The translations under genes were made by a program, and so were the position numbers. DNA of 64,000 nucleotides from NCBI GenBank assembly GCA_027487485.1, contig JAIYDN010000018.1, positions 62,001-126,000 on the forward strand, given 5' to 3'. Below the pieces are notes generated by a model that was not told the DNA's origin, ran no database searches, and was given only the letters and a program-made list of their open reading frames with translations. Within the stretch, counting starts at the first letter, position 1; the number at the start of each line of letters is the position of its first letter. Positions 1 to 64,000 of the stretch are shown here, one piece after another. The DNA comes from Planctomycetaceae bacterium (GTDB lineage: Bacteria > Planctomycetota > Planctomycetia > Pirellulales > Pirellulaceae).

Positions 1-1185
1 GTCAATGTCGTCAAAGCGAGCCTCTGCTTCCGAATCAAACAAGTCGATCAGGTACCGAATCGAAGCGATAAGATCCTCGGGCCGCAAAGCCATTTCATCT
101 TCAGCGACGCTCGTTCCCAACTTTCGATTCACTCGGAACCGACCCACGCGACCCAAACGATAACGATTGACGTCGAAGAACTTCTCATGAAACAGAACTC
201 GAGCCTTCTCCAACGCAGGAGGATTACCCGGACGTAACCTTTGGTAAATCCTTAGCAAAGCCTCTTCGTGCGAGCTAGTATTGTCTTCAGCAAGCGAATT
301 GAGAATGTAAGGAACCTTTGGCGCCTCCATCAACTCGATGCTCTTTACACCTACCGTGCAGATTGTCTCAGCAATCGCCTTCGAAATCTTCTGACCACCT
401 TCGATAATGATCTCGCCCGCACGCTCGTGATCCGATGGATACACAACGTCATCGCCAGCGATCTTATTTTCGATTTTGGCAACACTGCGGCCGTCTGTTA
501 TCTTCTCCGAAACGATTTCGTAGAACACCTTCAACAAATCTTGATCGGTGCTCAACTTAGGAGACATCGCACGCAACAATGTCATCACCGAGAACTTACC
601 GCTCTGGTCGATCCGAACCGACAACGAATCTTTCTTGGTGACATTCACCTCGATCCAGCTACCACGCTCCGGAATCACTCGGCAGGAAGGCATCTTTCGC
701 TCAGAGGTACCTTCTGTTTCTTCGACAAAGTCCACGCCAGGCGAACGGTGCAACTGACTAACTACCACTCGCTCCGCACCGTTGATGATGAACTCGCCAC
801 CACCCAACATGATCGGAATATCACCCAAATACACTTCTTCTTCGAGCGGCTGATCTCGCTTCAAACGAAACCAAACCTTCAACGGCTTGCCGTAGGTAAG
901 CCGCAACTGACGGCATTCTTCGGGGGTATATCTTGGCTTCCCCAATTCGTAACGCAGGTACTCCAGCGCAACCGTCTTGTCATAGCTTTCAATCGGAAAA
1001 ATTTCGCGAAACACGGACTCAAGCCCCTGATTCTTTCGCTTGTCCGACGGAATATCTTCTTGCAAAAAAGCTTCGTACGAAGCAGTCTGCAATGTCGTCA
1101 AATTAGGAATCGGAAATTGGCTACGGCCTGACCCGAAAACACGAGTTGTGGAGGTCTGTAGTCGTCGCTTGGAGGATGTTGCCAT
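1..1185 (-). CDS. rpoB: DNA-directed RNA polymerase subunit beta, N-terminal part (runs off the window)
   Basis: Translating the minus strand from the ATG at 1185 gives 395 residues with no stop up to the window edge. The N-terminus starts MATSSKRRLQT and continues through the beta-subunit protrusion region. The motif GGGEFIINGAERVVVSQLHR, near residues 125-150, is a strong RpoB signature. A full RpoB is well over 1100 residues, so only about a third is visible, and rpoC would be expected beyond the left edge. RpoB forms the catalytic core of RNA polymerase with beta-prime. The gene immediately upstream is an ABC ATPase, not the usual rplJ-rplL pair, so rpoB is probably driven by a promoter in the 485-base gap upstream. 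I did not recognise a clear -35/-10 pair there. The product call is secure; the start is supported by the family N-terminus. Confidence 0.97.
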   Translation of the reverse strand, partial: MATSSKRRLQTSTTRVFGSGRSQFPIPNLTTLQTASYEAFLQEDIPSDKRKNQGLESVFREIFPIESYDKTVALEYLRYELGKPRYTPEECRQLRLTYGKPLKVWFRLKRDQPLEEEVYLGDIPIMLGGGEFIINGAERVVVSQLHRSPGVDFVEETEGTSERKMPSCRVIPERGSWIEVNVTKKDSLSVRIDQSGKFSVMTLLRAMSPKLSTDQDLLKVFYEIVSEKITDGRSVAKIENKIAGDDVVYPSDHERAGEIIIEGGQKISKAIAETICTVGVKSIELMEAPKVPYILNSLAEDNTSSHEEALLRIYQRLRPGNPPALEKARVLFHEKFFDVNRYRLGRVGRFRVNRKLGTSVAEDEMALRPEDLIASIRYLIDLFDSEAEARFDDID

Positions 1186-1670
1186 GGAGACTAGCTAATT
1201 CTCAAAGTGGTCTGAAGGGATTGTAAGAAGATTCAAAAAGCCGGACAAAAAAGACAGAGAATGAAGTCTCAACTTGCTTTGCCTGGCCAGAATGCACTTG
1301 CCGAAAGAGGGATTTGAACCGGAAAGAGAGAAGGGGAGGCCCCCCATCTATTCGCGCAGAAATAACAGGGATTGCCAGACCGCACCTTTGTGCGTCCACA
1401 CCCAATACGCGAAAAAACGACACGAGAAGGAGATTGAATCTGAACAACGAAGTATCCGTCCAATGCTCTCCCCCCAAATGCGCCACGATGCCTGAAAATG
1501 CAAAAAACCGCAGGTTGGTATTGCAGCCTTGCCAACAGTTCCGGTATCCACGCGAACAGTGTAGCGTTCCTCCCTTCTCTTGATAGAGGAACTAGCATCT
1601 TTTTGAAGAATTTTGCAAAAAAAGTGTTCAATGGCACTGAAGTAGCTCTGGGACTCGCCCAGACCAGACC
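1186..1670. other. Intergenic region upstream of rpoB with a tRNA 3'-end-like fragment
   Basis: No gene is supported in this gap; the ORFs here are short and mutually overlapping. The minus strand at 1299-1320 reads like the 3' end of a tRNA: a GGTTCAAATCC T-loop segment followed by CTCTTTCGGCA. The sequence on its 5' side does not pair as a T-stem or acceptor stem, so there is no intact tRNA. The region probably also contains the rpoB promoter. Confidence 0.5.
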
Positions 1671-2849
1671 TTAAGCCCCCCCATTCGGAGGAAAAAACGA
1701 CAACCGCCGAATCGGGATCGTGGCCACGGCAAAGGCGTCTCCAACCGAGCTCGATGAATCCCTCGATCCGACGCACTCAAGCTTATTGCTTAACTCAACG
1801 CTTAACGCCCCAGCCGAAACTGCCAATTCCAGCCCCCCCTGATCGCTTTCCATCCGAACAAGCCAAGAATCACCAAGCCAGCTGGCTTGCAAAATTCTCC
1901 CGCCTATTTTCAACAGACCTCCACCTTCAGATTTCTGCAAACTCTCGAAGGTGCTATTGGGACCAGCGACGAAATCAGCGGGATAGCCACCTAGCAAATC
2001 CGCCTCCCCCCCAAAAGCAATCGAAACAAGCGTCCAGTCGTGAGGCCGAACACCGCACCGAACCGTCCGGCCCTCCAAACCTTGCCGATCAGAATTTTCG
2101 AACCAAGCGATCGGCAACTCGATTTCGCTCATGAGCTGCCGACCAAGACGCTTCCCTGCCAACAAGGAAACTGGTCTCAAGTAAACATCTCGCGGCACTC
2201 CCGCTTGGATCACCTGGCCTTGCGACAACAGAACAATCCGGTCAGCCAATAGCATCGCTTCATCCGAGTCGTGCGTCACATAAACCAAAGTTTGCCCGCG
2301 TTCCCGATGCTCGTTTCGAATCAGTTCACGCAATTCGCTTCTATGGATATAGTCCAAGCTAGCCAGCGGTTCATCCATCAACAGCAGACTCTTGCCCGAA
2401 AGGTACGCCCGAGCCAAAGCCACTCTCTGTTGCTGCCCCCCAGAAAGCAAACACAGCTTTTGAGAAAGCAACGAGCCAATCTGCACCAACTCGATCCAGC
2501 GATTGACCTCGGAACGTTTGTCTCCTGAACGATTTTTGCTTGCCATGAACGCAAGCTCCAGGTTCTCGCGAACACTGAGATGCTCGTAGCCATTTCCGTT
2601 TTGAAAAACGATCCCGATTGAGCGTTGATGGGGAGGTACGTTTTTTTGATCAACACCTTGCATCAGAACGGCCCCGGAACTGCAGGCTTCTAGCCCAGCA
2701 ATCAACCGAAGTAGGGTTGATTTTCCGCTGCCGCTTTCGCCAAGTACCACAACCAACTCGCCTGGTTCGATACGCACCGAAACACCATGAAGCACCACTT
2801 GCTTTCCATAGCTCTTAGAGACGCAATCGAGCTCGAGCTGTGGTGGCAT
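1671..2849 (-). CDS. ABC transporter ATP-binding protein (importer type)
   Basis: This 392-residue ATPase has an ABC domain in its first 210 or so residues: Walker A GESGSGKST at 37-45, signature LSGGQQQR at 135-142, Walker B LLLMDEP at 155-161, and the H-loop VTHD at 191-194. The remaining 180 residues resemble the TOBE-containing regulatory tail of MalK/UgpC/PotA-type ATPases, which normally energise uptake of sugars, polyamines or ions. No permease or binding-protein gene lies next to it, so the substrate cannot be inferred. It may serve a permease elsewhere. It sits between rpoB and the M28-family gene on the same strand, 66 bases after the latter's... downstream neighbour boundary, and may be co-transcribed with it. 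Product class is confident; the substrate is unknown. Confidence 0.85.
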   Translation of the reverse strand: MPPQLELDCVSKSYGKQVVLHGVSVRIEPGELVVVLGESGSGKSTLLRLIAGLEACSSGAVLMQGVDQKNVPPHQRSIGIVFQNGNGYEHLSVRENLELAFMASKNRSGDKRSEVNRWIELVQIGSLLSQKLCLLSGGQQQRVALARAYLSGKSLLLMDEPLASLDYIHRSELRELIRNEHRERGQTLVYVTHDSDEAMLLADRIVLLSQGQVIQAGVPRDVYLRPVSLLAGKRLGRQLMSEIELPIAWFENSDRQGLEGRTVRCGVRPHDWTLVSIAFGGEADLLGGYPADFVAGPNSTFESLQKSEGGGLLKIGGRILQASWLGDSWLVRMESDQGGLELAVSAGALSVELSNKLECVGSRDSSSSVGDAFAVATIPIRRLSFFPPNGGA

Positions 2850-2915
2850 GATCTTCTAGACACAGAACTAAGCCTTTTCAAGAATAGCTTCGTCCTTGCT
2901 ACCTTTCTTGGGTCA

Positions 2916-4163
2916 CTATTTCTGACGTTTCATCCATTCCACAAGCACTCGCCCAACTTTCGCGAGCGACGCACCGGAACACTTATCGGGTGTGTCTGCC
3001 ATCGTGTGCCAGTAGGACCTGTTTTTGGGGGCACCACGAGGGTAGTCGAAGTCAATAATGTCGATTACCGGAATTTTCGCTATTTCATTCAGCGGCAAGT
3101 GATCATCTCGTATGTAGTGCCGAAGCTTGGGCTCGAACTCCTTCACCCCAAGCTGCTTTGCGATGCCCCAGACTTCTTCCACCAAAGGCCTCGCAAACTT
3201 AAATGAATTCTCTTCGTAATAAAGCTGCAAATCCGCATCTCCCACCATGTCCAACAAAATGCCGCTTCGATATCGAGCACTGCTTGGGTCATTGACGTAT
3301 GCCTGCGCGAAGTACTTAGAGCCTAAAAAGTAAGGGTCACGATTCTCCTCATAGACCAGCTCCTCCGCATCAAAGAAAACGAAATCAACCCCAACCTGCA
3401 GTGACAGATTAGGCATCGTGTGCCCCAATTCCATAAACAACGCGGTACCACTTCCACCATCGTTAGCACCAACGAACAAACCTTTTGGATTTTTTGAATC
3501 CATCGCGGGAAAAGGCTTGGTGTCGTAATGAGTGCACAACAACACTCGTTCAGCCAACTCAGGCCGCCAGCGAACTACTAAGTTCCTGATTTCGACCTTG
3601 GCTCCAGTAACAGGATGCCGACTTTCGAAAGGTTGCCACAAGATAACACCACCCAACGCGGTGAAATGCTCTTCCAGCATTTCCTGCTGTTTTTGCATTC
3701 CCAACGTTCCGGTCGTCCTGGAGCCAATCTTGCAAATCTTTTCAAGGTACGAAAAGGCTCGCTTGGGATCGATGTCACCAACATTCGCACTGCTGACAGC
3801 CGAAGACGGCGTATTCATTGCGACCAAAGCAACGGTCTGAGTATCTTTCGAGGTCTCTTGATCGGAGCTAACCGTCGAGACCGAAGCCGAAGGATTGGAT
3901 AAATTGGTGGATTGGTTGTTGCAACCCAACAAGGTTATTGCAAACCAGCAACAAGGAAACATCCACGCTAATGGAAGCACTGCTCTTTCGGTGGAACATG
4001 GATGGACCAAAGATTCGCTCACAAGATGGAGGTAAGCAGCGTTCAAGAAAAACGCGGCATCCTGCCGCTGCGTCTGGTCCTTCAGTCCCGGCATTGTTTG
4101 CCCCTTTCGCAGCCCTGTCAATCGGGCTAGCCCTAGAATTGTTTTTCTTTGTCGAATCACCAA
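2916..4163 (-). CDS. M28-family zinc peptidase / glutaminyl-peptide cyclotransferase-like lipoprotein
   Basis: The catalytic part carries the M28 metal-binding series: HYDTK near residue 212, GANDGGSGTA near 232, FFDAEEL near 264, and a late WHTMADTPDKC segment. These match zinc-dependent glutaminyl cyclases and related aminopeptidases, which act on N-terminal residues of secreted peptides or proteins. The first M-initiated frame is 415 residues. A hydrophobic stretch ending in the lipobox-like LLGC (Cys 81 in that frame) suggests a lipoprotein whose real start is later. GTG codons (for example at 3980) or the ATG at 3962 are candidates, so the 5' boundary is unresolved. After the Cys comes a Ser/Thr/Asn-rich linker, as is usual for surface lipoproteins. 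Cyclase versus aminopeptidase activity cannot be told apart from sequence alone. Confidence 0.8.
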   Translation of the reverse strand: MVIRQRKTILGLARLTGLRKGQTMPGLKDQTQRQDAAFFLNAAYLHLVSESLVHPCSTERAVLPLAWMFPCCWFAITLLGCNNQSTNLSNPSASVSTVSSDQETSKDTQTVALVAMNTPSSAVSSANVGDIDPKRAFSYLEKICKIGSRTTGTLGMQKQQEMLEEHFTALGGVILWQPFESRHPVTGAKVEIRNLVVRWRPELAERVLLCTHYDTKPFPAMDSKNPKGLFVGANDGGSGTALFMELGHTMPNLSLQVGVDFVFFDAEELVYEENRDPYFLGSKYFAQAYVNDPSSARYRSGILLDMVGDADLQLYYEENSFKFARPLVEEVWGIAKQLGVKEFEPKLRHYIRDDHLPLNEIAKIPVIDIIDFDYPRGAPKNRSYWHTMADTPDKCSGASLAKVGRVLVEWMKRQK

Positions 4164-4239
4164 GCACTCCTTTGTCTCATGCTACCAGAAATGGGGGGAT
4201 GCATTCATCATGAAAATTGACTCACACTGGCAACTTCCT

Positions 4240-5139
4240 TCAGCTAGCAATTTCATTTTGGAGCAGCGCTGGAATCGGGGATTCGAGCGTTAAAATCAAT
4301 TGCTTCACAGGATGCTCAAGCACAAGTCGTTTGGCATGAAGATGGTAACCCAAGTCACCAGGCAACCCCGGATCGTCGCTCTTGGGAACACCTCCGAACG
4401 TATAGAGCGGATCTCCTACAAGCGGATATCCAATGTATGCCAAATGGATGCGAATTTGATGAGGACGACCTGTAAGCAAATCGACTTCGAACAACGTCGT
4501 GCTTGCGCGACGCTCAACAACTCGAGCCATGCTTCGCGATGGCTTGCCCTCCGGATTCGCAGCGAATACGTGTCCCAACCGCGGATGATTGCACTTACCA
4601 ATCGGCGAAACAATGTCATATGCATCCTGCAAAGCCCGGCCCAACGCCAACGCTTGATATTGCTTTTGAACCTGATGCCAATTTCTCGTTAAGTGAGAGG
4701 CTGCCACAGGACTCAAAGCAAATAGCACAATGCCCGATGTCGCACGTCCCAATCGATGCACGGGCCGAGCTTCAGGAAAATCCCTTCGAACCTTGCTCAA
4801 AAGCGTATTCTCGAAATATCCGCCACCTGGAATCGTCGGCAGGCCGCTGGGCTTACTCACGGCTAACAGATGCTCATCGGAGTGAATGACGGAATACGAT
4901 TGCGGCGCATCTTGCTCCAACCAACCCGGCCGATTCCAAAGCAAAACCTGCCCCGCTTGCAACTCCTCCGAACCACTTGCGACTTCGTTGCCCAGCACAA
5001 TCTCTCCGCCTCGCAACCTTTCTTCCCATTGCGATTGAGACGAATGGGAAAAATGAGTCGCTAGATAGGAAGCTAACGAAAGCCGCGATGCGTCAGGCTG
5101 GATAACATGGCGGTAACAGTAGCCTTGATTGATGGTCAT
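4240..5139 (-). CDS. RluA-family pseudouridine synthase with non-canonical catalytic motif
   Basis: A 299-residue protein with an S4-like N-terminal part (about residues 15-80) and an RluA-type synthase domain, including the C-terminal TGRPHQIRIHLAYIGYPLVGD segment that contains the conserved RxHQIR motif. This family isomerises specific uridines in rRNA or tRNA. The catalytic motif is normally HRLDxxTSG, with the Asp as nucleophile; here it reads HRLGRATSG, so Gly replaces the Asp. The DNA around 4736-4760 clearly encodes this Gly. Either this is a divergent RluA branch using another residue, or the protein binds RNA without isomerising it. The gene follows hisD by 12 bases on the same strand. 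Confidence 0.85.
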   Translation of the reverse strand: MTINQGYCYRHVIQPDASRLSLASYLATHFSHSSQSQWEERLRGGEIVLGNEVASGSEELQAGQVLLWNRPGWLEQDAPQSYSVIHSDEHLLAVSKPSGLPTIPGGGYFENTLLSKVRRDFPEARPVHRLGRATSGIVLFALSPVAASHLTRNWHQVQKQYQALALGRALQDAYDIVSPIGKCNHPRLGHVFAANPEGKPSRSMARVVERRASTTLFEVDLLTGRPHQIRIHLAYIGYPLVGDPLYTFGGVPKSDDPGLPGDLGYHLHAKRLVLEHPVKQLILTLESPIPALLQNEIAS

Positions 5140-5151
5140 CGGGAAGCATCT

Positions 5152-6525
5152 TTAGGTTCGCAAGAGAACGCTTTGCTTATGCGCGGTTAGCCCTTCTTTG
5201 TCCGCCAGTCTGGCCACATGAGGAGCGATCGCAGCGAGAGCCGACTGATCAAATTCAATGATGCTGCTGGAACGAATGAAGTGATTGGAGGACAACCCAG
5301 AAGCCCAACGCGCAGTCCCACCTGTTGGCAGCACGTGCGAAGGCCCCGCCGCATAATCCCCCAAGGCGACAGGAGAAAAATGACCTAAAAATGTTGCGCC
5401 GCTATTTCTGATTTTAGGCAACAAACGACGTGGATTGTCGATGGCAATCTGAAGATGCTCTGGCGCGATCAAACTTGTCACTTCGCAAGCCTGGTCTTCA
5501 TCGCGACAAAGAATCATCGCACCGAACTGACCTAACGAGGCCAAGGTCAACTCGCTTCGCTCCAACCGGCCCAGTTGTTGAACAATCGCTTCTTCAATGA
5601 GATCTACCATCGCAGCATCCCAACTGACCAAGATGCTTGCCCCAGGCGAATGCTCTGCCTGCGCCAGCATGTCCGAGGCTGCATACTCCGGATTGGTGGT
5701 TGAGTCTGCGATCACGACGACTTCACTGGGGCCAGCAATCGAATCGATATCGACTTCGCCATAAACAAATCGTTTCGCCAGAGCGACGAACAAATTCCCA
5801 GGCCCCACAATTTTGTCGACGGGACGGATTTCATCAATTCCATATGCCAATGCGGCTACCGCCTGAGCTCCCCCCACGGCGTACACCTCGAGAATTCCTA
5901 ACTCGTAACAAACCGCCAGCATGTCCGCGTTGTAGGCCCCTAAAGCAGTCGGAGGAGCAACAATCGCAATTTCGTTGACGCCAGCACACTGGGCGGGAAC
6001 CGCCGTCATCAAAACGGTAGAAGGATAAGCTGCCGCGCCGCCCGGAACACAAATACCGACGCGATTCAATGGCGTGTAACGCTGTTCTAACGTTACGCCT
6101 GAGCTAGGATGAGTGACCAGGTTCTGATGCAAGATCGCTTTTTGAAACCCGGCGATGTTCGCTCGAATCTGCCGAATGGTATCTAAAAATTCGGAAGAGG
6201 CCTTGGCGTGCGACTCTTGAAGCATGGACAAAGGAACGCGAAGATTGTCTGCGGACGAGTTCGGATTGTCCAACGCTTGGGCATACTGCAAAACCGCAGT
6301 TGTTCCTCGCTGCTTGACATCATTGCAGATTCGATCCACCACCATCTGTGGCGACAATGACTCACCAAAAACCTGGATCGTTAGCTGCTTTCCGCGTTCC
6401 GATACAACCGTCCCATCCGGACTTAACTTCTTTCGAAGACCTGCAATATCTTCAGAAAAGGAAGGACTACTTGCGTCAAGGCGATCAATTTTTAGGGAGG
6501 TCATTTTTGGAATGTTGTCCTTCAC
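5152..6525 (-). CDS. hisD: Histidinol dehydrogenase
   Basis: A 457-residue protein matching HisD throughout: GNLFVALAKRFVYGEVDID, the adjoining IAGPSEVVVIAD, DMLAQAEHSP near the zinc site, and the catalytic-region IAPEHLQIAI. HisD catalyses the last two steps of histidine biosynthesis, oxidising histidinol through histidinal to histidine with two NAD+ and a zinc ion. The first ATG gives a slightly long N-terminus; the in-frame ATG eight codons later (MTSLKIDRL) is an alternative start. No other his gene is adjacent, so the histidine pathway is dispersed in this genome. It lies 27 bases after yebC and 12 before the RluA-like gene, probably in one transcript. Confidence 0.96.
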   Translation of the reverse strand: MKDNIPKMTSLKIDRLDASSPSFSEDIAGLRKKLSPDGTVVSERGKQLTIQVFGESLSPQMVVDRICNDVKQRGTTAVLQYAQALDNPNSSADNLRVPLSMLQESHAKASSEFLDTIRQIRANIAGFQKAILHQNLVTHPSSGVTLEQRYTPLNRVGICVPGGAAAYPSTVLMTAVPAQCAGVNEIAIVAPPTALGAYNADMLAVCYELGILEVYAVGGAQAVAALAYGIDEIRPVDKIVGPGNLFVALAKRFVYGEVDIDSIAGPSEVVVIADSTTNPEYAASDMLAQAEHSPGASILVSWDAAMVDLIEEAIVQQLGRLERSELTLASLGQFGAMILCRDEDQACEVTSLIAPEHLQIAIDNPRRLLPKIRNSGATFLGHFSPVALGDYAAGPSHVLPTGGTARWASGLSSNHFIRSSSIIEFDQSALAAIAPHVARLADKEGLTAHKQSVLLRT

Positions 6526-6552
6526 AGAGGAAGGACCTACTTGGATTGCGAA

Positions 6553-7299
6553 TTAGCCGAACGAGGCCAATTGCTCTGGCGAGAAGTTAACATTGGACGC
6601 AACCGACTGCACATCATCATGATCTTCTAGCTTTTCCAACAACTTCATCAGGGTGACCGCAGTCTCGGCATCCACTTCAACCGTCGAACTAGGCACTCGC
6701 GCAACCTCTTTCACTTCGATGGGAATTCCCTGGGCCTCGATAGCCTCTACGACCGCAGAATAAAATTCCGTGGTGCAAGTCAAGTCAAATCGGTCTTCCA
6801 CCTCGCTTACGTCATCGGCGCCGTTTTCGAGCGCAATCTCCATCAGCGTTTCGAGATCCACAGCAGATTGCTTGATGGATATCATGCCTTTGCGTTCGAA
6901 CAAGTAAGCCACACAATTGGTAGAACCAAGCTTTCCACCATGGGTATCAAACAACTTGCGAACTTCGGGTGCAGTGCGGTTGCGGTTATCAGTCATAATA
7001 TCGCACAAGACGGCGACACCACCAGGCCCGTAACCTTCGTAAAGGATCTCTTCAACGTCGCCACCTTCGATCTCGCCGGTCCCTTTTTTAATGGCCCGTT
7101 CGATATTGTCCTTCGGAAGCGAAACGGCTTTTGCATCCAGGATAGCGGTTCGCAATCGAACATTTCCGCTCGGATCCCCACCACCAAGTTTTGCGGCAAC
7201 GATGATGGCTTTGGAAAGCTTGCTCCACAGCTTGCTGCGTCTGCTGTCGACCAAGGCCTTACGGTGTTTGATGTTCGCCCATTGCGAATGTCCAGCCAT
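6553..7299 (-). CDS. yebC: YebC/PmpR-family protein
   Basis: A 248-residue protein with the hallmark N-terminus MAGHSQWANIKHRKA and the three-domain YebC layout, including EILYEGYGPGGVAVLCD and TDNRNRTAPEVRK. Members have been described as transcriptional regulators and, more recently, as ribosome-associated factors that help translation of difficult motifs. Its place in a cluster of translation genes (nusA, infB, rbfA) fits a translation role, which is an inference. It begins 15 bases after the upstream endonuclease III-like gene, so co-expression is likely. Confidence 0.95.
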   Translation of the reverse strand: MAGHSQWANIKHRKALVDSRRSKLWSKLSKAIIVAAKLGGGDPSGNVRLRTAILDAKAVSLPKDNIERAIKKGTGEIEGGDVEEILYEGYGPGGVAVLCDIMTDNRNRTAPEVRKLFDTHGGKLGSTNCVAYLFERKGMISIKQSAVDLETLMEIALENGADDVSEVEDRFDLTCTTEFYSAVVEAIEAQGIPIEVKEVARVPSSTVEVDAETAVTLMKLLEKLEDHDDVQSVASNVNFSPEQLASFG

Positions 7300-7314
7300 G
7301 TTGTCTTGCTCCGC

Positions 7315-8544
7315 TTACCTTGGTTTCTTTTTGGTTATCTTGACGTTGGTAGCCTCTTTCGAACTAGCTTTGCTCGGGCTTGGTTTTGCAGGCGCTGCTT
7401 TTGCTTTGGGAGCATCAGGCTTGGCTGGCTTCTTAGCTTCCGTCGTTTTTTTAGCTTCGGGCTTGGGCTTAGCCGAACCAGCGTCGGCGGCAGCTTTCGG
7501 AACCGACTTGCTATCGCTCTTCTTGACTTCTTTTTCTTTCCCCGTCGAGGCTTCTTTGCCTGCCGGATTCTTGGCGCCTGGCTTCAATTCCGACTTGCTT
7601 GGCTCCGCTTTTTTGGGATTCGCAGGTTTGGATGATGCATCCGAAGCTGCCTTCGCGGATGCAGCCTTTGCCACTTCTGCTTTCAATGGAGCACTTTTGG
7701 AAGCGGGCTTCTTCGGCTCTTCTTTTTTGGCTGGTACAACCTGTTCGGCAGCTTTTGACTTGTCTGCTTTCTTACCCGAAACCACTTGAGCTTCCGTGGG
7801 TACCGACTTGACGACAGGTTCTGCAGGCTCTTCAGAATCGACCTTGGGTGGCTTGGGCTTTTCTGGCGCGGGCGCCACCTTTGGCTTGGCTTTGGGCGTG
7901 ACCCCTAAGTCCTTGAATACCAAAAGAGCCGTGGCATTTTTTTGATTGTGCTGGAACTCGACCGAAAACTGGTGCAACAGCGAACTGAATTCCACCCCCT
8001 TGGTTTTCGGGATCGCCCGCTCCACTCCCGGCAAAACCTTTTTCTCCGATTCCGATTCCGTCATGATGTCGGCTTGAACCAAAGTATCCAACGTCATCGT
8101 GTCGGCTGGAATGAAATGCCCACCCAGCGCATTCTGGGAGACATAAGCCAGAACGAAAGGTGTTACCCCTTTCCATGCAGTTAGCTCTTCGGTCGCTTTT
8201 CCTAAATTCGCTTTCTTCATGTCTTCGATATCGTATTGATAACGAGCCTCGAAGAGAGACTGCAAACATCGCTTGATCCGATGCCCCGCCTGAGTTGGAT
8301 TAGGAAGGCTACCCAACGCCTCTCCCAGCTCAATCACCGTTGTCACGCGCACTTCATTCCAGTCGAAATAAGCTTGTTGCAATTTTGCAAACGCTTCATC
8401 CGCTTGTTCGTATTTTGCATCTTCCAAACAACATGCGTATACAAGGTGCTCCAAAACAGTTCGCTCACCCGGTTCCGGGATCGGCTTGTAGTGCTTTTTG
8501 AGAGACTTATAAAGTACTTCGTATTTGGCTGCGCGGTTGCTCAT
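7315..8544 (-). CDS. Endonuclease III-like (HhH-GPD fold) protein with histone H1-like Lys/Ala/Pro tail
   Basis: Residues 1 to about 210 resemble the HhH-GPD DNA glycosylase/endonuclease III fold: FDWNEVRVTTVIELGEALG, then helices with LTAWKGVTPFVLAYVSQ and ALGGHFIPADT, which parallels the helix-hairpin-helix and GGH-x-PVDT region of EndoIII. The usual catalytic Lys of the LPGVG hairpin is not obvious, and no C-x6-C-x2-C-x5-C iron-sulphur ligand set follows. From about residue 225 the protein becomes a low-complexity tail very rich in Lys, Ala, Pro and Ser, like histone H1 C-termini, ending KKKPR. Such a tail would bind DNA non-specifically. The gene sits between rbfA (32 bases) and yebC (15 bases) in the translation operon. 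Catalytic activity is uncertain; the fold assignment is by motif resemblance. Confidence 0.72.
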   Translation of the reverse strand: MSNRAAKYEVLYKSLKKHYKPIPEPGERTVLEHLVYACCLEDAKYEQADEAFAKLQQAYFDWNEVRVTTVIELGEALGSLPNPTQAGHRIKRCLQSLFEARYQYDIEDMKKANLGKATEELTAWKGVTPFVLAYVSQNALGGHFIPADTMTLDTLVQADIMTESESEKKVLPGVERAIPKTKGVEFSSLLHQFSVEFQHNQKNATALLVFKDLGVTPKAKPKVAPAPEKPKPPKVDSEEPAEPVVKSVPTEAQVVSGKKADKSKAAEQVVPAKKEEPKKPASKSAPLKAEVAKAASAKAASDASSKPANPKKAEPSKSELKPGAKNPAGKEASTGKEKEVKKSDSKSVPKAAADAGSAKPKPEAKKTTEAKKPAKPDAPKAKAAPAKPSPSKASSKEATNVKITKKKPR

Positions 8545-8576
8545 CTTTATTCTTTGATTCCGTATTCGTTAAGCTG

Positions 8577-9179
8577 TTAGACCAATGGGTCATCGGTCTT
8601 CGGAGGGGCGATTTGCTCCGCTGAATCCTCTACATCACCATCAAGCAGAAGATCCTGGCTCTCCTCCTCTTCGAATTCATCGTCTTCGAATTCATCATCC
8701 TCGGCATCGTCATCTTCGAGCTCCTCATCTTCGAGCTCTTCATCTTCGAGCTCCTCATCTTCGAGCTCTTCATCTTCGAGCTCTTCGGAATCCGAGAGTT
8801 CGGTGGAATCAGAAATCCCCTTTTCTCGCTTGCTCTTTTCCAAAGCCAACTGCTCCAAAATCTGAGCGACAGCCAGAGACTTCTTGACTCCTTCGTCAGC
8901 AACGAAGGTCAGCTTGGGGGTGTATCGAGTATCGATGCGCTCCGCAATCTTCGACTGAAGAAACCCAGCCGAGTTCTTAAGTCCACGCAAGCTTGTCGCC
9001 TGCTGGCTTTCACTACCCATGATACTTACAAGGATCTTGGCTTCGCGCATGTCGGGCGCGACCTCCACCCCGATCACCGTGACGTTCTTGACGCGAGGGT
9101 CGCGAAGCTCCCTGATGATCGCCATGGAAACGACTTCGCGAATCGCTTCCCCTGCTTTTAGTAACCTTCGTGAACTCAT
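8577..9179 (-). CDS. rbfA: Ribosome-binding factor A with long acidic repeat tail
   Basis: Residues 1 to about 115 match RbfA, a KH-fold factor that binds the 30S subunit during 16S rRNA maturation: [20 protein letters not shown], then the strand/helix pattern through [11 protein letters not shown]. RbfA is usually about 120 residues; this one has 200. The extra tail is almost all Glu and Asp, with tandem LEDEE repeats encoded by a 15-bp DNA repeat (five copies at about 8711-8785). The ATG overlaps the infB stop in an ATGA junction, so the two are translationally coupled. The acidic tail lies next to a gene with a strongly basic tail, a striking contrast. Confidence 0.93.
8711..8785. repeat. 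15-bp tandem repeat inside rbfA
   Basis: Five near-perfect copies of the 15-base unit CATCTTCGAGCTCYT are seen on the plus strand. They encode the tandem acidic LEDEE units of the RbfA tail on the minus strand. Because the unit is a multiple of three, copy-number change would lengthen or shorten the tail without breaking the frame. Confidence 0.9.
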
Positions 9180-12139
9180 GATCGTGACAACTCAAGCTTT
9201 CGAGCGACTTCTTCCACTCGGTAAGCTTCCAATACGTCGTCGACCTTGACGTCGTTGAAGCCACCGAGCTTGATTCCGCATTCCATACCGCGTGGAACTT
9301 CTTTCACGTCATCTTTGACTCTCTTCAAAGTCTCCAGCGAGTAGTCACCGATGCGGCGTCCTTCACGATTAACACGGATTCGACATCCACGTTCGATCGT
9401 TCCTTGAGCAACATAACAACCAGCAATCGTTCCAACTCGAGACACTGCGAACACTTGTTTTACCAACGCACGCCCCAGTTCGACAATCTTCTCTTCTGGC
9501 TTGAGACGTCCCTCAATCAATGCCTTGATGTCCAAAGCAAGATTGTAAATGATGTCGTATCTGCGAACTTCGACGTTTCGTAGATCCGCCAGCGCTCGAG
9601 CGGCTTCATCCGGGATGACATTAAAGCCAACAATCACCGCCTGCGAAGCACTGCCCAGAGTAACGTCGGCCACGGTGATTCCACCAACCGATTTCTGCAA
9701 AATCTTGATCTCCACCTCAGGGTGATCCAATTTCGTCAGTTCCTTTTCAATCGCTTCGAGCGAACCTCGAGCATCGGCCCGAATAATCAGGTTCAAGACA
9801 ACCTTGTCTTCTTTCACTCCTAACTTGCCTGACTGCAGGAGCTCTTGGAACGTTTCAAACGAAACCTTCTGGGAAGTGCCCGAGAGCGATTGAGCTCGAA
9901 CCAAGTTCTCGCGGCTAGCCGCGATTTGCCTTGCTTGCCCAATATCATCCAGCACGTGGAATCGCTCGCCCGCTTCCGGAGCTTTGTCAAGTCCAGTGAT
10001 GTTCACTGGCATCGAAGGTCCGCATTCGGTCATCTGCTTGTTGCGTTTCAAGGTATCACCAAGGGCCTTGACCCGCCCGAAAGACGAACCGCAAACCACG
10101 ATGTCGCCAACTCGCAGCGTACCACCCTGAACCATCACCTTAGCAATTACACCTCGATCGGAAGCTTGCTCGCTTTCCAAACAAACCCCAACTGCAGCCT
10201 TCTTCGGATTGGCTCGGTAATCGTGCAGTTCAGCAACCGTTAGAACCGTCTCCAGCAATTCATCCATGCCTTCGCCAGTGATCGCACTCGTTGGCACAAC
10301 TTCGACGTCGCCCCCCCAAGCACTCGGCGTCAAACCATATTCCGTCATCTGAGTCATCACGCGATTGATATCCGCACCAGGCAAATCGCACTTGTTGGCG
10401 GCAACGACAATCGGTACCCCAGCCGCCTTCGCGTGCGAAATCGCTTCTTCCGTCTGAGGCATGATACCGTCATCCGCCGCGATAACCAAAATCGCGATGT
10501 CGGTAACGTTAGCCCCACGTGCACGCATTTCCGTAAAGGCCTCGTGACCCGGCGTATCCACGAACGAAATGGCTCGTCCATCTTTCTTGACTTGGTATGC
10601 ACGAATGTGCTGAGTAATCCCACCCGCTTCGCCAGTGACGATCTTGGTACCAATCAAGTAATCCAGCAAGGAGGTCTTGCCGTGGTCGACGTGCCCAAGG
10701 AACGTCACGATCGGTGGTCTTGTCACCAAATCTTCTGGATTATCCTCTTCATCATTGATCTTACCAATCAAGCTTGTTTCCAACGTTTCCGCTTGCTTGA
10801 ACTCAAGCTCTACACCTAAATCGGCTGCGATCAATTCAGCCTGATCCTGGTTGAGCGATGCATTGATGTTGGCCATGGTCCCCATCGTCATCAACGATCG
10901 CAGAACTCTAGCCGCTGTAACACCTGCCGCTTCCGAAAAGCTTCGGATCGTGCAAGGCATTGCAAGAATGACCTTTTCTTTTCTTGCAGCAGTAGGCTTT
11001 GGCTTGGGACGACGAGCGCCCTTCATGTACCTTCCGCCATCTTCCTCTTCAATACTAGCAAGATCTCGAGAGGTCTTGATTCTCGGACCGCGGTCTTTGC
11101 GACTCGATTCTAAACCAGCAAGCCCCTTCTTTTTGACCGGCGCTTCTTCTTCAATGACAGGCTTCTTGTTCTTCGCATTCAGCTTGTTTTCTGCATTGGC
11201 TTGAAAGCCCGCCAGACCAGCATGCTGAGTTTGACTCGGCAACGACGCTCGGCCTCCACCCAAAGGAGGAGTGGTTGGCTTGGCAGGAGCACCCGGCGCC
11301 GCAGGCTTTTCCGCCGGCTTGTCCATCCCCCTTCGAACACCCTGAATGACATCGGGCGTCAACTTCACAATCGGCTTTTGAGTCGCTTGCTCAGGCGCCT
11401 TCGCCTGAGGGCTTGCCGCTCCGGACTTCGGAATCCCAGCAAGCTTGATATTCAATACAGGATCGCGGGTCCTCTTCGGCTTATCCGAAGCTGGTTTGGA
11501 CTCGCCAGGCCGGGCACCACCCAAAACACGCACGCGTCCACTGGTCGCCGCGGGGGAATAAAAATCCCGTCGTGAAAGCCCTTCAGAACCACTACGCTCT
11601 GGAGCCGACTTGTCGTCGGCAGAATCACCGGAAACCTTGGGAGACTCCTTCGAGTCCGAATCAGGCAAGGACGGCGATTCCGAGACATTCGTCTCCGATG
11701 AGCCGGATTCCGCAGCAACAACCGGCGCCTGCTCGGTCGACACATCCTCTTGCTCTTGCTCTTCTACCGGAGCCGGTGCCTGCTCATTGCCTTCAACTGG
11801 GGCGGCAACCTGATCCAGATCCACCTTTGGACTAGCAACCGGCTTCGGACGACCGGATGTGAGGTCGCGCTTTGCACCACCCATCCGAGTGTTCAAATCA
11901 CGAATCGGCGTGTCTTTAACTGGCTCGCGAGCTGGCTTGGCAGCTTGCGCCGGGGCCGGAGCGGCCGCCTGTGGAGCCGATTTCTCTTCGAGATGACGCT
12001 TGATGCGCAAGATCTCCTCGTCTTCGAGGCTAGCAAGCGCACTGCCTTTACCCTGAATGCCGATGCGCGCACACAGATCAACCAGCTCCTTGCTGTCCAA
12101 TCCTAGATCTTTAGCCAGCGAATAAATTCGTACTGCCAC
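9176..12139 (-). CDS. infB: Translation initiation factor IF-2
   Basis: The G domain is clear: [12 protein letters not shown] (P-loop), DTPGHEAF (G3) and NKCDLPGA (G4), followed by the beta-barrel and C-terminal initiator-tRNA binding region. IF-2 places formyl-Met-tRNA on the 30S subunit and promotes subunit joining. I prefer the GTG at 12139, preceded by an AAGGA ribosome-binding site about 10 bases upstream, because it yields the family N-terminus [20 protein letters not shown] (987 residues). The open frame extends to an ATG at 12181, but the extra residues look non-native. Residues from about 60 to 450 are a Pro/Ala/Ser/Glu-rich low-complexity linker, long even for IF-2. The stop overlaps the rbfA start. 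Confidence 0.96.
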
Positions 12140-12383
12140 TGAGCAAAATTCCTTGGGCAAAAGCCCGACGAAACGAGGCAAGTCGACCGATCGGCTCGGC
12201 TTATGTTGCTCGCCTGTTTCTACGTTTAATTATTTCATTGAACGCCCCCACGCTGATGAAGCGGGTCACGCACACTGTTCGACACACCGCATGCCGAAAC
12301 AAAAATCATTCTCAAATGCAACCGCTGCACTTGAGTCACTTCAAAAACCGACCAAACATGATAACGCATAAATGATTCGTACG

Positions 12384-13733
12384 TTAGACGTTTCCGTCAG
12401 TTTGCTTGTCTTCCTTTGCAGAATCGTCAACCGGAGGCAATTCAGCCTCTGGAACATTCACAACTTCTGGCTCTGCCGCAACAACCGGCGGCGGAGGCAA
12501 TGAACGCCCCTCTTTCCGATCGAGCTCTTCTGTCGCCCGGCGTTCCTTTGCTAACTTTTCCTGATACTTACGCTCTTCTTCAACAATTTCTTGCTCTTCC
12601 GCCTTAACGTCCGCTTGGTAAACAATCGCGTCCACCTCTTCTTGACTCCAGTTGCCCATCTCCATCAAGGCGTCCGGCTCAATAACGGACAAATCGTCGT
12701 ACGACAGGTAACCCTGCTCCACCAACTGCTGAGCCACTTCGTCGGTCATGCCTTCGATTTCCATGAAACCTTCCATGGCTCGCTCGATCTGACGCTCCAG
12801 CTCGGGAGCTGTCATGATTTCAATATCCCAACTGCACAGCTTGCTCGCAAGTCGCACATTTTGGCCAAATCGACCGATCGCTTGCGACAAATGCTCTTCA
12901 CTTACCAACGCAATCGCTCGCCCAATCATATCGCAGAGCAACACTTGCTCTACTTCAGCCGGCTGCAAAGCGTTCGGAATCAGCACCATCGGGTCATCGC
13001 TCCATCGAACAATATCGATTCGCTCCCCAGCAAGCTCACCCGTTACGTTCTTGATTCGGTTTCCTCGCATACCAACGCATGCACCAACACAATCGATTCG
13101 CTGATCGCTGCTGCTGACCGCAACCTTACTTCGGTAACCAGGCTCTCGACTGATGGCATTGATACGAATGACCCCCTCAGCAATCTCAGGAATCTCTTGC
13201 TCGAAAAGCCTTTGAATCAAAGTCGTCTTCGTTCGAGACAGAATGATCTTGACCCGATTCCCGGACGCCTTCACTTCGTAAATGACCGCGCGAACCCGAG
13301 ACCCGTTGTGATAGCTCTCGCCAGGGATCTGCTCACTTCGCGGCAGAATCGCTTCCACATTACCAAGCTGAACGATCGTAACGCCTCGCTCGGTTCTCTG
13401 AACAATACCGGTAACAAGCTGCCCCACCTGGCTGTAGAACTCATCCATTCGAGCATCACGCTCGGCTTCTTTGAGCTTCTGGATGATGACTTGCTTGGCA
13501 GTTTGAGCACCAATTCGTCCGATCTCGTCTTCGCTTAATTCGCGACCACCTACAGTGGCTTTAATAAATCCACCATCACGAGCGATCGATACGGAAACGT
13601 CGGAATCCTCACCGAATTGCCTTTTACAAGCCGTGGTCAGCGCCGATTCGATGGCTTGGATGACCAGTTCGGGGTCGATCTGCTTTTCGCGATGCAACGA
13701 ATCAACAATTCGAAGCAGTTCTTGAGGATTCAT
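12384..13733 (-). CDS. nusA: Transcription termination/antitermination factor NusA
   Basis: Starting at the ATG at 13733 gives a 449-residue protein beginning MNPQELLRIVDSLHREKQID. The NusA order is visible: N-terminal RNA-polymerase-binding domain, S1 domain (GQLVTGIVQRTERGVTIVQL), then two KH domains (VGACVGMRGNRIKNVTGEL), followed by a helix-hairpin-helix-type segment with YLSYDDLSVIEPDALMEMG. An acidic/Lys-rich tail of about 70 residues ends the protein. The frame stays open upstream to 14255, but that extension overlaps a gene on the other strand and has no NusA similarity. No rimP gene was recognised upstream, where it usually sits. infB follows after 244 bases. Confidence 0.96.
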   Translation of the reverse strand: MNPQELLRIVDSLHREKQIDPELVIQAIESALTTACKRQFGEDSDVSVSIARDGGFIKATVGGRELSEDEIGRIGAQTAKQVIIQKLKEAERDARMDEFYSQVGQLVTGIVQRTERGVTIVQLGNVEAILPRSEQIPGESYHNGSRVRAVIYEVKASGNRVKIILSRTKTTLIQRLFEQEIPEIAEGVIRINAISREPGYRSKVAVSSSDQRIDCVGACVGMRGNRIKNVTGELAGERIDIVRWSDDPMVLIPNALQPAEVEQVLLCDMIGRAIALVSEEHLSQAIGRFGQNVRLASKLCSWDIEIMTAPELERQIERAMEGFMEIEGMTDEVAQQLVEQGYLSYDDLSVIEPDALMEMGNWSQEEVDAIVYQADVKAEEQEIVEEERKYQEKLAKERRATEELDRKEGRSLPPPPVVAAEPEVVNVPEAELPPVDDSAKEDKQTDGNV

Positions 13734-13916
13734 GCCGCTATTGTCTATTGGGTTGATAGTTGAAGTTGGGGGGTGGTGGTGAATGAGAGCCCCCGGTTTC
13801 ACTACCGCCCGTGATCTGCGCAAGAATCGAAGAACGTATCTGCAACCCCTCAAATTGTCAACCACCATTTGATTTTGGGCCCTGGGCGCCGCTTGACTTG
13901 CAAAGATAATGCCGGA

Positions 13917-15320
13917 ATGAATCAACACAACGAATACGACACCATCATTATCGGCGCAGGGATGAGCGGTCTGGCCGCCGGTATCCGGCTGGCCCATTAC
14001 GACCAACGTGTTTGTGTTCTTGAAAAACACTGGACGATCGGTGGCCTCAATTCTTTCTACCGGGTGAACGGTCGTAATTACGACGTGGGCCTCCACGCCA
14101 TGACCAACTTCACCGAAAAAGGCGCAAAAAAAGGCCCTTTGGCGAGACTGCTCAAACAGCTTCGGTTTCGCTGGGATGATTTTCAACTGGCAGAGCAAGC
14201 AGGTTCTCGGATCGCGTTTCCAGGAATCCACTTGGACTTCACCAACGACATCCAAACCTTAGTGGCCGAAGTCGAATCCAAGTTCCCGCATCAAAAAGAC
14301 GCCTTCCAAAATCTTCTGAACAAGCTCGTTGATTACGACGATCTTACCCAAGACGATTTTGCGTTGTCGACTCGAAAGATCCTGGGCGAGATCCTGAGCG
14401 ATCCCTTGCTCATCGAAATGCTTCTGTGCCCATTGATGTGGTACGGAAATGCGCGCGAACACGACATGGACTGGGGACAGTTTTGCATCATGTTCCGAAG
14501 CATCTTCTTGGAAGGTTTCGCAAGGCCTTTCAAAGGTGTTCGGCTGATCCTGAAACATCTGGTCCGACGTTTCCGAGAACTCGGCGGAGAGCTTCGATTA
14601 CGCAGCGGCGTCGCCAAGATTTGCGTCGACCATGGCCACGCAACGGGTGTCCAACTTGAAAACGGAACAGTGCTTACCGCCAAACGCATCCTTTCAAGCG
14701 CCGGCATCATCGAGACCATGCGAATGTGTGACGACCAATCCATTTCCCAAGTCCAAATGGCCGGCGAAATGTCGTTCATCGAATCGATTTCCGTTCTCGA
14801 GTGCCAACCAAAAAAGTTTGGCTTCGACAAAACTATCGTCTTCTATAACGATTCAGAAACCTTCCACTGGACAAAACCATCTAACCAATTGTGCGACGTG
14901 CGAACAGGCGTTATCTGCTCGCCCAACAACTACCTGTATTCGAGCGCCGACGGGGAACTCGACGCAGGGTTCGTCAGACTGACCACCATTGCAGACCATC
15001 ACCGCTGGTCGGACTTGTCTCCTGAAAAGTACGCTTATGAAAAACTACGCTGGTACGACGAATCCGTCGCATCGGCTGTCCGATTCATGCCCGACTTCCG
15101 TAGGCACGTCATCGATACTGATGTTTTTACCCCCAAAACCATTCGACGTTTCACTTCGCACGACAACGGAGCGGTATACGGCGCACCCGACAAGCAATTG
15201 GATGGCACCACTCGACTCGACAACCTTTTTCTCTGCGGTACCGACCAAGGCTTCGTCGGGATCGTGGGAGCCATTGTGAGCGGCATCTCCATGGCAAACC
15301 AACATTGCTTGCGAACCTAG
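13917..15320 (+). CDS. FAD-dependent oxidoreductase of the phytoene desaturase/retinol saturase (CrtI) type
   Basis: A 467-residue protein starting at the ATG at 13917. The N-terminal dinucleotide-binding fold is clear: TIIIGAGMSGLAAGIRLA with a following VLEKHWTIGGLNSFY segment. The C-terminus has the family FAD-contact region LFLCGTDQGFVGIVGAIVSG. CrtI-like enzymes oxidise, saturate or isomerise polyene chains, so carotenoid or other isoprenoid chemistry is likely, but the substrate cannot be read from sequence and no crt genes are adjacent. The gene is divergent from nusA with 183 bases between the starts, so promoters for both should lie there. The longer frame from 13869 is possible but less likely. 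Confidence 0.82.
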   Translation: MNQHNEYDTIIIGAGMSGLAAGIRLAHYDQRVCVLEKHWTIGGLNSFYRVNGRNYDVGLHAMTNFTEKGAKKGPLARLLKQLRFRWDDFQLAEQAGSRIAFPGIHLDFTNDIQTLVAEVESKFPHQKDAFQNLLNKLVDYDDLTQDDFALSTRKILGEILSDPLLIEMLLCPLMWYGNAREHDMDWGQFCIMFRSIFLEGFARPFKGVRLILKHLVRRFRELGGELRLRSGVAKICVDHGHATGVQLENGTVLTAKRILSSAGIIETMRMCDDQSISQVQMAGEMSFIESISVLECQPKKFGFDKTIVFYNDSETFHWTKPSNQLCDVRTGVICSPNNYLYSSADGELDAGFVRLTTIADHHRWSDLSPEKYAYEKLRWYDESVASAVRFMPDFRRHVIDTDVFTPKTIRRFTSHDNGAVYGAPDKQLDGTTRLDNLFLCGTDQGFVGIVGAIVSGISMANQHCLRT

Positions 15321-15467
15321 CTCCAAGCGAACTCGCGTGTGCCATGGCAGGACGAGCCACCGCTGCTTGCCATGTGGCGTCAACCAAATTTTGCGATAGG
15401 TTTCGATTAGCTTTGACTTTGGAACGCCGTCCAACGGAGCTCGAATCACGAAGTGCCTCTCTAAAAC

Positions 15468-16094
15468 ATGCAGAAATCCCCATTCCATCGCTACCATCTC
15501 TTCCGAAACCCGTTCGGTGAACTGACTCGCGAGGAACGGACGAATCTAGCGGTCGCAGACATCGGCCCTTGGTTGGCTCATCTAACCAATCACTCCTCGG
15601 TTGTTCAATTTATCGGGGAATGCGGCCGAGGAAAATCGACTCATTTACTGGCCCTCGCCAAACAACTTCCCGCAGCTCGCTTTATCTACATTCCAGAACA
15701 AGGCCCTACGCCACCTTTACCTGACTTCAGACCCTTGATTGTGGATGAGGCTCAGCGTTTGTCGAACAGGCAACGCAACCAACTAGCTCGTTCTGGCGGA
15801 CCACTTGTCTTGGGAAGTCATTGCGACCATACCCATCAATTCCAACGCCATGGACTTACGGTTCATACCGTATTGGTGGCCGAATTGGTGACGCCATCCG
15901 CCATCTTCACGATCCTGAACCATCGAATCGAAGCCAGCCGCCATCAAACTGGACAGGTCCCATCGATATCCATGCAGTTTGCGGTACGATTGTTTGAACA
16001 ATTTGGTTCTGACATGCGAGGGATTGAGCATTATCTCTACAGTCAATTTCAAGCCTACGCATTGGAGCAACGACCTTGGCCACCTGCCGAATAA
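15468..16094 (+). CDS. Small P-loop ATPase of unknown function
   Basis: A 208-residue protein with a Walker A motif GECGRGKST at residues 50-58 and a Walker B-like LIVDEAQ at 90-96, like small AAA+/ExeA/TniB-type ATPases. A sensor-like stretch LVLGSHCDHTHQF follows Walker B. No DNA-binding or membrane segment is seen. The stop overlaps the next gene by 19 bases, so the two are probably translated together and may work together. I do not recognise a specific family, and the function is unknown. Confidence 0.72.
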   Translation: MQKSPFHRYHLFRNPFGELTREERTNLAVADIGPWLAHLTNHSSVVQFIGECGRGKSTHLLALAKQLPAARFIYIPEQGPTPPLPDFRPLIVDEAQRLSNRQRNQLARSGGPLVLGSHCDHTHQFQRHGLTVHTVLVAELVTPSAIFTILNHRIEASRHQTGQVPSISMQFAVRLFEQFGSDMRGIEHYLYSQFQAYALEQRPWPPAE

Positions 16095-17455
16095 GAATTG
16101 ATTTCGAAGAATCCAATCGATCCTACACGGGCGGCGAACCCATTTCTGGCAAAGTCACCGTGGTTTCGGACAACGATGTCCGATGCAAAGGACTCGTGGT
16201 GCGATGCTTCTGGGCAACGCATGGACGCGGCAATGTGACTCAAGGCCAAACGGATACCGCGATCTTGTTCGATGGCACTTGGATTTCGGGCAAGGAGTAT
16301 CAGTACCCTTTCAAACTCAACACTGCTGCTTGGCCCCCTACCCATTATGGTAACCTGATCAATGTCAGTCACTTTGTCGAGGCACAAGCAAAGTTACCTT
16401 GGGCCATGGATCCCAAAAAAACGGCTGAGTTCACCGTCGTCGCCACCGACGCCCCTGAGAACTCCGCTCCTGCAACACCTACGTTCAACAGCTTTTGGGC
16501 GAAGCTGATTCTCGCTCCCATCGCGGTTGCTTTGCTTCTACTTTTCATTCCTCTTCTGTTGATGCTGCTGCCCCTGATCGCGATCATTTCCCTCGTCTAT
16601 TGGCTCTTCAAAATAGTGATTCCAGGCCGAATTACTGGAAAGGTACAGTTCGTAACCGAACCGGCCGTGGTCCTAGCTGGTGAATCAATATCCGGCTTTT
16701 GTGAATTCACACCCAAATCTACCAGTCCGATCCAGGGCATCACTTGGACCGTAACATGCACCGAAAAATGCGTTTCCGGATCAGGCACCAAACAAAAAAC
16801 CCATACCCATCCCTTGGTCTCGCAAGTCTTCGAACTCGCCCCCGCGGGAACCTTAAAGTCTGGCGAACAGCAGCGCTTCGAATTCAAATTCCCAGTCCCC
16901 GTCAATGCCCATCCAACGCTGAAATTGACGCATAACGAAATCCTATGGGCCAGCGAGTTCCGAATCGACATCCCAAATTGGCCCGATTGGGCCAAAGAAA
17001 TTCCCTTTGTGGTCAAGCCTTCAAAGCAATTTCAACCACCGCAGGAGCCCATCTCGAGTATCCCATCAACCACCAGCGACACACCAGCCAGCGACGAAGA
17101 TCGATGGCTGACGCAGGTCCTGCAGCAGGTCCTGCAATCGGATGGCGACACCGAGCGACTGGAGGACGTGTTGGATGCTATCGAAAATCAAACATTCCAA
17201 GTTACCTTGGACTTGCAAGAAGAAAGCGACGAGCTCACTCCTACTATATCGGGACAAGCTGAATTGGAAGAATACGGCACATGGCTTCATGCAATGGATG
17301 TTCAACGAAACATTAAGGTCGCTTTATACGTTTCCAGTGCCGCCGAACCAGAGACATTGGAATGGCGCAAAAACTGGAAAGGCGAAGTTGCAATCATCGG
17401 ACTCGATTCCCTATCGCAACGAGTCCTCATGAAAAGCATCGCCCCCTCCCGCTGA
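16076..17455 (+). CDS. Arrestin-fold-like protein with a central membrane segment
   Basis: A 459-residue protein. The first 120 or so residues have the beta-strand pattern of arrestin/SpoOM/Vps26-type domains (SYTGGEPISGKVTVVS, then a KGLVVRCFW-like strand). A strongly hydrophobic stretch at about 141-185, long enough for two membrane spans, follows. A second arrestin-like segment then starts around VLAGESISGFCEF. The last 120 residues look soluble. The start is a TTG at 16076 with GGAG 8 bases upstream, inside the end of the ATPase gene. Arrestin-fold proteins act as adaptors in eukaryotes and in Bacillus SpoOM; a scaffold role here is inferred. Confidence 0.65.
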   Translation: MATCRIRIDFEESNRSYTGGEPISGKVTVVSDNDVRCKGLVVRCFWATHGRGNVTQGQTDTAILFDGTWISGKEYQYPFKLNTAAWPPTHYGNLINVSHFVEAQAKLPWAMDPKKTAEFTVVATDAPENSAPATPTFNSFWAKLILAPIAVALLLLFIPLLLMLLPLIAIISLVYWLFKIVIPGRITGKVQFVTEPAVVLAGESISGFCEFTPKSTSPIQGITWTVTCTEKCVSGSGTKQKTHTHPLVSQVFELAPAGTLKSGEQQRFEFKFPVPVNAHPTLKLTHNEILWASEFRIDIPNWPDWAKEIPFVVKPSKQFQPPQEPISSIPSTTSDTPASDEDRWLTQVLQQVLQSDGDTERLEDVLDAIENQTFQVTLDLQEESDELTPTISGQAELEEYGTWLHAMDVQRNIKVALYVSSAAEPETLEWRKNWKGEVAIIGLDSLSQRVLMKSIAPSR

Positions 17456-17508
17456 TTCCATATCGATCCCATAACCATTTTTGACAACATCTTTTTTTGA
17501 AAAGCGAC

Positions 17509-18015
17509 ATGACTACTTCAGCCACCTTTCGAGTTCAGCTCCAAAAAGAGCAACTGGTCTTCTCGTCCGCCCATTTCATCACCTTTGCAGGGGATATCTG
17601 TGAATGTTTGCATGGACATAACTATGGTCTCAAGGCCGAAGTTGAAGGGGCGCTCGACGAGAACCGTTACGTTATCGATTTCATCGCCTTTCGCGATGCC
17701 CTTCAAGAACTCGTCAAACAACTGGATCACCACATGCTCATTGCGACCAAGCATCCGCTCATTCTGGTCGCGGAAGAAGCAGACGAAGTGGTGGTCCGAT
17801 TCAGAACCAAACGCTGGGTGTTCCCAAAAGAAGATTGCATGCTGCTTCCGATCGGAAACACGACCGCCGAAGAAATCGCCTGGTGGATTGCAACTCAGTT
17901 GAAGCAGAAGCTCTACACCAAGATCGGCGATCGCTTGAACTGGCTAGAGATCAGCGTGGACGAAAACAACGGTCAATGGGGAGTGTGCCGATTGCCCTGG
18001 ATAAACCAATCTTAG
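17509..18015 (+). CDS. 6-pyruvoyl-tetrahydropterin synthase / QueD-like protein
   Basis: A 168-residue protein from the ATG at 17509 (an in-frame TTG at 17497 is also possible). It has the zinc-site signature: FSSAHFI near the start, then CECLHGHNY about 35 residues in, with the Cys and His positions expected of the PTPS/QueD family, and LDHHMLI further on. QueD makes 6-carboxy-tetrahydropterin from dihydroneopterin triphosphate for queuosine; PTPS makes pterin cofactor. The protein is longer than the usual 120-140 residues and has an insert around residues 84-105 (EEADEVVVRFRTKRW), so substrate may differ. No queC, queE or queF is adjacent. Confidence 0.82.
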   Translation: MTTSATFRVQLQKEQLVFSSAHFITFAGDICECLHGHNYGLKAEVEGALDENRYVIDFIAFRDALQELVKQLDHHMLIATKHPLILVAEEADEVVVRFRTKRWVFPKEDCMLLPIGNTTAEEIAWWIATQLKQKLYTKIGDRLNWLEISVDENNGQWGVCRLPWINQS

Positions 18016-18161
18016 CGGTCTTACCTGCGAGTCCACTCTTGAACAAAAAGTTGAGCTAACAAGCTGCTCCATGCCGAGTGTCTCCCAAGGGGTGAGGAAA
18101 CGGGTCGACATCCGTAAAGCCCTCTCAAGAACTGACTCAAGATGGGGATGGCACCGGGGCT

Positions 18162-19169
18162 GTGACTGCAACAATAACGGATGGAGTTCAAAAAGCAGCC
18201 GTCTTGCTCATGGCCCTCGAAGAGGACGATGCGGCAATTTTGCTGGCCAAGCTCCCACCGAAACAAGTGGAGCTGGTGTCGCTCGCAATTGCTCAAATGG
18301 ACGCTATCTCCGGCCAAGTCCAAGAAGAGATCATCAACGAATTCTTCGGAGGCCAACCCAGCTCGCTCGGCCACTCCGCTGGTGGCTTGGACCGCGCGAA
18401 GTCCCTGGTGAAGAAGGCTCTGGGTAAAGATGCCGCAGACATGTTAACCATGCTGCAGCAGACACTCGAATCCTTGCCGTTCGGATTCTTGCAAAAAGCC
18501 GACCCGCAAAACGTTCTTTCCTTCATCATGGAAGAACATCCTCAAACCATCGCCGTCGTAATTTGCCACGTCCCTGCAGGGATCGGGGCTGCGATTTTGA
18601 ACGGCCTGCCTCAGCAAAAGCAATTGTCGGTTATCAAGCGCATCGCGGAAATGGGACAAACCAACCCCGAAGCCATTTCGGATATCGAACGCGCCTTGGA
18701 AGTTCGAATGTCGATGGTGATGAGCCATACGTTCCGAAAAGCGGGTGGAGTTCCTGCGGTTGCAGAAATCTTGAACGTCACCGATCGAGCCACCGAACGG
18801 CTTGTCTTGGAATCGTTAGGAAAAGATAACCCCGACTTGGTAGAGGAAATTCGGCGACTGATGTTTGTCTTCGAAGATATTCAAAAGCTTTCGGACAAAG
18901 ACATTCAATCGGTACTCAAGAACGTCGAAACGAACCAATGGGCCATGGCTCTCAAGGGTGCAAGCACGCAGCTACAAGAAAAAGTAATGAAGAACATGTC
19001 CACTCGAGCTGCGGAAATCCTGAAAGAAGAAATGGGGTTCTTGGGACGAGTCAAAGTCAGCGATGTCGAAGGAGTTCAGCAAAAGATCGTCGACGTTATT
19101 CGTTCTCTCGAGGAATCGGGCCAATTGCAACGCCCCGGAGCCGACTCCGAAGAAGAATTCGTTGCCTAA
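18162..19169 (+). CDS. fliG: Flagellar motor switch protein FliG
   Basis: A 335-residue protein matching FliG across its length: GVQKAAVLLMALEEDDAAIL at the N-terminus, the middle-domain EHPQTIAVVICHVP (the EHPQT motif is diagnostic), and a C-terminal domain with the charged helix RLMFVFEDIQKLSDKDIQ that contacts the stator. FliG couples proton flow at the stator to rotation of the C-ring. The start is a GTG at 18162; no in-frame ATG is available nearby and the reading frame is open upstream for about 20 codons. No other flagellar gene is in the window, so the motor genes are scattered. Confidence 0.95.
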   Translation: MTATITDGVQKAAVLLMALEEDDAAILLAKLPPKQVELVSLAIAQMDAISGQVQEEIINEFFGGQPSSLGHSAGGLDRAKSLVKKALGKDAADMLTMLQQTLESLPFGFLQKADPQNVLSFIMEEHPQTIAVVICHVPAGIGAAILNGLPQQKQLSVIKRIAEMGQTNPEAISDIERALEVRMSMVMSHTFRKAGGVPAVAEILNVTDRATERLVLESLGKDNPDLVEEIRRLMFVFEDIQKLSDKDIQSVLKNVETNQWAMALKGASTQLQEKVMKNMSTRAAEILKEEMGFLGRVKVSDVEGVQQKIVDVIRSLEESGQLQRPGADSEEEFVA

Positions 19170-19322
19170 ACGATTTTTTGTTACTATGGGTATTAAGCGG
19201 CCAAATCCGTTCCCTGAAGTATTTCCATTTGGGCTTCGGTTCCAGTTCGCGAAATGCGATCCAGGAGTGGACAACCTTGGCTAGCCCATTTATTCGCTCA
19301 TTGCTTTAGGTTTTGTGGTGTC

Positions 19323-22300
19323 ATGTCCCAAGCTGATGATTCAGATGCCGATCAAACAAAAGAACTTCAGTTTCCAGCCCCCACTTCCGCAACCTCGGAT
19401 TCCAATGTTTCGATCCCAGCCTCCATGGAATCGAACTTGTCTTGGGATGCAGGTGCGGGCGCGGGGCCGGCAAGCAACCAGCTTGGAAGATATCGGCTTG
19501 TCGAAAAGCTAGGGCAAGGCACTTATGGCATTGTTTACCGAGCCCAGGACGCAGCCCTTCATCGATTTGTAGCGCTCAAGTTACTAACTCGCTTTGAAAG
19601 CTCGCAGCAGATCGATGCCTGGCTCATTGAAGCGAGAGTCTTAGCAGGACTTGATCATGCTGCCATTGTTCCCGTCTTTGATATTGGGAAAACGTTTTCG
19701 GGCCAACCCTACATTGTCTCGAAGCTGATCGACGGTGGTAGCCTTTCTCAACGCTTCATGAAAGGGAAATGCTCGATTACCGATGCGGTGCGGATTGTTA
19801 GCCAACTTGCAAGCGCCTTGGACTACCTGCACCATCGCGGGGTTATGCACCGCGATATCAAACCCGGAAACATCCTGACTACCACCCAAGGTGACGCGGT
19901 CCTGGCGGATTTTGGTTTGGCGTTGTCGGAAGCAAGCTTCGGCAAAGGGGCTCGATTCGTCGGCACCCCAGCATACATGAGCCCCGAGCAAGCAAGATTC
20001 GAAGGGCACCGTGTGGATGGGCGTAGCGACATCTACAGCTTAGGCGTCGTCTTCTATGAACTGCTAACGGGTTCGCGCCCCTTTCGAGCCGACAACCAAG
20101 ACGACTTGCTGGATTGTATTCGGAACGTGGAAGTTCGACCTCTTCGTCAACTGAACTCCAAGGTCCCAAGGGAACTCGAACGTATTTGCCTGAAGGCTCT
20201 CTCCAAGAAAATAACCGATCGCTACAGTACCGCCAAAGATCTATTGGACGATCTCCAGAATTGGGATGTGGATTCGGTGCAGGCTTCTCTGCCTGACCTG
20301 CCTGCCGCAGGGAAGATGTCCGTGGAAGATTCAAAAGCTCTTGCCGGCGGAACACCGAGCGAACGAGCGAATTCCACCAAATCGTTGGAGCTCGAAAACA
20401 TCGCCGTGGTGCCACATGGATTGAGACCGTTCGACGCTGGCGACTCCGATTTTTTTAGTTATCTTCTGCCCGGTGCGCGCGATCGTTTCGGCGTTCCGGA
20501 CTGCGTTAGCTTCTGGACAAGTCGTATTCTCAGTCGCGATCCACGCGATGCGTTTCGAGTCGGCGTTCTACTAGGGCCGAGCGGCAGCGGGAAGTCCTCT
20601 TTGATGCGAGCTGCCGTACTGCCGTTAGTCCAGGATGCGTCCACCGTCGTTTTAGTCGAAGCAAAGCCCGATCAACTGGAAGCAAGTCTGCTCAAGCAAA
20701 TCCGCCACCACTTAGCCATGGAAAACGATGGCAATTCGCTTCACAAGCTGATGACCAAAGTCCGTCAACGGACCACGCGCAACCAGGGGCCAAAGCTGGT
20801 ACTGATCATCGATCAATTTGAGCAGTGGCTAAACCATCACCGTGAAGATGCAACCACGGAACTTCATGAAGCTCTGCGGCAATGCGATGGCGTGAACGTA
20901 CAAGCTATCTTGCTTGTTCGCGATGACTTCATGCTTGGTATTTCTTCGTTTATGGACCGTCTTGAAGAACTGCTGCTGCAGAATCATAACTTTGCCACCA
21001 TGGAGCCTTTTGGCGCTGCTCACGCCCAACGCGTCTTGGCTGCGTTTGGACGGGCTTATGGTACTCTTCGCGACTCCATTACCAGTGACCAAGAAGCCTT
21101 CTTGCATGATGCAACGGAGGAGCTTGCACGGATTGGAAAACTGGCGCCCGTTCAAATTGCGCTTTTGTCCGAAATGATCAAGGATAAGCCTTGGACAACC
21201 AGCACGCTTCGCAATCTGGGTGGCATTCAAGGTTTGGGGGTCTCGTTCTTGGAAGAACGGTTGAACGGAGCTAGCGCTCATCCTATCCTCCGATCGAATC
21301 TACCAATCGTCCGCCAAGTGCTTCAGATGATGCTGCCGAACGATGAAGCTGTTATCAAGCCACCTGCTTGCACGCAAAGTGCTTTGCTGGGGCAACTAGA
21401 AGGTATCGCTACAGAAGAACTACTTTTGCGACTATTGCAACTTCTGGATACCGAAGTCCGCCTAATCACACCAACCAGCAGCGCAAGTTCCTTGGGCTCG
21501 ACAGCTAGTGCCAGCGGCTCCACCACAGCAGACCCTGCTTACCAGCTAACACACGATTACCTCGTGCCAACAACTCGAAAATGGTTGGCATCCAGCGACT
21601 CTGAAACAAGATCCGGGCGCGTGAAGCAACAACTCCGGGACTTGTCTTCCTCCTGGAACGCAATGCCCAGCAAAAAGCGACTGCCTACACTTTCGGAATG
21701 GCTGGCGATACGTTGGTTCACCTCGGCAAAGCAATGGACTCAAGCGGATCGCAAAATGATGCGATCGGCAGAAATGCGAATTGGACGATCTGCAGTTCTG
21801 CTCACGACGACCTGCTTGGCAGCGGCCTTTGCTGCATTCTGGCTCTACAAAGATTGGCACTCGCGTGTCCTGGTAACTCGATTGGTTGAAGCAGATACCA
21901 GCGATGTCGTGGATGTGCTCGAAGCCATCGAACCGCATCGAGCCTGGGTGGTTCCCAAATTGCTAACCGCGGAACAAGATTCGACTCAAACCGATGCTCA
22001 ATCGAACCATCGAAAATCGTTGCATCTTGGATTGGCGATGATTGCCTCGAAACCGGATCGTCTGGAATCGCTTCTACCGGAACTCGAAGGAGTAGAAGAT
22101 CGCAATCTGCTGGAAATCGCACTCTATTTGAAACGCATTCGCTCCATCGATGATGAAGCCTTGTTTCAAAAGCTAAACGCTTCTGCGTTGGAGCAACGCA
22201 CGCTCGCGCTCCCCCTGGCAGCCATTCTAGCACAGCGCAATCCTGACCATGCGAGCTGGCCTTCGATGGCGAACAATCTTTGCCAAATGCTTGTTTCAAA

Positions 22301-25300
22301 ACGCAGCACTCAGATCGCCTATTGGCCTGAAATGGTTCAACCGATCCGAAACGTGTTGTTACCCCCTCTGGTCACCATGGGGGAAAAAGCCAATCAAGAA
22401 GGGGCGCCGGTCGAGAATCACTTCGCCCTAGTGTCCTCGCTGGCCTCGGATGACCCCGCTCGATTAGGAAGCGTTTTGCTTTGGGCTCCCTTAGAGCAAA
22501 TACGACAGGTTCTTGAATCCAACGTACCGAAAGAAAAGCTCGCCATTGAATTACGCGAAAAACTGACCTCTTTGGTTCGCACGCCATCCAGCTCGAACCC
22601 GGCGACTTCTACGACCATTCGCGATCGATTGTCGGACGTGCAGGGGGCGGCCGCGACCAACAGCGCCTGGGCGTACAGCGTCCCACTCTCGCAAATTCAA
22701 GAGCGAATCGATGGAATGAAATCGGAAGGGTTTTATCCAACTTCGGTTCGACCATTTGTTAAAAATGGAGAACAGCTTGCTGCTATAGCATGGGCTCTTG
22801 AGGAAACGGAAATCAAGTTCCTGTCAGGGCTGACCGCAAACGAACTGGAAGAACAGCTGAAACAGCAGCAAGAGGCCGGAGCTACCATGCTTGATTTTGC
22901 GGAATACCAGGTGCTCAATACCAACGATCGATCCGTGCCCTCCCCCCCCGAATCGCAGGATTCACAAACACACGGAACAGAGGCAAACGATGCAATGCCC
23001 CAGAGAAAAGAACCGACTTTTCTATGGCTAGGTCTGTGGCAATTGAATCCCAGTTCGCAAAATCGTATTCAGCAAGTTCTGACTCTGAACCAAAACGCAC
23101 TGGAACAAAACAAGTCCGCAGCCGTTTTCAAAGAACTCGGCTACGCCCCTGTTCGTTACGCGGTTCGCGTCTCTCAAGATGGCGATACGCTGAGAAGTGT
23201 TTTGTGGGGCAAAGTGCTCAACGAGAGTGGTGAATCAAGTTCCTGGACAAGAATGGAAGCTGCCAACGGCGACCTTTACCCTGGATACGCGATCAGCGAT
23301 GTTCGTTGTGAAGCAACCCTCCGTGACAATGATCGCGCCGAAACATGGGTCGAATATTACAGCTGGAACCGCTCGGACGATCCAAACAAAAAACTCACTC
23401 CAAGAGACAGTATCAATATCGCCTCCCGAGCCTCAGCAGCTGGCCGGCCAGATATCGCCTTAGATACCCTGTCCAAACATACCGATGCAGACTATGCCAA
23501 GGTCTCAGAACCAATCCTACGCGGCGCCCAGCGTCAATACGCCCGTGCCTATATTCGACTGGGAGAATCCGCCAAGCTCCGCGCCTTGCTGGAGGATTCC
23601 ATCCTACCGGGCAAGTTTGAACAGGCAGAGAAAAACTACCTAGCGTTTCGACTTGCGATCCTAGAATCGGATCGAGACAAAGCGGACACCTTATTCCAAC
23701 AGATCGCCGCCTCTGCAGACGATACAGCCCTTACTGAAGACTACTATCTTCGCACTCTTGCTGTCGCTGCACAAAGCCCATTCAGCTTGCTCATCAATAA
23801 CAGGCAACCGCTCGATGTACTTATCGACCGAGCGCTTGCTGCACCCAACCAATCCAAACTGAAGGATCTCAATACAACGCTGCTGGAAGTCGACTTCGAC
23901 GGACTGAAACAACAGCCTCAATGGCTTCAGTTATTAGAGAAGCAGAAATTGGCCAACCGCTTCACTTGCGCAGCACGCAATCGCGAGGATGTCCAAACGA
24001 GCATCATTTTTAATGCGGGCTCTCTGGACCATACCAGCCAAGCAACTGCCTTGGATCGAGAAGGATACACCCCGACATGCGTGCATGTTTGTGTTGATCC
24101 CAACGGCAATCTGCTTGTGAGCTCTGTTTGGGAACGACCCAAACCGCAAGACTCGGACATCGCGAAACAAGACCGCCGCAAAGCCAACCTGATCCTTGCT
24201 CTCGCAAAACTCAAAGAACTGGATATGCTCCGCGAGGGACTCTCTGAGAAGTGGGGAAAAGGCGTTCAGGCGATCCTGATCACCGAATCCGCAAAGCTCC
24301 TGCCGGCGGAGCCATTTGTCGAAATGTTACGAGAATCCAACTCACCCGAGCTTCAGTCAATCTTGGTATCACTCCTTGGAGGATATCCCCCATCCCAATT
24401 CAGTGAAGATGGTTTCCGCTATCTGAAATTGCGATTGCAAGGCTGGGCAGAATCAGCACCAAAGGCCGGACTGAAGAATGCTTCGGATTGGTGCTTACGC
24501 CAATGGGACCTTCCAAGAGAGAACTCGAACACAGCCTCAAAAATCCAACCCGATCGAAACTGGTTTGTCACGAACGCAGGACACACCATGATCATTCTCG
24601 ATCCCCCAGAACAGGCATTGTTGGGTAGCGATACATGGCGACGCTGGATCAAGATCGATCGACGCTTCGCGATTGGCGAAACAGAAGTTGCCGGAAAGCA
24701 GTATGCTGACTTTCTCAAAGACCCGCGCGTGCAACAATGGCTGAATCAGGATCGAACCGAACGTGCATCGCGATTGGCTGCTCCAGAAATGCCTCAAACG
24801 GGCGTCTCATGGGAACATGCGATTCGATACTGCCAATGGCTTAACGAACTGGAAGGGATCCCAGAATCGCAATGGTGTTATAAGAATGTATGGAACGAAG
24901 ACGGCCTTCCCATCACTCCGGAAGTAGATTACCTCAATCGAACAGGCTATCGAATGCCGACCGAAGCCGAATGGCAATACGCAAATTCCACCAATGCATC
25001 GACGTCATGGGCTTTTGGATCGGATCCCGGTGTCTCTCAATACTACGAATGGACCTCCATCAATTCGAATTTGCAACAACAGCCTGTAGCACAACTGCGT
25101 CCAAACGCTTGGGGCTTTTTTGACCTGGGTGGTAATCTAAGCGAGTGGTGCGACGATTTCTACGATCCGCCATGGCGATCCCCAGAGCAATATTTCGTCG
25201 TAGATAGCGGGAACATGGATTCAGAAGAAGGAACCTATTGCAGTCTTCGCGACGCACGCTTCAGCGCTTCGCCACAACCTTCCAATGTTCCGTCGCGAAA

Positions 25301-25376
25301 GCGACTTTCCTCCTACCTGCAAGGCTCGACCGGGTTCAGATTGGCGCGCACAATATCGCCCACAACGACCAAGTAA
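19323..25376 (+). CDS. Giant Ser/Thr kinase - STAND NTPase - tandem repeat - formylglycine-fold protein
   Basis: A 2017-residue protein. Residues about 53-330 are a Hanks-type kinase: LGQGTYGIVYRA glycine loop, HRDIKPGN near 175, ADFGLA near 195, GTPAYMSPEQ. Around 416-700 lies a nucleotide-binding domain of the novel-STAND type: GPSGSGKSS Walker A and LVLIIDQFEQW Walker B near 493. One membrane span follows at about 823-845, so kinase and NTPase are probably cytoplasmic and the rest outside. Three copies of a YxPxx...G...xxxW motif (near 1135, 1272 and 1580) resemble the bacterial tandem repeat domain. From about 1752 to the end is a formylglycine-generating-enzyme fold (GVSWEHAIRYCQWLNE, GYRMPTEAEWQYA, GGNLSEWCDDFY, GSTGFRLAR). 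The usual pair of catalytic cysteines is not evident, so this part may bind ligand instead of acting on sulfatases. Confidence 0.88.
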   Translation: MSQADDSDADQTKELQFPAPTSATSDSNVSIPASMESNLSWDAGAGAGPASNQLGRYRLVEKLGQGTYGIVYRAQDAALHRFVALKLLTRFESSQQIDAWLIEARVLAGLDHAAIVPVFDIGKTFSGQPYIVSKLIDGGSLSQRFMKGKCSITDAVRIVSQLASALDYLHHRGVMHRDIKPGNILTTTQGDAVLADFGLALSEASFGKGARFVGTPAYMSPEQARFEGHRVDGRSDIYSLGVVFYELLTGSRPFRADNQDDLLDCIRNVEVRPLRQLNSKVPRELERICLKALSKKITDRYSTAKDLLDDLQNWDVDSVQASLPDLPAAGKMSVEDSKALAGGTPSERANSTKSLELENIAVVPHGLRPFDAGDSDFFSYLLPGARDRFGVPDCVSFWTSRILSRDPRDAFRVGVLLGPSGSGKSSLMRAAVLPLVQDASTVVLVEAKPDQLEASLLKQIRHHLAMENDGNSLHKLMTKVRQRTTRNQGPKLVLIIDQFEQWLNHHREDATTELHEALRQCDGVNVQAILLVRDDFMLGISSFMDRLEELLLQNHNFATMEPFGAAHAQRVLAAFGRAYGTLRDSITSDQEAFLHDATEELARIGKLAPVQIALLSEMIKDKPWTTSTLRNLGGIQGLGVSFLEERLNGASAHPILRSNLPIVRQVLQMMLPNDEAVIKPPACTQSALLGQLEGIATEELLLRLLQLLDTEVRLITPTSSASSLGSTASASGSTTADPAYQLTHDYLVPTTRKWLASSDSETRSGRVKQQLRDLSSSWNAMPSKKRLPTLSEWLAIRWFTSAKQWTQADRKMMRSAEMRIGRSAVLLTTTCLAAAFAAFWLYKDWHSRVLVTRLVEADTSDVVDVLEAIEPHRAWVVPKLLTAEQDSTQTDAQSNHRKSLHLGLAMIASKPDRLESLLPELEGVEDRNLLEIALYLKRIRSIDDEALFQKLNASALEQRTLALPLAAILAQRNPDHASWPSMANNLCQMLVSKRSTQIAYWPEMVQPIRNVLLPPLVTMGEKANQEGAPVENHFALVSSLASDDPARLGSVLLWAPLEQIRQVLESNVPKEKLAIELREKLTSLVRTPSSSNPATSTTIRDRLSDVQGAAATNSAWAYSVPLSQIQERIDGMKSEGFYPTSVRPFVKNGEQLAAIAWALEETEIKFLSGLTANELEEQLKQQQEAGATMLDFAEYQVLNTNDRSVPSPPESQDSQTHGTEANDAMPQRKEPTFLWLGLWQLNPSSQNRIQQVLTLNQNALEQNKSAAVFKELGYAPVRYAVRVSQDGDTLRSVLWGKVLNESGESSSWTRMEAANGDLYPGYAISDVRCEATLRDNDRAETWVEYYSWNRSDDPNKKLTPRDSINIASRASAAGRPDIALDTLSKHTDADYAKVSEPILRGAQRQYARAYIRLGESAKLRALLEDSILPGKFEQAEKNYLAFRLAILESDRDKADTLFQQIAASADDTALTEDYYLRTLAVAAQSPFSLLINNRQPLDVLIDRALAAPNQSKLKDLNTTLLEVDFDGLKQQPQWLQLLEKQKLANRFTCAARNREDVQTSIIFNAGSLDHTSQATALDREGYTPTCVHVCVDPNGNLLVSSVWERPKPQDSDIAKQDRRKANLILALAKLKELDMLREGLSEKWGKGVQAILITESAKLLPAEPFVEMLRESNSPELQSILVSLLGGYPPSQFSEDGFRYLKLRLQGWAESAPKAGLKNASDWCLRQWDLPRENSNTASKIQPDRNWFVTNAGHTMIILDPPEQALLGSDTWRRWIKIDRRFAIGETEVAGKQYADFLKDPRVQQWLNQDRTERASRLAAPEMPQTGVSWEHAIRYCQWLNELEGIPESQWCYKNVWNEDGLPITPEVDYLNRTGYRMPTEAEWQYANSTNASTSWAFGSDPGVSQYYEWTSINSNLQQQPVAQLRPNAWGFFDLGGNLSEWCDDFYDPPWRSPEQYFVVDSGNMDSEEGTYCSLRDARFSASPQPSNVPSRKRLSSYLQGSTGFRLARTISPTTTK

Positions 25377-25561
25377 CCCTTTTCTAAGGAAGCGACATTC
25401 TTGCTTCCGAATCGCTGCCTCCAAAAAACCAAAGTAGTTTCGAGATAACTCGTTTTCTTCACGTAGCGTTAAGGTTCGCCCCTCTAACATAGGCACAAGG
25501 GGATCGAATCCTTCACAAATGTCTCAGAATGACTCTACTTTTCTCAAAACGAGGTTTGCTC

Positions 25562-27652
25562 ATGTCTCATCCAAAGAAGCCAAATCGATTTCGGACCTTG
25601 CGTTTAGAAAGCCTTCAAACGCGCGACCTCATGGCAGTTGACTTTGCAGGTCTACTGCGGTCGGGCGATCTGCCCACCTACAGCATCGATGGCACTGCTA
25701 ACAACGCATCCAACTTGGAATGGGGAAGCACGAACGAAAAATTCCTTCGGCTCGCTCGAAGTGAATATGCAGACGGGGTTCAGTCCGTCGCCGGAGCAAC
25801 CGCCCCCAGCGCTCGAGCTGTCAGCAACGCATTGGCCGACCAAGGATCTCAGGATACCGTCAGCAATAAAAACCTTTCAGCGTTTGTTTATGCATGGGGC
25901 CAGTTTCTTGACCATGATCTAACGCTCACCAACACGGGCAATGAAGTCATGCTGATCCCAGTACCCAAAGGAGACACCTACTTCGATCCAAACGGAACAG
26001 GTACGGTAACCATGCGTACCAGCCGTTCCGCTTTCGAATCGGCTACCGGAACCAGTGCAGCCAATCCGCGAGAGCAGGTCAATTCCCTATCCGCTTGGAT
26101 CGACGGTTCAATGGTGTACGGTTCGGACAAAACGACTTCCGACGCCCTTCGGACTTTTGTTGGCGGTAAGTTGAAAATGAGCAATGATGGAATGCTGCCG
26201 CTGAACAATGCCGCAAACTTTCCTAATGGCACAGTCCCTCAGGCTAACATCGGTATCGTGCCGGATGACCAGCTTTATGCAGCTGGCGATGTTCGTGCCA
26301 ACGAGAATATTGAACTGACCAGTTTGCAGACGTTGTTTGTTCGAGAACACAATCGCTGGGCAGACCGGATCGCTCGCGAAAACCCAAGATTGAATGATCA
26401 AGAGATCTACCAACGAGCACGCGCGATGGTGATCGCAGAACTTCAGGCTATCACCTACAACGAATGGTTGCCGGCCGTTCTCGGAAATGCAGCCCCAGGC
26501 AGATACACAGGCTACAATCCCAACGTGAATCCAGGGCTATCAAACGAGTTTGCTACTGCAGCATTCCGATTCGGCCACAGCTTGCTGGGCGATGAGATCG
26601 AGTTTCTTGACGAGAATGGCAAGCCGATCGCAGATGCTGTTCCATTAAGCCAAGCGTTCTTCAACCCTAAAGTCTTGGATGGAAAGCCGATTGACTCGAT
26701 TTTTAAGTACCTAGCGTCCGATCCATCATCGGAACTGGATTTGAAGATTGTTGGAAGTGTGCGCAACTTCTTGTTCGGCGCCCCAGGATCAGGCGGCTTT
26801 GATCTTGCCAGTTTGAACATCCAACGCGGACGAGACCATGGTCTAGCGGACTACAATGATACGCGAGCAGCGATCGGCATGCCACGAGTTCGATCTTTTG
26901 CAGACATCACGAAGAATCGTGATGTCCAAGAAAAACTTAGACAGCTGTATGGATCTGTCGACAAGATCGATCTATGGATTGGACTGCTGGCCGAAGATCA
27001 ATTGCCAGGCGCCAGCGTCGGACCTACCACAGCCAAAATCATTCGTGAGCAGTTCGAACGAATCCGCAGCGCTGATCAATTCTGGTATCAGCGATCCTTT
27101 AGCGGCCCATTGCTCCGCGAGCTTGACAGCACCAAGCTATCGGACGTCTTGAAACGCAACACCTCCATGCGCAATATCCAAGACAATGTCTTTGTCTTTC
27201 GTTCAGGAATAGAAGGGACCGTCTTTGCAGATACCAATTCCGATAACCGTCGCCAACCCAGGGAAGTCGGGCTGGGCAATTGGACCGTCGAACTTGTTGA
27301 TTCCGAAGGAGCTTTAGTCTCTTCCGTAAGATCGCAGCCTAATGGTTCCTATCGTTTTGATGTCCAAACCGGCATTCGGACTGGCGATTACACGGTAAGG
27401 ATCACCAAAGATCCACAAGGCCGCTTATTACCAGAACCCATGTCGCGAAATGCATCCATCACGCGAGGTGACCAGTGGGTAAACCGAGTTGACTTTGGCG
27501 TCCCACCGTCTCGGCCAGCCGGCAGATCGGCAGCCTCTGGATTGAATTCCACGAATTCACTTCAGGCTCCCTTAGTCGATGCTGTAGCGGCCTCGTCCAT
27601 GGATCAAATTCTGAGCGAGACCGAGCTTCGACGCCAATCACGTCGTCGTTAA
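25562..27652 (+). CDS. Secreted animal-type haem peroxidase with C-terminal Cna/SdrD-like domain
   Basis: From the ATG at 25562 (preceded by an AGG-containing site; an upstream ATG at 25529 is less likely) the protein has 696 residues. The N-terminus RTLRLESLQTRDLMAVD is the characteristic start of many secreted planctomycete proteins. The haem peroxidase domain shows the distal-His FLDHDLTLT near 116, REHNRWAD, then the proximal-His segment FRFGHSLLGD near 340. These enzymes use hydrogen peroxide to oxidise halides or phenols. From about 550 an SdrD/SpaA-like beta-sandwich begins (GTVFADTNSDNRR), typical of cell-surface proteins. Its stop shares two bases with the stop of the convergent helicase gene. 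Confidence 0.9.
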   Translation: MSHPKKPNRFRTLRLESLQTRDLMAVDFAGLLRSGDLPTYSIDGTANNASNLEWGSTNEKFLRLARSEYADGVQSVAGATAPSARAVSNALADQGSQDTVSNKNLSAFVYAWGQFLDHDLTLTNTGNEVMLIPVPKGDTYFDPNGTGTVTMRTSRSAFESATGTSAANPREQVNSLSAWIDGSMVYGSDKTTSDALRTFVGGKLKMSNDGMLPLNNAANFPNGTVPQANIGIVPDDQLYAAGDVRANENIELTSLQTLFVREHNRWADRIARENPRLNDQEIYQRARAMVIAELQAITYNEWLPAVLGNAAPGRYTGYNPNVNPGLSNEFATAAFRFGHSLLGDEIEFLDENGKPIADAVPLSQAFFNPKVLDGKPIDSIFKYLASDPSSELDLKIVGSVRNFLFGAPGSGGFDLASLNIQRGRDHGLADYNDTRAAIGMPRVRSFADITKNRDVQEKLRQLYGSVDKIDLWIGLLAEDQLPGASVGPTTAKIIREQFERIRSADQFWYQRSFSGPLLRELDSTKLSDVLKRNTSMRNIQDNVFVFRSGIEGTVFADTNSDNRRQPREVGLGNWTVELVDSEGALVSSVRSQPNGSYRFDVQTGIRTGDYTVRITKDPQGRLLPEPMSRNASITRGDQWVNRVDFGVPPSRPAGRSAASGLNSTNSLQAPLVDAVAASSMDQILSETELRRQSRRR

Positions 27653-30600
27653 CCCAGCTGTTGCTTTAACTTATCTAGTCGCTTGGGGGATACGCTGACG
27701 CGCGTCCCCAACTGCTGAGCGTACAACGAGACTCGTAACTCCTCCATCAGCCATCGGAACTCTTGCAATGCACCGGTTGCATAAACTTGCGATGAACCCG
27801 AAGGCACTGTGTTCTCAACATAGTCCGGCAAACTCTTGAGAACCGTCACCGGCGGCTGAAGCTTCGCCAACTGCGATTGATATTCATCCCAATACCCTTG
27901 CACCGATCGATCGATCTCCAAATCCTTTGTTACTCCAACCGTCTTCAACCGATCCAATCGAACCGCAATCGCTTCCAGATATCGCGGATACTCCCGTACA
28001 TAACACCACGGCCAATGGTACACCATCGCATCGTGAAACAACGCCTTCAGCTGTATCTGGATCGCTTGCACACTCGACTGGTAAGTCGACGGTGATTTCT
28101 CCAGCAAACCGCGAACCTTATGATTCGCGTTGGCAAGCTTGGGCAACCAACGCCCCACTTCCGCTGCAGCACCCGCAATCCGCTCGATCCGCTTCAATCG
28201 CTCGATGTCAAACTCCACCTTGGTTCTTATGACAGGCTTGCATTGCTCCAGATGCCACTGAGTGTCGACGAATGCAAGCCTAGCGATCAAGTCCCCGACA
28301 AGATCCCGCAATCGATCACCACCAAATCGATCGGATAACCGAAGTGTACAACTGGACCACTCCGGCAAAAACTGAATCTGACTTCGAATCTCTCGTCGCT
28401 CCATCTTCGACAACAGCATCACCACCCCGCGTCGCAGCAACTGCTCCGCAAGCACCTCATGATCCAAAATGGACGTACGAATGATCCCTTTATCTACTAC
28501 CAACGTCGGATAGCGACTCATGCGAACTCCCCCTCGCATCTCGACGACCGACTTGGGCAACGTATCGATATCCCAGTTGTCCATTGCCTTCCGAGCCCAA
28601 GCATACTGAGGCGCCGGGCCCGAACTCGCAGCCGGCAAATCCACCGCAATCGCCGCTTGCGTCTGTAGCAATTCGACCAGATTTCGGCTCGCTTCTACCG
28701 ATTCCCCTTTTGCATTCACTAGCTCCACTCGCATCCGCAAATGCTCTGGGATGCTGGACAAATCAAAATCATCTTGCTTGACGGCTTCTCTTAAATCTTG
28801 CGTTAGGATTTCACAAAGCGATTTCCAAAACGGTAACTGTTGCCGTTCGCAATCAGCCAGCTTCGGCAACAATCGACGAACCGTATCAGGCACAGGCACC
28901 AATTGACGCCGCAATCGCTTGGGCAATGATTTGATCAAGCAGGTTAGCTTTTCTTCGAGCATGCCTGGCACAAGCCACTCCAGCCGCTCTTCATTCAGTT
29001 GATGCACCAGCGTCCCCGGTACCAACACGCTTACACCGTCCGCCTGATCCCCAGGTTCATAGCGGTAACGCAAAGGCAACTGACTGACACCCACCGAAAG
29101 CTTCTCTGGAAATCGCTCTGCCACTTCATTGCGATCCACATCAACCGCAATCGCTTCCCAACTAAGATAGGGTGTTGTACCAAGCTGATCATCTGCCCCC
29201 TTACTTCCCTTGCCAGGGGCGGAAATCGTTCGATCCCATTTCTCCAACGTGACTCGATCGACCACACTGCTCGGAATACGCGCCCGATAAAAATCAGCCA
29301 ACACAAACGCATCCACCACCAGATCGCGCCGCCGAGTTTTATCGCCCAGCTGCTGTACCTCTTGCAAAAAACGCTGGTTGTGCTGCCAAAAACTCGCCCG
29401 GGAAACCAGCTCATTCTCAGCCAACCCATCTTCGATCAACAACTTCCTAGCCAACACCGGATCGATGGGTGCTAACGGGACCGCCAACTTAGGTGACACC
29501 GGCAAACCAAACAGAGTTCCCTTGCGCATGACCAACGCGCTTCCCTGCTTCTTGCTGAAGTGCGGTTCATCGAAGGTGTACTTGATCATATGAGCCGCAC
29601 ACCGGGCGATCCATTCCAATTCAATCTTGGCAACAGTTCGTGCGTATCGCTGCGTTGTCTCAATCAGCTCCGCAGCCACAATCCACTTGGGCCGCGATTG
29701 CTTCACTCCCGACCCTGGCCACAGATTCACCTCAAGCGATTGAGCCCCTTTGTACTTACCGACGTCTTCCAGCATCGAAATATTGGAAAGCAATCCACAC
29801 AGCAAAGACTGATGTAGTTCTAGGTAGCCCTCGGGCAGTTTCTTACTATCGTTCGACGGAGCATCCATCGCGGGCTCGGAAACCGAATTGTCCTGGAAGC
29901 GTCGTGACGATTGTTGCTTGATAGCCGGTTGCCGGCGGTCCGCACTTGCAGAGCTTTGGATGTCGATGGGGGCTAGATTCAGCTTGCGCTTGCCGGTCGA
30001 CAATCGCATCTCGTTGCATTGCTCTAGCAACTGCCGATGCACGTCGGCCCACTCACGAATACGAACCATCGAAAGAAAGGACTCGCGAAGGGCCTTTTCA
30101 AGACGCGACCGACCCAATTGCTCTCGTAACTTTTGATAGAAGTCCCATATTCTCAGATAGCTCAAGAAGTCGCTGTTGGGGTCTCGAAATTTTTGATGAG
30201 CTTCGTCGGCGGCTTGCGCTTTTTCAGGCGGCCGGACCCGGGGGTCCTGAGTTTCAATCGCAGCCGCAATGATCAATGCATCGTTCAGACACCCATTCCG
30301 CTCGGCTTCAATCAGTATTCGCCCAACCCGTGGATTCACCGGCCATCGAGCCAGTTTGCGGCCCGTTTCTGTCAGCCGCTCTTGATCATCGATCGCGGAT
30401 AACTCGCGCAGTACATTCATCCCTTCCCGAACGGCCTCGGGGCGAGGTGGATCCAACCAAGGCAACGCCTCTACATCTTCGATTCCCAGCGACTTGATAT
30501 GCACGATGGTGGATGCAAGATCGCTGCGGCGGATCTCAGGCGTGGCGAATGCGGACCTGGCTAAATAGTCCGATTCGTCGTACAACCGAATCGCAATGCC

Positions 30601-31893
30601 TGCCTCCAAACGCCCGCAACGACCCGACCTCTGATTGCAAGACGCTTGCGGGACGGGTTCAATGGGCAGCCGCTGCACTTTGCTCTTGGCTGCGAATCGC
30701 GATATCCTAGCCGTACCGGTATCGATCACATACCGGATACCCGGGACCGTGATCGAACTTTCCGCTACGTTCGTGGCCAGCACTATTCGCTGCAATCGAT
30801 GCGGCTGGAAGACGCGTTGCTGTTCCGCTTCGGTCAACCGAGCGTACAACGGCAACACCTCGATGTTGTTGTGCAAGCCACGCTGAGTAAGATGCCCACG
30901 CAAGTGCTTGGTCGCATCGCGGATCTCTCGTTCGGTCGCAAAGAAACATAAGATGTCACCGCGGCCCTCTGAAAGCAACTCATCGACGGCATTGCAAAAT
31001 CGCTGCACGACCGAATCGAAATCCTCTTCGGCAATACTGGCTACCGCCGATCCTCGATTACTGCCCGGCAAGCTGTTGCTTTCGCGACGTTCATCCAGCA
31101 TGGCCTCGCGGACACTCATGGCACCGCGGTATCGCACTTCGACGGGAAAGCCTCGCCCTTCGACGTTGACCACCGGCGCTGCCCCAAGCGCGTCTTGAAA
31201 GTGATTCGCGTATTGCTCTGCATCGATGGTCGCACTGGTAATAATCAGTCGCAAATCGGGCCGACGCGGCAAAAGCCTTTGCAAGTAAGCCATCAGCAAA
31301 TCGATATTCAACGATCGCTCGTGAGCCTCGTCCAAAATGATGCAGTCGTAAGCGTCCAGAAATCGGTCACGCTGGATCTCCGCCAACAACACTCCGTCCG
31401 TCATCAACTTGATCAGACTGTCACCTTTGGTCTGATCATTGAACCGCACCTTGAACCCCACTGCGGCACCCACGGTCGAATCCAGTTCATCCGCCAGCCG
31501 ATGCGCAATCGAACGCGCTGCCAAACGACGTGGCTGAGTGTGCCCAATCCAACCGGTTTTGCCCAATCCTGCTTCCAAACACAGTTTAGGCAACTGAGTG
31601 CTTTTTCCGGAACCGGTCTCGCCGCACAGCACCAGAACCTGGCGATGGACCAGAAGATCGACAATCTGATCGCGATATCTGGCGATCGGCAGATCCGCAT
31701 CATATTCCAATCGAACATGCACGCCCGATCGTTTAGCAAACTGTTCCTTGGCTTGCTCGACTGCGTGATGCCATCGTTGCAAATCCGCTTGTTTACGGTC
31801 GCCTGCTGGAAGCCGATCGATACGCTTCCATTGGTCGATCAGCCGCACATACGATCGACGTAGAACTTGGTTTTCAGCGAGCGGACAAATCAT
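27649..31893 (-). CDS. hrpA: ATP-dependent RNA helicase HrpA-like (DEAH box)
   Basis: A 1414-residue protein from the ATG at 31893, which overlaps the upstream permease stop in an ATGA junction. The frame extends to 31950 but the family-like start MICPLAENQVLRRSY is preferred. Motifs: GETGSGKSTQLPK near residue 93, DEAHERSLNIDLL near 185, SATID, and the helicase C-terminal QRSGRCGR. The very long C-terminal region is the HrpA-specific part. HrpA-type helicases remodel mRNA and have been linked to rescue of stalled or collided ribosomes. It ends convergently on the peroxidase gene with overlapping stop codons, leaving no room for a separate terminator. Confidence 0.94.
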   Translation of the reverse strand: MICPLAENQVLRRSYVRLIDQWKRIDRLPAGDRKQADLQRWHHAVEQAKEQFAKRSGVHVRLEYDADLPIARYRDQIVDLLVHRQVLVLCGETGSGKSTQLPKLCLEAGLGKTGWIGHTQPRRLAARSIAHRLADELDSTVGAAVGFKVRFNDQTKGDSLIKLMTDGVLLAEIQRDRFLDAYDCIILDEAHERSLNIDLLMAYLQRLLPRRPDLRLIITSATIDAEQYANHFQDALGAAPVVNVEGRGFPVEVRYRGAMSVREAMLDERRESNSLPGSNRGSAVASIAEEDFDSVVQRFCNAVDELLSEGRGDILCFFATEREIRDATKHLRGHLTQRGLHNNIEVLPLYARLTEAEQQRVFQPHRLQRIVLATNVAESSITVPGIRYVIDTGTARISRFAAKSKVQRLPIEPVPQASCNQRSGRCGRLEAGIAIRLYDESDYLARSAFATPEIRRSDLASTIVHIKSLGIEDVEALPWLDPPRPEAVREGMNVLRELSAIDDQERLTETGRKLARWPVNPRVGRILIEAERNGCLNDALIIAAAIETQDPRVRPPEKAQAADEAHQKFRDPNSDFLSYLRIWDFYQKLREQLGRSRLEKALRESFLSMVRIREWADVHRQLLEQCNEMRLSTGKRKLNLAPIDIQSSASADRRQPAIKQQSSRRFQDNSVSEPAMDAPSNDSKKLPEGYLELHQSLLCGLLSNISMLEDVGKYKGAQSLEVNLWPGSGVKQSRPKWIVAAELIETTQRYARTVAKIELEWIARCAAHMIKYTFDEPHFSKKQGSALVMRKGTLFGLPVSPKLAVPLAPIDPVLARKLLIEDGLAENELVSRASFWQHNQRFLQEVQQLGDKTRRRDLVVDAFVLADFYRARIPSSVVDRVTLEKWDRTISAPGKGSKGADDQLGTTPYLSWEAIAVDVDRNEVAERFPEKLSVGVSQLPLRYRYEPGDQADGVSVLVPGTLVHQLNEERLEWLVPGMLEEKLTCLIKSLPKRLRRQLVPVPDTVRRLLPKLADCERQQLPFWKSLCEILTQDLREAVKQDDFDLSSIPEHLRMRVELVNAKGESVEASRNLVELLQTQAAIAVDLPAASSGPAPQYAWARKAMDNWDIDTLPKSVVEMRGGVRMSRYPTLVVDKGIIRTSILDHEVLAEQLLRRGVVMLLSKMERREIRSQIQFLPEWSSCTLRLSDRFGGDRLRDLVGDLIARLAFVDTQWHLEQCKPVIRTKVEFDIERLKRIERIAGAAAEVGRWLPKLANANHKVRGLLEKSPSTYQSSVQAIQIQLKALFHDAMVYHWPWCYVREYPRYLEAIAVRLDRLKTVGVTKDLEIDRSVQGYWDEYQSQLAKLQPPVTVLKSLPDYVENTVPSGSSQVYATGALQEFRWLMEELRVSLYAQQLGTRVSVSPKRLDKLKQQLG

Positions 31894-33182
31894 GAACGTT
31901 CCCAACGGACCGCAAACAATCGAGCCGCTACAATAAACAAAAAGCCACACCCGAGCAGAACAGCCAATTCTAATTTCAAATCGGCCAAAGGCAATTCACG
32001 CCAAAAGAGTTTATTGTACCCGTCCAAGGCCCAAGCGTTGAAGGTAAGCAATCCTGCTTTCTGAATGGTTTCGCTCATCAGATAACGTGGCACCATGCTT
32101 CCACCCAACGCACTCATCGAAAGGATCACGATGGTGGAAACCCAGCCCAATTGCATCCGCGAAGTGCATAGGGCGGCTAACATCAACGCAAAGCTGGCAG
32201 CGGCTCCCGCCGTGACAAGCGTCAACGCAACAAACCCGTCTAAATGATTCAGCAAATCAATTCCAAAGACAATGGCTCCCCAAGTGAACATCAACGTCAT
32301 CTGAATCGAGCCTATGACCGTAAGGTAAGCCCACTTCCCGAGCAACAGCTGGTCCATGGTTAGACGACTGCACAACAAACGATCCAAAGTCGAATTCTCG
32401 CGTTCTTCCAACAGCGAACCACTTGCGGTCGTGGCGCTAAAGAGCAAAAACATGACCGCAATGCCGGCAGCATACATGGCAACCACCGGATTGGTTTTCT
32501 TCCCACCAATCACATCGACCACGTCAATTTTAGGTGGCTGCGATAGCGACGGAGAAGATGCACCGGAGGAGCCCGCGTTCGCATCAAAATCAGCTGTCCG
32601 AACAAGATTCATGGGTAACGATGATTTCACCATTGATGCGTTGGCTGGGGTAGGTGCATTGGCTTGAACGAATTTATCTGACTTTTCCTTGAGCAGTTCA
32701 CCGTTGGCGGTCATCACCGCCTTTTGAACAATGGCCGCCAGCACCTGGGACGCCACCTGATCAAACGAATCCGTCATGATCTCAATCTTGGGTAATCCGT
32801 TCGCAGAATCTGCGAGTTCACTCTTTTCAAAAACAATGGCTGCTGAAACCATCCCGCGGCGAACTAAATCCTCTGCCGCCGACCGGCTGACCGTCGATGC
32901 ACCAGAGGCTCCCTCTTTAATGGCCCCATTGGAACGGCCGTTCTCGGATATTCGCAGCGATTTCTGCTCTTCCAGAAGTTTCACCGCCCGTTCGGACAAT
33001 GCGGCTCCCGAAGTATCGCTAATGGCAATCTTGATCTTGGGCGTCGACGATGCAGAATCCCTGGAGCCAAAAATGACCGCGAAGATGCTGAAGAATACGA
33101 TCGGAACAATAAAGGTCAAAAACAGTTCCGAGCGATTGTTCTTCAGCCGACGCCAGCTTGTTTGCATGACCGTCCAAATCAT
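31890..33182 (-). CDS. ABC-2 type transporter permease
   Basis: A 430-residue membrane protein. A first membrane segment near residues 22-40 (LFLTFIVPIVFFSIFAVIFG) is followed by a large extracytoplasmic domain of about 180 residues and then about five further spans in the C-terminal half, including AGIAVMFLLFSATTASGSLL and the ERENSTLDRLLCSR coupling-helix segment typical of ABC-2/NatB-type exporters. The stop overlaps hrpA by 4 bases and the start overlaps the ATPase stop by 4 bases, so the three genes form a translationally coupled operon. The exported substrate is unknown. Confidence 0.88.
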   Translation of the reverse strand: MIWTVMQTSWRRLKNNRSELFLTFIVPIVFFSIFAVIFGSRDSASSTPKIKIAISDTSGAALSERAVKLLEEQKSLRISENGRSNGAIKEGASGASTVSRSAAEDLVRRGMVSAAIVFEKSELADSANGLPKIEIMTDSFDQVASQVLAAIVQKAVMTANGELLKEKSDKFVQANAPTPANASMVKSSLPMNLVRTADFDANAGSSGASSPSLSQPPKIDVVDVIGGKKTNPVVAMYAAGIAVMFLLFSATTASGSLLEERENSTLDRLLCSRLTMDQLLLGKWAYLTVIGSIQMTLMFTWGAIVFGIDLLNHLDGFVALTLVTAGAAASFALMLAALCTSRMQLGWVSTIVILSMSALGGSMVPRYLMSETIQKAGLLTFNAWALDGYNKLFWRELPLADLKLELAVLLGCGFLFIVAARLFAVRWERS

Positions 33183-34147
33183 TCTCGCAGCTCCTTGCCT
33201 GTCAAATGAAGAAAGACATCATGCAAGTTAGGCTGATGCACTTCGAGATCCAGAACCACCCCGCCTACTTTTTGTATTCGTTCCAAGATGCCAGGCAGCT
33301 CATCCGCCACGTTGTCCACCCAGCACACAAATCGCCCCTTCTCGCTATCCCACTCCAGCCCAGGTGGCGCTGCAACCAATAGGCCCGACGCTTGAATCGT
33401 TACCTGACGCTGAGTTCCAATGGTGGATTCAATCAGATGGTCAATCGTCCCCTCTGCAACCACTTTGCCGTGATCGACAATCACAATTCGATCCGACCGC
33501 GTCTCCGCTTCATCCAGATGGTGCGTCGTCAGAACGATGCTGGTTCCTTCTTCATTCAGTTCATCAAGCATGTCAAAAATTCGCTGCCGGCTTTGCGGAT
33601 CAACCCCCACCGTGGGTTCATCCAACAACAGGATCCTTGGCCGATGCAGCACCCCACAGGCGATGTTGACGCGACGCTTCATCCCCCCCGAAAACCCCTT
33701 GGTCAACTCATGAGCCCGATCTTCAAGGCCAATCCACTTCAAAGCCCAAGCGACCCGTTCCCTCAATTTTCGCGACCGCAAACCGTGAAGCTGACCAAAA
33801 CACTCCAGGTTTTGCTTCGCAGTTAAATCAGCGTAAATCGCCAAATCCTGAGGAATCACCCCCATCTGAAGCAACACATCCGGGTCCCGAATCGACTTGC
33901 CCAGCAAGAAAACCTGGCCACGGTCCGGTCGCACCCGACCACACATCGACCGAATCAAGGTGGTCTTTCCCGCCCCATTCGGCCCCAACAACGCAAGCCT
34001 TTCACCTTGATTTAAGACGAATGACGTCCCTTTAAGGGCTTGATTGCTTCCGTAAGACTTCCATAGGTCCACCACTGCCAATGCTGGCGTGTCGACGGCA
34101 GAGGCTTCTGGCTTGGATTGAGGAATCGAGATCGAGGAAAGAGTCAC
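33179..34147 (-). CDS. ABC-2 type exporter ATP-binding protein
   Basis: The ATPase domain shows [13 protein letters not shown] (Walker A), [14 protein letters not shown] (signature), [16 protein letters not shown] (Walker B/D-loop) and TTHHLDEAE (H-loop), which is the DrrA/NatA/CcmA type that powers ABC-2 exporters. The start is uncertain: the frame is open to an ATG at 34216, and a GTG at 34147 gives a more compact 322-residue protein; no clear ribosome-binding site decides between them. Its stop overlaps the permease start in an ATGA junction. It is divergent from the cytochrome gene, with promoters expected in 34148-34424. Confidence 0.88.
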
Positions 34148-34424
34148 TATAGAAAAGGAGGACCAGGGTTGGAGAATAAATAGGGTGTCCAGCTGCCTTA
34201 CTCGCGACGCTCCCAAATCGGCCGCTGCATTATAGGCAATCGTCGTAGAAAGAAAAACGAACCTTCGATCTAATCTTTACATTGATATTGTCGTCCTTTG
34301 CTCCCTGAGCGTAGCGGTTACCCAGCAATACGATCGTCCGCTAGACTCTAGTCCGTTGCACATATTTCCAACAACCACGGTTCAGCCCTCGCGGCTGCTG
34401 TCTCATAACGCAAGGAATACAACC

Positions 34425-37400
34425 TTGAATCGCAATAGGTCAACGCTAGTTCATGGCTTCCTTCCTACTTGGCTCCAATTTCTGGTATTGACTTGGACGG
34501 CTCCGTTCCTCGCCGGCCAGGATGCCGCCCCAACTCAGGCCAAACCCGACTATTCCGCAGAACTGCCCAGAATACCAGCATTGTCCCCTCAAGATTCCAT
34601 GCGATCCATTCGCGTGCCCGAAGGATATCGATTGGAGCTGGCCGCAGCCGAACCGGAGATCCGCGATCCGGTCGCCATGTCGTTTGACGAAAATGGACGC
34701 ATGTATGTCGTCGAAATGTGCGATTACTCCGAACAGGAAACCGAATCGCTGGGGGCGATCCGTTTGCTAGAAGACCGCGACCACGACGGGCAATACGAAA
34801 CCAGCACTCTCTTTGCCAGCAACCTGTCGTGGCCAACCGGAGTCCTTTGCTACGACGGCGGCATCTTCGTCGCAGCCGCACCCGATATTTGGTTCTTGAA
34901 GGATACCAACGGAGATGGCAAGTCCGATATCCAAACCAAAGTCCTATCCGGTTTCGGCCGGAGCAACGTTCAAGGACTTCTGAACAGCTTCTGCTGGGGG
35001 ATCGACAACCGTATCTATTGCCAAGTCAGCAGCTCCGGTGCAACTGTGGTTCAGCCCTCCAAGCCCGACGTCGCACCGCTGAACTTGAACGGCAGAGATT
35101 TTTCATTCGACCCAAAGACCATGCAGCTTCGGCCCGAAAGCGGTGGCGGTCAACACGGCATGAGCTTCGATGACTTTGGTCGACGATTCACCTGCCACAA
35201 CAGCGATCACTTGCAAATGTATCTGTATGACGATCAATACATCACCGCCAACAGCAACGTCCCCTTACCTCCGTCCCGACTAAGTATCGCAGCCGATGGC
35301 CCTCAAGCCAATGTGTTCCGTCTGAGCCCCGTCGAGCCCTGGCGTAACGTCCGCACTCGACTTCGCGTTTCCAATCAAGCCGCTGGACCTATTGAAGGGG
35401 GGGGCAGGGCGGCCGGCTACTTCACTAGTGGAACCGGAGTCACCATCGTCCGCGGCAACGCTTTCTCCGACGACTTAAAGGGAATGGCTATCATCGGCGA
35501 TGTTGGCAGCAACATTGTCCACCGCAAACGTCTTTCGGAATTCGGAGTTGCCATGGTCGGCGAACGGGTCGACAAAGAATCCGAACTGATCGCCGCCACC
35601 GACATTTGGTTCCGCCCTGTCCAATTCGCAAATGCACCTGATGGAACTTTGTACATTGCGGACTTGTACCGCGAAGTGATCGAACATCCGAAATCGCTTC
35701 CCGAAGAGATTAAGAAACATCTCGATCTGACCAGCGGACGCGATCGAGGTCGCATCTACCGGCTGGTACCCAACGGTTATCAACAACCACCTGCGCCCGA
35801 GCTTGGACGAGCCACGATCGATCAACTGATCGCGACTCTGGAACATCCCAATGGTTGGCATCGGGATACCGCGTCGCGCTTGCTCTACGAACGCCTTGCC
35901 GACCGACGCGATGTCCAAGTCTCGCCCAGGTCGATGGACGCTCTGGATACGATCGCCAGCTCATCCGTATTCCCACCAGCCCGGTTACATGCGTTGGGAG
36001 TGTTGGCAAGCATCGGGGCAGGGCAGGGCAGGGGGGTAATTCAGGCGGCACTCCAGGATTCGCACCCACGCATCCGCGAATGTGCCATCCGCTGGAACGA
36101 AACTACCAAAGACGAACAGCTTACTACGGCACTTGCGGCCCTTGCCCAGGACCCCGACCCTCGCGTTCGATTGCAACTGGCTCTGTCATTGAATCGGTTC
36201 TCATTACCAGAATCCGAACGAATTACGTTGGCTTTGCAGTTGTTGGCACTTGCTTCCGACGACAGATGGCTTCGAGCAGCAAGCCTCAACGCGATCGGCT
36301 CCAACGGCCTTTCAGCATGGAAAAGGCTGCAAGTGGGGCAGGGCAGGGGGGGTAAATCCGAAGTGCCGCTACCGGTTTGGCAAACGATCGCCCTGTTAGC
36401 CGGCCAACAAACATCGATCGATTCCTGGACCGCACTGGAAACGATCCTGCTATCCATGGATCAGGAAACGCACCAACGGCAAGCGTGCATCGGCCTGCTC
36501 AAGGCATTGCAACAACGCATTCCCGACATCGCGGCTCGAACTGCCGCTCTAGCAAAACTCCCTGACCTGAATGTAGCCTGTACGAAGCTCATTTCCGAAT
36601 CTCGAACCCGGTGTCTGGATCCGAGCCTTGCGATTGCGGACCGGACCGAAGCCATTGATATCGTATCGATCGAGCAATCGCCGGAGGACATCGTCGTGCT
36701 TGCTGGACTTTTGAATCAGCGTGAACCGCAGCCGGTGCAACAAGCGGTAACGAAAGCACTCATGCAATACCCTTCCCCCGAAGTGGCGACGGTATTGTTA
36801 GACGCATGGCCAAGCTTGAGCCCGCGAATGCGATCGCTCGCTTCGGACGTTCTGTTTTCGCGTGCAGCCTGGATCGAAGCGTTGCTCGGCAGGGCAGGGC
36901 AGGGGGGCTTCGCCATCAGCGAGTTGGAACCAGCGAAGATCGCAAGCCTACGCAATCATCCGAACGCAAGCGTTCAAAAACTTGCCGGCTCGGTACTGAA
37001 AGCTCAGCCCACTAGCAACCGCCAAGAGGTGCTAACCAAGTACCGCGCCGCCTTGACCATGCCAGGTAACACAGAACGAGGGAAGCAAGCCTTTGCGAAG
37101 GTGTGCGCCGCCTGCCATCGACTGGACGGCGTTGGCTATGAGCTCGCCCCGAGCCTTGCTTCGTACCAGTTCCGCGGTGCCGAAGCGATTTTGCAAAACG
37201 TGATCGAACCGAACCGCGAGGTGAATCCTCAGTACTTAAGCTACACCATCATCACGGCGGATGAGCGTATTGTGACTGGGATGATTTTGGAAGAAACCGT
37301 TACGAGCGTGACTTTAGTGCGAGGCGAGAATCTATCCGAAACCGTGGACCGATCGAATATCGCGGAGATCAAGTCTTCGAAAGTATCGCTGATGCCCGAA

Positions 37401-37481
37401 GGAATCGAAACACAGCTAGAACTCCAAGGCATGGCCGACTTATTGTCGTATCTTCAATCGAACATCGGCAGTGCCCGTTAG
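34425..37481 (+). CDS. Secreted PVC-type dehydrogenase/HEAT-like/cytochrome c protein
   Basis: I choose the TTG at 34425, which has AAGGA 8 bases upstream and yields MNRNRSTLVHGFLPTW and a hydrophobic signal peptide ending near AGQ; the open frame begins at a TTG at 34356. The 1018-residue protein has a PVC membrane-bound-dehydrogenase-like beta-propeller (PEGYRLELAAAEPEIRDPVA, WPTGVLCYDGG), a HEAT-like helical middle, and a single c-type haem site CAACH near residue 892. The family is abundant in Planctomycetes and presumed to oxidise sugars or related compounds at the cell surface. Three or four G-rich tracts with repeated GGGCA units (35396, 36015, 36335, 36888) are present in frame, encoding Gly/Gln/Arg patches such as GQGRG. 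Confidence 0.88.
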   Translation: MNRNRSTLVHGFLPTWLQFLVLTWTAPFLAGQDAAPTQAKPDYSAELPRIPALSPQDSMRSIRVPEGYRLELAAAEPEIRDPVAMSFDENGRMYVVEMCDYSEQETESLGAIRLLEDRDHDGQYETSTLFASNLSWPTGVLCYDGGIFVAAAPDIWFLKDTNGDGKSDIQTKVLSGFGRSNVQGLLNSFCWGIDNRIYCQVSSSGATVVQPSKPDVAPLNLNGRDFSFDPKTMQLRPESGGGQHGMSFDDFGRRFTCHNSDHLQMYLYDDQYITANSNVPLPPSRLSIAADGPQANVFRLSPVEPWRNVRTRLRVSNQAAGPIEGGGRAAGYFTSGTGVTIVRGNAFSDDLKGMAIIGDVGSNIVHRKRLSEFGVAMVGERVDKESELIAATDIWFRPVQFANAPDGTLYIADLYREVIEHPKSLPEEIKKHLDLTSGRDRGRIYRLVPNGYQQPPAPELGRATIDQLIATLEHPNGWHRDTASRLLYERLADRRDVQVSPRSMDALDTIASSSVFPPARLHALGVLASIGAGQGRGVIQAALQDSHPRIRECAIRWNETTKDEQLTTALAALAQDPDPRVRLQLALSLNRFSLPESERITLALQLLALASDDRWLRAASLNAIGSNGLSAWKRLQVGQGRGGKSEVPLPVWQTIALLAGQQTSIDSWTALETILLSMDQETHQRQACIGLLKALQQRIPDIAARTAALAKLPDLNVACTKLISESRTRCLDPSLAIADRTEAIDIVSIEQSPEDIVVLAGLLNQREPQPVQQAVTKALMQYPSPEVATVLLDAWPSLSPRMRSLASDVLFSRAAWIEALLGRAGQGGFAISELEPAKIASLRNHPNASVQKLAGSVLKAQPTSNRQEVLTKYRAALTMPGNTERGKQAFAKVCAACHRLDGVGYELAPSLASYQFRGAEAILQNVIEPNREVNPQYLSYTIITADERIVTGMILEETVTSVTLVRGENLSETVDRSNIAEIKSSKVSLMPEGIETQLELQGMADLLSYLQSNIGSAR
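36015..36036. repeat. In-frame GGGCA tract within the cytochrome gene (one of four)
   Basis: A run of repeated GGGCA units followed by six G residues. Similar tracts occur in the same gene at about 35396-35414, 36335-36352 and 36888-36907, and in many spacers elsewhere. Here it encodes GQGRG between two HEAT-like helices without shifting the frame. Confidence 0.85.
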
Positions 37482-37831
37482 CCCTAAAAAACGTACTCTC
37501 GTTCCAAGGCTCCGCCTTGGAACGCACTGCCCTGGAGGCTCCGCCTCACGTCAAGCATGCATTTACAACCTCAGGAGGCAGGAGCCTCCGGTGCATCGCG
37601 TCCCTAGGCGGAGCCAGGGGACGAGTGTTAACACCCAAGACTATTTCTTCGCTCCCCTCGCCCCTGTAATCAGGGGAGAGGGGTCGGGGGTGAGGGGTTA
37701 ACGCCCACCCTAAAAAACTTTAGCAGCTCCTAGTTTTTCTGACGTCTTCCCCCTCATCCCCAGCCCTTCTCCCCCGGAGTACCGGGGGAGAAGGGGGCAA
37801 GACAAAGCAAGAAGTGCTTTACCTCGTCTTG
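37482..37831. repeat. Intergenic palindromic element cluster
   Basis: No gene. At 37498-37533 there is a palindrome built on CGTTCCAAGGCTCCGCCTTG. At about 37600-37625 an inverted partner reads GGCGGAGCCAGGGGACGAG. At about 37650-37702 is a hairpin with CCCCTCGCCCCTGTAATCAG, and at 37746-37800 a longer one centred on CTCCCCCGGAGTACCGGGGG. The last two recur as a pair at 39996-40160, so they form a mobile or amplified repeat family. They separate the cytochrome gene from a convergent nucleotidyltransferase gene. Confidence 0.8.
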
Positions 37832-38488
37832 CTAAGACCCACTGTCTAGTCCATCTGTTGCGGTTTGGATCAATTGCCATAATTCGATGTATTTATCTCG
37901 AACGAATGGATTGAGCGTTTGCCCCAGCGATTCCGGCAGTTTCAGTATCTGAATCAATCGTTGAACGTCAACGATGTCCTGGCCTCGAAGCGCATTGGTC
38001 ATTCCGGAAGCCAGCTTCAGTTCGATCAACGATGGCAGTGCGATAAAGCGTATGCCGTCTATCAAGGTCGTTACACTTTGAGGGTCAGGAAATGCAACTG
38101 GCTTTGGTTTGCCATCGCCTGGAAAATCACCAGTGACCAAGAATTCAATCTTCACACCCGATGCAACATCGCGAAGGTTCTTGCTTCCAGGAAAGGGCGG
38201 GAGATAACCCAATCCATCCAATGCTTCATGAAGTTGCAGTAGACCTTCGCGCGTGACTAGGATATCGACATCTTCCGTGAAGCGGCGTAACCCATGAAAG
38301 AACAATGCCATCCCACCGACGACAGCATAAGGAATTGCCAACTCCTCCAATCGACTCACTACTTGATTCAACGTCTTATGGACGGCGCTTTCGTTTTCGA
38401 AATGCATACTCCCCTCTCTGAAAGCCCACTGGCGATCTTCGTTTAGACGTTGTTCGTACGTGATATTGTTCATTTTGTTCCTCTGCAC
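37832..38488 (-). CDS. AbiEii-like nucleotidyltransferase
   Basis: A 218-residue protein with the nucleotidyltransferase signature: IPYAVVGGMALFFHGLRRFT followed by EDVDILV (the GG...DxD metal-binding pattern) near residues 53-76, then a conserved VKIEFLVTGDFPG strand carrying the third acidic residue. AbiEii/MenT-type enzymes are the toxin half of abortive-infection and toxin-antitoxin pairs, transferring nucleotides to tRNA or proteins; related stand-alone proteins have no known toxicity. No antitoxin-like gene is adjacent, so a domesticated role or an orphan toxin are both possible. Confidence 0.78.
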   Translation of the reverse strand: MQRNKMNNITYEQRLNEDRQWAFREGSMHFENESAVHKTLNQVVSRLEELAIPYAVVGGMALFFHGLRRFTEDVDILVTREGLLQLHEALDGLGYLPPFPGSKNLRDVASGVKIEFLVTGDFPGDGKPKPVAFPDPQSVTTLIDGIRFIALPSLIELKLASGMTNALRGQDIVDVQRLIQILKLPESLGQTLNPFVRDKYIELWQLIQTATDGLDSGS

Positions 38489-38840
38489 GACAGTATAACG
38501 GTCGTTTACCTTGGGGGTACTCTCCGGCTAGCAAATAAGCCGCCAACTTCAAACTCACTCGCAATTCCCAGAACAGACTTGCTTGACAAATTCACCAGCA
38601 TGCTGATATGCTCGAACCGGAACAGGAGTCTGCGTACGCATAGTGTGGATACACGAATGTCGATGTTATCGACGGGCAATGTGAAGATTAGGAAGGACAT
38701 GAGTCGCCAACAAGACCGTCTATCAGAAGAGATGGCTTGCCTTTGCACCGATAACGGAAATGTCTGGTCTGCACCAAGACGCTAAGCATCGTCCGTTGGT
38801 ACTAATATTTTTCATCGTAACTTTAATGGAGTATCAACGA
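38489..38840. other. Intergenic region, nothing recognised
   Basis: Between two divergent genes. Short ORFs on both strands overlap each other and have no recognisable content. Promoters for both neighbours are expected here but no confident boxes were found. Confidence 0.5.
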
Positions 38841-39917
38841 ATGAGACTGGATTTCCTAGCAAAACGAGCCGTATGGACTTCATGTTTTCTCGCGCTTGCT
38901 CTTTTGTGTACACGCTTGCAGGCTGATGGCCCAAAGCTCGAGTTTGGATCAATTCGTTGTATTGATGTTTTGTCAGATGTTTTCGGGTTTGGCGCTCTTG
39001 TGTCGATTAACAACGATCACGAGTTGAGACGAAAGCTCGAAATCACCGATAAACAGCTTTCTGACATTCGCATGACCTTTGAGTCCAAGAGTTTACACAA
39101 GGGGGATAAGGTTGCAATGGAGGCTGCCGCCCAAGCCTATCTAAAAAAAGTATTGACCGAAATTCAAGCTGATAAACTTAGACTCACCTACGTGAAAGTG
39201 AGATTCCGATCACCGGATCACCTTTTCGAGCCTCTGATTTTACACGAACTCGAGGTTGAGCCCGAGCAAGCACAAAAGCTGTACACTGCAATGCGCATTC
39301 AAACCGAAGAAGTCGATACGAAACTTGACAAACTGATTGCTCAGGCGATTTCGGATGCGTTTCGACCAGAAACTCAAGATATCTTTTGGTCGTTTGTTGG
39401 TAGCAATTTCAAGATCGACACCAACGGATCGGACTGGAGGAAAATTGCGGTTCTTCCACAGACCAGTTCGATTTGGCAACTTACTTTAGGGACATCTGTC
39501 GTGCTTCCAAATGAGCTGGCCTTATCCCAACAACAACAGATAAAGATGAAAGGCTTGATGGATGACGAAATCGCGAAGGCCGTGGCGGGAAATACATCTA
39601 CGGAAGTTGAAGTCTCAATCCGATTGGATGATATACTCAGCAATCGACAAAGGTTCGCGATTGCGCAAAAAATCCAGCAAGAGATGATTCGCAGCAATCT
39701 AACTCTGGCAGTTTGCCCAGAGATGGCGAGGCACTTCCATTTATCAGACGACGATCTGAATTCAATCAAGTCGGAATTAGAGGAAGCGAACAAGCAGATC
39801 ATGGAGGTAAAATCGACTTGCCTCTTGGAAGCCACCAAAACAGTATTGAGAACCGCACCACCACAAGTGAAGGATAAAATTCTTGGTTTAGCAGACGGGA
39901 TCTGGGACTTAAAGTGA
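38841..39917 (+). CDS. Secreted hypothetical protein
   Basis: From the ATG at 38841, with GGAG 9 bases upstream, the protein has 358 residues (an ATG at 38826 is also in frame). It has a signal peptide MRLDFLAKRAVWTSCFLALA with cleavage expected near LQADG. The mature part is mostly helical and charged, with repeated L-x-I-T/S-D-x-Q-L/LS-x-Q-Q-Q motifs (LEITDKQLSDI, LALSQQQQIKM, FHLSDDDLNSI) like those in planctomycete periplasmic proteins related to Spy-type helical chaperones. I do not recognise a specific function. The G-rich repeat class common nearby is absent from its coding sequence. Confidence 0.7.
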   Translation: MRLDFLAKRAVWTSCFLALALLCTRLQADGPKLEFGSIRCIDVLSDVFGFGALVSINNDHELRRKLEITDKQLSDIRMTFESKSLHKGDKVAMEAAAQAYLKKVLTEIQADKLRLTYVKVRFRSPDHLFEPLILHELEVEPEQAQKLYTAMRIQTEEVDTKLDKLIAQAISDAFRPETQDIFWSFVGSNFKIDTNGSDWRKIAVLPQTSSIWQLTLGTSVVLPNELALSQQQQIKMKGLMDDEIAKAVAGNTSTEVEVSIRLDDILSNRQRFAIAQKIQQEMIRSNLTLAVCPEMARHFHLSDDDLNSIKSELEEANKQIMEVKSTCLLEATKTVLRTAPPQVKDKILGLADGIWDLK

Positions 39918-40267
39918 CGGTATCTACAACTAGCCATTCTATCCAACAAGGAACCATCCGTCAGTCACCGATAAGTGCACAATGGCCATGTCTTCCCCCC
40001 CTCATCCCCAGCCCTTCTCCCCCGGAGTACCGGGGGAGAAGGGAGCAGGGCAAAGCAGGCGTCGCTTCGGCGCAACGACTTGTCCGTCGCGACGATTTTT
40101 ATTCTTTCAGAGTACCGAAGACGATTTCCCCTGCCCCTCGCCCCTGATATCGGGGAAGAGTGGCTTGTTGATTTAGTCGTTTAACAGTCAGCCGAAGGCG
40201 TACTCTACGGCTGACTGTTAAACGAAATGCATTTGAAAAATGCATCAAATCAACAAGCTTTGTACCT
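39918..40267. repeat. Intergenic repeats and nested palindrome
   Basis: Contains second copies of the two palindromes seen at 37650-37800: one at 39996-40048 centred on CTCCCCCGGAGTACCGGGGG, and one at about 40130-40158. Immediately after them is a nested inverted repeat at 40164-40257: outer arms CTTGTTGATTT / AAATCAACAAG, inner arms CGTTTAACAGTCAGCCG / CGGCTGACTGTTAAACG, and an ATGCATTT / AATGCAT hairpin between the inner and outer right arms. It lies between convergent genes and could act as a bidirectional terminator or be a small non-autonomous element. Confidence 0.8.
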
Positions 40268-40813
40268 TTAGCGGAACTTGTTTAGCGTTACACCCAACTT
40301 CGCGGCCCAAAGGGTCAGGTAATCGCGATCCAAGCGATCTCTGTGCAGATGAATCAATTCTTCGATGTCCGCTAAGTCGATCATTCGACCTGCTACTGCT
40401 TTGAATAAAATCAAGTCCTCGCAACTCAATATTCGAACAGGACATTCCACCCCTTGGAAGCTTCCTGTTACTGCTCGGTCCAAAACAAGCCCATGAAATT
40501 CCGACTGGGAAACAAGGAAGTCAACGTCGATGTCAAGATAACTGTCAGGCAACGTCAAACTCCATTGGGAAACCTGTAAGCTTCCAAGCGACGTGATGTG
40601 CCTTGCCTTAGCAGGGAACATTCCGTTAGATCGAAGGAAAGCATCGAACGATGTTGAATCTTGGATTGCGATCGCGATGTCAATGTCTTGAGTACTTCTC
40701 GCAAACCCCCAATACGATACCGCTAGCCCCCCAGCGATCGCAAAACGGTCCTCGAATGGCCTTAAAAGTTTCCAAACTTGTTCCAACGATTGCATGAGCA
40801 GACTAGGGGGCAT
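40268..40813 (-). CDS. AbiEii-like nucleotidyltransferase with overlapping small partner
   Basis: A 181-residue protein with the fold signature RFAIAGGLAVSYWGFARSTQ followed by DIDIAI (GG...DxD) near residues 24-48, then a DIDVDFLVSQ strand carrying the third acidic position and a RILSCEDLILFKAVAGR helix that is typical of AbiEii-like/DUF6036-type enzymes. Its start lies 11 bases inside the end of an 85-residue gene on the same strand, so the two are co-translated, which is the usual organisation of a two-gene toxin-antitoxin module. A toxin role for this one is inferred. Confidence 0.76.
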   Translation of the reverse strand: MPPSLLMQSLEQVWKLLRPFEDRFAIAGGLAVSYWGFARSTQDIDIAIAIQDSTSFDAFLRSNGMFPAKARHITSLGSLQVSQWSLTLPDSYLDIDVDFLVSQSEFHGLVLDRAVTGSFQGVECPVRILSCEDLILFKAVAGRMIDLADIEELIHLHRDRLDRDYLTLWAAKLGVTLNKFR

Positions 40814-41060
40814 CGTTATTTACCTCAGGTAGAGTATTCCTGTTTTGGTCTTCTTCAGCATGCCGCCATTTTCTGCTGCGACGATCCTCATTCCATTTTC
40901 GGTAGGCTTCCTGAATGTCGCCGTCTGGCCCAATTCGATCTCGAAGACCTGCCATCAACATCTCATGACTAAATTCCATCGCCCGATACCATGCGGCCAT
41001 GCGTACACGAACCACCTCGGGGTCGGGTGGAACAGGAGCGGAAAATTTGGGTTGTGTCAT
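40803..41060 (-). CDS. Small hypothetical protein, possible partner of the nucleotidyltransferase
   Basis: 85 residues, starting MTQPKFSAPVPPDPEVVRVR, predicted mainly helical with an acidic/Asn-rich C-terminus. It contains no recognised DNA-binding motif. It overlaps the nucleotidyltransferase gene that follows it by 11 bases and lies 17 bases after the end of the Uma2 gene, so the three genes probably share a transcript. By position it could be an antitoxin or a substrate/adaptor; this is inference only. Confidence 0.6.
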   Translation of the reverse strand: MTQPKFSAPVPPDPEVVRVRMAAWYRAMEFSHEMLMAGLRDRIGPDGDIQEAYRKWNEDRRSRKWRHAEEDQNRNTLPEVNNDAP

Positions 41061-41077
41061 CTTCGCTAGCCCTGTTC

Positions 41078-41698
41078 CTATTGGATCGCATTTCGAAAGG
41101 CGCGAATCAAAGTGGTTTCACCCGATTGCAAACGTTGCCCAAGAAACCGATCAATCAGCGATGCCTCCAAGCCGGGCAATTCAACACTCGATGGAATGGG
41201 CTCGTATTGCCCGTTAGTCCAACGATAGAATTGAAGGGTATCGCCGTCATGCTGCCAAACTTCGCGAACTTGCATCGCAGCGAAAAGCTCCAACTTGTCG
41301 ATCGCAGATGACGTTAGCGCAATCTCAACGACGAGATCAGGTGCGGGATCCACTTCAAAATCAAGCTCCTCTTTTGCAAGAACTCGATCAATGTTCGTCA
41401 CATAGTACGACTCGTCCGCTTCATACGCTTTTTGCAGATCGCTTCGCTTTACAGTAACCGATGCAACACTCAGTATTTCGATCCCACGGATCTCCGAATA
41501 CGCTTCGATCATTCGCCCAATAAGGCGACCAAGGTTCTCATGCTTGCGTTTCGGACTCATCATCTCTAACACTCCTTCGTCGTAAGTCATGCGAGGCACC
41601 GAACCCTCACGCTCGTCCGCCAAAGCGACGAACGTCTGCCAACTTACGTTTCGAAGCACCATCCGCGTTTCCGGCGCTTCGCTGATCAATGAGCTCAT
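41078..41698 (-). CDS. Uma2-family (DUF820) putative restriction-like endonuclease
   Basis: From the ATG at 41698 (MSSLISEAPETRM; the frame is open to 41737) the protein has 206 residues. The Uma2 core is visible: YDEGVLEMMSPKRKHENLG, then DFEVDPAPDLVVEIALTSS, containing the D...E-x-(V/A/I) pattern of the PD-(D/E)xK fold, and a final VREVWQHDGDTLQFYRW. Uma2 proteins are very abundant in cyanobacteria and planctomycetes and have restriction-nuclease-like folds, but their role is largely unproven. The gene is first in a likely three-gene unit with the small protein and the nucleotidyltransferase. Confidence 0.85.
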   Translation of the reverse strand: MSSLISEAPETRMVLRNVSWQTFVALADEREGSVPRMTYDEGVLEMMSPKRKHENLGRLIGRMIEAYSEIRGIEILSVASVTVKRSDLQKAYEADESYYVTNIDRVLAKEELDFEVDPAPDLVVEIALTSSAIDKLELFAAMQVREVWQHDGDTLQFYRWTNGQYEPIPSSVELPGLEASLIDRFLGQRLQSGETTLIRAFRNAIQ

Positions 41699-41787
41699 AT
41701 TTTTCTTCCGACGGATTCCATTGCACGCATGCCCCACCTGAACAATTATAGCTTATGCACGTCCCTTTGGATCGGACAGGTCCCGCT

Positions 41788-41968
41788 TCCATGCGGGGAG
41801 GCGAAGTTTGAAGTTGGAAGTTCGAAGTTTGAAGGTGGGGAGTTGTAGGATCGCGGTTCGACGGAGAGGCTTTTGGTTCGCCTCCCCGGGGCAGGGCAGG
41901 GGGCAGAGGCAAAATACATAGGGAATTTGCGGCAAAAAACCTTTCATTCTCGGGGCAGGGCAGGGGGG
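41788..41968. repeat. Composite G-rich and GAAGTTTGAAG repeats upstream of a kinase gene
   Basis: At about 41796-41840 is a GCGGGGAGGC tract followed by repeats of GAAGTTTGAAGTT/GGAAGTTCGAAG. Two copies of the GGGGCAGGGCAGGGGG tract follow at 41888-41903 and 41952-41968, the second ending 4 bases before the kinase start codon. The G-rich tract may serve as a crude ribosome-binding site; that is speculative. Confidence 0.8.
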
Positions 41969-41972
41969 AAGC

Positions 41973-42983
41973 ATGTTAAACCTTTCGGTTTGCACCGATT
42001 CTGCTTATAGTACTGACTATTCAGTGACTCGCTCGGCGATGTCTTTGGCTCACTCGTTTGCATCCAATCCAAAAGCAATGGTAAAAGTTCGCGACTTCCT
42101 GGGTCCCTATCGGTTGACTCGCTTGATCCGACTTGGCAGCACCTGCCAAGTTTGGGAAGCCATCCGCGACGATGGGCAAAAACGATATGCGCTAAAAGTT
42201 CTGCGCCCGGAACAACGAGGAAACAAAGAGGAAATCGCGTTTCTGAAGCACGAATTCGAGATCGCGAGCACTCTGAGCCACAAAAACATTATCAAGATCG
42301 TTGAATACAAAACCGACGCGGAAACCCCGTTCATCGTGATGGAGCTTTTTAGCGAAATCAACTTGAAGCAAGCCATGCGACGCGGCCCCGAACCCATCGC
42401 CTTCAAGCTGACGAGCATCGTCGAACAGGCATCAGAAGCACTCTATTATTTCCACTCCAAAGGCTACGTTCATTGCGACATCAAGCCGGACAACTTGCTT
42501 CTCAGCCGTGACTACGAAGTCAAGCTGATCGACTTTACCATTTCCCGGAAAGTCAAAACGGGCTTAAGCCGATTGTTCGGCGGAAAGAACAAGGTGGAAG
42601 GAACTCGGTCGTACATGTCGCCGGAACAGATCCGTGGCCTGACGCTCGACCAACGCAGCGATATCTACTCGATGGGCTGCATGCTGTTCGAATTGTGCAC
42701 CGGCAAAGCGCCTTATACCGGAAACACGCCCAACGATCTTCTCAGCAAGCATCTCTCGGCAACTCCGCCGTCGGCTCTTGTCACGAATGAGAACATCACG
42801 CCCGAGTTCAACAATTTGATCAAGAGACTTCTCTCGAAGAAACCTGAAGAGCGTCCGCAAACGATGTGGGACGTTTTAAAGTTGGTACGAGCTACACCTA
42901 TCTTTAAGAAACCACCTCGCATTCCCGAAACTTCGATTTTCGACGATTTTCCAACCGGCGGCCGAATGGAAAATCCAACGTAA
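41973..42983 (+). CDS. Atypical (non-RD, DFT-motif) Hanks-type kinase
   Basis: A 336-residue kinase-fold protein (in-frame ATG at 42039 is an alternative start). The invariant lysine is in YALKVLRPEQ and the catalytic loop is YVHCDIKPDNLLL, so the Arg before Asp is Cys (non-RD). The metal-binding DFG reads LIDFTIS and the glycine loop LGSTCQVWEA has lost most of its glycines. Activation-loop features GTRSYMSPEQIRG are normal. The catalytic Asp, metal Asp and Lys all remain, so activity is possible but may be altered. No membrane segment is present. It lies 203 bases before accA on the same strand. Confidence 0.85.
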   Translation: MLNLSVCTDSAYSTDYSVTRSAMSLAHSFASNPKAMVKVRDFLGPYRLTRLIRLGSTCQVWEAIRDDGQKRYALKVLRPEQRGNKEEIAFLKHEFEIASTLSHKNIIKIVEYKTDAETPFIVMELFSEINLKQAMRRGPEPIAFKLTSIVEQASEALYYFHSKGYVHCDIKPDNLLLSRDYEVKLIDFTISRKVKTGLSRLFGGKNKVEGTRSYMSPEQIRGLTLDQRSDIYSMGCMLFELCTGKAPYTGNTPNDLLSKHLSATPPSALVTNENITPEFNNLIKRLLSKKPEERPQTMWDVLKLVRATPIFKKPPRIPETSIFDDFPTGGRMENPT

Positions 42984-43042
42984 CAAGGTTTAAGGTGTAA
43001 GCGATAAGGCATAAGCGGGGAGCAGTGCTTTTGCGATTCGGT

Positions 43043-43170
43043 TACACCTCACACCTCACACCTCACACCTCACACCTCACACCTCACACCTCACACCTCA
43101 CACCTCACACCTCACACCTCACACCTCACACCTTACACCTTACACCTTACACCTTACACCTTACACCTTA
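43043..43170 (+). repeat. Heptamer microsatellite upstream of accA
   Basis: About 18 tandem copies of a 7-base unit, first CACACCT-type and then CACCTTA-type with the last few units carrying the T-for-C change. It ends 16 bases before the accA start codon. All three plus-strand frames are free of stops through the array. Confidence 0.92.
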
Positions 43171-43186
43171 CGCTCCTCGATTTACT

Positions 43187-44194
43187 ATGAGCACCACAGC
43201 ACCTGGATTTGAATTCGAACAACCGATTCTGGATCTCGAAACACAGCTAAAGGCTCTTGAAAAAAACGATAGCCGCAGCGAAGCAGAACAAGAACAGATT
43301 CGGCAATTGCGTCGCAAATGGACAGAAACTACCCGCGAGATCTATGCCGGCCTTACACCTTGGCAAATTGTCCAAGTTGCCCGGCATAAAGACCGTCCTT
43401 ATACCAAAGACTACCTGAATCTTGCCTTCGATGAATTTATCGAACTGCACGGTGACAAGTTCTTTGGCGACGACCGCGCCATGTTGACTGGGTTCGCAAA
43501 ACTGGGGCGACACAAAGTGTTGGTGGTCGGCCATCAAAAGGGCCGAACCTATAAAGAACGCGCCGCGTGCCATTTTGGATGCGCGCATCCAGAAGGCTAC
43601 CGCAAAGCCATGTCCAAAATGAAGATGGCCGAAAAGTACAAGCTTCCCATCATCTGCTTCATCGACACCCCTGGTGCGTTCCCCGGCGTCGGTGCGGAAG
43701 AACGCGGCCAAGCGCAAGTGATCGCGGAAAGTATGTTCCTCATGAGCCAGCTCGAAACGCCCATCATCTGTGTGGTGATTGGCGAAGGAGGATCCGGAGG
43801 AGCTCTGGGTATTGGTGTTGGCAATCGAATTGCCATGCTCCAGTATTCGTACTATTCGGTCATCAGTCCTGAAGGTTGTGCCGGCATTCTTTGGAAGAGC
43901 CACCAATACGCAAACAAAGCTGCTGACGCGTTGCGATTTACATCGTCGCACTTATCCCGTCTGAAGGTTGTCGACGACGTGATCGAAGAACCGCTGGGGG
44001 GCGCTCATCGCGATCACCACCAAATGGCTTCGCGACTAAAGAATTATCTTTCAAAGACGCTCGATCAATTGGTCAAGCTAAGTCCCGAAGCATTGGTCAG
44101 CGAACGCTACGATAAGTTCCGCGAGATGGGAACCTATCTCGAGATGCTGGACGATGGAACATCCACCGTGCACGGCGCCATGATCGAAGGCTGA
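43187..44194 (+). CDS. accA: Acetyl-CoA carboxylase carboxyltransferase subunit alpha
   Basis: A 335-residue protein from the ATG at 43187 (MSTTAPGFEFEQPILDLE). It matches AccA throughout: ELHGDKFFGDDRAMLTGFA, VVGHQKGRTYKERAACHFG, PGAFPGVGAEERGQA and IGEGGSGGALGIGVGNRIAM. With AccD it transfers the carboxyl group from biotin carboxyl carrier to acetyl-CoA to give malonyl-CoA for fatty acid synthesis. accD is not adjacent. The frame runs on upstream through the heptamer array to 43025, but that extension has no family similarity and the start at 43187 is preferred. Confidence 0.97.
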   Translation: MSTTAPGFEFEQPILDLETQLKALEKNDSRSEAEQEQIRQLRRKWTETTREIYAGLTPWQIVQVARHKDRPYTKDYLNLAFDEFIELHGDKFFGDDRAMLTGFAKLGRHKVLVVGHQKGRTYKERAACHFGCAHPEGYRKAMSKMKMAEKYKLPIICFIDTPGAFPGVGAEERGQAQVIAESMFLMSQLETPIICVVIGEGGSGGALGIGVGNRIAMLQYSYYSVISPEGCAGILWKSHQYANKAADALRFTSSHLSRLKVVDDVIEEPLGGAHRDHHQMASRLKNYLSKTLDQLVKLSPEALVSERYDKFREMGTYLEMLDDGTSTVHGAMIEG

Positions 44195-44438
44195 CCGAAG
44201 TTTGAAGTTTGAAGGAATAGAAAGGGCAGGAGGGGCCATGCAGTTCAGGCCCACTAGAACACCAAAGCGGTGTCCGGTCGGGACTAGCCCGAGCCGGACA
44301 ATACGACAAACAGAGAACGCTGGTCGATTCAGCTTACGGCTCACTGCTTACCGCTCAACGCTACCAACAGAGCAGGGGAGGGGAGGGAAGTTTGAAGTTC
44401 GAAGTTTGAAGTTCGAAAAAAACCTCACTTCTCACTTC
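44195..44438. repeat. Composite repeat between accA and a serine hydrolase gene
   Basis: GAAGTTTGAAGTTTGAAGG-type units begin right after the accA stop (44199-44215), and a second block with a GGGGAGGGGAGGG tract followed by GAAGTTTGAAGTTCGAAG-type repeats lies at about 44372-44417. No gene is supported. Confidence 0.75.
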
Positions 44439-45623
44439 TCACTTCTCAAGTCCCTTCACTGCTTCTGCTTGAAATTCCTTTCGTACGTTCGATGCATCCG
44501 AATTTGGGAAGTTCGCTCGCTGGGTCATCAAGATGTAGCAGCGGCCTTTCAAGGGATCGATCCAGGCTTGAGTTCCATGCGCGCCGCCGTGACCGAACGA
44601 ACCGGGTGACAACATGGCTGTCACGTCGCTCGGATCACGGATCACGCAGCATCCGATTCCCCACGCATTGCCCGGCGTGAATCCTGTGGTGAGTTCGCCC
44701 GTTGATGGCGTACGAAATGTCAGGACCGACTCGGGAGACAGGATGCGTGCTCCATCGAGCGTCCCTTCTTGGATCAGCATCTGACAGAAACGCGCGTAAT
44801 CACGAGCCGTCGAAAAAAGCCCACCGTTGGCGGCTGGCATTCGATTGCGATCGGTTGGGGCCCTGCCCGCCAGGAGAAGATTGGGTGCCTCTTCCAAGTT
44901 CCCGTTTTCTGTTCGTTTGTAAGACTTAGCGACTCTCGTCATTTGTTCTTCGGATAGATAGAAAGTCGTATCTTTCATTCCGAGCGGTTTGCAGACTCGA
45001 TCTTCAAGGAACTGATCAAAACGGACTCCGGAGACCACTTCGACAATTCTTGCGGCGGTATTGATACTGGACTGGCTATATTGCCATTTCGATCCGGGTG
45101 TGAAAAGCACTTTGACCTTGGTGTATTTTGCAGCCGCTTCCGCTAGTGTCTTGGACGAGTAGGCTTCGCTGCCGGCAAGTTCTGCCATTCCAGAAGTATG
45201 AGTCAGCAAATGCCGCAACGTGATCGCTGCGGGCGAACCGTCTTCAAGTTTTAGGTTTTTCATTTCAGGCAGGTAGTCCGAGATCGGTGCATCCAAGGAC
45301 AACTTTCCTTCTTCGACCAAGATCATGACACAGACGCCAGTCATCGGTTTTGTCATGGATGCGATCCAAAAGATGGAATCTTCTCGCAGTGGTCGCTTCG
45401 ATGCCAAGTCGGCGAACCCGTCCACATACAGATGCTGGATCGCATTGGCTGTGGCAACCAAAGTTACGGAACCGGCAATCTCTTTGTCCTCGGAAAACTT
45501 TCGCATGGCGGAAGCGACTCCCGGGACAACAGGAGCAATGTTCGGCTCTTGGCCGCTCAGGCGAACGGTTTGAGTGAAACAAGAAATGGACAAGATGGCG
45601 GCAGAGATCAAAGTGCGACGCAT
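44439..45623 (-). CDS. Secreted serine hydrolase of the class C beta-lactamase/esterase fold
   Basis: From the ATG at 45623 the protein has 394 residues with a signal peptide MRRTLISAAILSISCFTQTV. The frame is open further upstream but into repeat-rich sequence. Family motifs: SMTK (S-x-x-K nucleophile and base), WQYSQSS (the Tyr-containing motif 2), and HGGAHG (KTG equivalent). Such proteins include EstB-like esterases, D-aminopeptidases and penicillin-binding-like hydrolases; the true substrate is not predictable. No transporter or regulator is adjacent. Confidence 0.88.
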   Translation of the reverse strand: MRRTLISAAILSISCFTQTVRLSGQEPNIAPVVPGVASAMRKFSEDKEIAGSVTLVATANAIQHLYVDGFADLASKRPLREDSIFWIASMTKPMTGVCVMILVEEGKLSLDAPISDYLPEMKNLKLEDGSPAAITLRHLLTHTSGMAELAGSEAYSSKTLAEAAAKYTKVKVLFTPGSKWQYSQSSINTAARIVEVVSGVRFDQFLEDRVCKPLGMKDTTFYLSEEQMTRVAKSYKRTENGNLEEAPNLLLAGRAPTDRNRMPAANGGLFSTARDYARFCQMLIQEGTLDGARILSPESVLTFRTPSTGELTTGFTPGNAWGIGCCVIRDPSDVTAMLSPGSFGHGGAHGTQAWIDPLKGRCYILMTQRANFPNSDASNVRKEFQAEAVKGLEK

Positions 45624-46229
45624 GGAGGATTTTTGGCTTTCTGGGGAGGAAACGAAAATGAACGAGAAGCGATTATAGCTCGGGGCGGAGCAGGGCAGGG
45701 GCCCTGCTCTTTCCAAGGCCCGGCGGCATTTCAGCAATGAGCTCCATTGGCCCAAATTTCCATTTTCGTTTCCATCTTTGTTTTCTTTCGTGCTCGTGCT
45801 CGTGCTCAATGAAATGGTGCACGTGCTCGACGCCAGCCGAGGCGCAGGCGCGAAAGGATCAAGCAACCGTCTATCATTGAGCGAAGCTCGAAAGAACCTT
45901 TTGAAAGTCCATGACAATTCGGATTTCACAACACGTTACGGCTGCGTTGAAGAATGGGATTGCACAAAATAAATCCCAAGCAGCTGTGCAGGCGGACCTG
46001 CGGCAAAACATCGGTTCGAATGCAAAATCGAATTGAGTTGACTCTGGCTGTCGCAGTGACTCTGCTTTGGCACCGGTGCCTCTACTGACTAAGGTCCCCC
46101 TAACGGTTAAAGCAACCCTGCCGGCCGCGGTGCACCTGACGGCCAAGATGGACTTGGCGGTTACGGCATCGCTTCTGGCTGGGCTGGCTCTGCTGGACAG
46201 TTCGATTGGTCGCTTTGCAAAGAATGAAG

Positions 46230-46375
46230 CCTGAGGGGCTGACGCATTGACAAGGTTTAGCCTAAGGGACTGATCGCATTGACCAGGATTGGCCTGAGGG
46301 GGCTGCGCGCATTGGACAGGATTAGCCTGAGGGGCTGCGTGCATTGGCCAGGATTTAAGCCTGAAGGGCTGACAC
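46230..46375. repeat. Tandem repeat, 31-34-bp unit, about 4.5 copies
   Basis: Units begin at 46230, 46261, 46293, 46326 and 46360, each starting CCTGAGGGGCTG (or CCTAAGGGACTG) and containing GCATTGRCMAGGATT. Unit lengths drift from 31 to 34 bases and the sequences differ, so this is an old tandem array and not CRISPR. Confidence 0.85.
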
Positions 46376-46497
46376 ATCCTCTGCCGGGGGCAAAGCCCCC
46401 GGAATCCGTATTCACTGAACCGAAAGGCCTAGAGGGCCGACACACCAATCCAAACGGCACTTTGTAATCTCGGTTTGCTTTGGGATTGGAGCGGAGA

Positions 46498-46583
46498 GTC
46501 TTCGAATTTCGAATTTCGAATTTCGAATTTCGAATTTCGAGTACGAGTTGAAGTTGAAGTTGAAGTTGAAGTTGAAGTTCGAG
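46498..46583. repeat. Adjacent heptamer (GAATTTC) and hexamer (TTGAAG) microsatellites
   Basis: Five to six tandem copies of a GAATTTC unit are followed, after GTACGA, by about five copies of TTGAAG. Both are highly regular and therefore recent or actively maintained. Confidence 0.9.
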
Positions 46584-47394
46584 ATCGGTGCTGGAGCGGC
46601 AGAGGAGAGGGAGCCGGCTCGATTTGGTTTCGAATCCGCGGGAGCTGCGATTTGCTAGGGAACAACAAAACCTCAAAAACCCAGGCAAATCTTAAGTTCA
46701 AACCGAACATAAGAAACATTATCGGACGTTGCAAATCGGGTTTTTGACCGGCCTGCTCTGCATAGACACCCCACAGATCACTCTTTTTGAACCCGTTTCT
46801 TGGATCGTTTTGCGTCCGAAATTCTCAAAGCTCGTCATCGAGATTCGGCATGCTCGCAATCGAATTCGGACGCCAGACACAATCCAGTCCGCAGCCAGGT
46901 TTCCCAGCAAGACCTTCGCGAGCTGCCCCAGCATTCAACGCATCATCATCTGGTCATTTCGGCGATCAGCGACAAACAAACGCCTCGCGAATCTTGAGCA
47001 GCAGGGAATGCAAAGCTTTTCGCCTGAGCAAGCTTTTCCGATAAAGCAAACCTGAACAATCCCGCCTGAACAGTGTGTTCAACTTTGACAAGATTACCGA
47101 CTCCGTCGACCTGACGGATTCCAAGAGATCATCCCAATAACGATTCTTTAACGATCAAACAAGCTTTTATCCCTAAGCGCCCGCTATCGAAAAAGCGAAA
47201 TCAACCAGTTACGCTGTTCTTTCCGAATGCGCAGAACGCTCCCCACCTTCAAACTTCGAACCTCCAACTTCAAACTTCGCCCCCCTACCCTTGCCCGAGA
47301 TCTACTCGCAATCTGCCGGATGCCTTGCTTCCCAGTATCATCAAGGTCACACTAGAGGTTCCATCTTCCCTGATCGATAAACCTGATTGCAACC

Positions 47395-47994
47395 ATGTCG
47401 ACTGACACCATCCCGTCATCTTCCGAACCAGATCCGGAACGTCGAGAAAACACCACAACGGTTTCGACGCGGCGCGACAAACTATTGAAGCGACTGAAGC
47501 CGTATTGGATGATGGAAGGTGCGAATGTTTTTTTCGTTCCGTTCTTCGCGTGGTTTCTCATAACGGTCGTTGCGAAGGGGCAGATCTCCATTGCGGTTAT
47601 TGCGGCGATGGTAGCCACTTCGTTCCTGCTTGTTGTCGGCACCTTCGCTTGGAAAATGGTCGTTGACGGACTGGAAGGAAATCCCAAGTCCGAAGAGCAT
47701 TGGACGCCTTGGCTAGATCGAGTTCGCTGGCCGGCGTTGATACTAACCATCCTTGCTTTGATTGCCACCGTCGCTGAGGCTTTCTCGACATTGCCACGCG
47801 TCTCCGCAAGCCTTGTTGGAGCGAGCCTGCTTTGCTTGCTCGCCATTCTCGAGTACGTGAACTACTACCACGTCCAGTTGCAACACTTTGATCATGCCGA
47901 AGACTTCCAACGACTCTTGTCCGGCAAGGGCTTTCGCCGATCGCATCTCCCCAAGTCCATTCGCACCTACCGCCAAAAAAGTCGAAAATTTTAG
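47395..47994 (+). CDS. Four-span membrane protein of unknown function
   Basis: 199 residues. The N-terminal 40 residues are polar and end in a basic patch (RRDKLLKRLK). Four membrane segments follow: about 43-60 (ANVFFVPFFAWFLITVV), 66-88, 111-128 (WPALILTILALIATVAEAF) and 133-150. The C-terminal 45 residues are soluble and basic with aromatic residues (YVNYYHVQLQHFDH). It is monocistronic, flanked on both sides by repeat-rich spacers. No family was recognised. Confidence 0.75.
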   Translation: MSTDTIPSSSEPDPERRENTTTVSTRRDKLLKRLKPYWMMEGANVFFVPFFAWFLITVVAKGQISIAVIAAMVATSFLLVVGTFAWKMVVDGLEGNPKSEEHWTPWLDRVRWPALILTILALIATVAEAFSTLPRVSASLVGASLLCLLAILEYVNYYHVQLQHFDHAEDFQRLLSGKGFRRSHLPKSIRTYRQKSRKF

Positions 47995-48620
47995 GAAAGT
48001 CCGGTTCGACAGATCCAAACCGCCCTGCCCTCCCCTCAGGACATAGACTTCTCCACCGTCCAGACTTATCTGCGGCAGCTTGAGCCCAAGGGCTATGCTT
48101 TGTCGGTTCTGCATGTGAAAGCACAAAGATGGGATTATTGCATTTCGAATAGCAGCCTCCGAAAGTGAGTCGCCGCGAAAGGGCATGTGTTACTCTGCTC
48201 TGATTCACGTCGAGCCTGTGAGTATGAATGGGGCTGGGATACTGCCGAAAGCCGCTGATTCGAACGAAAAGCATTTTTCCACAAATTTCCAAGGTATTTT
48301 GCCTCTGCCCCCTGCCCTATTAGGGATGCAAACCAAAAGCCCCTCATCTTCAAACTTCAAACTTCGAACTTCCAACTTCACACTTCGCCCCCCCCTGCCC
48401 TGCCGCGGTTGCATTCACCGTTGGCCGTGATAAACGCATAGGCCGCAACAAGCCGTAGGCCGTAACAAGCGATAGCGCAGTTACGGCAGCCTCGTTCGAA
48501 TCTTATTGCCTCATCGAACGAGTCAGTTGTATCTAGCACTCCATGCCGTAACTGCGTCCAAAGCGACTTGTTACGGCCTACACCTACCTTACGGCCTACA
48601 CCTCCTTACACCCTACTCAC
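47995..48620. repeat. Intergenic C-rich tracts, composite repeat and large nested palindrome
   Basis: CCCTGCCCT-type tracts occur at 48022-48037, about 48307 and 48387-48402, the last preceded by CTTCAAACTTCGAACTTCC-type repeats. At 48456-48488 and 48544-48580 there is an imperfect inverted repeat of 33-37-base arms (TAGGCCGTAACAAGC... / ...GACTTGTTACGGCCTA), with a second small inverted repeat CTCGTTCGA / TCGAACGAG inside the loop. No gene is supported; the palindrome could terminate transcription from both sides. Confidence 0.8.
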
Positions 48621-49856
48621 TCAAATATCGCGGTCTCGAACGCCGAGCAAATACAGAACTGCGTCGAGTCCCATGGTGGACACTTGATGCTCGGCAGCTA
48701 GCCTGACCACCGGCTTGGCGTGAAATGCAATGCCTAGCCCTGCCCTGGCCAACATGGGTAAATCATTTGCCCCGTCCCCAATAGCGATGCATTGCTTGCG
48801 ATCGACTCCTTCCTCCTGAGCCAACTGATCCAAGAGCGCGGCTTTTCTTTGTGCGTTCACAATGGGACCGATGACGCGTCCTGTTAACTTGCCGTCGATG
48901 ATTTCCAATTCATTCGCATACACATGATCGATTCCCAACTTGCGTTGCAAGAAATTTCCAAAGTAAGTGAAGCCGCCCGATAAAATCGCCGTGCGATATC
49001 CGAACCTCCGCAAAGTGGAAAGCAATCGCTCGGCCCCTTCCGTTAGAACCAACCGCTCGGCAATCTTCGGCAATACATCCTCGGTTAGGCCGGCAAGGGA
49101 ATGAACTCGCTTGCGCAACGACTCGTCAAAATCGAGCTCGCCACGCATGGCCGCTTCTGTGATCGCACTCACTTCATCGCCAACCCCCGCTTCCTTGGCA
49201 AGTTCGTCTATCACCTCGGCCTGCAACAAGGTCGAATCCATATCCAGCGCGACCACTCGGCGACTTCGACGAAAGGCATCATCGCGTTGCCATGCCAAGT
49301 CTAGATTGAGCCGGCTGGAAAGTTCCAGCAAACTGGCTTTCAATTGGGCCGAATCTCGAGGTTCCCCGCGTAGCGAAAACTCTACGCACGCTCGGGTTAA
49401 TGTATCGGTCGGAATCCGAGGCGGTCGACCTGAAAGTCTCGTGATGACGTCAATGTTCAACCCCTGGTCTGCTAGCATTTGGCTAACCGCATGGAACTGA
49501 GTTGCCGTGACAGATCGCGATAACAAAGTCAGAATGAATCGCGATTTCCCCTGCCTGCCAACCCACAGATCGTAGTCTTCATCGGCGATGCGTTTCGGAT
49601 TGCACTTCAGTCCCAGCGCAGTTCCCAGCTCTTGCATTTCCTGAATCACCCGATCGCTATCCTTTTCTTCCGGGATGCGAACCAGCAGCCCCAAAAGCAG
49701 GGACTGGTGAATGACAGCTTGATTGACATCAATGATGGAGCATTCGAATTCCGCCAAAAGCTGGGACAGACTAGCGGTCAAGCCAGGCCGATCTTCGCCA
49801 GTGAATCGAAACAAAACAAGGGACGCAAAACGGGAAGTTGTAAGGTTCATGCGCAT
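48621..49856 (-). CDS. serB: Phosphoserine phosphatase with N-terminal ACT domains
   Basis: A 411-residue protein. The first 190 or so residues contain two ACT-type ligand-binding domains (FRFTGEDRPGLTASLSQLL, then SRSVTATQFHAVSQMLADQ), which usually sense serine. The HAD phosphatase domain follows: DMDSTLLQAEVIDELAKEAG with the catalytic D-x-D, and GDGANDLPMLARAGLGIA as motif IV. SerB removes phosphate from O-phosphoserine in the last step of serine synthesis. Starts at 49856 or the in-frame ATG at 49850 are both possible. It is divergent from a small unknown gene across a C-rich tract. Confidence 0.95.
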   Translation of the reverse strand: MRMNLTTSRFASLVLFRFTGEDRPGLTASLSQLLAEFECSIIDVNQAVIHQSLLLGLLVRIPEEKDSDRVIQEMQELGTALGLKCNPKRIADEDYDLWVGRQGKSRFILTLLSRSVTATQFHAVSQMLADQGLNIDVITRLSGRPPRIPTDTLTRACVEFSLRGEPRDSAQLKASLLELSSRLNLDLAWQRDDAFRRSRRVVALDMDSTLLQAEVIDELAKEAGVGDEVSAITEAAMRGELDFDESLRKRVHSLAGLTEDVLPKIAERLVLTEGAERLLSTLRRFGYRTAILSGGFTYFGNFLQRKLGIDHVYANELEIIDGKLTGRVIGPIVNAQRKAALLDQLAQEEGVDRKQCIAIGDGANDLPMLARAGLGIAFHAKPVVRLAAEHQVSTMGLDAVLYLLGVRDRDI

Positions 49857-50074
49857 ATCCTACCGAATCTCCCCCAAGAGTCCGAGGGGGGCCAGGCTTC
49901 AGGAGTCAGGCTTCAGACTTCAGGGTCTTTTTTCAAACTTCAAAGTTCCCACTTCCAACTTCCCTCCCCCCTGCCCTGCCCGCTCCTGTCGATGAAAGCA
50001 ATCAACGAAGGATCGAATCCGAGACACAGGCCCTTCACGCTCGTCGCGAGGGTGTTGCTGCTGCAACGGGTCAA

Positions 50075-50287
50075 TTGGTAGGCGCTGCCTTGGCATTAGC
50101 AGGCCAATTGCTCCATCAAGGTGATGGGAAAGAACCATCGAAAGATTCGATCGATTTGATGACCAAACAGCTATCCAGTTTGGTTGAAACAGATGCTGAC
50201 GGACGTCCGCAGATTCGAATCAGCCTACCAGACCAAGACGCTCTGCGTGGTATCGCAACGACATTGGCAAGATTGCTGGGCGAATGA
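50075..50287 (+). CDS. Small hypothetical protein, possibly 5'-disrupted
   Basis: 70 residues from a TTG at 50075. The frame remains open and plausible for about 28 further codons upstream (DESNQRRIESETQALHARRE), ending at a GGGCAGGG-type tract (49965-49982) with no usual start codon in that stretch. The protein has a short hydrophobic patch (GAALALAGQLL) and an acidic C-terminus. This suggests that the original start lay upstream or was replaced by the repeat element. Expression is uncertain. Confidence 0.5.
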   Translation: MVGAALALAGQLLHQGDGKEPSKDSIDLMTKQLSSLVETDADGRPQIRISLPDQDALRGIATTLARLLGE

Positions 50288-50425
50288 GGTGTAAGGCTTA
50301 AGGCGTGAGGCGTTTTTCGAACTTCGAACCTTCGCAATCAGTTGGCTGGGGGACTAGAATAGAATGCGACACCTTTGACGTAAGAATGCAAGCGATTCTC
50401 GAGGCAAAATTGCAGGATGTGATCC

Positions 50426-51031
50426 GTGAGCTCCATTCAAAAACTTGACTTAAAAATGACCGCCTCGGAGTATGCTCTTTGGGAACGGGAGCAAACCGAG
50501 AAGCATGAATACTACGCGGGCGAAGTGTTTTCCCAGGCCGGTGGAACTCGCCGGCATAGCTTAATCGGTTTAAACATCGCTCGAGTTATTGGTAATCACT
50601 TAGCCAATCGCGATTGCCAAGTCCATGGCAGCGACATGCGTATTCACGTCGAAGCCACCGGCTACCAAGCGTATCCCGACGTATCGGTTGCTTGTCCGCC
50701 GATCGAGGGATTCTCGGAAGACGTGATTTCCAATCCGATTTTACTGGTCGAGGTGTTGTCACCTGCCACGGCTGACTTTGATCGCAGCGGCAAATTCGCG
50801 CACTACCGCCAGATACCCTCCCTGAAAGAATATCTAGTCTTCTGGCAAGATGAAGCGAGAGCGGAACAACATACACGATCGCCTGAAGGGCTATGGCTGT
50901 TACGAGACGTCGTGGGGATCGAGGCAGTTATTCAGTTGGCGAGTTTGGATAGCCCGCTGGCCTTGAGAGACGTTTATGACAAAGTCGACTTCCAAGTTGA
51001 AGCAAAGCAATCGCAAACAAGTTTAGGTTGA
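50426..51031 (+). CDS. Uma2-family (DUF820) putative endonuclease
   Basis: 201 residues from the GTG at 50426. The Uma2 core is complete: KHEYYAGEVFSQAGGTRRHS, then AYPDVSVACPPIEG, and NPILLVEVLSPATADFDRSGK with the E-x-L-S-P-(A/S)-T catalytic-site region, followed by HYRQIPSLKEYLV. The protein overlaps the next gene's TTG by 4 bases. Its sequence is only distantly related to the Uma2 protein at 41078-41698, so they are not recent duplicates. Function beyond the nuclease-like fold is unproven. Confidence 0.87.
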   Translation: MSSIQKLDLKMTASEYALWEREQTEKHEYYAGEVFSQAGGTRRHSLIGLNIARVIGNHLANRDCQVHGSDMRIHVEATGYQAYPDVSVACPPIEGFSEDVISNPILLVEVLSPATADFDRSGKFAHYRQIPSLKEYLVFWQDEARAEQHTRSPEGLWLLRDVVGIEAVIQLASLDSPLALRDVYDKVDFQVEAKQSQTSLG

Positions 51032-52149
51032 AGTTTATGTGGAAGTTTATGTTGACGGTTGGTCTCGTGTTTTTTCTGACTTATGCTGATTGCGTATGTG
51101 CGCAAACGACGGAAGTGACTATCCCTTCACTTGGTCAAAGGCTGACTGATGATCAAGCCGCAGGCTTAGCCCAATTGGCCATTGCAGGATTGCAACGCGA
51201 ATTTCCGAATAAGCCTGCCAACGTCATCACTAGCCCGGAGACGATTCTCGGGCCCAAGCAAATGCATCCGGCGTTTTATGGCTGTTACGATTGGCACAGC
51301 AGCGTTCACGGTCATTGGATGCTGATACGATTGTTAAAAACTAATCCGAATCACTCCGCCGCCTCGGAATCGCGAAAGCGTCTGGATGAGAATTTGACCG
51401 AAGCCAATATCCAGATCGAGACGGCGTACTTCGACGAAAAGGAAAACAAGTCATTTGAGCGAATGTATGGCTGGGCTTGGCTGCTACGTTTGGCTGCCGA
51501 GCTTCACACATGGGATGATCCCATGGGACGAAAGTGGCGAAAAGCGATTGTTCCTTTGGAAGCGAAAATTGTGGAACTGACCAAAGGTTATTTGCCTCGA
51601 TTGAAACAACCGATTCGAACGGGCGTGCATCCCGACACTGCGTTCGCTCTGGGGCAGACATTGGATTACGCACGCATCGTGTCGGAACCAGAACTGGAAT
51701 CATTGATAGTCGCTCGAGCCCGCGACTATTACGGTCAGGATATCGATTACAATTCGCAGTACGAACCGTCGGGCGAGGATTTTTTCTCTCAGTCGCTGAA
51801 CGAAGCGGATTTAATGCGTCGCATTTTACCACCGCAAGAGTTCAGTGAGTGGCTGGATCGTTTTCTACCCGACGTGTCAGCTTCAGGCAAATCGCGTCTT
51901 TTGGAACCGGTCGAGGTGAGTGACGTGACGGACGGAAAGCTGGTTCACTTGGCCGGCTTGGACTTGTCCCGCGCTTGGTGCGTGCAAGGCATCGCAAGGC
52001 ATCTACCGAACCAGGACCCTCGCGTTGTGATTTTCAGCAAGGCCGCCAAAGAGCACGCCAAGGTTGGTCTGGGTTATGTCTTCAGCGGACATTACGAAGG
52101 TGAGCATTGGCTGGGCACATTCGCGGTTTATGCTTTGACTCAGGAGTAA
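51028..52149 (+). CDS. DUF2891-family secreted protein
   Basis: 373 residues; the TTG at 51028 or the ATG at 51037 give a signal peptide MWKFMLTVGLVFFLTYADC with a predicted cut after VCA. The mature protein is rich in conserved aromatic and His residues: HPAFYGCYDWHSSVHGHWM, YGWAWLLRLAAELHTWDDP and the C-terminal HLAGLDLSRAWCVQGIARH. The family is of unknown function; the conserved His/Trp/Tyr set suggests a glycan- or metal-related enzyme with an alpha/alpha-toroid-like fold (inference). Confidence 0.85.
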   Translation: MKFMWKFMLTVGLVFFLTYADCVCAQTTEVTIPSLGQRLTDDQAAGLAQLAIAGLQREFPNKPANVITSPETILGPKQMHPAFYGCYDWHSSVHGHWMLIRLLKTNPNHSAASESRKRLDENLTEANIQIETAYFDEKENKSFERMYGWAWLLRLAAELHTWDDPMGRKWRKAIVPLEAKIVELTKGYLPRLKQPIRTGVHPDTAFALGQTLDYARIVSEPELESLIVARARDYYGQDIDYNSQYEPSGEDFFSQSLNEADLMRRILPPQEFSEWLDRFLPDVSASGKSRLLEPVEVSDVTDGKLVHLAGLDLSRAWCVQGIARHLPNQDPRVVIFSKAAKEHAKVGLGYVFSGHYEGEHWLGTFAVYALTQE

Positions 52150-52722
52150 GGTCGCAAGGGAGGCTCGGAAAATGATTCCGGCGGTTAGCGCACCAAACCT
52201 GTTGCGAAGCTACGGCACAAGGCCGAGCTTCGCGTGGCTGACGCCAGCGTCGAAACCCCGCCGGCCCGCAGCGTGCACGGCACCAGCGACGGCTGGGCTT
52301 GTCCAGCCACGTCACAACAGGCTTCACGCGCAAGGAACGAAGCTTGCATTGTCGAATTCTGTTGTTGCTTTGGAAAAGCCCGAGCAATTTTAAAAACTGA
52401 GAATTTTTTTGGATTGGATCCTTGCCAATCCAAACCGCTCACGAAGTAACGATAAACACTGGATGGGCACTAAAGCGGCGTCCTAAGCCATTAAGGGATG
52501 AACCCCGACCATTTGCGGAAGGACAGCAAAGGCACGAACAGTGGGCATCCTCAATCTTCACCAAACCTTCACAAACTCTTCGCCGGAGAATTGTTGCAAT
52601 CGGAAATCGTGCTCGTAGAATGCATCGCTGTCTTTCGTCAGTCGCACAATACGGTATCCATTTTTGACCCAACCTCGAGAAATCATCAAGTCGACTCGCA
52701 AGAGTGAAAGCGTAGAGTTTTT
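52150..52722. other. Intergenic region with a REP-like hairpin and possible gene remnant
   Basis: At 52187-52234 is one copy of the AGCACACCAAACCTGTTGCGA repeat family (here AGCGCACCAAACC) followed by a hairpin with GCGAAGCT / AGCTTCGC arms. Between about 52560 and 52680 the minus strand has an uninterrupted, plausible-looking stretch (GYRIVRLTKDSDAFYEHDF) that then hits stops and could be the remnant of a decayed gene. Nothing else was recognised. Confidence 0.55.
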
Positions 52723-53517
52723 ATGTTGAAGAAATTGTTATTGCTAGTAGCTGCGATTATCAGCGTGGGGTCTCAAGGTAAGGCCGATATAATTCTAGGT
52801 GGTACATCCTATGTGCAGAACTTCAACTCATTAGGATCCGGTTTGCCGACTGGTGTTACCGTACGGACAGGTGCAACCGCAACTTCGTTGGGAACTGTCG
52901 CAGGTTTTGTTTCAACAGTCCAATCTGCAACGTCTCCGGCTGCATCGTCAACTAACTGGAACATAACCTCCGGACGATTTTTTAATGCAGCTTCAGCGAC
53001 TGCTGGTGCTTCGGCTACCGCGGCTGTGCAGGCTGCCGCGGCCGATAGAGCGCTCGCCGTGCGTTTAGTAGCTGGATCAGATCCGGGTAACGCTTTTGTT
53101 TTTCGATTCACAAACACTTCCGGCTTCACGAATTTCGATTTGACATTCGATGCCCAAACTCTAGATGCTCAGCCGCGGACGAGCACATGGCGAGTAGATT
53201 ACGGCTTTGGGGCGACACCAGCCAGTTTTACTGCAGTTGGCTCCACATTTACAGATACCGCTGCCTTCGGCTCGACAAACCGATCTTTCGACTTTGGAAC
53301 CGCACTAGACAACAATGCTGGGCCAGTGTGGTTGAGAATAACCAACCTAACTGCGTCTTCAGGAAGCGGGAACAGGGATACTTTCGGAATCGACAACTTC
53401 AATTTAACCTATTCGGCCGTTCCAGAACCAACATCTATGGCTTTGGTAGGCATGTTTAGCCTAGCAGGCTTGGTTGTGCGTTTTCGTCGCCGCAAGTCAA
53501 CCTCGGCTGCCGTTTGA
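52723..53517 (+). CDS. PEP-CTERM secreted protein
   Basis: 264 residues with a signal peptide MLKKLLLLVAAIISVGSQGKA and a C-terminal sorting signal VPEPTSMALVGMFSLAGL followed by a basic RFRRRK tail, the defining tripartite PEP-CTERM signal recognised by exosortase. The mature part is low-complexity, rich in Ala, Thr, Ser and Gly with an FNSLGS- and WRVDY-containing beta-rich pattern typical of such proteins. Exosortase and EPS genes are not in this window. A strong terminator follows 70 bases after the stop. Confidence 0.88.
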   Translation: MLKKLLLLVAAIISVGSQGKADIILGGTSYVQNFNSLGSGLPTGVTVRTGATATSLGTVAGFVSTVQSATSPAASSTNWNITSGRFFNAASATAGASATAAVQAAAADRALAVRLVAGSDPGNAFVFRFTNTSGFTNFDLTFDAQTLDAQPRTSTWRVDYGFGATPASFTAVGSTFTDTAAFGSTNRSFDFGTALDNNAGPVWLRITNLTASSGSGNRDTFGIDNFNLTYSAVPEPTSMALVGMFSLAGLVVRFRRRKSTSAAV

Positions 53518-53586
53518 TCATCTAACTAGCAGTAGCTTTCGCAAACTCTTTCTTGCATCCGAGTCAAGAAATTAGATAATTTAGTA

Positions 53587-53625
53587 AAGCACCATTTGGG
53601 CCTCTTGCCTGATTGGTGCTTTTTT
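53587..53625 (+). terminator. Rho-independent terminator of the PEP-CTERM gene
   Basis: The perfect 8-base arms AAGCACCA (53587-53594) and TGGTGCTT (53614-53621) enclose a 19-base loop and are followed by a run of T residues. It is the clearest intrinsic terminator in the window. Confidence 0.85.
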
Positions 53626-55268
53626 CATTGAGTCGCCAAGGGACAGGCTATGTAGGACAATGGATACACCGTTTTGATTGCTGATATCGGGCCTGACTTT
53701 AGTGGCTTGACCTCGGAAAAAATCGAGCTGTAATCTATGTAATTCAGGATGCATGAATCGAAGTGTGAACACCGTTACCTGGGTTCATACTCGATTCGCT
53801 CAGATTCTATCGTTTCCAACTTCCGGTTCTTCGTCCAAGTTGACCTTACATTATTGTAAAGCAAAACATAAAGTTGCTGCTGAACGCATATGCGGTCGTC
53901 GCCAACGGTTAGTTAGTCCTGTTGGTAGCGGAAGCGGCCTAGCCCCGGCCGCTGCCAGCGGCGAGGAATCTAATTCACCGCACGCTCAAGGTCGTTGGGG
54001 TCTCTTCCGACGATGCCTTTTTGGATGGCCTTGTAATCTGTTTTCGTAAGACGACTGGTAATAAGAGCTGTTTGATGTTGGAAACTCGAACTTTGAAATC
54101 GTAGGTTCCGAGCCCTTTTTCGTTTCCATCGCCATTTGCCTTGTAACTGCCAACTACGCACTATCAACTTCCAACTTTAAGAAATTCGCTTTCCGTCTGT
54201 TTTATTCGGGCCGGGAGTAACAACTCCGCCGAGACGAGATCGACGGAAGCGGCCCTCGCGCGGAGGCGAGCGCGACAGAGATGGGCTGGGCAAGGGATCA
54301 TTCTAATGCTTCGATGCCTACCTAAATTCGATGATTGATCATTGCCCATTACTTATCGCTCATCGCTCTTTGCTCATCGCTTTCCGTCGGGCTTGCCCCG
54401 GCCGGAAGCAGCAACTGAAAGCTACAAGCAAAGCAACCAATCGATATTGCATTTCGGTTCTGGGCCTCCGTCGGGCTTGTCCCGGTCGGAGCCTGCGAGA
54501 TCGCTCGGGCCGGAATGTACCATTCAGTTGTGCGCTCCGCCGAGACAAGCTCGACGGAAGCGGAAGCGGAAGCGGGCACGGGAGGAGAGGAGCTTGTGGG
54601 TAGCTTTCAGTTGTACGCCCCGCCGAGGCAAGCTCGACGGAAGCGGACCTCGCGCGGAAGCGGACCTCGCGCGGAAGCGGACCTCGCGCGGAGGCGGACC
54701 TCGCGCGGAGGCGGCCCTGCAGCGGAGGCGACCGCGACAGAGATTGGCGGAGCAAGCGATCATTCGAATGCTTCGATGCTTATTCAAATTCGCTCATTGC
54801 TCTTTGCTTATCCCTCATCGCTCATTGCTTATCACTTATCGCTTTCCGTCGGGCTTGCCCCGGCCGGGAGCAGCAACTGAAAGCTACAGGCAAAGCGACC
54901 AATCGATATTGCATTTCGGTTCTAGGCCTCCGTCGGGCTTGTCCCGGTCGGAGCCTGCGAGATCGCTCGGTTCGGAATGTAGCATTCAGTTGTGCGCTCC
55001 GCCGAGACAAGCTCGACGGAAGCAGATGCGCGCGGGAGGAGAGGAGCCAGTGGGTAGCTTTCAGTTGTGCGCCCCGCCGAGGCGAGCTCGACGGAAGCGA
55101 ACCTCGCGAGGAAGCGAGCGCGATGGAGGCCAGAAGGGCAAGCAATCATTCCATTGCTTCGATACCTAGCCAATTTCGATCATCGATCATCGATCATCGA
55201 TCATTGCTTATTGCTTATTGCTTATTGCTTATCATCGGGCTTGCCCCGGTCGGAGCCTGCGAGTCCGC
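53626..55268. repeat. REP-like hairpin cluster with a 462-bp tandem duplication
   Basis: No gene is supported. The region carries at least five copies of a REP-like hairpin with consensus CGCCGAGACAAGCTCGACGG (near 54220, 54538, 54620, 55000 and 55076) and about five copies of a related element in the opposite orientation (CGTCGGGCTTGCCCCGGCCG type at 54385, 54469, 54847, 54931 and 55232). The block from about 54385 is repeated once from 54847 with an exact 462-base offset. CGCGCGGAAGCGGACCT-type units form a tandem run at about 54637-54735, and heptamer runs occur at 55178-55230. The 275-residue ORF through here is repeat-derived. Confidence 0.82.
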
Positions 55269-56057
55269 TCAAGATTGATTCTGCCAAATCACGCCGCGAT
55301 CGTAGCTTCCGAATGTGCCTGCGTAAAAACTGTACTTCAATATAGGTTTCATCTCATACACATACGCAATGTTGTTCATCAAGGATAACGCAATCGACTG
55401 AGGCGGTTCGGTTACTCCCGCTCCAAGCAAGATGTGAATGTGATTGCTGAGCAACCCGATTCGCGATAGTCGCCAAGACTTCTTCTTCGCCGATGCAACA
55501 ATGATCTGGCGAACGCGACTAAGCCGATCTTCGCTTACATCATGCCAGCCTTCCGCATTCTCGAATACCATCTGTAGCGAGTTCAAATACTGACCATAAG
55601 TGCCAATCATCGGTTTCGAAAGATCTATCGAAGCATCGCAAAATTGCATCCCTGCGATCCTAGATTGCACATTTTGGGCCGCCATAGGATGCTTCTCGGT
55701 TTGACCCGCTACATATTGATCAAGAACCGTTGACTTCGCGTCACCCACGCTCGAAATGTAGTAGTTCCGACGAAACGCGCTTGGAATTTGATCGCGGAGG
55801 AGATACTGCAATCGTCCTTTGACGCTCTGCACGATATCCGATGGAGACGACTGCGGCTTCGTACTAGCTAGAAACTGAACCGTATTGTCCGATCGATTTT
55901 CGGCAGACAAAAGGCGAACTCCATCGGCTTCGGTCGCGACCGATAACGCATTGAACCAAATTTCTTTGGAAGGCAATGCCGCTTTTCCGAATAGCGATAG
56001 AGACCAATTCAATTGATATGCACTGTTGGTGTTCTCGGCTGTGTAGAGCGGTTGCAC
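55269..56057 (-). CDS. IS200/RAYT-like transposase-family protein
   Basis: 262 residues from a GTG at 56057. The protein looks like two tandem Y1/HUH-transposase-type modules. The first (QLNWSLSLFGK ... STKPQSSPSDIVQSVKGRLQ ... TVLDQYVAGQ) keeps the helix with the candidate catalytic Tyr in DQYVAGQ but its HUH motif is degraded (TVQF). The second (SWRLSRIGLLSNHIHILLG) has an intact HIH. IS200-like/RAYT enzymes nick and join single-stranded DNA at hairpins. The gene is surrounded on both sides by REP-like hairpins in both orientations, a genomic context that matches REP-associated tyrosine transposases. A decayed copy of its 5' end lies at 57899-58043. Confidence 0.75.
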   Translation of the reverse strand: MQPLYTAENTNSAYQLNWSLSLFGKAALPSKEIWFNALSVATEADGVRLLSAENRSDNTVQFLASTKPQSSPSDIVQSVKGRLQYLLRDQIPSAFRRNYYISSVGDAKSTVLDQYVAGQTEKHPMAAQNVQSRIAGMQFCDASIDLSKPMIGTYGQYLNSLQMVFENAEGWHDVSEDRLSRVRQIIVASAKKKSWRLSRIGLLSNHIHILLGAGVTEPPQSIALSLMNNIAYVYEMKPILKYSFYAGTFGSYDRGVIWQNQS

Positions 56058-56290
56058 GATTCGAGTTCGAATGATGGACAGATGAATCGCTGATTCCGCC
56101 GGGATAAACCCGAACGAAGATCGAGCATGCGGTTTATCGCTTTATTGTAGCGTTCAGTTGTTCGCTCCGCCGAGGCAAGCTCGACGGAAGCGGGTGCGTG
56201 ACCGATGGGATGCGGGCGAACAGGGCAGAGATTAGCACACCAAACCTGTTGCGAAGCTTGGGCACCTAGCCCAGCTTCGCATTGTTCATG
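56058..56290. repeat. Region upstream of the transposase gene with REP-like elements
   Basis: Positions 56058-56193 are closely matched by 58044-58180 upstream of the transposase pseudogene, including a REP-like hairpin (56152-56193). At 56234-56280 is a copy of the AGCACACCAAACC family followed by a near-perfect hairpin GCGAAGCTTGGGC / GCCCAGCTTCGC. Confidence 0.85.
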
Positions 56291-57706
56291 CTAATTCTTC
56301 GAAGCCTTGAGCTCGTCTTTTACTTTTTGCCGATTTACGAAGATTCCTGGTGCTTGAACCGCTGTCGCGAGCACTCTTTTTGCATCTTCGCTTTTGCCTC
56401 GATGCTTCAGTAGTTCCGCAATGTAGAAGGCCGTTTGAGGCGAAACGCTTGTTTGCCGTGCCAGTTCGCCAAGCATCCGATCGGCTGTGTCAACCGAGCC
56501 CAGCTTGAACTGAATCCATGCCGCAGTCGCAACCGTTGTCTCCACTTGCGGAGCACGCCTTAAATTGGTCTCGCTAATCTGAGCTGCTCGGGCTCGTTTT
56601 CCTTCGTCAGGTTGTTCTACCAAAACCAAAGCGAGCTGATCCGCGGCTTCAATGTCGTCTGGATTTGCTTGGTGAAGTGAAGAGAACACGGTTTCCGCCT
56701 CTTGCAAGTTACCCAAGAATCTCGCCGTAAGGCCTCGAAGGAATTTGATATCGCGAAGATTGTTATCCTCTTCCTTCAGCGAGTCAAAGACATTCGCGAT
56801 CTCTTCAGGTCGATCGTGCAACAACAGCCATCTCGCATACTCGATCCAATTGGCAACGGACGAATCCGAGGCTTTCAAGCCCGATTGAAACCAGGTTTCA
56901 CTTTCTTGCCAAGCTGGTCCTTGAGCAAGTTGCAGCGCCAACGCAAGCTCTGGTTGCGGAAGCTTGTTATCCAGTTTCTTGGCTTCTGACAGACTCTTGA
57001 TGGCTGCCGCAACATCCCCCTGAGCGATTCGAATACGACTCAAGGCCACCAGCGGAAATGCGGCTTTCGGATCCCGTTGCATACACTGCTTGTACAGTTC
57101 GATCGATCTAGTCCATTGCTGCCGACGTTCCGCGGTTTCCGCGAGCAATTGGAGCAATCGTGTCTCGAAGGATTCCTTTCGAGATTCCGGAACGGGCTTC
57201 GTCGCAACAAGTAATTTCGCTTGCTGAAGCTGGATCCAAGCATCCGTCCATCGACCTGACCGTAATGCAATCTCCCCAAATGTCATATACGCAAGAGGGT
57301 CTTGCCCATTCGTTCGGACGTACACCTCCAACAGTGCAATCGCATCCGGAAAGCGACCGGCATCCATTAAAACCCAGGCCGTTAATATCTCTTTGGAAGG
57401 TAAGTCCGTCGAGTTCTTGATCGCTTCGGTCAGTAAACGCTCGAACTCATTCGGATTCCCTGCGCGATAGGCTGCTACAGCTTCCGTCAAAGATGCGCCC
57501 GCGAGCATCTCTAATGTCATGCCCATGATCGGCGCCTGAGTGACCGGAGTATCGGAAACGGGCTGATTGGTAGCCTGTGGCGTCTGCGTGGCCGGTGACG
57601 GCGTGGTCGGCGGTTGCGTCGCGTCCTGTCCAAAAATCGAACCCTGGACGGGAGCAAGTCCGACGAACAATAGTATGGCGACGCGTGACCAGTTCCAACG
57701 AATCAT
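56291..57706 (-). CDS. Secreted TPR-repeat protein
   Basis: 471 residues from the ATG at 57706 (MIRWNWSRVAILLFVGLA), which is the only candidate giving a normal signal peptide; the frame runs on to 57793 without similarity. A Pro/Thr/Gln-rich linker at about 30-65 is followed by at least six tetratricopeptide-like helical pairs with the W-x-x-A-I-x-x-Y/L spacing (for example RRQQWTRSIELYKQCMQRDP and GDVAAAIKSLSEAKKL). Such proteins act as scaffolds in the periplasm or on the cell surface. No enzymatic domain is present, and no partner is suggested by the neighbours. Confidence 0.82.
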   Translation of the reverse strand: MIRWNWSRVAILLFVGLAPVQGSIFGQDATQPPTTPSPATQTPQATNQPVSDTPVTQAPIMGMTLEMLAGASLTEAVAAYRAGNPNEFERLLTEAIKNSTDLPSKEILTAWVLMDAGRFPDAIALLEVYVRTNGQDPLAYMTFGEIALRSGRWTDAWIQLQQAKLLVATKPVPESRKESFETRLLQLLAETAERRQQWTRSIELYKQCMQRDPKAAFPLVALSRIRIAQGDVAAAIKSLSEAKKLDNKLPQPELALALQLAQGPAWQESETWFQSGLKASDSSVANWIEYARWLLLHDRPEEIANVFDSLKEEDNNLRDIKFLRGLTARFLGNLQEAETVFSSLHQANPDDIEAADQLALVLVEQPDEGKRARAAQISETNLRRAPQVETTVATAAWIQFKLGSVDTADRMLGELARQTSVSPQTAFYIAELLKHRGKSEDAKRVLATAVQAPGIFVNRQKVKDELKASKN

Positions 57707-58276
57707 TCGAAATTCACTTCTATGTAGGAATCCATCGAACCAAAAGATGCACTCTAGGCAGTCAAGCGTCTTATCATATCCCAAAAGTAACAAATCGCTA
57801 CCGAATGTGCCGCAGATCTGGTGGGCGAGATTTCGCTCCGGCTGATGGACGGCACATGAAATGTGCCTGCTATCTTAATTTTTGCCAGGTCAATTTACGG
57901 CGAACTCCATCGGCTTCGATCGCAAGCGATAACGCATGGAACCAAATTTTTCAGGAAGGCAATGCAGTTTTTCCGAAAAGCGATAACGACCAATTCAATT
58001 GATTGGCGCTTGGCGAGTCCTCAACTGCATAGCGCAGTTGCATGATTCGAATTCGAATGATGGGGGGATGAATCGCTGATTCCGCCGGGATAAACCCGAA
58101 CGGAGATCTGGGATGCGGCTTATCGCTTTATTGTAGCTTTCAGTTGTGCGCTCCGCCGAGACAAGCTCGACGGAAGCGGCTGGAAGCTTGACGGAAACGA
58201 GAGGGAAGCGAGTGCCAACCCGTGTAAGATTGCTAGGGAAACCGTTGGAGCCCCCCTACCCTGCTTGCTGCGACTG
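57707..58276. other. Spacer holding the transposase pseudogene and a REP-like hairpin
   Basis: Besides the pseudogene at 57899-58043, it contains the matched upstream segment (58044-58180) with a REP-like hairpin at 58138-58179, and a C-rich tract near 58251. No intact gene. Confidence 0.8.
57899..58043 (-). pseudogene. Truncated copy of the RAYT-like transposase start
   Basis: Read from an ATG at 58043, the minus strand gives MQLRYAVEDSPSANQLNWSL and then SLFGKTALPS, stop, KIWFHALSLAIEADGVR. This aligns residue by residue with the first 48 or so residues of the intact transposase (MQPLYTAENTNSAYQLNWSL...). A TGA replaces a codon in the middle, and similarity stops after EADGVR, so the copy is broken and truncated. 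Its upstream 137 bases, including a REP-like hairpin, match those of the intact gene. Confidence 0.93.
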
Positions 58277-59830
58277 CTATTTTCTGAGCTTGTTCAGAGT
58301 GTAATAAGCATTCGAGTGAAGTAGCTTCTCACCCTCTTTGGAGCGAACGCCAACGGCATGTAGCTCGTGGATGTGCCCAACTCGCAACCCGTCTACTTCT
58401 AACTCTACCGACATACCATCCGCCGAAACATTGGATGATCGTATAGTCCCCTTCCCTGCGTCCACTTCGGGACTTCCATATTGCTCGCGGTAAATATAGG
58501 TAAAGGTATCCAAGGTGTAGCTGCTTGGGTCAGAGGCGATTTTCGCATCAACGCTTTTGGTAAAGCTGAGCACAAACCCCTTAGGAGTCAGTCGCATGGT
58601 CTTGATTTCAAACGGCATCTTTCCCGTCCAATCGAGCCGCTCCACGGCAAAATCCTTCGGCCCTCGCGAACCCCATCCTCGATTCGTTCCACCGACAAAC
58701 AAGCTGCCGGATGGTCCCATCTCTACTCCTACTACCCCCGATTGAAACCCAGCTCGAAAGGGGAAACAAGCACCTTGATAAAGACCATCCACGATTTCCA
58801 GATCCACACGCATGATCGTGCTATGAGTTTGGTCACCGATAAAAAGCTGGTCTTCAAATGGCCCGAACTTTCCATGGGTCGTGTCGCAGGCGATTCCGCT
58901 CGCAGATTGCCCCATCTTTTCGTAGGGAAATAGAACAGCGGGTGGTATGAAATCGGGGTTCTTTTCGACCTCCGTTGCAATCCGACTATTGTTTTTAGGC
59001 TGCACTGGCTTGACCCCGCGAAACTCTTCGGCCTGCTTGGTCCATTCGTTTCCTCCTGGGTGTCCAACGAATCGGCCAGGTACCAATTGCTTGAGACTGC
59101 AGGTACCATTCCATGGCCCTTGATTGTCGGTATAGAACGTGTCCCCCTGCGAGTTAAAAGCGATGCCTCCGGGAGATCGCAGTCCATACGTCGTCGGAAT
59201 CGTCTTCCCATCAGGAGTAACCCGCATGCACCAACCTCGGAAGGGAACTTCACTTCCAAAGGAGCCGGTCAAGCAAAGTGCAACCCATAGATTTCCCTGT
59301 CGATCGAACTTCGATCCGAAAGCATATTCGTGGTAGTCCCCATTGATCTCCCATCCATCACCTACCACTTCAAAATCATCTGCTACACCATCGCCATCGC
59401 GGTCTCTTAATCTTGAGACGTCGCTGCGCTGAGTCACATAAAGCCAGCCATCTCGCTCAGCCAATCCAAGCGGCTCGTGCAATCCATGAGCGAATCGAGA
59501 AAACTGCGATGCGGTTACTTTCTCTGCAAGAGGATCCTTGATCATCCACACTTCGCCGCGACGTGTCGCGACAGCCATTCGACCGTCCGACATGATCTGA
59601 AATGCACCCGCCTCTAAAACTTCTTTTTCAGGGATGTCAAACGTCGTAATGCCATAGAAATCGCTTTCCTTTGCATCTTGTCCAACAGCGAAACCACTGC
59701 ATGCTAGGGCCAAAATCAAACTCAAGCTCGCCCATCGCATGCACTTTCGACAACGCAATCCACGAAAAAAATTTAACATAGGAGACTTCGCTGATAGAGA
59801 TTCTTGAGACTTAGGAGATCTGGTTACCAT
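58277..59830 (-). CDS. Secreted sorbosone/glucose dehydrogenase-like beta-propeller protein
   Basis: 517 residues; the first ATG (59830) overlaps the end of the upstream gene by 7 bases, and a later ATG (MLNFFRGLRC) would give a shorter N-terminus. A hydrophobic signal-like segment MRWASLSLILALACSGFAVG follows. The rest has the repeated blades of a PQQ-dependent sugar dehydrogenase-like or NHL-type propeller (EVLEAGAFQIMSDGRMAVAT, RDGDGVADDFEVVGDGWE, LRSPGGIAFNSQGDTFYTDN) as found in PVC proteins, but no haem site. It probably works with the cytochrome protein encoded just upstream in sugar oxidation. Confidence 0.83.
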   Translation of the reverse strand: MVTRSPKSQESLSAKSPMLNFFRGLRCRKCMRWASLSLILALACSGFAVGQDAKESDFYGITTFDIPEKEVLEAGAFQIMSDGRMAVATRRGEVWMIKDPLAEKVTASQFSRFAHGLHEPLGLAERDGWLYVTQRSDVSRLRDRDGDGVADDFEVVGDGWEINGDYHEYAFGSKFDRQGNLWVALCLTGSFGSEVPFRGWCMRVTPDGKTIPTTYGLRSPGGIAFNSQGDTFYTDNQGPWNGTCSLKQLVPGRFVGHPGGNEWTKQAEEFRGVKPVQPKNNSRIATEVEKNPDFIPPAVLFPYEKMGQSASGIACDTTHGKFGPFEDQLFIGDQTHSTIMRVDLEIVDGLYQGACFPFRAGFQSGVVGVEMGPSGSLFVGGTNRGWGSRGPKDFAVERLDWTGKMPFEIKTMRLTPKGFVLSFTKSVDAKIASDPSSYTLDTFTYIYREQYGSPEVDAGKGTIRSSNVSADGMSVELEVDGLRVGHIHELHAVGVRSKEGEKLLHSNAYYTLNKLRK

Positions 59831-62800
59831 TGGATTGTTTCGACGATTTCAACGCGACCTGAAACGGGAAGAGTTCCCCGGAGCTCCTGTCGGTCTCCTA
59901 TTTGGGAAATGTCGAACTTCAACCCTTCCACTTTCAATTTCGCAGTTCCCTCCAAATAAAACTCGTTCTCGGAAACCTTCGTCAACTTGCCGCTCGCAAT
60001 TCGGCAGACAAATCCATCCGCACCTGGATCGATCTCCAGGTTCAATTTTCGAACGAACCCAGATCCAACACCATTCGATGTGGTTGGAATCAGTGTATCG
60101 GTCACTTGAATATTCGAGGAACGATAACGGAACGTTGGCTGTCCTTGATCGTCAAGTTGGTAGCCTTGGAATCGGAAGCCCAATTCGCGAGCTTGTTCTT
60201 TAGGCCATGTCGCTTGAACCGAATCGAGCTTCGCGATCAAAGACCCAGCATCCATCTTGAGAATATCGTCGCCAAGCGGACCTTGGAAACCAGGACCACG
60301 TCCGACCCAATGTTTGCTCGCATCGATGAAGTCATCCTTCCATAAAAGGACCAAGTTCATGTTGCCAGCGTCCCAAGCAAGATTCACTTTTTCTGGATAG
60401 CCGACCGCAATTCCGCGTGGTCCAAGGCCTTCAATAAAATTCCGATAGATGACAGGCCGATCCTTAGGAGCCAAGACAATCGCTTCCGCGTCGATCCCGC
60501 TGGGTGGACGACCATCTGTACCTTGGGCCAAATACAGCCACATCGCTTCAATTTGCTTGTCGGCATCACCATCAAAAACGGATGTCAGGGTCGACTTGCC
60601 ATCGGTAAAGCTAACAGGCATCCGTGTCCCTGGCCGATACAACGTGGGCGCTAAAAGATAACGATGAAACCAATCGGGCCTCAGACGCTCGCTCATACGA
60701 GCCAAATCAATGGCCTGCAAACCTGGTGCCCCTTTACCCCCATAGATATGGCATTTAACACAGGACAATCCATCGCTTCCGACTAACTTCCGCCCAGCGT
60801 TTTGCATCGCTTTGAGTTCATCGGCGTTCCATGCATGAGGTTGTGTTTTTGGTTCGGCATGGTATTGATCCAGCTCCACCAATTGGTTTCGAATCTCTTG
60901 AGCAAACTCCCTTCCAAAGGCGGGCATTCGGGTCACCATGTAAGGTCGGTCTTTTGCCCCGTCTGAAATGATTTCCTCGATTGCCTTCGCTTGCAACTTA
61001 TCACCCACACCCGTTAAGGGCGGTGGCACTCGTCCTTCATTTCCCATTTCGGGAGTTCGCGTCGTGAAGAAGCGATCGCGAAGCAGTTCCGGGCCGCCGA
61101 GAGTTCCACGGCTGTGGCAGGTATAACAGTTCTTGCTAGCCAGCGTAAAATGCAACTGCTTCGAGGAGTCCAACGAAACGTCCAGCGACTTCAAAGCAGT
61201 TCGAATCGCTGACTTTTGTTGGAAAGAAAGATCGTATTGAGGAGCGTTCGGCGGCACCTTTTCCGAAAGGCATCCTGCGGCGCCATTCATGGAGGAGTTC
61301 AGCTTCGGAGCCTTCAATAGACTCGCGATCAAGTTGCCTCCCACCTTTAGCTCGTGGCAGTTTGCGCACGCGGATTGGGTGAACAGCAGTTTTCCTTGAG
61401 ACACTAATTTCGAATCCGGGCGATACGTCGAGGGGATCAATTCCTTGCCCATATCACCCTGGGGATCGGCAGTGACCAACATGGCGATCGGAGTTCTACC
61501 TTCACCAGGAGCCTCCATATCCAGAAAAAGGTCTTCTCCGCCACCACCTTCGAAGTAGTCGATCCGAACTTTGTGGACGCCAGGACTTAATCTCTTTGAT
61601 CCGGATCGCTCGACTACTGGGTGCACGCCATCCACTTCCACCACCATTTGATCGTCAATCCAAAGGCGACTTCCATCGTCAGAAGAAAGATGGAATTGGT
61701 ATTCCCCATCCACTCCAATCGGCAAGTAAGCTTCGAATTGGATCGCGAAATTGTCACTTCGACCTGCGATACTCAGATCGAGTCCGGTGGTTGAGCCCGT
61801 CTTTACTGGTTGAAGCGATTCAAACTTGGGGAGCTTTTTCCATGAGCCATGAAAGACTTTGGCGGTGAATTGCGCGGCACCCGCTCCAGTGATCGCATCA
61901 CCCAAAAGATAACAAGCGATATCACGAGCCTCGGTAAATGAATTGACCAATTTGGGCATGTTCCCGTCAGGACGTATAGCGTGAGGATTTGCCAAGAACT
62001 TCGCTAAGGAATCAAGCGTGTATTTCTTGTCGATACTGCCCAACGGAACAGAAATGCTACGAAGATCTACGTCGCTGTTGCGAGGAGCATGGCATCCGAC
62101 ACATCCGATCGAATGATAAAGCTCTTCTCCTCTCTTGGCAGCCGCCCCGTCCCCAGGTCGATCGATGAGATTTCCGGTCGAGGCGAGAAAACTAGCGATC
62201 GCCATGCCCCTGTCCTTCTTCTCGTCTTCATTGAGAGCATGAAAGACATTTGGCATAGCCGTACCCGGCTTCGTGTCATGCGCATCCATGGTTAACGCAA
62301 GTAGATGGTCGAACCGAATGCGAGATCCCACAGAGTCTAAAATCGGCCCTCGATGTGTGGTCAGCGATTTGTCCTCGCTGAGATGACACGCAGTACAACC
62401 TAACTGTGTCACTAGCAACCGACCTGCTAAGTTTTCGTCGGCATACAATCTTTCCAATCCGGGCAGCAGCGGTTTTCGAGCCTCTTGTTCTGCGTTTCGG
62501 GGTACCAGCCAGATGTTTCTGTACCGAATCGCATTGCCATGATCTTGCAAGTGAATTGGACCCGGGGCGCTTGACTCGTGCACTGGCGCTGCCGTTGTGA
62601 TCCCAGGAACAGCAACAGCGTTCTGCACCACCACGCCGTTAAGTCGCACGGTCATTTTCGCATCGCTCTTTTTCTTCCCAGAAGCGTCGAACCGAGCCGC
62701 ATCAAACTCCACATCATAGGTTTGCCAAGTCAAAGGAGGAAAGCACATATTGAGGTCGGGATCGCGCACCGAGTAAATGCCTCCCGTCTCATTGTTTTTG

Positions 62801-63405
62801 CCGGCCAATCCAAAGGAATCCAGAACCTGTGTCTCGTAGCGACCTTGATGGTATACACCGCTATTTCCTCTCCCCTGCCCTTCGCGTTTTGGCGCAAAGG
62901 GAGTTCGAAACTCGATATGTAAGCTGTAATCAGCAAAGCGTTCCTTGGTCGTTGCTCCTTGCATTAACAATCCGTCGGCAGTGCGACTTGCCCCTTGCTC
63001 CCATCGTTGATCCAGCGATTGCTGAGATCCATCAAAAAGGACAACAGCACCTTCAGGTGGTGGAGCATTTAAGGTAGGACTCATTCGCTCCGTTCGCATG
63101 AAATTTCGGCTTGCTACAATACTCTCAACGGTGTCGGAGTCTCCTTCAATCCGCTGAGGCTCGTTTCTGTCCCATCCAGCACCGGGCAGTCCCCCGGAGT
63201 AAATAACGATTTCAAAATCCCCGCTCCCTTGAGCGATTACTTGCATCCCAGCAGCCGTCGCGACGTATTCACCTTGAATCAAAAAATCGGGGTCCGACCG
63301 AGCAGTATCGGGCGAATCATGCTCCACATCCTTTTGTGCCCAAAGAACGGCCGAAAGTCCAGCAACCAACACCAGTGGCTTCAAGAGCGATATCAGAAGA
63401 TTCAT
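59824..63405 (-). CDS. Secreted multidomain DUF1080 / cytochrome c / PA14 protein
   Basis: 1193 residues with a signal peptide (MNLLISLLKPLVLVAGLSAV). In order: an N-terminal beta-rich part; a DUF1080 (3-keto-disaccharide hydrolase-like) domain about 110-300 with RGNSGVYHQGRYETQVLDS; c-type haem sites CTACH (about 336) and CVGCH (about 437); a PA14-like carbohydrate-binding domain about 548-635 (SSDDGSRLWIDDQMVVEVDG); then CANCH (about 682), CYTCH (about 760) and CVKCH (about 883); and a C-terminal beta domain. Five CxxCH sites make it a multihaem protein linking glycan binding or cleavage to electron transfer. The gene overlaps the following propeller gene by 7 bases. Confidence 0.88.
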   Translation of the reverse strand: MNLLISLLKPLVLVAGLSAVLWAQKDVEHDSPDTARSDPDFLIQGEYVATAAGMQVIAQGSGDFEIVIYSGGLPGAGWDRNEPQRIEGDSDTVESIVASRNFMRTERMSPTLNAPPPEGAVVLFDGSQQSLDQRWEQGASRTADGLLMQGATTKERFADYSLHIEFRTPFAPKREGQGRGNSGVYHQGRYETQVLDSFGLAGKNNETGGIYSVRDPDLNMCFPPLTWQTYDVEFDAARFDASGKKKSDAKMTVRLNGVVVQNAVAVPGITTAAPVHESSAPGPIHLQDHGNAIRYRNIWLVPRNAEQEARKPLLPGLERLYADENLAGRLLVTQLGCTACHLSEDKSLTTHRGPILDSVGSRIRFDHLLALTMDAHDTKPGTAMPNVFHALNEDEKKDRGMAIASFLASTGNLIDRPGDGAAAKRGEELYHSIGCVGCHAPRNSDVDLRSISVPLGSIDKKYTLDSLAKFLANPHAIRPDGNMPKLVNSFTEARDIACYLLGDAITGAGAAQFTAKVFHGSWKKLPKFESLQPVKTGSTTGLDLSIAGRSDNFAIQFEAYLPIGVDGEYQFHLSSDDGSRLWIDDQMVVEVDGVHPVVERSGSKRLSPGVHKVRIDYFEGGGGEDLFLDMEAPGEGRTPIAMLVTADPQGDMGKELIPSTYRPDSKLVSQGKLLFTQSACANCHELKVGGNLIASLLKAPKLNSSMNGAAGCLSEKVPPNAPQYDLSFQQKSAIRTALKSLDVSLDSSKQLHFTLASKNCYTCHSRGTLGGPELLRDRFFTTRTPEMGNEGRVPPPLTGVGDKLQAKAIEEIISDGAKDRPYMVTRMPAFGREFAQEIRNQLVELDQYHAEPKTQPHAWNADELKAMQNAGRKLVGSDGLSCVKCHIYGGKGAPGLQAIDLARMSERLRPDWFHRYLLAPTLYRPGTRMPVSFTDGKSTLTSVFDGDADKQIEAMWLYLAQGTDGRPPSGIDAEAIVLAPKDRPVIYRNFIEGLGPRGIAVGYPEKVNLAWDAGNMNLVLLWKDDFIDASKHWVGRGPGFQGPLGDDILKMDAGSLIAKLDSVQATWPKEQARELGFRFQGYQLDDQGQPTFRYRSSNIQVTDTLIPTTSNGVGSGFVRKLNLEIDPGADGFVCRIASGKLTKVSENEFYLEGTAKLKVEGLKFDISQIGDRQELRGTLPVSGRVEIVETIQW

Positions 63406-63834
63406 AGTTGTTCGGTACGAAACGAAATGCGGAAATCAAGCAGTGGGGTAATTATCCCCAAGAGTGTAGTTCATCGCTTGGCCCGAGTATAGAAAGACTC
63501 GCCAAAGCGATACACACTTTACCCTATCGTGGCAAGATTTCGTTGCTGCAGAAGCCGCTTTGGAATCCGTTGAGCTAGCATCAGCTTGAGAAACGCTAAG
63601 CTGGGCCTTGAGCCCTAGCGTCGCAATAGGTTTGGTGTGCTACCACCACCAAGCCCCAAGAAAGCCCCCGCGTTCAAGGGCCTTGTGCCCTACGAACGCA
63701 ACAGGTTTGGTCGGCTAAACGGGCTGTCTAGCACACCAAACCCGTTGCGACGTGTCGGGACGAGCCCGACCGTCGCGGTGGCGTGCATGCGGGGAACGTC
63801 GAGAAAGGTGCCAAGCACAAATGGCACGGTACCT
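63406..63834. repeat. Spacer with three copies of the AGCACACCAAACC hairpin family
   Basis: Copies lie at 63592-63641 and 63670-63716 (minus orientation) and 63730-63776 (plus orientation), each pairing the conserved TTGCGA-flanked box with a distinct hairpin. The first two are in opposite orientation to the third, so they face each other like paired BIMEs. No gene is supported in this spacer. Confidence 0.85.
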
Positions 63835-64000
63835 CTACCACTTTTCAACGACTAAATCTGGAATTGAGAGAAGGTCACTATCCGTCGTGACGACCTTACA
63901 GTCGCCGAGATTTAATGCGATCGCACCGACCATCATGTCGACGACTTGCATCGGCCTTCCTGTTTTTCGAAGCTCCGCCGCGAGGATTCCATATCGGAAT
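63835..64000 (-). CDS. VapC-like PIN-domain ribonuclease, C-terminal part (runs off the window)
   Basis: The minus strand is open from the window edge to a stop at 63835, giving 55 residues: RYGILAAELRKTGRPMQVVD, then MMVGAIALNLGDCKVVTTDS and DLLSIPDLVVEKW at the end. This is the C-terminal half of a PIN domain, with the A-x-A-L..(V)-x-T-x-D pattern and the terminal ..L-V-V-E-x-W typical of VapC toxins. VapC proteins cleave tRNA or rRNA and pair with a VapB antitoxin that would lie to the right, outside the window. Confidence 0.78.
   Translation of the reverse strand, partial: FRYGILAAELRKTGRPMQVVDMMVGAIALNLGDCKVVTTDSDLLSIPDLVVEKW

Follow-up and report, generated by a model that had tools for sequence, protein, structure and literature searches.

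Organization of the locus

The window analysed here is a stretch of 64,000 nucleotides from a Planctomycetaceae bacterium (assembly GCA_027487485.1, contig JAIYDN010000018.1, positions 62,001 to 126,000), and the locus under study comprises an intact transposase gene, a broken copy of its beginning, a gene lying between both copies and a series of REP-type palindromes. The intact gene (55269..56057, minus strand) starts with GTG and encodes a two-domain Y1 transposase of 262 aa, identified by Pfam, NCBIfam and full-length relatives. The N-terminal Y1 domain (residues 1-140; 55638..56057, minus strand) keeps Tyr115 (55713-55715) and Gln119 (55701-55703) and has lost the HUH motif, this site being T59-V-Q61. 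The C-terminal Y1 domain (residues 147-262; 55272..55619, minus strand) contains His206 (55440-55442) and His208 (55434-55436) and stops before the tyrosine helix.

Upstream of the intact gene is a leader (56058..56146, minus strand) with an inner hairpin-like stretch, C (about 56092-56122), and beyond it the outer REP palindrome A (56147..56192, plus strand; nhmmer), a member of a genome-wide family with its GTAG foot on the gene side. The leader is common to the intact copy, the broken copy and a third copy on another contig, L004. The inner palindrome B (55233..55263, plus strand; nhmmer) adjoins the stop codon of the intact gene. The broken copy contains the first 48 codons with an ATG start and one stop (57899..58043, minus strand; alignment), its leader (58044..58132, minus strand; alignment) and its own REP A (58133..58178, plus strand; nhmmer and alignment).

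The remaining repeats, all on the plus strand, are two copies of a miniature element A'-B-A (54382..54562 and 54844..55023; nhmmer and alignment), related by tandem duplication, and two single REP A (54600..54645 and 55054..55099; nhmmer), the last on the downstream side of the intact gene. The REP cluster beside the gene (window 54300-55030) contains a 269-bp tandem duplication at 89%.

Between both copies lies a gene for a TPR-repeat protein (56291..57793, minus strand; Pfam), whose start, judged by eye, is probably near 57706. This gene is poorly conserved in the genus, being identified in 5 of 27 genomes at E 1e-20 (its own included) with 43% identity in the best of the others, and none of the four neighbours tested was present at the TPR-gene loci that were fetched.

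Comparison of the intact and broken copies

Local alignment of 55913-56196 with 57899-58182 covered 284 bp at 86% identity (E 1.6e-89), the pair being also recovered independently, and the score was 366, whereas 300 shuffles of the second stretch reached 28 at most. The initial annotation had described the minus strand at 57899-58043 as a repeat of the first 48 or so residues of the transposase with one stop, preceded by DNA that matches the upstream segment of the intact gene with its REP hairpin. The alignment, far better than shuffled sequence, bears this out: the coding part has 117/145 identical positions, the leader 79/88 and the REP, which lies upstream in both copies (56147-56192 and 58133-58178), 44/47. 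The start codons are GTG in the intact copy and ATG in the broken one, as had been stated.

The broken copy is formed by about 48 transposase codons, the leader and the REP palindrome, and its coding part reads, stop included, MQLRYAVEDSPSANQLNWSLSLFGKTALPS*KIWFHALSLAIEADGVR. Similarity ends at 57899 under the main scoring and at 57878 under a laxer DNA scoring; a tblastn-type match extends it to about 57855, with 54% identity over residues 3-63 and two stops. Of the coding differences, 12 are at codon position 1, 6 at position 2 and 10 at position 3, a spread which together with the stop codon indicates little coding constraint on the broken copy.

A third copy of the same upstream segment was identified by searching the genome. 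This copy (L004, G000:C3:376989-377128, 83%) is on another contig and lacks the gene: it begins at the start codon and continues through the whole REP, and it is fused to a second type of miniature element, of which three copies were aligned. The earlier proposal of REP, leader and gene start as a mobile unit survives in part: a portion of the unit has been copied, but the left breaks of the two partial copies differ and a clean insertion is seen in neither. In all likelihood the broken copy is an old relic truncated at its 3' side, in which 57899-58182 is the right end of a unit (REP, leader and gene start) whose 3' part was lost, or which was copied partially.

The age of the pair was judged against G002, a sister species whose best long matches to the source genome are 89-94% identical (in regions that match for 300 bp or more); two others, about 310 bp long and at 78-81%, resemble repeats. 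The divergence between the intact and broken copies, 14%, exceeds that between both genomes in those best long matches, so the pair gives no evidence of recent movement.

The REPs of both species could also be compared in place. Eight of the 13 REP regions of G002 match a fetched REP region of the source genome over at least 300 bp, and four junctions were aligned in detail. In one the source genome has an extra REP unit of 68 bp; in another it has A'-B-A where G002 has only A and other adjoining sequence; the last two share the REP, one of them at a contig end of G002, where copy numbers are not comparable. G002 (about 77% complete, about 970 contigs), in which the 13 REPs are present, yielded no relative of the transposase. 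A separate observation concerns L187 (G002:C499), in which bases 1058-1217 contain about 158 bp missing at the matching place of the source genome (C7 near 12640). This stretch resembles several other sites of the source genome and probably represents one more miniature repeat, with an empty site.

REP repeats and miniature elements

The REP A pattern was identified 84 times in the source genome (49 forward and 35 reverse), with no match for the reversed-pattern control. Elsewhere in the genus it was found in G002 (13) and G022 (2), and it is totally absent in 24 of the 27 genomes. Eighteen A'-B-A miniature elements, picked by eye from the nhmmer matches, were aligned, their ends being the outer sides of the hairpins. 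The flanks of these elements mostly differ; exceptions are the C17/C7 pair and two elements on C87, which share left flanks. Several elements present additional copies of REP A to their right.

Folded alone, the REP hairpins are of modest stability (z -1.5, -1.7 and -0.7), palindrome B is no better than its shuffles (z +0.27) and the leader stretch C reaches z -1.05 at best. Covariation was scored in 14 distinct REP copies at four inner pairs selected by eye, with pairing in 56 of 56 cells; the score was reached by 0 of 500 shuffles and the count of double-change pairs (2) by 138 of 500. The hairpin is better supported by covariation between copies than by folding, with the reservation that the double-change count was so often reached by shuffles. 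The single Rfam match up to E 1 was mir-H2, taken as chance since its 25.1 bits compare with a cut-off of 92.

The two-domain transposase

Pfam Y1_Tnp matches the window protein in two stretches (E 1.5e-11), and the sole NCBIfam match is an IS200/IS605 model at 43.7 bits, under its cut-off of 55 bits. An 18-row family profile was compared with proteins of known structure. On PDB 2f4f, profile positions 147-221 (C-domain) align with 3-77 of the chain, the HUH part, and profile positions 66-121 (N-domain) with 69-129, the tyrosine part. The profile also aligns 2a6m with the N-domain (3-125) and 2fyx with the C-domain (149-256), and the E. coli TnpAREP structure 4er8 was matched at E 0.67 only. 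With hhalign, each half matched five single-domain Y1 proteins (E 5.5e-11 for the N half and 2.6e-13 for the C half), and the match of both halves with each other was weaker (79% probability, E 1.6e-5). The Pfam matches of the window protein with E up to 1 included no HTH model. Judged by these profile comparisons, the chain is a fusion of two Y1 transposase domains. Ten further Y1_Tnp places were observed in the source genome besides the window gene (L021-L027 and L029-L031).

Conservation of the catalytic residues was evaluated in an alignment of 48 rows from 56 distinct profile hits. The eight rows dropped (L036, L040, L046, L124, L098, L005, L061 and L062) were partial, at contig edges, single-domain or a cut copy of the window gene. 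L127, whose C-terminus runs into foreign sequence, is in the 48 and was left out of the flank test, the tree and the domain profiles. Among the aligned members Tyr115, Gln119 and His206 are present in 48/48 and His208 in 47/48, the second His being lost in L125; these rows are not independent, some being about 95% identical, and were found by a profile already holding the catalytic residues. Invariance in all 48 rows extends further only to Lys80, Gly81, Gly105 and Asn228 of the window protein.

The complementary positions are mostly empty. HxH was identified at the N-domain site in none of the 48, its second His being mostly replaced by Gln (35/48), and 44 of the 48 (L127 among them) lack Tyr at the C-domain catalytic position. 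Four rows have Tyr there, none with Gln at +4: in L042 it is apparently a chance Tyr in the tail and in L044, L053 and L058 it lies in a short extra helix-like stretch.

For the window gene against seven relatives, NG86 gave a dS in one case (3.5), the other six not being estimable, and selection was thus judged from other pairs. In 9 of 19 pairs of relatives dN/dS is about 0.09-0.21 (dS 0.09-1.53), the rest being saturated or not estimable; on these codon comparisons, the transposase is under purifying selection in the relatives.

Some copies in other genomes are altered. L159, L160, L161 and L162 are frameshifted in the linker between domains, about residues 141-154; programmed frameshifting or a two-gene form was considered for them and they were treated as decay, the frameshift of L159 being a 10-bp tandem duplication. 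Deletion derivatives were observed in L164, L163, L166 and L175, the first being an in-frame fusion of residues 1-52 to 205-256.

Distribution and flanks of the family

Transposase matches were identified in 12 of 27 genomes of the genus (E 1e-10) and in at least 36 of 397 genomes of the class sample (E 1e-15), source included in both. In the phylum sample, at least 94 of 392 genomes had a match at E 1e-3, mostly to single-domain Y1 proteins, and full-length two-domain matches were found in at least the source genome, G153, G100 and G169. Up to six candidates were scored per genome in the class and phylum searches, so these counts are lower bounds. The genome contigs searched contained one close relative, L054 (63%), and the plasmid search gave no relative of the transposase.

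The tree comprises 53 rows, 47 plus six fetched later, with midpoint root only and without L127. A branch with 100/99 support separates four rows having a second tyrosine helix (L044, L053, L058 and L170) from the 49 without it; L042, with its lone Tyr at the C-domain position, is among the 49. The source genus has its rows dispersed across the tree, a pattern suggestive of transfer or repeated loss.

The flank test comprised 47 rows. A repeat between both gene flanks scoring above 40 was identified in 46 of 47 members, inverted or direct, and inverted in 36; the shuffle maximum was 30 (200 shuffles), a null scored for inverted repeats, the direct score having no null of its own. Flanks paired across members had a 95% point of 36 and a highest score of 157, the high scores arising because the members are related. 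The flanks of the window copy scored 31 inverted, below 40, and 81 direct, with no clean inverted pair. Of 37 hairpins, 24 have a TAGC foot, as compared with 10 in the control, a weak enrichment concerning only 14 of the 47 members.

Two other genomes were searched with their own flanks. In G589 the cognate flank has 20 matches, 4 of them at the gene itself. There (L105:1100-2700) the gene was seen to lie flush between REP arrays, with its start ATG and stop TAG at repeat feet. For the flank of G739, 5 matches were obtained, itself counted, and all of them lie within about 1.5 kb; dispersal of the REPs is therefore not universal.

Comparison with known systems

Y1 proteins are divided in three classes and twelve subclasses in PMC6006769, where a few unexpectedly long proteins were discarded; in the accessible part of that paper, none of the classes and subclasses is a two-domain protein with a split site. 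Nor was such a fusion recognised in the literature search, which covered few subscription papers.

The nearest enzymes are the IS200/IS605 TnpA such as those of IS608 and ISDra2 (subclass 1.1 of PMC6006769). The window protein shares with them the Y1 fold, in both halves, and both the Y---Q helix and HUH, though in different halves of the chain; with the IS608 dimer it would also share the trans arrangement of the active site. Differences are the size, TnpA being a single domain of about 150 aa and the window protein having 262 aa and two Y1 domains, and the assembly, TnpA being a homodimer with two sites whereas this is a fused chain with one predicted composite site, beside REPs and in low copy.

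RAYT or TnpAREP proteins (class 2 of PMC6006769) are similar in that the gene adjoins REPs bearing a GTAG foot, copy number is low and dispersed REPs and composite repeats are many. Dispersed cognate REPs were identified in the source genome (84) and in G589 (20) but not in G739, and flank repeats are inverted above 40 in 36 of 47 members, the window copy (31) not being one of them. However, the Y-motif given for RAYT is Y---NP (PMC6006769) and Y---Q is found here in 48/48, with no Y---NP; the single HUH and Tyr domain of RAYT is replaced by two domains; and GTAG of the outer REP is about 12 nt from the folded stem, whereas in RAYT REPs it is directly beside the stem.

Class 3 TnpAY1 (Planctomycetes, Acidobacteria and Proteobacteria) also occur in planctomycetes and have Tyr and Gln in the Y motif. 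According to PMC6006769, they have Y----Q, about 178 aa and HUH and Tyr in one core domain, unlike the Y---Q and 262 aa of the window family. TIRYT (subclass 2.1) have Y---NP and a C-terminal HTH, and the window protein has neither. The miniature elements resemble REPINs and BIMEs in being formed by inverted REPs, and differ in having three palindromes, A'-B-A, with GTAG feet inward and a B resembling the palindrome at the transposase stop codon.

The label "RAYT-like" in the initial annotation is thus half right: a Y1 transposase is tied to a REP family, but with Y---Q in place of Y---NP and with two domains. Because the motif and the single-domain organization of RAYT are absent while REP dispersal is present, the system is called here, on its sequence features, a putative REP-associated Y1 element of a new type and not a RAYT.

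Proposed mechanism and alternative explanations

In IS608 the active site is formed in trans: one subunit contributes its tyrosine helix, on which Q131 binds metal, and the other its HUH (PMC5934647). We consider it probable that planctomycete REP-associated units encode a fused two-domain Y1 protein with one composite site, and that the broken copy is an old relic of such a unit. The N-domain would supply the nucleophilic tyrosine and the metal-binding glutamine and the C-domain the HUH histidines, so that a single chain would make one composite site in the trans layout that IS608 TnpA gets by homodimerising. By homology, Tyr115 is predicted close to His206 and His208, and their working as one composite site would fit the conservation and the purifying selection in the relatives. 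We infer that the palindromes are the places where the protein cleaves and joins single-stranded REP DNA, and both the A'-B-A elements of about 172 bp and the REPs dispersed in the genome may be its non-autonomous derivatives. A more speculative version, which we hold only tentatively and think rather unlikely in full, is a pseudo-dimer with one hard-wired trans site, each domain reading a different palindrome (A by one, B or C by the other); cutting and joining would then proceed without the two-site exchange of IS608.

The function of the protein could be another. It may have been domesticated for a host role in DNA binding or single-strand processing, the REPs having spread earlier or otherwise, and the 1-4 matches per carrying genome, the purifying selection and the plasmids without match agree with such a role. 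We find this doubtful: conservation is among the highest at the four predicted catalytic residues, the repeats adjoin the genes, and the members of one genus are scattered over the tree as expected of a mobile unit. That the protein is an ordinary RAYT whose second half is a mere extra domain is very improbable. REPs beside the gene, low copy number and the presence of both HUH and Tyr in the chain agree with it, but Y---Q stands in place of Y---NP, both halves match Y1 enzymes and the distribution of the catalytic residues, split between the halves, contradicts it.

For the broken copy, the alternative is a local origin: recombination between REPs would have duplicated REP A, leader and gene start, the duplicate being later split off by the TPR gene and eroded. 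The copies are only 1986 bp apart and in direct orientation, tandem duplications of REP units are present at the locus, and the number of REP units differs from G002 at one of the four shared sites aligned in detail. This is a serious possibility, although we lean against it; the leader and REP of L004, on another contig, are unexplained by a local duplication.

Under the preferred reading, a fused enzyme with one composite site, the family bears on how Y1 transposases work. IS608 TnpA has two active sites, each from two subunits, and a natural fusion with one tyrosine and one HUH raises the question of whether Y1 strand exchange can proceed with a single composite site. The origin of the catalytic split may also be visible in the family, in the four rows that have a second tyrosine helix as against the 49 that do not. 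Finally, the REP-type repeats are linked here to an enzyme of IS200 type and not to a RAYT, which suggests that the association with REPs may have arisen more than once.
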